Virus record (IMG/VR): IMGVR_UViG_3300021960_000634
Coordinates: 1 to 21,119 of that record
Direction: 5' to 3' (one strand)
Length of the DNA: 21,119 bases
Origin: a virus
A program made the position numbers and the translations under genes. A model generated the notes under the pieces. The model was not told the origin of the DNA, made no database searches, and saw only the letters and a list, made by a program, of their open reading frames with translations. Of this stretch, positions 1 through 21,119 are shown piece by piece (the first letter of the stretch is position 1; the number at the start of each line of letters is the position of its first letter).

Positions 1-1016
1 TCATCAAATGAAAGACTGATATTCATAGATGCTGGACCATAATCCTTGACACTATCTTGAGCATCTTTCAGTGAGTTATATGGACCATCTGGTGTGAGAT
101 CGATAGACATATTCGTAAGAACCATATTCACAGGGAACTGCATAATTCTTCTCAACCCCTGTGGTTGAGCAGTAGTTAATTCGATGTCACCAGTCTCGTT
201 TACCTTACCCTCTACACGGACAATAGATGCTCGGAAATAACTTGGAACAGATAACCATCTATCTGACGTTATGTAACCACCACCAAATGCTGAAGTATCA
301 ATTGGCGGTTCTGTGGATTCTCCAAGTGTTACTTTAAATGATGCATCGGAACCAATTCCAGCAACGCTAGGATCTTTGTCACCAGCTGTTCCTGGAAGCA
401 TTGCAGTTCTTAGTGCATTAATGATATTAAAAAGTTCGTTTGATTCTTTGACATTTCTTGGAGCACACTTGAAATTAAATTGGTGTGATCTAAATGCTGC
501 TCCTCTAAATGTTGTCTCTGTATATGGGTTGAAGATCTTATTGGTTGTTAGGGCAGCGATTGTGTTGGCATCTAAGTTATCTGCTGCAATACCAAGAGCA
601 CTGTTTACAGTACCGATAGCAGCTCCAACAGCATTCATAATAAATTCTGGTTTTGCGGCACCAGCGGTTTGCTGTAAGGTGGACACTAATCTATTGATAT
701 TGGCTCCACTAGATACCTGATTGAATCCTTGGACTGCACCTAATCCAGCAGCACCAAGAGTTGCTCGTGCATACTCAGCACCATACTCTTCCTTCAATCC
801 TTGAGGAAGATATAAATAAATAGTTTGTAACAGGGATCCAGTACCGCTGGATCCAAGATTTGTATACTGATTGCCTTGAGAGCTATCGTATATTTTTAAT
901 TGTAGGTAATCTACAACTGTTGTTTGATATGTATCGGAACTTGATATGGATTCACTATTACCTGAACCACCAGGAACAGCGATTGGTAATGATCTTGGGA
1001 AAACTAGAGTTGCCAT
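1..1016 (-). CDS. gp48: Baseplate tail-tube cap protein gp48-like (3' end outside window)
   Basis: The minus-strand frame is open from the ATG at 1016 to the window edge, about 338 residues, starting MATLVFPRSLPIAVPGG. In T4, gp48 caps the baseplate and starts the tail tube. Two stretches resemble T4 gp48: a core block APRNVKESNELFNIINALRT (T4 has TPRSTEDLMAIINIYQYF at the matching place) and a C-terminal block ending SMNISLSFD (T4: FTLEITMREI). T4 gp48 is 364 aa, so probably only the last few residues are missing. The N-terminal third is Ser/Gly-rich, and an Ala-rich segment follows. The start codon abuts that of gp4 on the other strand, so its promoter must lie inside gp4. No clear Shine-Dalgarno precedes it. 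Identification rests on these motifs and on the neighbouring baseplate genes. Confidence 0.8.
   Translation of the reverse strand, partial: MATLVFPRSLPIAVPGGSGNSESISSSDTYQTTVVDYLQLKIYDSSQGNQYTNLGSSGTGSLLQTIYLYLPQGLKEEYGAEYARATLGAAGLGAVQGFNQVSSGANINRLVSTLQQTAGAAKPEFIMNAVGAAIGTVNSALGIAADNLDANTIAALTTNKIFNPYTETTFRGAAFRSHQFNFKCAPRNVKESNELFNIINALRTAMLPGTAGDKDPSVAGIGSDASFKVTLGESTEPPIDTSAFGGGYITSDRWLSVPSYFRASIVRVEGKVNETGDIELTTAQPQGLRRIMQFPVNMVLTNMSIDLTPDGPYNSLKDAQDSVKDYGPASMNISLSFD
811..818 (+). promoter_or_regulatory. Candidate T4-type late promoter for the gp4 operon
   Basis: This is a perfect TATAAATA octamer on the plus strand, inside the oppositely oriented gp48 gene and about 200 nt before gp4. 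There is no intergenic space before gp4, so a promoter inside gp48 is expected. The long spacing differs from the 26-29 nt seen elsewhere in the window, and the octamer also encodes part of gp48, so chance is possible. Confidence 0.4.
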
Positions 1017-1460
1017 ATGACACAGAAAAGTTATTCGGGACGATTCAAACCCAGCAACCCAGGTAAATACAAAGGGGATCCTACAAACATTATTTATCGT
1101 AGTTTGTGGGAAAGAAAATTTATGGTGTGGTGTGATCTAAATCAAAATGTTTTGGAGTGGGGTAGTGAAGAAATTGTCATCCCTTATATCAGTCCAGTCG
1201 ATAATAAAATTCATCGGTATTTCCCTGATTTTTATGTTAGGGTTAGAACCCGCGAAGGGGGGAACGCGAAGTATATTGTTGAGGTTAAACCAAGTAAGCA
1301 ATGTGCAGAACCCAAAAGACAGAAAAAGATTACTAAACGTTATCTCACAGAAGTCTCTACCTATGCGGTAAATCAAGCGAAGTGGAAGTCTGCAAAGGAA
1401 TATTGTGATGACAGAAGAATGAAGTTCATCGTTCTTACAGAGAAGGAACTCAAGGTATGA
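1017..1460 (+). CDS. gp4: Head completion nuclease gp4
   Basis: This 147-residue protein resembles T4 gp4 (also called gp50/65), which acts on packaged heads before tail joining. It opens with SGRFKPSNPGKYKGDPTNI and continues YRSLWERKF, both close to T4 (PGRFTPKNVNKYKGD, YRSSWERSF). The later block HRYFPDFYV followed by YIVEVKPSKQ is a PD-(D/E)XK nuclease signature with D71, E89 and K91 as likely metal and catalytic residues. The length is normal for the family. The ATG at 1017 touches the divergent gp48 start. The stop overlaps the next start as ATGA at 1457-1460, so translation is probably coupled. Confidence 0.9.
   Translation: MTQKSYSGRFKPSNPGKYKGDPTNIIYRSLWERKFMVWCDLNQNVLEWGSEEIVIPYISPVDNKIHRYFPDFYVRVRTREGGNAKYIVEVKPSKQCAEPKRQKKITKRYLTEVSTYAVNQAKWKSAKEYCDDRRMKFIVLTEKELKV
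1091..1098 (-). promoter_or_regulatory. Candidate late promoter for gp48 inside gp4
   Basis: Read on the minus strand this is GATAAATA, one mismatch from the late consensus TATAAATA, about 75 nt before the gp48 start at 1016. It lies in the gp4 coding region, which is where any gp48 promoter must be. Support is a single motif match. Confidence 0.35.
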
Positions 1461-1912
1461 GTTTGTTTGAAGACATAAAATCTCTTGCGGGTACTAGGTC
1501 CCAGAAGAAAAGTTGGTGGCGTAGTCAGTTAACCTATGCCTTGGAAGCAGGTGTACCTCAGATTGGAACGATGGTGTTCTTTAGATACAAGGCATCCTTT
1601 GGTGAGAAGATGCAGTATTGGGACAAGTATCCTCTGGTCTATATCTTAGGTGAGGATGGGACTCATTTTTGGGGTTCCAATTTACATTATCTGGAACCTG
1701 GATCCCGTGCTGCACTAGGCGAACAGTTGTTCGGTGGGAACATTAACGTTCCTCCTCAAACTCTCCATAAATATTTACGATCAAATATATTATCTCCAAC
1801 ATTTGTAGTCCCAAATTCTGAGTGGAATGATGTAGGTTTAATACCCTGTGAGCAATTTGTGACGACTGTAAATGGTAGACACATAGAAGTACCATCGAGA
1901 ATCGTTTACTGA
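1457..1912 (+). CDS. Conserved phage protein between gp4 and the gp54-like gene
   Basis: This is a 151-residue soluble protein without a membrane segment. The N-terminus is short and basic (RSQKKSWWRSQL). A compact domain carries MQYWDKYPLVYILGE and then FWGSNLHYLEPGSRAALG, a pattern (tyrosine-rich strand, then NLHYL.P..R) that I associate with a family of small proteins in marine T4-like phages, without a firm function. In T4 the gene after gp4 is gp53, a baseplate wedge protein, but I see no gp53 similarity, so synteny alone does not justify that name. It overlaps gp4 by ATGA and the next gene by TGATG, so it belongs to the same structural operon. A virion or tail-assembly role is inferred from context only. 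Confidence 0.7.
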   Translation: MSLFEDIKSLAGTRSQKKSWWRSQLTYALEAGVPQIGTMVFFRYKASFGEKMQYWDKYPLVYILGEDGTHFWGSNLHYLEPGSRAALGEQLFGGNINVPPQTLHKYLRSNILSPTFVVPNSEWNDVGLIPCEQFVTTVNGRHIEVPSRIVY

Positions 1913-2745
1913 TGTCAGTTTCATTCACCAGATTTAAAGAACTTGTAGCGACAGGAGCATTAGAACCAGCACGTTCTAATATGTTCACTGTCACCATTGA
2001 GTTGCCGCCATTTTTGCGCGATTCAATGATGGATTTTGGTGGATACCAACAATACTATGAAGCAATTGATTATTTTGCTGATCAGGTAACCATCCCATCA
2101 CGAAACCTGATGACTGGTGAGGTTACTAACTTTGGTACGATGAGGAGATATGGTACACAGCAGACACCACAAGATCTGAACATTCAGTTCATCGTAACAA
2201 AGAATATGTTCCATAGATACTTGTTTGATCGTTGGATCAATGGGGTATCTAGAGATAGTGAGAATAGAACACAGTTTTACGATAACTACGTCTCAGATAT
2301 TATCATTACCAAGTGGGAACCTGGCGGTAACACTGTAGTAAAAACTAGAGAAGGAAAGGTTAGACTGAATAAAATTACTGCTCAATGGAGAGCAGTGGGT
2401 TGCTTCCCATATAATGTTAGTACCTTGACATTCAGTAATGATCAGACTCAACTGATGAAACTGGATGTTCAGTTCTACATTGAAAGAATTCGTATGGGAA
2501 CCACCGTTAAGTACAATGGTGATTGGACTAATGAAGTTGTAACGGAACTTACTTCTGGTGGAGCACCAAGGGTAACACAATCGGCAAGTCCTGGACCAGT
2601 TGCATCGTCTCCAAGTTCTAATGATGGCAGAGCTGGATCTGCAGCAGTTATTGATGCTGCTAGTGGTGTAAGTCGTATGGTTGAAGCTGGATTACCATAC
2701 GTCGGAAGAAACGTTGGACCACTGGCAAGGTGGGATGGTATCTGA
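1912..2745 (+). CDS. Baseplate-tail tube protein, gp54-like (T4 tube fold)
   Basis: This is a 277-residue protein. Near the start it has ARSNMFTVTIELPP, matching the RSNMFSVVF start of T4 gp54, the baseplate-tube junction protein. A tube-like pattern follows: FADQVTIPSRNL, then QDLNIQFIVTKNMFHRYLFDRWI, and a closing strand pair GCFPYNVSTLTFSNDQTQLMKLDVQF (split here for clarity: GCFPYNVSTLTF, LMKLDVQF). The approximate order is tube domain in residues 18-200, then a Ser/Gly/Pro-rich tail. It starts at the TGATG overlap with the previous gene. T4 gp54 is slightly longer at 320 aa. A gp19-type tube paralogue is an alternative, but the position among baseplate genes favours the junction protein. 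Confidence 0.65.
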   Translation: MSVSFTRFKELVATGALEPARSNMFTVTIELPPFLRDSMMDFGGYQQYYEAIDYFADQVTIPSRNLMTGEVTNFGTMRRYGTQQTPQDLNIQFIVTKNMFHRYLFDRWINGVSRDSENRTQFYDNYVSDIIITKWEPGGNTVVKTREGKVRLNKITAQWRAVGCFPYNVSTLTFSNDQTQLMKLDVQFYIERIRMGTTVKYNGDWTNEVVTELTSGGAPRVTQSASPGPVASSPSSNDGRAGSAAVIDAASGVSRMVEAGLPYVGRNVGPLARWDGI

Positions 2746-2751
2746 TTGGTG

Positions 2752-2759
2752 TCTAAATA
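2752..2759 (+). promoter_or_regulatory. Candidate late promoter for the gp26 hub operon
   Basis: TCTAAATA, one mismatch from TATAAATA, ends 27 nt before the gp26 ATG. The same spacing occurs at three perfect copies in this window. It lies in the 40-nt gap after the gp54-like stop, the only gap in this part of the cluster. Confidence 0.55.
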
Positions 2760-2785
2760 CTTACACTGAATTGGTTTTTTAAACT

Positions 2786-3490
2786 ATGCCATTGCCTACA
2801 CTGGTTGTGCCAGAATATGAGTGCAACCTTCCCAGCGGACAGATCGTAAAATATAGACCCTTCCTGGTTCGTGAAGAGAAGTTGCTTTATATTGCAATGG
2901 AATCTGGCGATCAGAAGGAGATGATCAAAGCGGTTAAAGAGATCATCAAAAATTGCACCAGTGTCAAGAAAGTTGACACACTGGCAACCTTTGAAATCGA
3001 GTATCTCTTCCTTCGTATTCGTGCAAAGTCCGTGGGTGAGATCAGTGAGTTTAGAATCACTGCACCAGATGATAATGAGACTGCAATTGATGTTGAACTT
3101 AACCTTGAAGAAGTTCAAATCTCGGTGCCAGATAATCATTCTAAGGTAATTAGAATTACCGATGATGTGACTCTGACTATGAAATATCCTTCAATCGATA
3201 CATTTGTGAAGAACAACCTTTCCGATAATCCTGGACTGGACGACATCTTTACTCTTGCTGCAGATTGTATTGAATCTATTGCAACAGGTGAAGACATTGA
3301 AGAAGCAAAGAACTACAAGAAGTCGGAACTCCTTGAATTCTTTGAAGGTATGAACTCTGGACAGTTCAGAAAGGTTCAGCAGTTCTTTGAGACTATGCCT
3401 AAACTTTCCCACACTATTGAGGTATACAATCCCAAGACTGAAGTGAAGAGTGAGGTTGTCCTTGAGGGTATGGCTGCTTTTTTCGCATAG
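2786..3490 (+). CDS. gp26: Baseplate hub assembly chaperone gp26 (T4_baseplate family)
   Basis: This acidic 234-residue protein begins MPLPTLVVPEYECNLPSG and contains KYRPFLVREEKLLYIAMESG, typical of the T4 gp26 family, which helps assemble the baseplate hub. The C-terminal half is helical (ELLEFFEGMNSGQFRKVQQF, FFETMPKLSHTIEV) and ends MAAFFA. T4 gp26 has 208 residues, so the length fits. The last codons read GCT TTT TTC GCA TAG. They form a classic -1 slippery heptamer with a GAGGG Shine-Dalgarno-like element about 9 nt upstream, so a minority of ribosomes may continue into the next frame (separate entry). It probably uses the late promoter at 2752-2759. Confidence 0.85.
   Translation: MPLPTLVVPEYECNLPSGQIVKYRPFLVREEKLLYIAMESGDQKEMIKAVKEIIKNCTSVKKVDTLATFEIEYLFLRIRAKSVGEISEFRITAPDDNETAIDVELNLEEVQISVPDNHSKVIRITDDVTLTMKYPSIDTFVKNNLSDNPGLDDIFTLAADCIESIATGEDIEEAKNYKKSELLEFFEGMNSGQFRKVQQFFETMPKLSHTIEVYNPKTEVKSEVVLEGMAAFFA
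3464..3490 (+). promoter_or_regulatory. Candidate programmed -1 ribosomal frameshift site
   Basis: The heptamer T TTT TTC lies at 3478-3484 in the phase needed for tandem -1 slippage. It is followed four bases later by the gp26 stop (3488-3490). A GAGGG element at 3464-3468 sits about 9 nt upstream, the distance at which internal Shine-Dalgarno sequences stimulate slippage in bacterial dnaX. The -1 frame is open from 3466 to the TAA at 3676 and includes the whole downstream ORF. Slippage would add RIALAHNSL and then the 55 residues of that ORF, giving a protein of about 297 residues. Confidence 0.6.
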
Positions 3491-3510
3491 CCCTTGCCCA
3501 CAATTCGTTG

Positions 3511-3678
3511 ATGAATATCTATGAAGTGAACTTTGCAATGATGCAGTATCACAAGTACAGTCTCACAGAACTAGAAAATATGATGCCGTGGGAAAGGGAT
3601 GTGTATGTGAATATGCTGATTCGATATCTTAGAGAAGAAGAAGCTCGACAAAAGCAACAACAAAGGTCGTCACTTTAA
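3511..3678 (+). CDS. Small hub-assembly ORF at gp51 position; possible frameshift extension of gp26
   Basis: From the ATG at 3511 this encodes 55 residues: MNIYEVNFAMMQYHKY, then LTELENMMPWERDVYVNM and LIRYLREEEARQKQQQRSSL. It is a charged, helical peptide. The PWERDVYVNMLI core recalls the C-terminal part of tail-assembly chaperones of other phages, which are made as frameshift fusions. T4 has gene 51 right after gene 26, but T4 gp51 is much longer, so the name rests on position only. It may be translated alone, but no good ribosome binding site precedes the ATG, which fits expression as a gp26 extension. The stop overlaps the next start (TAATG, 3676-3680). Confidence 0.65.
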   Translation: MNIYEVNFAMMQYHKYSLTELENMMPWERDVYVNMLIRYLREEEARQKQQQRSSL

Positions 3679-6119
3679 TGGCAGATACACAGGCACCACC
3701 TAAACAGGTAAAAATTAGATCCTTCCTGGCGATTCAAGATAAAGCATCGACAGGAGGGATTGGTGCTGACCCTATAAAGTCGATGACAACTGCCATCAAC
3801 AGGATGGGGTTTATCGTAGAAGATATTGGTAAACTGATAACAAGTATTACAGCGACTCAAGTGATGCCTGACTTTCAGGCAATGCAAGCAGCGCAGTTGG
3901 AACGAGACAAGAAAGCAGAGAAAGATATTGAACTGGGTGCTGATGGTAAGGACGTTGAGAAAGGTATAGACGAAAGTAAGATTGAAAAACCCAAGATGGG
4001 ATGGTTGGACAGACTGTTGCAACCATTTGTTTGGTTGGCAAAGACTGCACTAACTTGGTTCGTACTCGATTGGTTAAGTAAACCTGAGAACACACAAACC
4101 ATCAAGGTTTTTTTCAGGGTTGTGGAGGTTTGGTTTAAAACCCTAGCGAAGGTTACTTTTGCTGCGGTTGATCTTATAATGAGTGCCTTTGGGGAAAAGA
4201 ATCCCGTTATTGGTGCACTCAAATTGGTTGCTGGTATCGGTGCATTGATGCTTGCAGATAGGATACTGAAACCGTGGAAATTGATTGGTGATGTTCAAAA
4301 ATTAGGTAACTTTGTCAGTGGTTCAATTAAGAAAGGTGCGAAGGGATCTGCGGTTGCAAAAACGAGAGCGGATATTGTAAGACAGAGAGCAAAGAACATT
4401 GCTCGGATTCGTCAGATGCGAAAACTCAAGGCATTTGGCGGATCTGCTATGCGTGGTGCTGGTAGGTTCCTTAAGGGTGGTGGTTTATCTGCACTTGCTG
4501 GAGTTGGAGCAGCAGCAGGACATATGGCATCTGGATCTTCAGTTCAGGTTGCTGTAGGTGCTGGCGTTGGTGCTACTCTTGGTGGTCTTGCAATGTCAGC
4601 ACTGCTGACACCGATTCTTGGTCCTTTTGGTCCTATTGTGGGGCAATTGGTTGGATCATTTATTGGTGAAAAGATTGGTGCCTTTATGGGAGATGCGATT
4701 ACTCCTATTATTGAACCACTGAAGAGATATTTCACCGAACTTGCACTGCCTTTGTTCAATGCATTCCTGAAACCAGTTGTTGAACCATTCATTGAACTGT
4801 TTCGGGAAATACAAAAGGTATTTGGCATAATTGGCGACTTCCTCAAACCTCTGGCAGATACTGCTCTGCAGAAGATGTTTGAGTTCCTTAACTCACCAAT
4901 CATTCCTAGTCTATTTAAGAAGGTGCAGGATTGGACCGCCAGATTTATGGATATGGTCAACAATCCAACGAAGTATTTTGGTGATGTTCTGAGAAATATT
5001 GGGGACAAGGCACAAGATGTTGGTTCCGATCTCACTGCTGGTATTCAGACTGCCCTTGGCATTAATGCTGGTTTGACAGAGGCGAAGAAGAAAGAACGAG
5101 AAAAAGCAACTCAACTCGCTAATATGAAGAGTGAACTTGTGAAGGATGAGAGTGATCTTAAGTATGCTAAGGATAAACTGGCATACCTTAAGAAGGTCCA
5201 AAAAGAAAAGGGACCAGAACACCGTATTATGCTCCCACCACATCAAGATCCCTTCCACACAGTTGGTGAGAGGATTAAGATTGAAGAGCAAAATATATCA
5301 AACATCAGTAAGCGAGTTACTGACGCAAAAACAAATATTGGTATCAAAACAAAGGAACTCGCATCTGCAAAGGCACTTGTAAAATCTTACGAGGAAGCAA
5401 CTGCAGGTCAACTTGGTCCTACTACTGCTGGATCAGTCATTTTCCCCCTGCCTAAAGGTAGATATGCTGGTGGTGCTGGACAGAAATTCGGTGACAGTAG
5501 ATCCTATGGTGGTCACGCTGGTCTTGACCTGACGGAAACTCCTCCTTTTGGTAAAGATGCTCAGATTCCTGTTGTTGCTGCTATTGGTGGTACAGTTTTA
5601 AAGGAAAAATTTAACAGCAGCGTTAACTACCTTGCTGGTATGATGATCAAGGGTGAAGATGGTTATGATCAAAGATATCTCCATATGCTACCAAGTGTAA
5701 AACCTGGAGATAAAGTTTATGCTGGTCAGAGAATTGGTAAATTGCTCGACCTTGGCAGAGTTGGATATGGCACTGGTGCTACCCACTTACACTTTGAGGT
5801 CTATAAGAGTGGAAAAAGTAAGTATCTAGATCCCCGTAAGGTTTATCCAACTCTGTTTAATAGACCCAATCAACATAGAAATATAGTAAAACCTCAGACG
5901 AAACCAGCACCTGCTGCTACACCTGAAATAAATAATGGAAGAACTGCAGCAGAGACCACCGAAAAATTGAAAGAGACAGCCAGAGGAACAAGACCTGCAC
6001 CTACTGGAGCAGCGGTAGCACCTGTTGTGGTGCAACCAGTTATTAGAAGATCGAATACCAGAGGTGGTGGAACAGAGGTTATTGACCCAGTAGCAGCAAC
6101 AGGGATTAGAGGAGTTTGA
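3678..6119 (+). CDS. Tape-measure-like tail protein with C-terminal M23 peptidase
   Basis: This is an 813-residue protein. Residues 1-110 are helical and charged. Around 115-160 lies a hydrophobic region with VLDWLSKPENT, shared with the next gene. Residues 265-340 are Gly/Ala-rich and hydrophobic. Amphipathic helices follow, then a coiled coil near 465-575. Residues 590-735 form an M23 (LytM-type) endopeptidase with H613 and D617 (HAGLD), H669 (YLHM), and H703/H705 (HLHFE), so all expected zinc and catalytic residues are present. The tail after 735 is Pro/Ala-rich. Position between the gp26/gp51 region and gp27, size and helical content suggest a tape-measure or hub protein, which in T4 is gp29. 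The peptidase would open peptidoglycan during DNA injection. No direct similarity to T4 gp29 is visible. Confidence 0.75.
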   Translation: MADTQAPPKQVKIRSFLAIQDKASTGGIGADPIKSMTTAINRMGFIVEDIGKLITSITATQVMPDFQAMQAAQLERDKKAEKDIELGADGKDVEKGIDESKIEKPKMGWLDRLLQPFVWLAKTALTWFVLDWLSKPENTQTIKVFFRVVEVWFKTLAKVTFAAVDLIMSAFGEKNPVIGALKLVAGIGALMLADRILKPWKLIGDVQKLGNFVSGSIKKGAKGSAVAKTRADIVRQRAKNIARIRQMRKLKAFGGSAMRGAGRFLKGGGLSALAGVGAAAGHMASGSSVQVAVGAGVGATLGGLAMSALLTPILGPFGPIVGQLVGSFIGEKIGAFMGDAITPIIEPLKRYFTELALPLFNAFLKPVVEPFIELFREIQKVFGIIGDFLKPLADTALQKMFEFLNSPIIPSLFKKVQDWTARFMDMVNNPTKYFGDVLRNIGDKAQDVGSDLTAGIQTALGINAGLTEAKKKEREKATQLANMKSELVKDESDLKYAKDKLAYLKKVQKEKGPEHRIMLPPHQDPFHTVGERIKIEEQNISNISKRVTDAKTNIGIKTKELASAKALVKSYEEATAGQLGPTTAGSVIFPLPKGRYAGGAGQKFGDSRSYGGHAGLDLTETPPFGKDAQIPVVAAIGGTVLKEKFNSSVNYLAGMMIKGEDGYDQRYLHMLPSVKPGDKVYAGQRIGKLLDLGRVGYGTGATHLHFEVYKSGKSKYLDPRKVYPTLFNRPNQHRNIVKPQTKPAPAATPEINNGRTAAETTEKLKETARGTRPAPTGAAVAPVVVQPVIRRSNTRGGGTEVIDPVAATGIRGV

Positions 6120-6123
6120 GTAA

Positions 6124-8568
6124 ATGGCACCCATCACTAGCCCCAAACTAAGATTTTATAAGTTTGTTACTGGTCCTAAGAATACTGGTGCGACGATTGT
6201 CATTGGCGATAAGCAAGTTGCTGGTGCAGATTTCTCGCAGACATTAAATGCAATTAATTCCCTGGGAGCAACTGTTAATAGTATCGGTGTTTTGCTTCAG
6301 AATCAACTGAAAGCACAGCAGGCGCAAGCAGCAGAAGTTGCACGGCAGAGCCAGTTTGTAAAGGATCAGCAATCCGAACAGCAAGTAGAGACCCAGAAAA
6401 GCAATATTGGTGAAAAGATTGGTGGACTCATACAATCAGTTGCTCCATCATTCTTAGAATATCTGAGTAGACTTTTGAAGACTCTGTTGATTTATGGTGT
6501 CCTTGACTGGTTGAGCAAACCCGAGAATACCAAAAAAATACAAGTGATGTTTGAACGCATTGGTGCGTTCTTTAAGGGAGCTTGGGAGTTTTTCAACAAA
6601 ACAATAAACTTTATAGGTGGTGCCTGGAAACAGGCATTTGGTGATGGTAGCGACTGGTTAACCCGAATTAAGGGTGCAGCGAAACTTCTAGGTGTTGCTG
6701 GTGCAGCACTTCTTGGACTAGGTTTCCTCAAAAATCCACTGGGAACCATAAAGGCATTTGGCAGTGTCTTAAGACTTGTTGGTGGTGGGGTAATGAACCT
6801 AGGCAAGTTCCTAGGTGGTAATGTAATTGGTAGAGCAATCCAGAGTGCTGTCCAAGGGGTGATGGCATATCAGGATGTGATGAAGGATGAGTCAATTCCT
6901 CAGGAAAAGAGACAGGCTGCTGCCATAGGTGCTGGTGCTGGTGCTACGATTGGTGGCACTGCCCTTGGTGCTATTGGCAACGCTGTTGCTGGTCCCATTG
7001 GTGGTATGATCGGCAATGCCCTTGGCGGATTTCTTGGTAAAGAAGCAGGTAAGTTTTTTGGTCCTATTGTTGGAGACTTCTTCAATGCAATTGGGAAGAT
7101 CTTCAATAAGATTGGGCAGTTTATTAATTCATTCCTGAAACCATTAACTGATGCCATCAGGGACTTCTTCAAAGCACTTGGTCCAGCGATCAATAAAATG
7201 GTTGATTGGATTAAACCACATATGCCAGCACTGCTAAAAGTTGCTGAGTTTATGGGTAATGTGGTATTTGGACCACTGATTATGATGCTGAAGGCGGTTA
7301 CCAACATTCTTAAATGGATCACTGGTACTGGACCTGAAGATCTCATCAAGGGGGTCAAAGCGAGTGTTAAAGGTGCAAAAGATGCTGCAGGTGCTGGTCT
7401 AGATGCACTTGGAAATACATTTGCACCACCTGCTCAGGCAGCAGAAGCACCTGTTGGTTCTGCCGATGCCAACAGAATGGTTCAATCGATGGGATTCTCC
7501 GCTGATCAGTGGGCAACCTTTAGAGAAACCGTTGGTGCAATTGAATCTGGTGGTGTATATGATAAAGCTGGTGGTTCTGGGGGACATTATGATGGTAGGT
7601 ATCAGTTGGGTGCTGACGCTAAAACTGATGCTGCTAAGCAACTTGGGGTAAAGAACCCTGGACACACTGCTGCTGCCAGGGAGAAGTTCAGGAAGAATCC
7701 TGAGATGCAGGAAGCATTCTTTGCTGCATTCACTAAGGCAAATCATAACTACTTGATGGGCAATGCTAAGTACAAGAGTGCAACTCCAGAAAGAAAACTG
7801 CAGATTCTTGGTTATGCCCATAATCAGGGTATGGGTGGTGCAGAAAACTGGATGAGAACTGGGCAAGTTGGTTCTGACGGATTTGGCACCAAAGGCACCA
7901 AGTACACCGATGCTATTGCTGCAGCATTTAGAAGGCAGGGCAGATCTGCAAGTAAGGGTGGTTGGATCTCTGGTCCTATGTCTGGGTATCCTGTATCACT
8001 TACGGGTAAGACAGTTGACTTTATCGGTCACGGTACTGAGTACGTTGCTAAGAGATCTGCTGGTGGATTTGTTATTCCATTTGATACTCCAGACACTCGT
8101 AAGAATCCTGGTCTTACTGCAAAACGAATGCAGGAGGCACGAAGCGGTGGTTATCTGAAGTCTGCTGGTGGTCCTATTCCTGAGATGAGTTTCGGTGGAT
8201 TTGTCAAGAGTATTGGTAATATGATCGGTGGTGCTATGAATAAGATGGCACCAGTTGTGAAGGCAATTACTCCTGTTGCATCAGCGATTGTTCCTGGTGC
8301 TGCACCTGGATTGCTTGCTGGACAAAAAATTATAGATATGGTACAAAAAGTACAGGAAGCAACAGCACAAGTTGAGTCTGCAAATCTTGAGGGAGCAGTT
8401 AAAATGATTGTTCTTGATGTGATCGAAGCACCTGGAGTTGGCGGTGGTGGTGATTCTGCCACTCCTCCTATGGTAATGCCTCAAAAGCAGAATCCAGCTA
8501 ACAAGTTCCTGCAGAGCAGATTTGGTTTTATGGGTGAAGCATCTACAATCTTAAGTAACTTCTTCTGA
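6124..8568 (+). CDS. Tape-measure-like tail protein with lysozyme/transglycosylase-like domain
   Basis: This 814-residue protein is a paralogue of its upstream neighbour: same length, the motif VLDWLSKPENT near residue 120, and a Gly-rich block (GAGAGATIGGTALGAIGN) near 265. Residues 455-610 form a lysozyme-like domain with catalytic-type Glu474 in VGAIESGG, then GRYQLG and ILGYAHNQGMGGAENWM. A following GGWISGPMSGYPVSL and VDFIGHGTEYV motif is common near the C-terminus of tape measures. It could set tail length or be a hub protein that degrades peptidoglycan on infection. The start has a good AGAGGAG ribosome binding site at 6108-6114. The stop overlaps gp27 as TGATG. Lytic transglycosylase and lysozyme chemistry cannot be told apart by eye. 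Confidence 0.75.
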   Translation: MAPITSPKLRFYKFVTGPKNTGATIVIGDKQVAGADFSQTLNAINSLGATVNSIGVLLQNQLKAQQAQAAEVARQSQFVKDQQSEQQVETQKSNIGEKIGGLIQSVAPSFLEYLSRLLKTLLIYGVLDWLSKPENTKKIQVMFERIGAFFKGAWEFFNKTINFIGGAWKQAFGDGSDWLTRIKGAAKLLGVAGAALLGLGFLKNPLGTIKAFGSVLRLVGGGVMNLGKFLGGNVIGRAIQSAVQGVMAYQDVMKDESIPQEKRQAAAIGAGAGATIGGTALGAIGNAVAGPIGGMIGNALGGFLGKEAGKFFGPIVGDFFNAIGKIFNKIGQFINSFLKPLTDAIRDFFKALGPAINKMVDWIKPHMPALLKVAEFMGNVVFGPLIMMLKAVTNILKWITGTGPEDLIKGVKASVKGAKDAAGAGLDALGNTFAPPAQAAEAPVGSADANRMVQSMGFSADQWATFRETVGAIESGGVYDKAGGSGGHYDGRYQLGADAKTDAAKQLGVKNPGHTAAAREKFRKNPEMQEAFFAAFTKANHNYLMGNAKYKSATPERKLQILGYAHNQGMGGAENWMRTGQVGSDGFGTKGTKYTDAIAAAFRRQGRSASKGGWISGPMSGYPVSLTGKTVDFIGHGTEYVAKRSAGGFVIPFDTPDTRKNPGLTAKRMQEARSGGYLKSAGGPIPEMSFGGFVKSIGNMIGGAMNKMAPVVKAITPVASAIVPGAAPGLLAGQKIIDMVQKVQEATAQVESANLEGAVKMIVLDVIEAPGVGGGGDSATPPMVMPQKQNPANKFLQSRFGFMGEASTILSNFF

Positions 8569-9962
8569 TGGCACAAACGTCTCAACCTAAAGGATATAGA
8601 TTATCCGAATTCACACTATTGCTTGGGAAAGATGTTCCTCCCAATCAGGATGTTAGCACCTTGAAATTCTCAGGAAATAATGCATATGATATGAGAACAA
8701 TGTGCTCTGCATTTAATTATTATGAGTCTGTAGAGTCTCCGTCAATTAGAATGGAGTTTGTCGTTTATGATACACTTGATCTTGCCAAGTATATTGTTGG
8801 TAATGAATATATTAAGATCAGAATGACTTCTGATTCGGCTCCAGATTCTGAATTGGAGGTTATTCAGAAGGTATTTAAGATTGGTGAGGTTACTAAATCG
8901 GAAAGAGCACAGACATACATTCTCTACACTGTGTCTCCTGATGCTACAAATAATGAAAGCAACCGCGTTTTTGCTGGGTTTAAGGACAAACCTGGAGATG
9001 AGATCGTTAAAGAAATACAGACAAAGTTCCTGAAAACTTCTTCGCTTAAGATTGATCGATGGGAACCTGCCAGGGGCAACTTTAATTTTGTGTCTCCGTC
9101 TTGGAGGGCATTTGATTGTATCTCATATATTCAGGATAAGATCTTAGGTGGCACTACAAACCGTCCTGGATATCTTTATTGGGAAACCTATAGAGGGAAG
9201 AATTTCTGTACTATGGATTATCTGTGCTCATCAAGTAATCCATCATTTAGTAATCCGAAGAAATTTACTTATACTCAAGCAAACGTTGGTGGAAGTACCC
9301 CTAATGCATACAACATTGAGCATATCAACTATCCAGATAGATCCAATCATTTGGAAAAGATGAGATCTGGTCTTTATAGTAATGTTGTCTATGGCATTCT
9401 TATGCCAGCACTGACGAATGGTAACCTTCCCCAGAATGGTGAAACAAATCAGCAGGGTGCAGCTAACAATTCTTCAGGATCTATCAAACCTCCTGTAAAT
9501 ATGGGAGTCAACACGGTCTTTAGTTTTGCAAATACACTCAACCCAATCAATCCATTATTGAGAGTTGATAAAGAGTATTTTAGCGAATCCAGACCTACCA
9601 GAATCAAGATTCGTGCACTTCCTGGTATGAAGGATTCCAGTGCTACAGCTAATGCTGCTGGATCTGCTGCTAATATGGATTTTGACACAGTTACTGCATC
9701 GGCATATTCAACTTCACGCTGGCAATTACTGAATCTGCATAAACTATCAATCACTATTGCTGGTAATACAGGAATTACTGCAGGAGATGTTATACATATT
9801 GCCATTCCATCATCCACTTCAGCAGGTACACAGACAGAAAGATTGGAACTTGATAATATGTACTCTGGCAAATATTTGGTGATTGGTCTTATGCATTCAT
9901 ACTCTCCAGATAAGTTGGAGACGCATCTCACACTCTCTAAGGATAGTGTGCTCGCTTCTTAG
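8568..9962 (+). CDS. gp27: Baseplate hub protein gp27-like
   Basis: This is a 464-residue soluble protein. Its pattern fits the gp27/VgrG hub family: an early strand-rich domain (RMEFVVYDTLDLAKYIVGNE, FKIGEVTKSERAQTYILYTV), a central ISYIQDKILGG...YLYWETYRGKNFCTMDYL (split), and a late GDVIHIAIPSSTSAGTQTER with KYLVIGLMHSYSPDKLETHL, like the YVDEVIHELSNNNSVTHL end of T4 gp27. T4 gp27 is a trimeric hub ring carrying the gp5 spike. This copy is about 70 residues longer. In T4-type logic it pairs with gp5, which lies 1.9 kb downstream here, beyond an accessory island. The start overlaps the previous stop. Confidence 0.75.
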   Translation: MAQTSQPKGYRLSEFTLLLGKDVPPNQDVSTLKFSGNNAYDMRTMCSAFNYYESVESPSIRMEFVVYDTLDLAKYIVGNEYIKIRMTSDSAPDSELEVIQKVFKIGEVTKSERAQTYILYTVSPDATNNESNRVFAGFKDKPGDEIVKEIQTKFLKTSSLKIDRWEPARGNFNFVSPSWRAFDCISYIQDKILGGTTNRPGYLYWETYRGKNFCTMDYLCSSSNPSFSNPKKFTYTQANVGGSTPNAYNIEHINYPDRSNHLEKMRSGLYSNVVYGILMPALTNGNLPQNGETNQQGAANNSSGSIKPPVNMGVNTVFSFANTLNPINPLLRVDKEYFSESRPTRIKIRALPGMKDSSATANAAGSAANMDFDTVTASAYSTSRWQLLNLHKLSITIAGNTGITAGDVIHIAIPSSTSAGTQTERLELDNMYSGKYLVIGLMHSYSPDKLETHLTLSKDSVLAS

Positions 9963-9975
9963 CACCCATATATAG

Positions 9976-9981
9976 TATAAT
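9976..9981 (+). promoter_or_regulatory. Possible sigma70-type -10 for cp12
   Basis: TATAAT lies 16 nt before the cp12 ATG. No good -35 is visible at 16-18 nt upstream, so this is tentative. It would let cp12 be expressed earlier than the late structural genes around it. Confidence 0.3.
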
Positions 9982-9997
9982 ACTGTTACCTATTCCT

Positions 9998-10207
9998 ATG
10001 GATATCAAACAGCATATTGAACAGGATAAAAAAATACTCGATGACGCTACAATTTCTCCCCAAATGAGGAGACATATTGAAGGGGAACTAAATTCTCTCA
10101 AGAAGTACGAAGAGAATCACCCCGAAGATAGTCACGATCCTACTCCTCTTGAACTTTATTGTGATGAAAACCCCGATGCCTCAGAATGTAAAGTCTACGA
10201 CGACTAA
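9998..10207 (+). CDS. cp12: CP12-type Calvin cycle inhibitor
   Basis: This 69-residue acidic protein starts with an amphipathic helix (MDIKQHIEQDKKILDD, PQMRRHIEGELNSLKKYEEN) and ends DPTPLELYCDENPDASECKV then YDD, the CP12 C-terminal signature with the redox cysteine pair C55 and C64. CP12 binds GAPDH and phosphoribulokinase and shuts down the Calvin cycle. Phage copies are thought to divert host carbon flux toward the pentose phosphate pathway and nucleotide synthesis. The N-terminal cysteine pair found in plant CP12 is absent, as in many phage and cyanobacterial forms. It follows gp27 with a 35-nt gap that includes a TATAAT. Its end overlaps the start of the next gene. Confidence 0.92.
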   Translation: MDIKQHIEQDKKILDDATISPQMRRHIEGELNSLKKYEENHPEDSHDPTPLELYCDENPDASECKVYDD

Positions 10208-10757
10208 TTTCATATCCGAAGGACAGATCTCGGATAGTGTTATTGACGGTCTACTTGACTTTTGGGAGACCTGTGATTATATTAGAAAAGTAAGCGGTGA
10301 GTTTGGTAGTGGTGTCAACAAGTCTATTAAGAACTCTGTAGACCTGCCCATTCCACCGTTCTTATCAGATAAACGGGTAACTAACTTTATGGATGAACTC
10401 AATAGAGTTCTGAGTGAGTATCTAGAAGTATTTCCATATGCTAGAATGGCTCCAATGGAAATATCAGAACCATTCAACATCCAATGGTATCCGAAAGCAG
10501 TAGGAGGATATCATCGTCCACACTGTGAACGAACAGGGACTCATAAGGTGACATCATTTCGTCACCTTGCTTGGATGACCTATCTAAATACTGTCAATGT
10601 GGGTGGGGAAACTTATTGGGTTCATCAGGACTATAAGTGTGCTCCAGTTAAAGGGAAAACCTTGATTTGGCCAGTGGACTGGACCCACGTACACCACGGA
10701 TTACCAGCACCAAATGAAGAGAAGATCATCGCAACAGGGTGGATCTCATACACCTAA
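10164..10757 (+). CDS. 2OG-Fe(II) oxygenase (prolyl-hydroxylase-like, HxE type)
   Basis: From the ATG at 10164 this is 197 residues. The core GGYHRPHCERTG contains H120 and E122, the first two iron ligands in the HxE form common in phage members. WPVDWTHVHHGLPAP supplies the distal histidine (H175 or H177/H178), and the following Glu/Lys region fits 2-oxoglutarate binding. LAWMTYLNTVNVGGETYW is the usual middle strand pair. Such enzymes hydroxylate protein side chains or nucleobases; the substrate is unknown here. The frame also opens at a TTG (10149), but ATG 10164 overlapping the end of cp12 is the simplest start; ATG 10176 is also possible. Confidence 0.8.
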   Translation: MKTPMPQNVKSTTTNFISEGQISDSVIDGLLDFWETCDYIRKVSGEFGSGVNKSIKNSVDLPIPPFLSDKRVTNFMDELNRVLSEYLEVFPYARMAPMEISEPFNIQWYPKAVGGYHRPHCERTGTHKVTSFRHLAWMTYLNTVNVGGETYWVHQDYKCAPVKGKTLIWPVDWTHVHHGLPAPNEEKIIATGWISYT

Positions 10758-10824
10758 TAGATACTTTGAGGGGGTTCGTAAAAGAGCAACCTGGATCATT
10801 TTGGTGGGGCAGTTCATTATTGTG

Positions 10825-10926
10825 ATGAATAGTCTTGGTAAGTTGGCAGAACCCAAAAAGTTTGTGTGTAAACCAAACTTCTACCACGGTACTATGGAAT
10901 GTCTTGAAACAAATGCTAATCCGTGA
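10825..10926 (+). CDS. Possible 33-codon ORF before the second oxygenase
   Basis: An ATG at 10825 opens a frame reading MNSLGKLAEPKKFVCKPN then FYHGTMECLETNANP. It ends at a TGA overlapping the next start by 14 nt, similar to other overlaps in the window. Codon use is like the neighbours, but no ribosome binding site or family is recognised. It fills most of the otherwise unexplained gap 10758-10912. Confidence 0.25.
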   Translation: MNSLGKLAEPKKFVCKPNFYHGTMECLETNANP

Positions 10927-11395
10927 CAATTTCCTCAATCCAGTAAATTATGGTATAATTAAGGACACAATGCTATATGCTGAGTTTCCTTGGTATTATA
11001 ATAATGGCATTGTTGACAAGACAACTGAAAATACAAAATACGATTTTCAGTTTACTCATAGGTTCTATGAGGATACAGTAATTTCAAATTACTACAATAT
11101 GCTTTTGCCCCTACTCAATGATCTAGACTATAAGGCACTGATTAGGGTGAAAGCAAACCTCACCACGATTACACCTGATCATTATTGCACTGGTATGCAT
11201 ACTGATCAAACATTTCAATGTAAGACCGCCCTGTATTACGTCAATACTAACAATGGGTGGACAGAATTTGAAAATGGTGATAAAATTGAATCTGTCGCCA
11301 ACAGGTTGGTGATATTCGACACTCTAACAAATCATACAGGTTATACTTGTACTGATGAGAGTGTACGGTGTGTTATCAACATCAATTACTTTTGA
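10913..11395 (+). CDS. Second 2OG-Fe(II) oxygenase-like protein
   Basis: From the ATG at 10913 this is 160 residues. The 2OG-oxygenase signature is GMHTDQTFQCKTALYYVN with H96 and D98, then the distal H141 in LTNHTGYTCTDESVRCVI, with R152 placed to bind 2-oxoglutarate. ALYYVNTNNGWTEF and RLVIFDTLTNH are the typical jelly-roll strands between them. It is not close in sequence to the upstream oxygenase: that one is HxE, this one HxD and shorter, so they are two families rather than a tandem copy. The substrate is unknown. The frame continues upstream to 10835, but that extension (VSWQNPKS) looks noncoding. It ends directly before tRNA-Asn. Confidence 0.75.
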   Translation: MLIRDNFLNPVNYGIIKDTMLYAEFPWYYNNGIVDKTTENTKYDFQFTHRFYEDTVISNYYNMLLPLLNDLDYKALIRVKANLTTITPDHYCTGMHTDQTFQCKTALYYVNTNNGWTEFENGDKIESVANRLVIFDTLTNHTGYTCTDESVRCVININYF

Positions 11396-11470
<75 letters not shown>

Positions 11471-11487
11471 ACTCAATGGTTTTCCAT

Positions 11488-11495
11488 TATAAATA
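11488..11495 (+). promoter_or_regulatory. Late promoter for the HNH gene
   Basis: This is a perfect TATAAATA ending 26 nt before the HNH ATG. By T4 geometry, transcription would start near 11501-11503, inside the hairpin described next. Confidence 0.7.
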
Positions 11496-11517
11496 ACTCA
11501 GTGTATATGCTGAGTTA
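11494..11517 (+). promoter_or_regulatory. Leader hairpin covering the HNH ribosome binding site
   Basis: TAACTCAG (11494-11501) pairs perfectly with CTGAGTTA (11510-11517), with an 8-nt loop TGTATATG. The 3' arm contains the GAG that would serve as Shine-Dalgarno 6 nt before the ATG at 11521. Read-through RNA carries both arms; RNA from the late promoter would lose most of the 5' arm. Confidence 0.6.
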
Positions 11518-11520
11518 ACA

Positions 11521-11796
11521 ATGGCAACAGATAGAAAGATCAGGGATAAAGAAGCTTCTGCTAAACGCAGAGCACGAAACAAGGAGTATATGCTGAGTAA
11601 AATGACTCCCTGTGTAAAGTGTGGTTTCTTTCATCCTGCTGCTATGGACTTTCACCATAGCGATCCTTCTACCAAGGACAAAGGTGTATCTGAATTAGTC
11701 AGAAACGGTTATGCTACACAGCGTATAGTCGAAGAGATTGAGAAATGTGTATGCCTTTGTTCTAATTGCCATCGCATCTTACATTCGGGAGATTAG
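11521..11796 (+). CDS. Small HNH endonuclease between two tRNAs
   Basis: This is a 91-residue basic protein. It has a CVKC zinc knuckle, then MDFHHSDPSTKDKGV with the HNH His pair, and CVCLCSNCHRILHSGD, which supplies the second zinc cysteines and the final catalytic His. This is the compact free-standing HNH form common in phages and often associated with homing. It lies between tRNA-Asn and tRNA-Val; its stop TAG (11794-11796) is made of positions 8-10 of tRNA-Val, so the gene fits tightly against the tRNA. Expression is probably late and gated by the leader hairpin. Confidence 0.85.
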   Translation: MATDRKIRDKEASAKRRARNKEYMLSKMTPCVKCGFFHPAAMDFHHSDPSTKDKGVSELVRNGYATQRIVEEIEKCVCLCSNCHRILHSGD

Positions 11797-11858
11797 CTCA
11801 GCGGTAGAGCGATTGCCTTACAAGCAATAAGTCACTGGTTCGATCCCAGTATCTCCCA
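11787..11858 (+). tRNA. tRNA-Val (TAC)
   Basis: Acceptor GGGAGAT pairs perfectly with ATCTCCC. The anticodon stem ATTGC/GCAAT holds loop CTTACAA. The T-arm is ACTGG-TTCGATC-CCAGT, and the discriminator A is at 11858. The first 10 bases overlap the HNH reading frame. No CCA is encoded: the late promoter starts at the next base. Long identical blocks with tRNA-Asn (TAGCTCAGCGGTAGAGCG and CTGGTTCGATCCCAG) suggest close relatedness. Confidence 0.95.
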
Positions 11859-11866
11859 TATAAATA
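11859..11866 (+). promoter_or_regulatory. Late promoter for gp5
   Basis: This is a perfect TATAAATA directly after the last base of tRNA-Val and ending 26 nt before the gp5 ATG (11892). Confidence 0.75.
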
Positions 11867-11891
11867 AATTTGTTAGATTTTATCGTGATTA

Positions 11892-14324
11892 ATGTCCGAG
11901 ACCATCAATACTATTGGCAGATCTGATGTAATGGGTCGTGATGGCTTCACTTGGTGGGTAGGTGAAGTTGAATCGATCGAAGATCCTCAGCAACTGGGTA
12001 GAGTAAAAGTACGAATCATCGGTTGGTATACTGGTGCTGGAGGTAAAGAGGCATATACAACATCTCTTCCGACAGAATCTCTTCCGTGGGCAATCTGCAT
12101 ACTTCCTACGGATCAACCTGGAATTAAGAATACTGGAACTACAACCGAACTTCAAGTAGGTGCACAAGTTCTTGGATTCTTCCTTGATGGTGAAGAAGCA
12201 CAACTTCCTTGTGTTCTTGGTTCATTCCGTGGATTTAGAAATGCTGCTGACAAAAAGACTGGCAGTGGTGATGCTAACGACAGTGATGTTCCTAAGACAA
12301 CTGTTGCTGATGCTGCAGAAGCACCGAAACTTCCTACACAGGCACAAGATGCTGCAGGTAAAGAAGTTCCTGGAGGAGCACCATTTAATAAGACTGGTTC
12401 TGCTCCCGCAAACCCATCAGGCGGTGAGGCGACTGATAGGGGTGCTCTACCTGCCGCTGCACAGGCAGTTCCTGGCAACTATGCGTCAAACCCTCAAGTG
12501 CCCCCTACAGAGGCACAGGGCATCGCTGACGGGTCACAGGGACCTGCTGCAGAGGGATTTGAACGTGATCTGGAGAGAATGCTCACTGAGGTTGGTACGT
12601 TTGCTGCTGGACTTGGATCCGATCCTGCAGGAAATTTAGTATCTCTGATCACTGGTAAGAAAGTAAGTAATAAACTGTTGAAGAATGCGATCAAAGGTAT
12701 CAACCTGTTCATTGCGAATGGTATTTCGGGCATTATGTCCTGGATGAAGGAAGTTCTTGCAAAACAGATTGAGAAGATCATTTCTGCGATCACAAAGTTC
12801 ATCACTAATATCATTCCTCTGGGGATTATCAATGCCATTCTTCAATTGGCAGATTTCATCTTCAGTTTGTTCTGTGGTTTTGAGGGACAGTGGATTATTA
12901 GTCTTGTACGAGATGCATTTAATAGTACAGCAGCATTTGCTCAGCAAATGTCTAGTTTCATCGTACAAAAAGTATATGATGCTATTCCCGCCCAGGTAAA
13001 AACAACCACTGCTGCTATTGTCCAGAAAGTGCAGAAGGGTATTCAGCAGGTAATGCAACTGGGTCGCACACTGCTTGCTGCTATCAAGGTCGTTAAGAAT
13101 GTAGCAGGGCAGTTCAAGGAAATGGGTAAGGCAATGGATACCCTTTTCCAATTTGATTTCTCTAAGATTAATTGGGGTAATCTTGTTACCTTGATCATCA
13201 ACCTTCTCAAGGCACTCTTACCGAAGAAGGATTGTGGAAGGAAAATACGAGGACCAAAACTAACATTCTGGTTACCACTTCTAGGGGCATCTGACTGTGC
13301 CACAGTGCCAGAGTTTATGCAGAGGAAGATTGAGATTAATGCTGGGAATGTAATTCCACAAGGTGATTACATATCATCTCTGTATCAGAACTTGCTGCCG
13401 AGTATGATGCAAGTTACCACATTTATGAATGGTGCTTCAGTTATTCAGGATAATAATCCTGGTAAAGAGAAGACCATTGTTACAGATGCTGGTGGGCAGA
13501 CGAAGATTTCAACAGCACAAGGTGATACCCATTATAACCAACCTGGGAATGAGACCAAGATCGTTGGTGGTGATAAGTGCACCACAGTTAAAGGTAATCA
13601 TTGCGTAACTATTGAGGGTGATTATACTCTCAAGGTTATGGGTGACTTTAACCTGGAAGTTCTTGGGGCAAAAAATGAGCATTGCTCCAATGGTGTTGGT
13701 GTACAGGGTAAGGATGGTACACAACCTGGAGATAAGCAGGCAAAGTCTGCACAAACAATTGCAGCAGACCACGAGATCAACTATCAAGGTAACTGGGGTA
13801 TTCAAGCAGCAAACGTTACTCTTTCTGCGATCAACTCACTTGACCTGAACGCAAGTTCAATGTCCGTCAAGGCAACGTCTCTGATGAATTCAATTTCTGG
13901 TGAGATTGTGAATGAGTGTGCCTGGCAAACCAATCTGGTAAACAACGTAGTGTTTAATATGATTGGTATGCTGAATCCTCTTCCTGGTATTTCTGGTCGT
14001 CTGTCAATCATTAAAGGTGCAGATGTCACTCTTACCTCCGAAGGTCTTGGTTCTGCCCTTCCTGCTACTCAGGTTCGTATGACAGTTTCCGCTGCTCAAC
14101 CTGGCGGTATTGTTGATATTGTTACTGGTGCAACTGGTGGTCACGGTACACTGGTTACTTGTGCATCTGGTGGTATTGGTGAGTTTGTAACAGGTGGTGG
14201 CGGTGCTATCGTTAACCAAGTTACCTCTGGTGCAGCATCATACTCAGTTGGTACTGGTATTATGTCGATGGGATGCTCTGTCGGTCCTTGCCAAATCTAT
14301 GGTCTGCCCTTGCTGCTGAACTGA
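11892..14324 (+). CDS. gp5: Baseplate central spike protein gp5, without lysozyme domain
   Basis: This is an 810-residue protein. Residues 15-115 form the OB-fold hub domain of gp5/VgrG (WWVGEVESIEDPQQLGRVKV, LPWAICILPTD, VGAQVLGFFLDGEEAQLPCV, LGSFRG). A linker rich in Ala, Pro and Gly follows (120-220). Residues 225-480 are helical and hydrophobic, including KFITNIIPLGIINAILQLAD, in place of the T4 lysozyme domain. Residues 534-595 carry spike-type beta-helix repeats (THYNQPGNETKIVGGDKC, TTVKGNHCVTIEGDYTLKVM, GDFNLEVLG). The C-terminal 70 residues are Gly-rich beta (GGIVDIVTGATGGHG). Its partner is gp27; together they form the cell-puncturing hub. Lytic function appears to have moved to the two tape-measure-like proteins. 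Late promoter 11859-11866. Confidence 0.85.
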   Translation: MSETINTIGRSDVMGRDGFTWWVGEVESIEDPQQLGRVKVRIIGWYTGAGGKEAYTTSLPTESLPWAICILPTDQPGIKNTGTTTELQVGAQVLGFFLDGEEAQLPCVLGSFRGFRNAADKKTGSGDANDSDVPKTTVADAAEAPKLPTQAQDAAGKEVPGGAPFNKTGSAPANPSGGEATDRGALPAAAQAVPGNYASNPQVPPTEAQGIADGSQGPAAEGFERDLERMLTEVGTFAAGLGSDPAGNLVSLITGKKVSNKLLKNAIKGINLFIANGISGIMSWMKEVLAKQIEKIISAITKFITNIIPLGIINAILQLADFIFSLFCGFEGQWIISLVRDAFNSTAAFAQQMSSFIVQKVYDAIPAQVKTTTAAIVQKVQKGIQQVMQLGRTLLAAIKVVKNVAGQFKEMGKAMDTLFQFDFSKINWGNLVTLIINLLKALLPKKDCGRKIRGPKLTFWLPLLGASDCATVPEFMQRKIEINAGNVIPQGDYISSLYQNLLPSMMQVTTFMNGASVIQDNNPGKEKTIVTDAGGQTKISTAQGDTHYNQPGNETKIVGGDKCTTVKGNHCVTIEGDYTLKVMGDFNLEVLGAKNEHCSNGVGVQGKDGTQPGDKQAKSAQTIAADHEINYQGNWGIQAANVTLSAINSLDLNASSMSVKATSLMNSISGEIVNECAWQTNLVNNVVFNMIGMLNPLPGISGRLSIIKGADVTLTSEGLGSALPATQVRMTVSAAQPGGIVDIVTGATGGHGTLVTCASGGIGEFVTGGGGAIVNQVTSGAASYSVGTGIMSMGCSVGPCQIYGLPLLLN

Positions 14325-14338
14325 TCCTGTGCTATGAT
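14310..14338 (+). promoter_or_regulatory. Sigma70-type promoter after gp5
   Basis: TTGCTG (14310-14315), a 17-nt spacer, and TATGAT (14333-14338) preceded by an extended -10 TGC. Predicted start near 14345, about 20 nt before the next ATG (14364). It shares TGTGCTATRATT with the promoter at 17208-17235. It overlaps the gp5 end and probably opens an early or middle unit. Confidence 0.5.
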
Positions 14339-14363
14339 TCTGGGGTACACACCACTGTCCCCA

Positions 14364-14549
14364 ATGGATACCTACCTGGATTACGTCTGGATCGATTTCC
14401 CCAAGCGTACCGTAAAAATTCAAGATAATGAGGGACGGATTGAAACCGTTCAATGGAAATGGGATGAAGAGGGTGCTGAAGGGTTTCACGAGACTGTGGA
14501 ACTTATTCAGGAATCTGTTCCCGCTGAACAACGTTGTTACTTACTATGA
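14364..14549 (+). CDS. Small acidic protein, function unknown
   Basis: From ATG 14364 this is 61 residues: MDTYLDYVWIDFPKRTVKI, then QDNEGRIETVQWKWDEEGAE and GFHETVELIQESVPAEQRCY. The frame also opens at ATG 14334, but that codon lies within the -10 hexamer of the candidate promoter (14333-14338), so 14364 is preferred. No family is recognised. The WIDFPKRTV and QWKWDEE segments suggest a small beta-alpha fold. It overlaps the next gene by ATGA (14546-14549), so the pair is probably translationally coupled. Confidence 0.6.
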   Translation: MDTYLDYVWIDFPKRTVKIQDNEGRIETVQWKWDEEGAEGFHETVELIQESVPAEQRCYLL

Positions 14550-14848
14550 ATACATTTATTAAAGTTACAGTAGAGGAAGTCGAAAAGAACTTTGACTTCT
14601 GTTTGGATCTGGTTGAACGTGGTTACACATTCTTGATTCAAAGCGAGAATGGTAATGTGATTATGGCACCAGTTGGTAAACCTGCAGGAATTGATCAGGC
14701 AGATCTTGAACTGCTTGAATCACAGAAAGCAGCACAGTATGCTCCTATGCAACCACCCCCGCCTATTCCTGGAGTCACGTTGCCTTCTGATCGAGAAGTT
14801 CAGGGTTACGTCAATGATACACTGGAAGAACTGACCAAGGATTTCTGA
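14546..14848 (+). CDS. Phd/YefM-like antitoxin-fold protein
   Basis: This is a 100-residue protein. Residues 5-45 (IKVTVEEVEKNFDFCLDLVE, then RGYTFLIQSENGNVIMAPVG) follow the Phd/YefM antitoxin pattern: a strand, the helix pattern E..KNFD..LDLVERG, and a hairpin ending in Ala-Pro. Phd proteins bind DNA through this part and neutralise a toxin through a C-terminal tail. Here the tail is a Pro-rich linker and an acidic end (QGYVNDTLEELTKDF). No recognisable toxin (Doc, YoeB) is adjacent; the upstream 61-residue protein is the only coupled partner. It could be an orphan antitoxin against host toxins, or a DNA-binding regulator. The start ATG overlaps the preceding stop. Confidence 0.55.
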   Translation: MNTFIKVTVEEVEKNFDFCLDLVERGYTFLIQSENGNVIMAPVGKPAGIDQADLELLESQKAAQYAPMQPPPPIPGVTLPSDREVQGYVNDTLEELTKDF

Positions 14849-14863
14849 TATATAATTACATCT

Positions 14864-15337
14864 ATGGATCAGGAACGTTTTCTCAACCTTTTAGTACATC
14901 ACTGGCACAATTTAAAACAAGCACAAATGTACCCATCTTCCTTTGCTTATGTTCATTACCATTGGTATTGGGAAGATGGTGTTCTAAAGTCTAGACAATG
15001 GTATGACTGGAACAAGGAAGTCTATCGTCATCGTCAGCATAAAGTTAGATCGGAATCTGGAAAGATTCTTCTAGAGACTTATGATGGTGAAACAAGGATG
15101 GGAGACTCAATCTTTACAGAGTCGGAATTTGGTTTCACTGGTGAAACCGAAAAAGGATGGATTGATCATAAAGGTAGACGAGTAGAAGGTACATTTAAAC
15201 TTACTGAGGAATTATTTGAAACCAGTGACAAGGGATGGGATAAAGACGGAACCTTGCTCTGGGGATCAAAGAAAGGACCATTCAGTTTTATTCGATGTAC
15301 AGAATCTATTCCGAGTTCCGTTATCTTACCAAAGTAG
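14864..15337 (+). CDS. cpeT: CpeT/CpcT-type phycobiliprotein lyase
   Basis: This is a 157-residue protein. The N-terminus FLNLLVHHWHNLKQAQMYPS and FAYVHYHWYWEDG match the T-type lyase opening. The C-terminus GTFKLTEELFETSDKGWDKD then GTLLWGSKKGPFSFIR matches the CpeT block that ends in D....WGS..GPF.F.R. T-type lyases attach bilin chromophores to phycoerythrin or phycocyanin beta subunits; phage versions are known auxiliary genes. The N-terminal helical part of some host CpeT proteins is missing, so it is shorter than the host form (about 195-200), as is usual for phage copies. It is preceded by TATATAATT, a possible -10 too close to the ATG for a normal leader. Confidence 0.85.
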   Translation: MDQERFLNLLVHHWHNLKQAQMYPSSFAYVHYHWYWEDGVLKSRQWYDWNKEVYRHRQHKVRSESGKILLETYDGETRMGDSIFTESEFGFTGETEKGWIDHKGRRVEGTFKLTEELFETSDKGWDKDGTLLWGSKKGPFSFIRCTESIPSSVILPK

Positions 15338-15549
15338 GTCTTGCAAGGATTTATTACTTAAATGGTCTGCCATTTACTTTTGATGAGATTGAAGAGTATA
15401 CTCAAGATATGGTAGAATATGCTATGTCTCAAGACTATCTTTCAATTGAAGACTTGCTCAGATCTAGTTCATATTTGATTTCTGAGCAATGTCATCCTAT
15501 AATCTTTGAACTTGAAGAAGTGACCTGTGATGAGGAACTACCGTTTTGA
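15295..15549 (+). CDS. Small hypothetical protein overlapping cpeT
   Basis: This 84-residue acidic protein starts at ATG 15295, inside the last 43 nt of cpeT: MYRIYSEFRYLTKVGLARIY, YLNGLPFTFDEIEEY, then helical and ending LEEVTCDEELPF. No family is recognised. The overlap is long but similar overlaps occur elsewhere here. Its stop overlaps the next gene's TTG start (TTGA at 15546-15549). Confidence 0.55.
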   Translation: MYRIYSEFRYLTKVGLARIYYLNGLPFTFDEIEEYTQDMVEYAMSQDYLSIEDLLRSSSYLISEQCHPIIFELEEVTCDEELPF

Positions 15550-15749
15550 ATAAATACATTTTTGGTGGTCACGAATTATCATCCATAAACGTATGCCGAC
15601 TTCTAAGTGAATTGGAAGGATCATATTCATTTCTTAAATACTTAGGATTTGAGGAAGATATGAATACTATTGACGAAATGAAGAAACGGTATTATACTTT
15701 ATACTTCAAGTTGTCCAAAGAAGAACGCCTCCGTAGCTCAGCTGGATAG
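15546..15749 (+). CDS. Small hypothetical protein, TTG start, running into tRNA-Thr
   Basis: This is a 67-residue frame from TTG 15546, coupled to the previous stop. It reads NKYIFGGHELSSINVCRLLS, ELEGSYSFLKYLGFEEDM, then TIDEMKKRYYTLYFKLSKEE. A helical fold is likely. The last residues (RLRSSAG) are encoded by the first 23 nt of tRNA-Thr, so the true functional end is uncertain. No known family. Confidence 0.5.
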   Translation: MNKYIFGGHELSSINVCRLLSELEGSYSFLKYLGFEEDMNTIDEMKKRYYTLYFKLSKEERLRSSAG

Positions 15750-15800
15750 AGCAACGGTTTTGTAAACCGTAGGTCGTCGGTTCAAGTCCGACCGTGGGCT
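15727..15800 (+). tRNA. tRNA-Thr (TGT), imperfect acceptor stem
   Basis: Anticodon stem ACGGT/ACCGT with loop TTTGTAA gives anticodon TGT. D-arm GCTC...GAGC and T-arm GTCGG-TTCAAGT-CCGAC are intact. Acceptor GCCTCCG against CGTGGGC has one C-U mismatch and one U-G pair; GCCCACG would pair perfectly. Discriminator T, no CCA. Confidence 0.9.
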
Positions 15801-15939
15801 TTGATACTCGTTATGCAGATAGCATAGAAGGAGATCAACTTCTACTACGGGTGTCGTCCGTAGCGTCGTAAGGGAAGAGGGGTCCACACTCTAGTCCCGA
15901 CAGGGGTTCGGCTCTACCCCTTTAACAAAAGGGCCGCCA
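15801..15939 (+). ncRNA. Hairpin-rich spacer between tRNA-Thr and tRNA-Ala; possible structured RNA
   Basis: No ORF or complete tRNA fits this 139-nt gap, but it is dense in perfect stems. They are TATGC/GCATA (15812-15826), TAGAAG/CTTCTA (15825-15844), CTACGG/CCGTAG with a 7-nt loop (15845-15863), GGGA+AGAG/CTCT+TCCC with a two-base bulge (15872-15898), AGGGGT/ACCCCT (15902-15921), and CCCTTT/AAAGGG with loop AACA (15918-15933). The last two are mutually exclusive. It could be an ncRNA, a tRNA-processing spacer or a degenerated tRNA group. Confidence 0.4.
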
Positions 15940-16012
15940 GGGGAATTAGCTCAGTTGGTAGAGCGCCTGCTTTGCAAGCAGGATGTCAGCGGTTCGAGTC
16001 CGCTATTCTCCA
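15940..16012 (+). tRNA. tRNA-Ala (TGC)
   Basis: Acceptor GGGGAAT pairs with ATTCTCC and includes the G3-U70 identity pair. Anticodon stem CCTGC/GCAGG with loop TTTGCAA. T-arm AGCGG-TTCGAGT-CCGCT. Discriminator A, no CCA. Confidence 0.97.
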
Positions 16013-16014
16013 CT

Positions 16015-16052
16015 GGGGAAGTAACGCTCGGTGGATAGAGAAGTGCTTCCCC
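16015..16052 (+). pseudogene. Collapsed tRNA relic (acceptor and D-arm only)
   Basis: GGGGAAG (16015-16021) pairs perfectly with CTTCCCC (16046-16052). Between them TAAC and GCTCGGTGGATAGAG look like tRNA positions 8-9 and a D-arm; the anticodon and T-arms are missing. It sits between two intact tRNAs with the same orientation. It may also simply act as a processing hairpin. Confidence 0.45.
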
Positions 16053-16060
16053 TCCCCATT

Positions 16061-16132
16061 GGGAAATTAGCTTAGGGGTAGAGCACACGACTGATAATCG
16101 TGAGGTCGGTGGTTCAAATCCACCATTTCCCA
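16061..16132 (+). tRNA. tRNA-Ile (GAT)
   Basis: Acceptor GGGAAAT pairs perfectly with ATTTCCC. Anticodon stem CACGA/TCGTG with loop CTGATAA. T-arm GGTGG-TTCAAAT-CCACC. Discriminator A at 16132, no CCA. Confidence 0.96.
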
Positions 16133-16151
16133 CTTTTATTTTGGCGAAAAT

Positions 16152-17045
16152 ATGAAAATTTGGATGCTCGGTAATCGTAGGGGTGCCGATTCTTATGAGA
16201 TGACGAGATTTCGTGAAGAAGCACAAGTCGATAATATAGATTTTGAAGTTGTTTATTCCGATGAAATCGATCTAATCGTATCAAGAGATGACCGTAAATC
16301 CATTCGCTTTCGCAATGATATTGTCAGTCTCCCTGACATTGTACTTGCTCGTACTGGTAGTGGTACTGGGCATTTTAATCTCTCTGTTCTCAGACAATTT
16401 GAACGATTGAATGTTCCTACTCTTCCAAATTCTGATTCGATAATTGCATCTAAAGACAAGATGTATGCAAATCAGATTTTGGCACAGGCAGGTCTTCCTA
16501 TCCCCAAGACAATGCTCACTCGTTTTCCTTGCAAGTCGGATTTAGTCGCAAAAAACGTTGGATTCCCCTGCGTTATTAAAGTTGTGACTGGATCTTATGG
16601 TGCTGGGGTCTACTTGTGTGAGGATGCCAAGAAATTTGAGGACTTGTCAGAATTGATTTCTTCGCTAGACTACAAGAACAGTATGATCGTGCAAGAGTAT
16701 GTACAGCATTCGGAGGGACGTGATCTTCGCGTTATCGTTATTGGTGGGCGGGTCGTTGGTGCTATGCTTCGCCAGAGTACCGATGGATCATTCAAGGCAA
16801 ACATCTCCCGTGGTGGAGAAGGCACTGAATACCCACTAGATGAAGAATTGGAAATGCTTTCCATCCGAGTAGCAAACACTTTGGATCTTGACATTGCTGG
16901 TGTCGATTTGCTTTTTCACCCAGATGGGTATAAAATCTGTGAAGCGAACTCTGCTCCTGGATTCCAAGGTTTTGAAAAAGCACTCGGGGTAAACATTCCA
17001 AGCAAAGTTTTTTCTTATGCTAAAATGCGTTCTACGAATTCTTAA
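16152..17045 (+). CDS. rimK: RimK-like ATP-grasp ligase
   Basis: This is a 297-residue protein, the size of E. coli RimK (300), which adds glutamate residues to ribosomal protein S6. The N-terminal domain (1-100) ends with LPNSDSIIASKDKMY, a typical lead-in to the ATP-grasp domain. ATP-grasp elements: FPCVIKVVTGSYGAGVYLCE (138-157, phosphate loop), MIVQEYVQHSEGRDLRVIV (178-196), ANISRGGEG (217-225), and AGVDLLFHPDGYKICEANSA with Mg ligands D252, E264 and N266, then PGFQGFEKALGVNI. Substrate could be S6, another protein C-terminus, or a small peptide as in LysX or glutathione-type ligases. It follows tRNA-Ile by 19 nt. The ATG at 16152 has only a weak ribosome site (GGCGAAAAT). Confidence 0.85.
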   Translation: MKIWMLGNRRGADSYEMTRFREEAQVDNIDFEVVYSDEIDLIVSRDDRKSIRFRNDIVSLPDIVLARTGSGTGHFNLSVLRQFERLNVPTLPNSDSIIASKDKMYANQILAQAGLPIPKTMLTRFPCKSDLVAKNVGFPCVIKVVTGSYGAGVYLCEDAKKFEDLSELISSLDYKNSMIVQEYVQHSEGRDLRVIVIGGRVVGAMLRQSTDGSFKANISRGGEGTEYPLDEELEMLSIRVANTLDLDIAGVDLLFHPDGYKICEANSAPGFQGFEKALGVNIPSKVFSYAKMRSTNS

Positions 17046-17050
17046 TTGAT

Positions 17051-17224
17051 ATGAAAATCAACCTATGGTATTGCACTGAAATGAAGCAATGGAGGTGGAC
17101 ACTCACGGATAATAGTCGTCCAATAGTCAGGATGGAATCTGGTCAGCGACCTTTTCTCCGTGATGCAATGGAAGATGTCGCTAACACCGTTGAGTATCTG
17201 ATGCAGATTGCACCCCCAGAATGA
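17051..17224 (+). CDS. Small conserved cyanophage-type protein
   Basis: This 57-residue protein starts at ATG 17051, five nt after the RimK stop: MKINLWYCTEMKQWRWTLTD, NSRPIVRMESGQRPFLRDAM, then EDVANTVEYLMQIAPPE. The opening NLWYC.EM.QWRWTLTD and the middle SGQR..LR.AM.D.ANTVEY look like a compact small-protein family that I associate with cyanophages, of unknown function. The frame is clear and fits tightly against its neighbours. The candidate -35 at 17208 lies in its last codons. Confidence 0.75.
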   Translation: MKINLWYCTEMKQWRWTLTDNSRPIVRMESGQRPFLRDAMEDVANTVEYLMQIAPPE

Positions 17225-17235
17225 TGTGCTATAAT
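17208..17235 (+). promoter_or_regulatory. Sigma70-type promoter for the 67-residue ORF
   Basis: TTGCAC (17208-17213), a 16-nt spacer and TATAAT (17230-17235) with an extended TGC. Start predicted near 17242, leaving a leader of about 75 nt before the ATG at 17319 that holds the hairpin listed next. Confidence 0.55.
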
Positions 17236-17261
17236 TAGTATGTCCGTGTGAAGGAAGTCGT

Positions 17262-17283
17262 GGGGGGTCTTGACGGATCCCCC
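17262..17283 (+). promoter_or_regulatory. Strong leader hairpin
   Basis: GGGGGGTC (17262-17269) pairs with GATCCCCC (17276-17283), eight pairs with one G-U and a 6-nt loop TTGACG. It lies between the promoter and the ATG at 17319. No U-run follows (TAACCAATC), so it is not a typical intrinsic terminator; an RNA-stabilising or regulatory leader is more likely. Confidence 0.55.
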
Positions 17284-17318
17284 TAACCAATCTAAACTAT
17301 TCCTTGAAATCAAACATT

Positions 17319-17522
17319 ATGGCACTTTCTGAGTCTGTTGTATCTTCTCTCAATGAGGCAGGTCAATCACTTCGTAATGCTCTGGCATTTGCTGCTCGCC
17401 AAGAGCGCCCTGTGGTATGTACCACAATATCCAAAATGATCTTTGAGTTGGAGAATCTCATCTCGTTTGATGATATTCTGGATAAACTCGATGATATGAC
17501 ACAAAAACACGAAAACAACTAA
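17319..17522 (+). CDS. Small hypothetical helical protein
   Basis: This is a 67-residue protein from ATG 17319 (an upstream TTG at 17304 is less likely): MALSESVVSSLNEAGQSLRN, ALAFAARQERPVVCTTISKM, then IFELENLISFDDILDKLDDM. The pattern is two helices. No family is recognised. It is preceded by its own sigma70-type promoter and a strong hairpin leader, so it is likely expressed separately from the late genes. Confidence 0.65.
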   Translation: MALSESVVSSLNEAGQSLRNALAFAARQERPVVCTTISKMIFELENLISFDDILDKLDDMTQKHENN

Positions 17523-17535
17523 CACACTAAATGAA

Positions 17536-18126
17536 ATGAAAACCAAACTCGTATACGGAATCGGAGTAATGGACATTACTGGTGGGACTAGAACCTCGCC
17601 AGGTCAAGTGGATCCAGCATATTACCGTTGGAAAATGATGCTACGTCGTTGCTATTCTCCAGAATGGGTGGAACGAAATCCTACTTATGAAGGATGTGTA
17701 GTGTGTGATGAATGGTTGACCTATTCCAATTTCCGAGATTGGTTTTATACTCAGGGTGATGTTTCTGGTAAAGAACTTGATAAGGATATCATCTTTCCTG
17801 GTAATAAAGTTTACTCTCCAGAAACTTGTGTTTTCGTTGATAAAAGTTTGAACTCATTGTTGAATCAACGTAAAGCAGATAGGTCTAATACTGGTGTGAT
17901 TGGAGTTAATTTTCGCAAGGGGAAGTATAATGTTTTTTGTAAAGTAAACGGAACAAATACTTATTTGGGTCGTTATACTGATTTGGATACGGCAGGTAAG
18001 GTGTATCGACAATATAAAATTGATTATATCCAATCCTTTATCCATTCTAATACAGATGAAAGGATCAAATCTGGTTTAGAAAGGCACATTCAACTTCTCA
18101 AGGAGGGTACTTATGGCAATTCCTGA
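17536..18126 (+). CDS. HNH/AP2-type endonuclease-like protein
   Basis: This is a 196-residue protein. Residues 25-115 show the phage HNH-like pattern: YYRWKMMLRRCYSPEWVERN, YEGCVVCDEWLTYSNFRDW, then GKELDKDIIFPGNKVYSPET and CVFVDKSLNSLLN. Residues 118-165 form an AP2-type DNA-binding repeat (GVIGVNFRKGKYNVFCKV, TYLGRYTDLDTAGKVYRQYK). This domain pair is typical of free-standing homing-type endonucleases. The canonical HNH histidine pair is not obvious, so activity is uncertain. It lies in the accessory block before the fibre genes and overlaps the next gene by 14 nt. Start is the second of two nearby ATGs; the first (17531) is out of frame. Confidence 0.75.
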   Translation: MKTKLVYGIGVMDITGGTRTSPGQVDPAYYRWKMMLRRCYSPEWVERNPTYEGCVVCDEWLTYSNFRDWFYTQGDVSGKELDKDIIFPGNKVYSPETCVFVDKSLNSLLNQRKADRSNTGVIGVNFRKGKYNVFCKVNGTNTYLGRYTDLDTAGKVYRQYKIDYIQSFIHSNTDERIKSGLERHIQLLKEGTYGNS

Positions 18127-18328
18127 ATACAATGAAGCACGTTATGAGCGTCTGAATGATGTGATTTTTGATTACATCAGTGATGAGGAAATCAGTGGTA
18201 AAGCACTTTATGATGATATTGTAAAGGCAGTGCAAGAGTCAGTCGATTATTTTAGTAAGTATCGTGATAAGTCTGTGAGTACAATGTCACTTTTGAAAGG
18301 AAATAGAGAGGTAAACCTTGACATCTGA
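18113..18328 (+). CDS. Small hypothetical protein
   Basis: This is a 71-residue acidic helical protein: MAIPEYNEARYERLNDVIFD, YISDEEISGKALYDDIVKAV, then QESVDYFSKYRDKSVSTMSL. The start has the best Shine-Dalgarno in the window (AAGGAGGG at 18100-18107, 5 nt before ATG), so strong translation is expected although it begins inside the preceding gene. No family is recognised. Confidence 0.7.
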   Translation: MAIPEYNEARYERLNDVIFDYISDEEISGKALYDDIVKAVQESVDYFSKYRDKSVSTMSLLKGNREVNLDI

Positions 18329-18479
18329 TGATATTCCAAAGTATCTCGATAGAATGTGGGAAGATTATTTGGATGCCTGTGCTGCCTTAGGAGTCGAACC
18401 AAACAAACGTCGATTCCTAAGGTATAACGAACTGTATCCAGATGATGATTATCCATCCCCTACTAACACAACTGTATAA
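18318..18479 (+). CDS. Short TTG-initiated ORF
   Basis: This is a 53-codon frame from TTG 18318 with a GAGAGG Shine-Dalgarno-like site 6 nt upstream, overlapping the previous gene by 11 nt. It reads TSDDIPKYLDRMWEDYLDAC, AALGVEPNKRRFLRYNELYP, then DDDYPSPTNTTV. ATG 18354 would give a shorter form of 41 residues. Its stop lies within the next late promoter. No family is recognised. Confidence 0.55.
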   Translation: MTSDDIPKYLDRMWEDYLDACAALGVEPNKRRFLRYNELYPDDDYPSPTNTTV

Positions 18480-18482
18480 ATA
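18475..18482 (+). promoter_or_regulatory. Late promoter for the fibre-type genes
   Basis: This is a perfect TATAAATA ending 29 nt before the GTG start at 18511. It marks the return to late structural genes. Confidence 0.75.
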
Positions 18483-18510
18483 AAGTTGTAGAATAACGCG
18501 CCTGAGTTAC

Positions 18511-19836
18511 GTGGGAACAAAAAGAATTTCACAATTAGATACTCTGGCGGATGAAGTGTTAACAGGGGAAGCAATTCTTCCTGTAGTCATTTCTGACCCA
18601 CTGATTCCTAACAGAAAAGCAAGAATCAACCAACTGTTTAAGGGTGTTGCTTCTGGGTCACAATCCGCTCCTGGTCTGGCTTTTGACCTAGACAGAGATA
18701 CTGGTCTTTACCAGAATGCTTATAATGAAATTGGTCTTGCCTTTGGTACATCATCGATGTACTATAGAAAGCAAAACAATGCTGACGGATCGGCTACGAT
18801 TAGATTGATTGCTGGTGATACTGTATCATCAAACGTTAACATTGATTTGAGACCTCAAGGTTCTGGTAAGTTCCTTGTAAATGGTCCCACAGAACTGATT
18901 GATACGAACTTTTTCATTGCAGATGACCAGAACCCAGACAAACGAGCAAAGTTTGAAGTCTCTGGTGTATCTACAGGTGCTGGTATTCGTACATTCGCAC
19001 TTCCTAGTACAGGAACGTTTACTTCTACAACACTGATTGGTAACGATACTGCTCAGACAATCACGAACAAGACTATTATCATTCAAGATAATAACTTGCA
19101 AATCATTGGTTCTTCTGACAGCGGTAAGGTTGCCAGATTTGAAACTGACGCTTGGGAATCACCTGTAGTTCACATCTATCGTCTTCCTGACTATGGAACT
19201 ACAGCATCACAATCAACTCTGATTGATACTATTACAGAGCAGGATGTAAGCAACAAGAACCTGATCAATCCTACAGTTTCCGATATTGCTTCTGGTGATC
19301 CTAACAATCCTACTCCTAGAGTAACTCTTGATGCATCACCACTAACAACTGATCGTGTTGTTAGTTTCCCTGACCAGTCTCTGACGGTTGCTGGTGTTGA
19401 CTCTACTCAGACATTCACCAACAAAAACTATGCGGATCCATACTTTGTTTATGGTGACGATACAACCGCAAGAGTTTTCATTGATATGTCGCTGGTCCCT
19501 GGCGCATCAACTTTGAAATTTGCGTTCCCTTCGCAGAACCTAAATACAAGTATACTTGCAACAAATACACTTGTAACAACAAGAGCTACACAAGTTCTTT
19601 ACAACAAGTCTATTGTTGCACTTAAACTAATTGATGAAGTTGATGATCAAAAGCAAGTTGTTCTTGATCTCGGTAACCTTTCTGGTACTAGAACAATTAG
19701 TTTCCCCGATGCAGATGCAACTCTGCTCTCAACAGAAAACGTAGGCACACTGGGTGTGTCGTTCGGTGGTCCGATTTCGGCACCTGATCTGGGTGGTAGA
19801 CTCAGACTCCAACAACACTTCGCAGCAGGATGGTAA
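18511..19836 (+). CDS. Repetitive tail-fibre-type structural protein
   Basis: This is a 441-residue protein from GTG 18511. Residues 45-110 contain GLAFDLDRDTGLYQNAYNEI then GLAFGTSSMYYRKQ, the D..TG.Y....N.IG.A.G motif seen in phage fibre shafts. Residues 130-420 consist of about five degenerate beta repeats, each with a strand pair, a Pro-containing turn and a closing phrase such as TLIGNDTAQTITNKTI or LTVAGVDSTQTFTNKNY. It ends LGGRLRLQQHFAAGW. A trimeric fibre or whisker-like virion protein is likely. No receptor-binding tip can be assigned. Late promoter 18475-18482. Confidence 0.75.
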   Translation: MGTKRISQLDTLADEVLTGEAILPVVISDPLIPNRKARINQLFKGVASGSQSAPGLAFDLDRDTGLYQNAYNEIGLAFGTSSMYYRKQNNADGSATIRLIAGDTVSSNVNIDLRPQGSGKFLVNGPTELIDTNFFIADDQNPDKRAKFEVSGVSTGAGIRTFALPSTGTFTSTTLIGNDTAQTITNKTIIIQDNNLQIIGSSDSGKVARFETDAWESPVVHIYRLPDYGTTASQSTLIDTITEQDVSNKNLINPTVSDIASGDPNNPTPRVTLDASPLTTDRVVSFPDQSLTVAGVDSTQTFTNKNYADPYFVYGDDTTARVFIDMSLVPGASTLKFAFPSQNLNTSILATNTLVTTRATQVLYNKSIVALKLIDEVDDQKQVVLDLGNLSGTRTISFPDADATLLSTENVGTLGVSFGGPISAPDLGGRLRLQQHFAAGW

Positions 19837-19843
19837 TTAACAA

Positions 19844-21119
19844 ATGACAGCAGGTAGACTCGCAGCTGCATCACCAGCAGCAACTACAAATACAGTCTTA
19901 TACTCTACTCCAGTAGACACTACTGCATCAACTGTGGTGCAAGTAGCAAATCGTGGTGCTGCTGGTACTTACAGAATTGGTCATAAGGACTATACTCAAG
20001 AGTTGACTCTTGATGCTAACACCTATGACTTTGAAAGGGGTAACATCGTCAGTAAGTATCTGATCGAAATTAACCCTGGTCTGACTGCTTCAACAGCAAC
20101 TCCTGGTCTTCAATTGACATCTGATCAGGGTAACTTTGAAGCAAAGATTGGTGACATTTATCGTGTCACAGGTACTACAACATACAACGTAGTTGTTGCA
20201 AGAACTGGTGGACTTGGTATTGATAACAATACTTTGTCTGGCACATTTGTTGGTGGTGAAACTATTACTTCAACGCTATCGGCGCTCTCTGGCGAATTCC
20301 GTGGTATTAGTAATACTTCCATTGAGATCTCAATGCCAGATATGGGTGCTGGTGTAACCGCAATTCCGTTTAGTAGCGGTGAACTTATCTCTGCGAACGA
20401 TTATGTCGTATTTGACCCTAATGGTGCAAATGCTGAGATCGCAACTGTTTCTAGTGTTGCATTCTATAATGCCCCCACAAATACTGGTGGAGCAACAGTC
20501 ACTGTAACCCGTGGTTCTCTTGGAACTAGCGCAGCGGCACAAGTTCCTGGTCAATATGTTGGTGTATATACACCTTCCCTTGCTACCACTACAATTAACG
20601 AAGGTGCACCCTTTGCTGCTGGTGATACAACACTTACCGTTACAGATGGTACGGTTGTAATTTCTGGTCAATATATCGTAGTCAACAATGAAGTTATGTT
20701 GGTTTCGGTAGTTAATGGTAATGATCTGACTGTTACTCGTGGTGAGTTTGGTACTGTTGATGCTCAACACGCTGATGCTTCAACTGTTACACCGTTGACT
20801 CTTGCTACTCAGTCATTTGCATATTGGTTTGCTAGTGGTGAGTCTGTCGCTGGTGCAACTGCTAGCGTTGACCTCCAGATTTCTGGTGCAGGTGACATAA
20901 TCTTTACCGATAGATTCATTTGGGGATCAGTTATTGGTGAAGAAATCGTTCAAGATCCTGCAGCGTTCTCTCTGGATGTTGATAGAACCTATCGTTTCCT
21001 TCTTGCCGATGCCTCTAACACAGGTCTTCCATTTAGATTCTCTGATGTCCTTGAAGGTACTGGTGCTAATCCCACTCCTGGTACAGAATTTACGACTGGT
21101 GTAACTAAAGTCGGTACTC
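19844..21119 (+). CDS. Large virion structural protein, 3' end outside window
   Basis: From ATG 19844 the frame is open to the window end (425 complete codons): MTAGRLAAASPAATTNTVLY then beta-rich and almost without Cys. It has two copies of a module ending in a VTRG phrase: VTVTRGSLGTSAAAQVPG and LTVTRGEFGTVDAQHADA, each preceded by a strand pair about Ile-Val-Val. Later a SFAYWFASGESVAGATAS segment and a VDRTYRFLLADASN segment. It starts 7 nt after the fibre-type gene. The composition fits a baseplate- or fibre-associated virion protein, common in cyanophages. Function is unknown. Confidence 0.75.
   Translation, partial: MTAGRLAAASPAATTNTVLYSTPVDTTASTVVQVANRGAAGTYRIGHKDYTQELTLDANTYDFERGNIVSKYLIEINPGLTASTATPGLQLTSDQGNFEAKIGDIYRVTGTTTYNVVVARTGGLGIDNNTLSGTFVGGETITSTLSALSGEFRGISNTSIEISMPDMGAGVTAIPFSSGELISANDYVVFDPNGANAEIATVSSVAFYNAPTNTGGATVTVTRGSLGTSAAAQVPGQYVGVYTPSLATTTINEGAPFAAGDTTLTVTDGTVVISGQYIVVNNEVMLVSVVNGNDLTVTRGEFGTVDAQHADASTVTPLTLATQSFAYWFASGESVAGATASVDLQISGAGDIIFTDRFIWGSVIGEEIVQDPAAFSLDVDRTYRFLLADASNTGLPFRFSDVLEGTGANPTPGTEFTTGVTKVGT

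Follow-up and report, generated by a model that had tools for sequence, protein, structure and literature searches.

The question raised by this locus is whether gp26 and the small open reading frame at the position of gp51 are two genes, or a single gene from which 2 products are made by a −1 ribosomal frameshift. We analyzed the locus in a viral DNA stretch of 21,119 nucleotides (IMG/VR record IMGVR_UViG_3300021960_000634, hereafter the window), in which gp26, the frameshift elements, and the 2 neighboring genes lie on the plus strand. gp26 (positions 2786–3490) encodes 234 amino acids followed by a TAG stop codon, and its product, which would be the short form of a tail assembly chaperone, matches PF12322 (E=4.2e-68) and phrog_150 (E=3.2e-73). 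The 3' end of the gene reads GAG GGT ATG GCT GCT TTT TTC GCA TAG. This contains the slippery heptamer T TTT TTC (3478–3484), with TTT (3479–3481) and TTC (3482–3484) as its zero-frame codons and the stop codon (3488–3490) one codon further on. No stop codon interrupts the −1 frame between 3466 and 3675, a TAA codon closes it at 3676–3678, and after a −1 slip reading would resume at 3484 with CGC ATA GCC CTT (R I A L) and continue to 3675. The extension formed in this way (3484–3678, 64 amino acids plus stop), which is annotated elsewhere as gp51, is the putative C-terminal domain of a long chaperone form, as suggested by its phrog_634 match, its pN/pS and its collinearity with the C-terminus of T4-type gp51. 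The predicted fusion is 297 amino acids long and carries the junction sequence AFFRIALAHNSL. Its predicted junction tryptic peptide is SEVVLEGMAAFFR, the predicted peptide right after it is IALAHNSLMNIYEVNFAMMQYHK, whose first residue is encoded ahead of any start codon, and SEVVLEGMAAFFA is predicted to be specific for the short form. A preliminary description of this DNA had already given the gp26 ending, the heptamer and its phase, a −1 frame open from just before the site to 3678, and the junction peptide, all of which agree with our direct reading of the sequence.

The composition of the window was considered next to these features. The heptamer occurs 3 times in the window versus 6 expected, which is not significant alone, TTTTTTCNNNTAG occurs once versus 0.07 expected, and the extension was open in 0.9% of mononucleotide shuffles. 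The case for a frameshift site thus rests on conservation, the heptamer frequency alone being unremarkable. We therefore rely on 61 loci collected from viral contigs, together with further phage records (Synechococcus, Prochlorococcus, Stenotrophomonas, Aeromonas, Acidovorax, Desulfovibrio, Rhizobium, and Vibrio phages). Removal of genes with at least 90% amino acid identity left 32 representatives, 30 of them with a locatable site. In all 30, down to approximately 23% identity, a T TTT TTN heptamer stands 0 to 1 codons before the gp26 stop and a gp51 homologue follows in the −1 frame, so that the heptamer and phase which the preliminary description proposed to look for in related gp26 genes were retained in each. 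Moreover, gp51 was in the −1 frame relative to gp26 in every examined relative that has only one gp26-type gene and whose gene end is complete. In the 30 representatives the codon preceding the 2 phenylalanine codons always ends in T, while the residue that it encodes varies (Ala, Ser, Asp, or Asn), the heptamer being kept by synonymous choice. Using the codon usage of each gene, the combined chance of a T-ending codon followed by TTT is approximately 10^-23.7, an optimistic bound because related lineages were treated as independent. Given these relatives, a chance origin of the arrangement seems very unlikely. The 2 exceptions among the 32 representatives are the divergent Vibrio phages SD25 and K444 (loci L073 and L074), which keep the −1 relation and have GTT TTT or CTT TTT at the site; these phages may use another site or reinitiation. 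As a separate observation, many distant gp26 relatives (L066–L072) contain CxxC pairs such as CPKCGH, which resemble a zinc site that the cyanophage branch would have lost.

To assess whether the −1 frame is translated as a continuation of gp26, pN/pS was determined for the extension. Beyond its eighth codon the extension has a pN/pS of 0.28 versus 0.277 for gp26 (eleven genes), and the remaining 2 frames of the same region give 0.98 and 1.9, all values being pooled over nearly saturated pairs with related genes taken as independent in the statistics. The first eight codons after the junction gave 0.475, in a short stretch that also carries the zero-frame stop. These values point to purifying selection on the −1 frame. 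The extension also matches phrog_634, the gp51 profile, with E=1.7e-28, and this match starts with the second residue past the junction, before the first start codon available in the window.

The position at which homology begins bears directly on an alternative in which ribosomes that terminate at the gp26 stop reinitiate at TTG 3508 or ATG 3511 and make gp51 as a small protein of its own. Public records do annotate gp51 as a separate gene, and in K444, the divergent Vibrio phage with an altered heptamer, the gp26 stop overlaps an ATG codon (TAATG). However, no Shine-Dalgarno (SD)-like sequence was found before TTG 3508 or ATG 3511, the first candidate starts in the window, in agreement with the earlier remark that the reading frame at the gp51 position has no good ribosome site of its own. 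The relatives argue in the same direction: in L072, a relative from a Desulfovibrio phage, the extension lacks ATG, GTG, and TTG codons altogether, and the first start codon is codon 33 of the extension in L034 and codon 31 in L066, inside or past the conserved core. Because start codons are absent or this deep in some relatives, and because the candidate starts in the window lack an SD sequence, independent initiation of gp51 cannot be the general route. Reinitiation would moreover leave unexplained both the homology that reaches upstream of the start to the junction and the existence of a conserved heptamer and of an in-frame gp51 in T4, and we consider it very improbable.

T4 itself offers a further view of the 2 reading frames. 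T4 gp51 (249 amino acids) matches PF12322 over residues 1–201 and phrog_634 over residues 147–246, and T4 gp26 matches the short form only. When the families PF12322, phrog_150, and phrog_634 were tested, the short form matched PF12322 and the long form ran from phrog_150 through phrog_634. Comparison of the predicted fusions with T4-type gp51 by hhalign produced a single alignment across the junction (99.1%, E 5e-19). From these profile matches and the cross-junction alignment it therefore follows that T4 gene 51 corresponds to the long form, encoded in frame, and T4 gene 26 to the short form. Although homologous to the long and short forms, respectively, T4 gp51 and gp26 differ from the arrangement in the window in being encoded by 2 genes on opposite strands, divergently oriented and without a slippery heptamer. 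In fact, the heptamer was found in none of the T4-type gp26 genes, which are accompanied by a separate full-length gp51. In T4 and its near relatives the Phe-Phe pair of gp26 is retained, with TTC TTT as its codons and a purine at the end of the codon before them; T4-type gp26 proteins further away have lost the pair. The slippery site is thus missing from the genomes that encode the long form separately, a natural control. Because T4 and its near relatives write Phe-Phe without a slippery site, something other than the amino acids must keep the heptamer in the other genes.

The same comparison disposes of much of the idea that gp26 (a hub subunit) and gp51 (a catalyst) are separate hub assembly factors and that a C-terminal Phe-Phe gave rise to the heptamer by accident. 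In reviews of the T4 tail, gp26 and gp51 appear among the hub assembly chaperones (PMC3004832). Yet T4 and its near relatives write the pair as TTC TTT with no slippery site, and T4 gp51 itself includes the gp26 domain; together with the conservation of the heptamer in 30 of 30 representatives and its absence from T4-type genes, this largely refutes the idea, which we regard as the least probable of the explanations considered. We very slightly favor a history in which the −1 site, needing only the heptamer, an SD-like element, and a stop 0 to 1 codon downstream, is ancestral to the T4 superfamily, and the T4 branch replaced it by gene duplication, gp26 providing the short and gp51 the long form.

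To characterize the putative frameshift site further, we analyzed the sequences on both sides of the heptamer. The GAGGG motif that had been noted about 9 nucleotides upstream was located at 3464–3468, nine bases before the slippery site, and is a putative SD-like stimulator. Ranked against the in-frame windows of the same genes, anti-SD pairing at this position has a median within the top 3%. In front of GG, a purine is retained even where the amino acid differs: codons at this position other than those for Glu, Lys, or Gln end in a purine in 8 of 8 cases (P ~1e-4 by codon usage, on small numbers). The SD-like element therefore appears to be conserved as nucleic acid, and is possibly an addition to the known picture. 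With nested, pseudoknot-free pairing considered downstream of the site, RNAalifold found no pairs shared by 15 relatives, and single-sequence folding of the window detected no structure (z −0.22). Among the single-sequence folds, strong local hairpins stood out in S-WAM1 (z −5.7) and L040 (z −3.7) alone, and the fold of L047 was milder (z −2.5). The S-WAM1 fold is a very stable hairpin directly 3' of the slippery site (L063:4697-4772), a candidate lineage-specific stimulator with no counterpart in the window. With no conserved downstream RNA structure of the nested kind, the picture of the stimulators is incomplete.

The upstream element also helps to judge whether the ribosome or the RNA polymerase would be the slipping machine. 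Polymerase slippage on the T6 run, adding one U, would yield a transcript from which ordinary translation produces the same AFFRIAL fusion, an identical protein, and some relatives have longer runs of T8 to T9 (L053, L056). Most relatives, however, have exactly T6 followed by C, and a run of T6 is shorter than those usually required for efficient polymerase slippage. A conserved SD-like element nine bases upstream, moreover, suits ribosomes and not a polymerase. We thus assign polymerase slippage a very low probability, similar to that of reinitiation, and retain ribosomal frameshifting as the preferred explanation.

The predicted fold and the gene neighborhood were compared with those of tail assembly chaperones. 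The model of gp26 has a mean pLDDT of 86.9, and its best structural match, over about the first 85 residues, is the HK97 tail assembly chaperone 2ob9 (Z 7.5, rmsd 4.2, 82 residues), a modest match with Z <8. It is followed by 3fgx (Z 7.3) and YqbN (3klu, Z 6.6), these matches being well ahead of unrelated chains. A model of T4-type gp51 matched the HK97 chaperone with Z 3.7 and the PDB only weakly, and the fusion profile retrieved nothing relevant when solved structures were searched by sequence. In the window, gp26 follows a clear tail tube-like gene (1912–2745; PF23849 E=3.5e-6, phrog_45 E=7e-43) and precedes a gene of 813 amino acids (3678–6119), the probable tape measure protein, which has an M23 peptidase domain (PF01551 E=3.4e-13) and weak matches to tape measure PHROGs (best 1.4e-5). 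The T4 tape measure family PF25671 had no match in the window, but the control likewise matched nowhere. Two consecutive genes (3678–8568), of 813 and 814 amino acids, are both candidates for the tape measure, with weak tape measure-like PHROG matches; the first is the one with the M23 domain and the second strongly matches phage endolysin families. The TAA stop of the −1 frame overlaps the ATG of the next gene (TAATG, 3676–3680), so that only shifted ribosomes would end at the start of this probable tape measure gene, and coupling of tape measure translation to the long chaperone is conceivable. This overlap varies among relatives, with a gap of a few bases in P-SSM4. Elsewhere in the window (11396–16133), five tRNA genes (Asn, Val, Thr, Ala, and Ile) are interspersed among the other genes.

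The proposed −1 fusion of gp26 with the reading frame at the gp51 position is supported by the conserved heptamer, phase, and frame, by selection on the −1 peptide, by homology that extends up to the junction, by the lack of start codons in some relatives, and by the collinearity with T4 gp51. We are therefore confident, from these sequence comparisons, that gp26 and the −1 open reading frame are most probably one gene that specifies a tail assembly chaperone in 2 forms through −1 frameshifting. Most ribosomes would terminate at TAG 3488–3490 and release the short form of 234 amino acids. A minority, paired at TTT TTC, would slip one base back on T TTT TTC, helped by binding of GAGGG to the 16S rRNA tail, and read CGC ATA GCC and onward to 3675, producing the long form of 297 amino acids. 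By analogy with lambda G/GT, the part shared by both forms would serve to coat the tape measure protein, and the C-terminal domain present only in the long form would recruit tail tube subunits. We infer the actual shift, the ratio of the forms, and the role of the SD-like element from the sequences, and the binding of the forms to tape measure and tube from the analogy.

The slippery site of lambda is G GGA AAG, and the window gene differs from lambda G/GT in belonging to the PF12322 family and in having its T TTT TTC site almost at the stop codon. The lambda chaperone gene directly precedes the tape measure gene and yields a short form and a rare −1 extended form, and the window gene resembles it in preceding a probable tape measure gene and in its 2 predicted forms. 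In lambda, gpG and gpGT bind the tape measure and the T part recruits the tube protein (PMC5009743). The comparison with lambda made in the preliminary description holds as well. gp26 and gp51, very probably a short and long tail assembly chaperone pair, are better named as such than as separate proteins of the baseplate hub. In phage Adele and in Vandenendeviridae/Andersonviridae a poly-T −1 site is conserved where the gene for the short chaperone ends (PMC12846349). The Adele locus, with its −1 frame running without interruption ahead of the tape measure gene, resembles the window in this site and in the open −1 frame, and differs in its GTTTTT motif and in the phage families concerned. As late as 2016, a review still named T4 as an exception to G-T frameshifting (PMC5009743).

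The arrangement has already been proposed for T4-like phages, and the window gene is not new in kind. In 2022 Vladimirov and colleagues reportedly found frameshifting to be conserved in several T4-like groups, with T4 using genes 26 and 51. Tail assembly chaperone genes of T4-like phages were identified in this study (Vladimirov, Gautam and Davidson 2022, Virology 566:9-15), to which 2 later papers refer, one on short-form chaperone genes of T4-like phages that carry poly-T −1 signals (PMC12846349) and the other on separate short and long genes in some T4-like phages (PMC10274946). The idea is not new because of this 2022 publication, with whose chaperones the window gene shares both the protein families and the short/long logic. 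What the present analysis may add is the conservation of the SD-like element, the argument from start codons, and the control at codon level that T4-type gp26 provides.

These results correct the annotation of many cyanophage genomes, in which gp51 is listed separately or missed entirely, as in S-WAM1 (KU686210, L063:4700-4892), where gp51 is unannotated although the −1 open reading frame is intact. They also connect gp26 and gp51, known in T4 as hub proteins, with the general scheme of tail assembly chaperones. If the −1 site is indeed ancestral, cyanophages and T4 would form a natural pair for comparing how the ratio of the chaperones is determined in the presence and in the absence of frameshifting, respectively.
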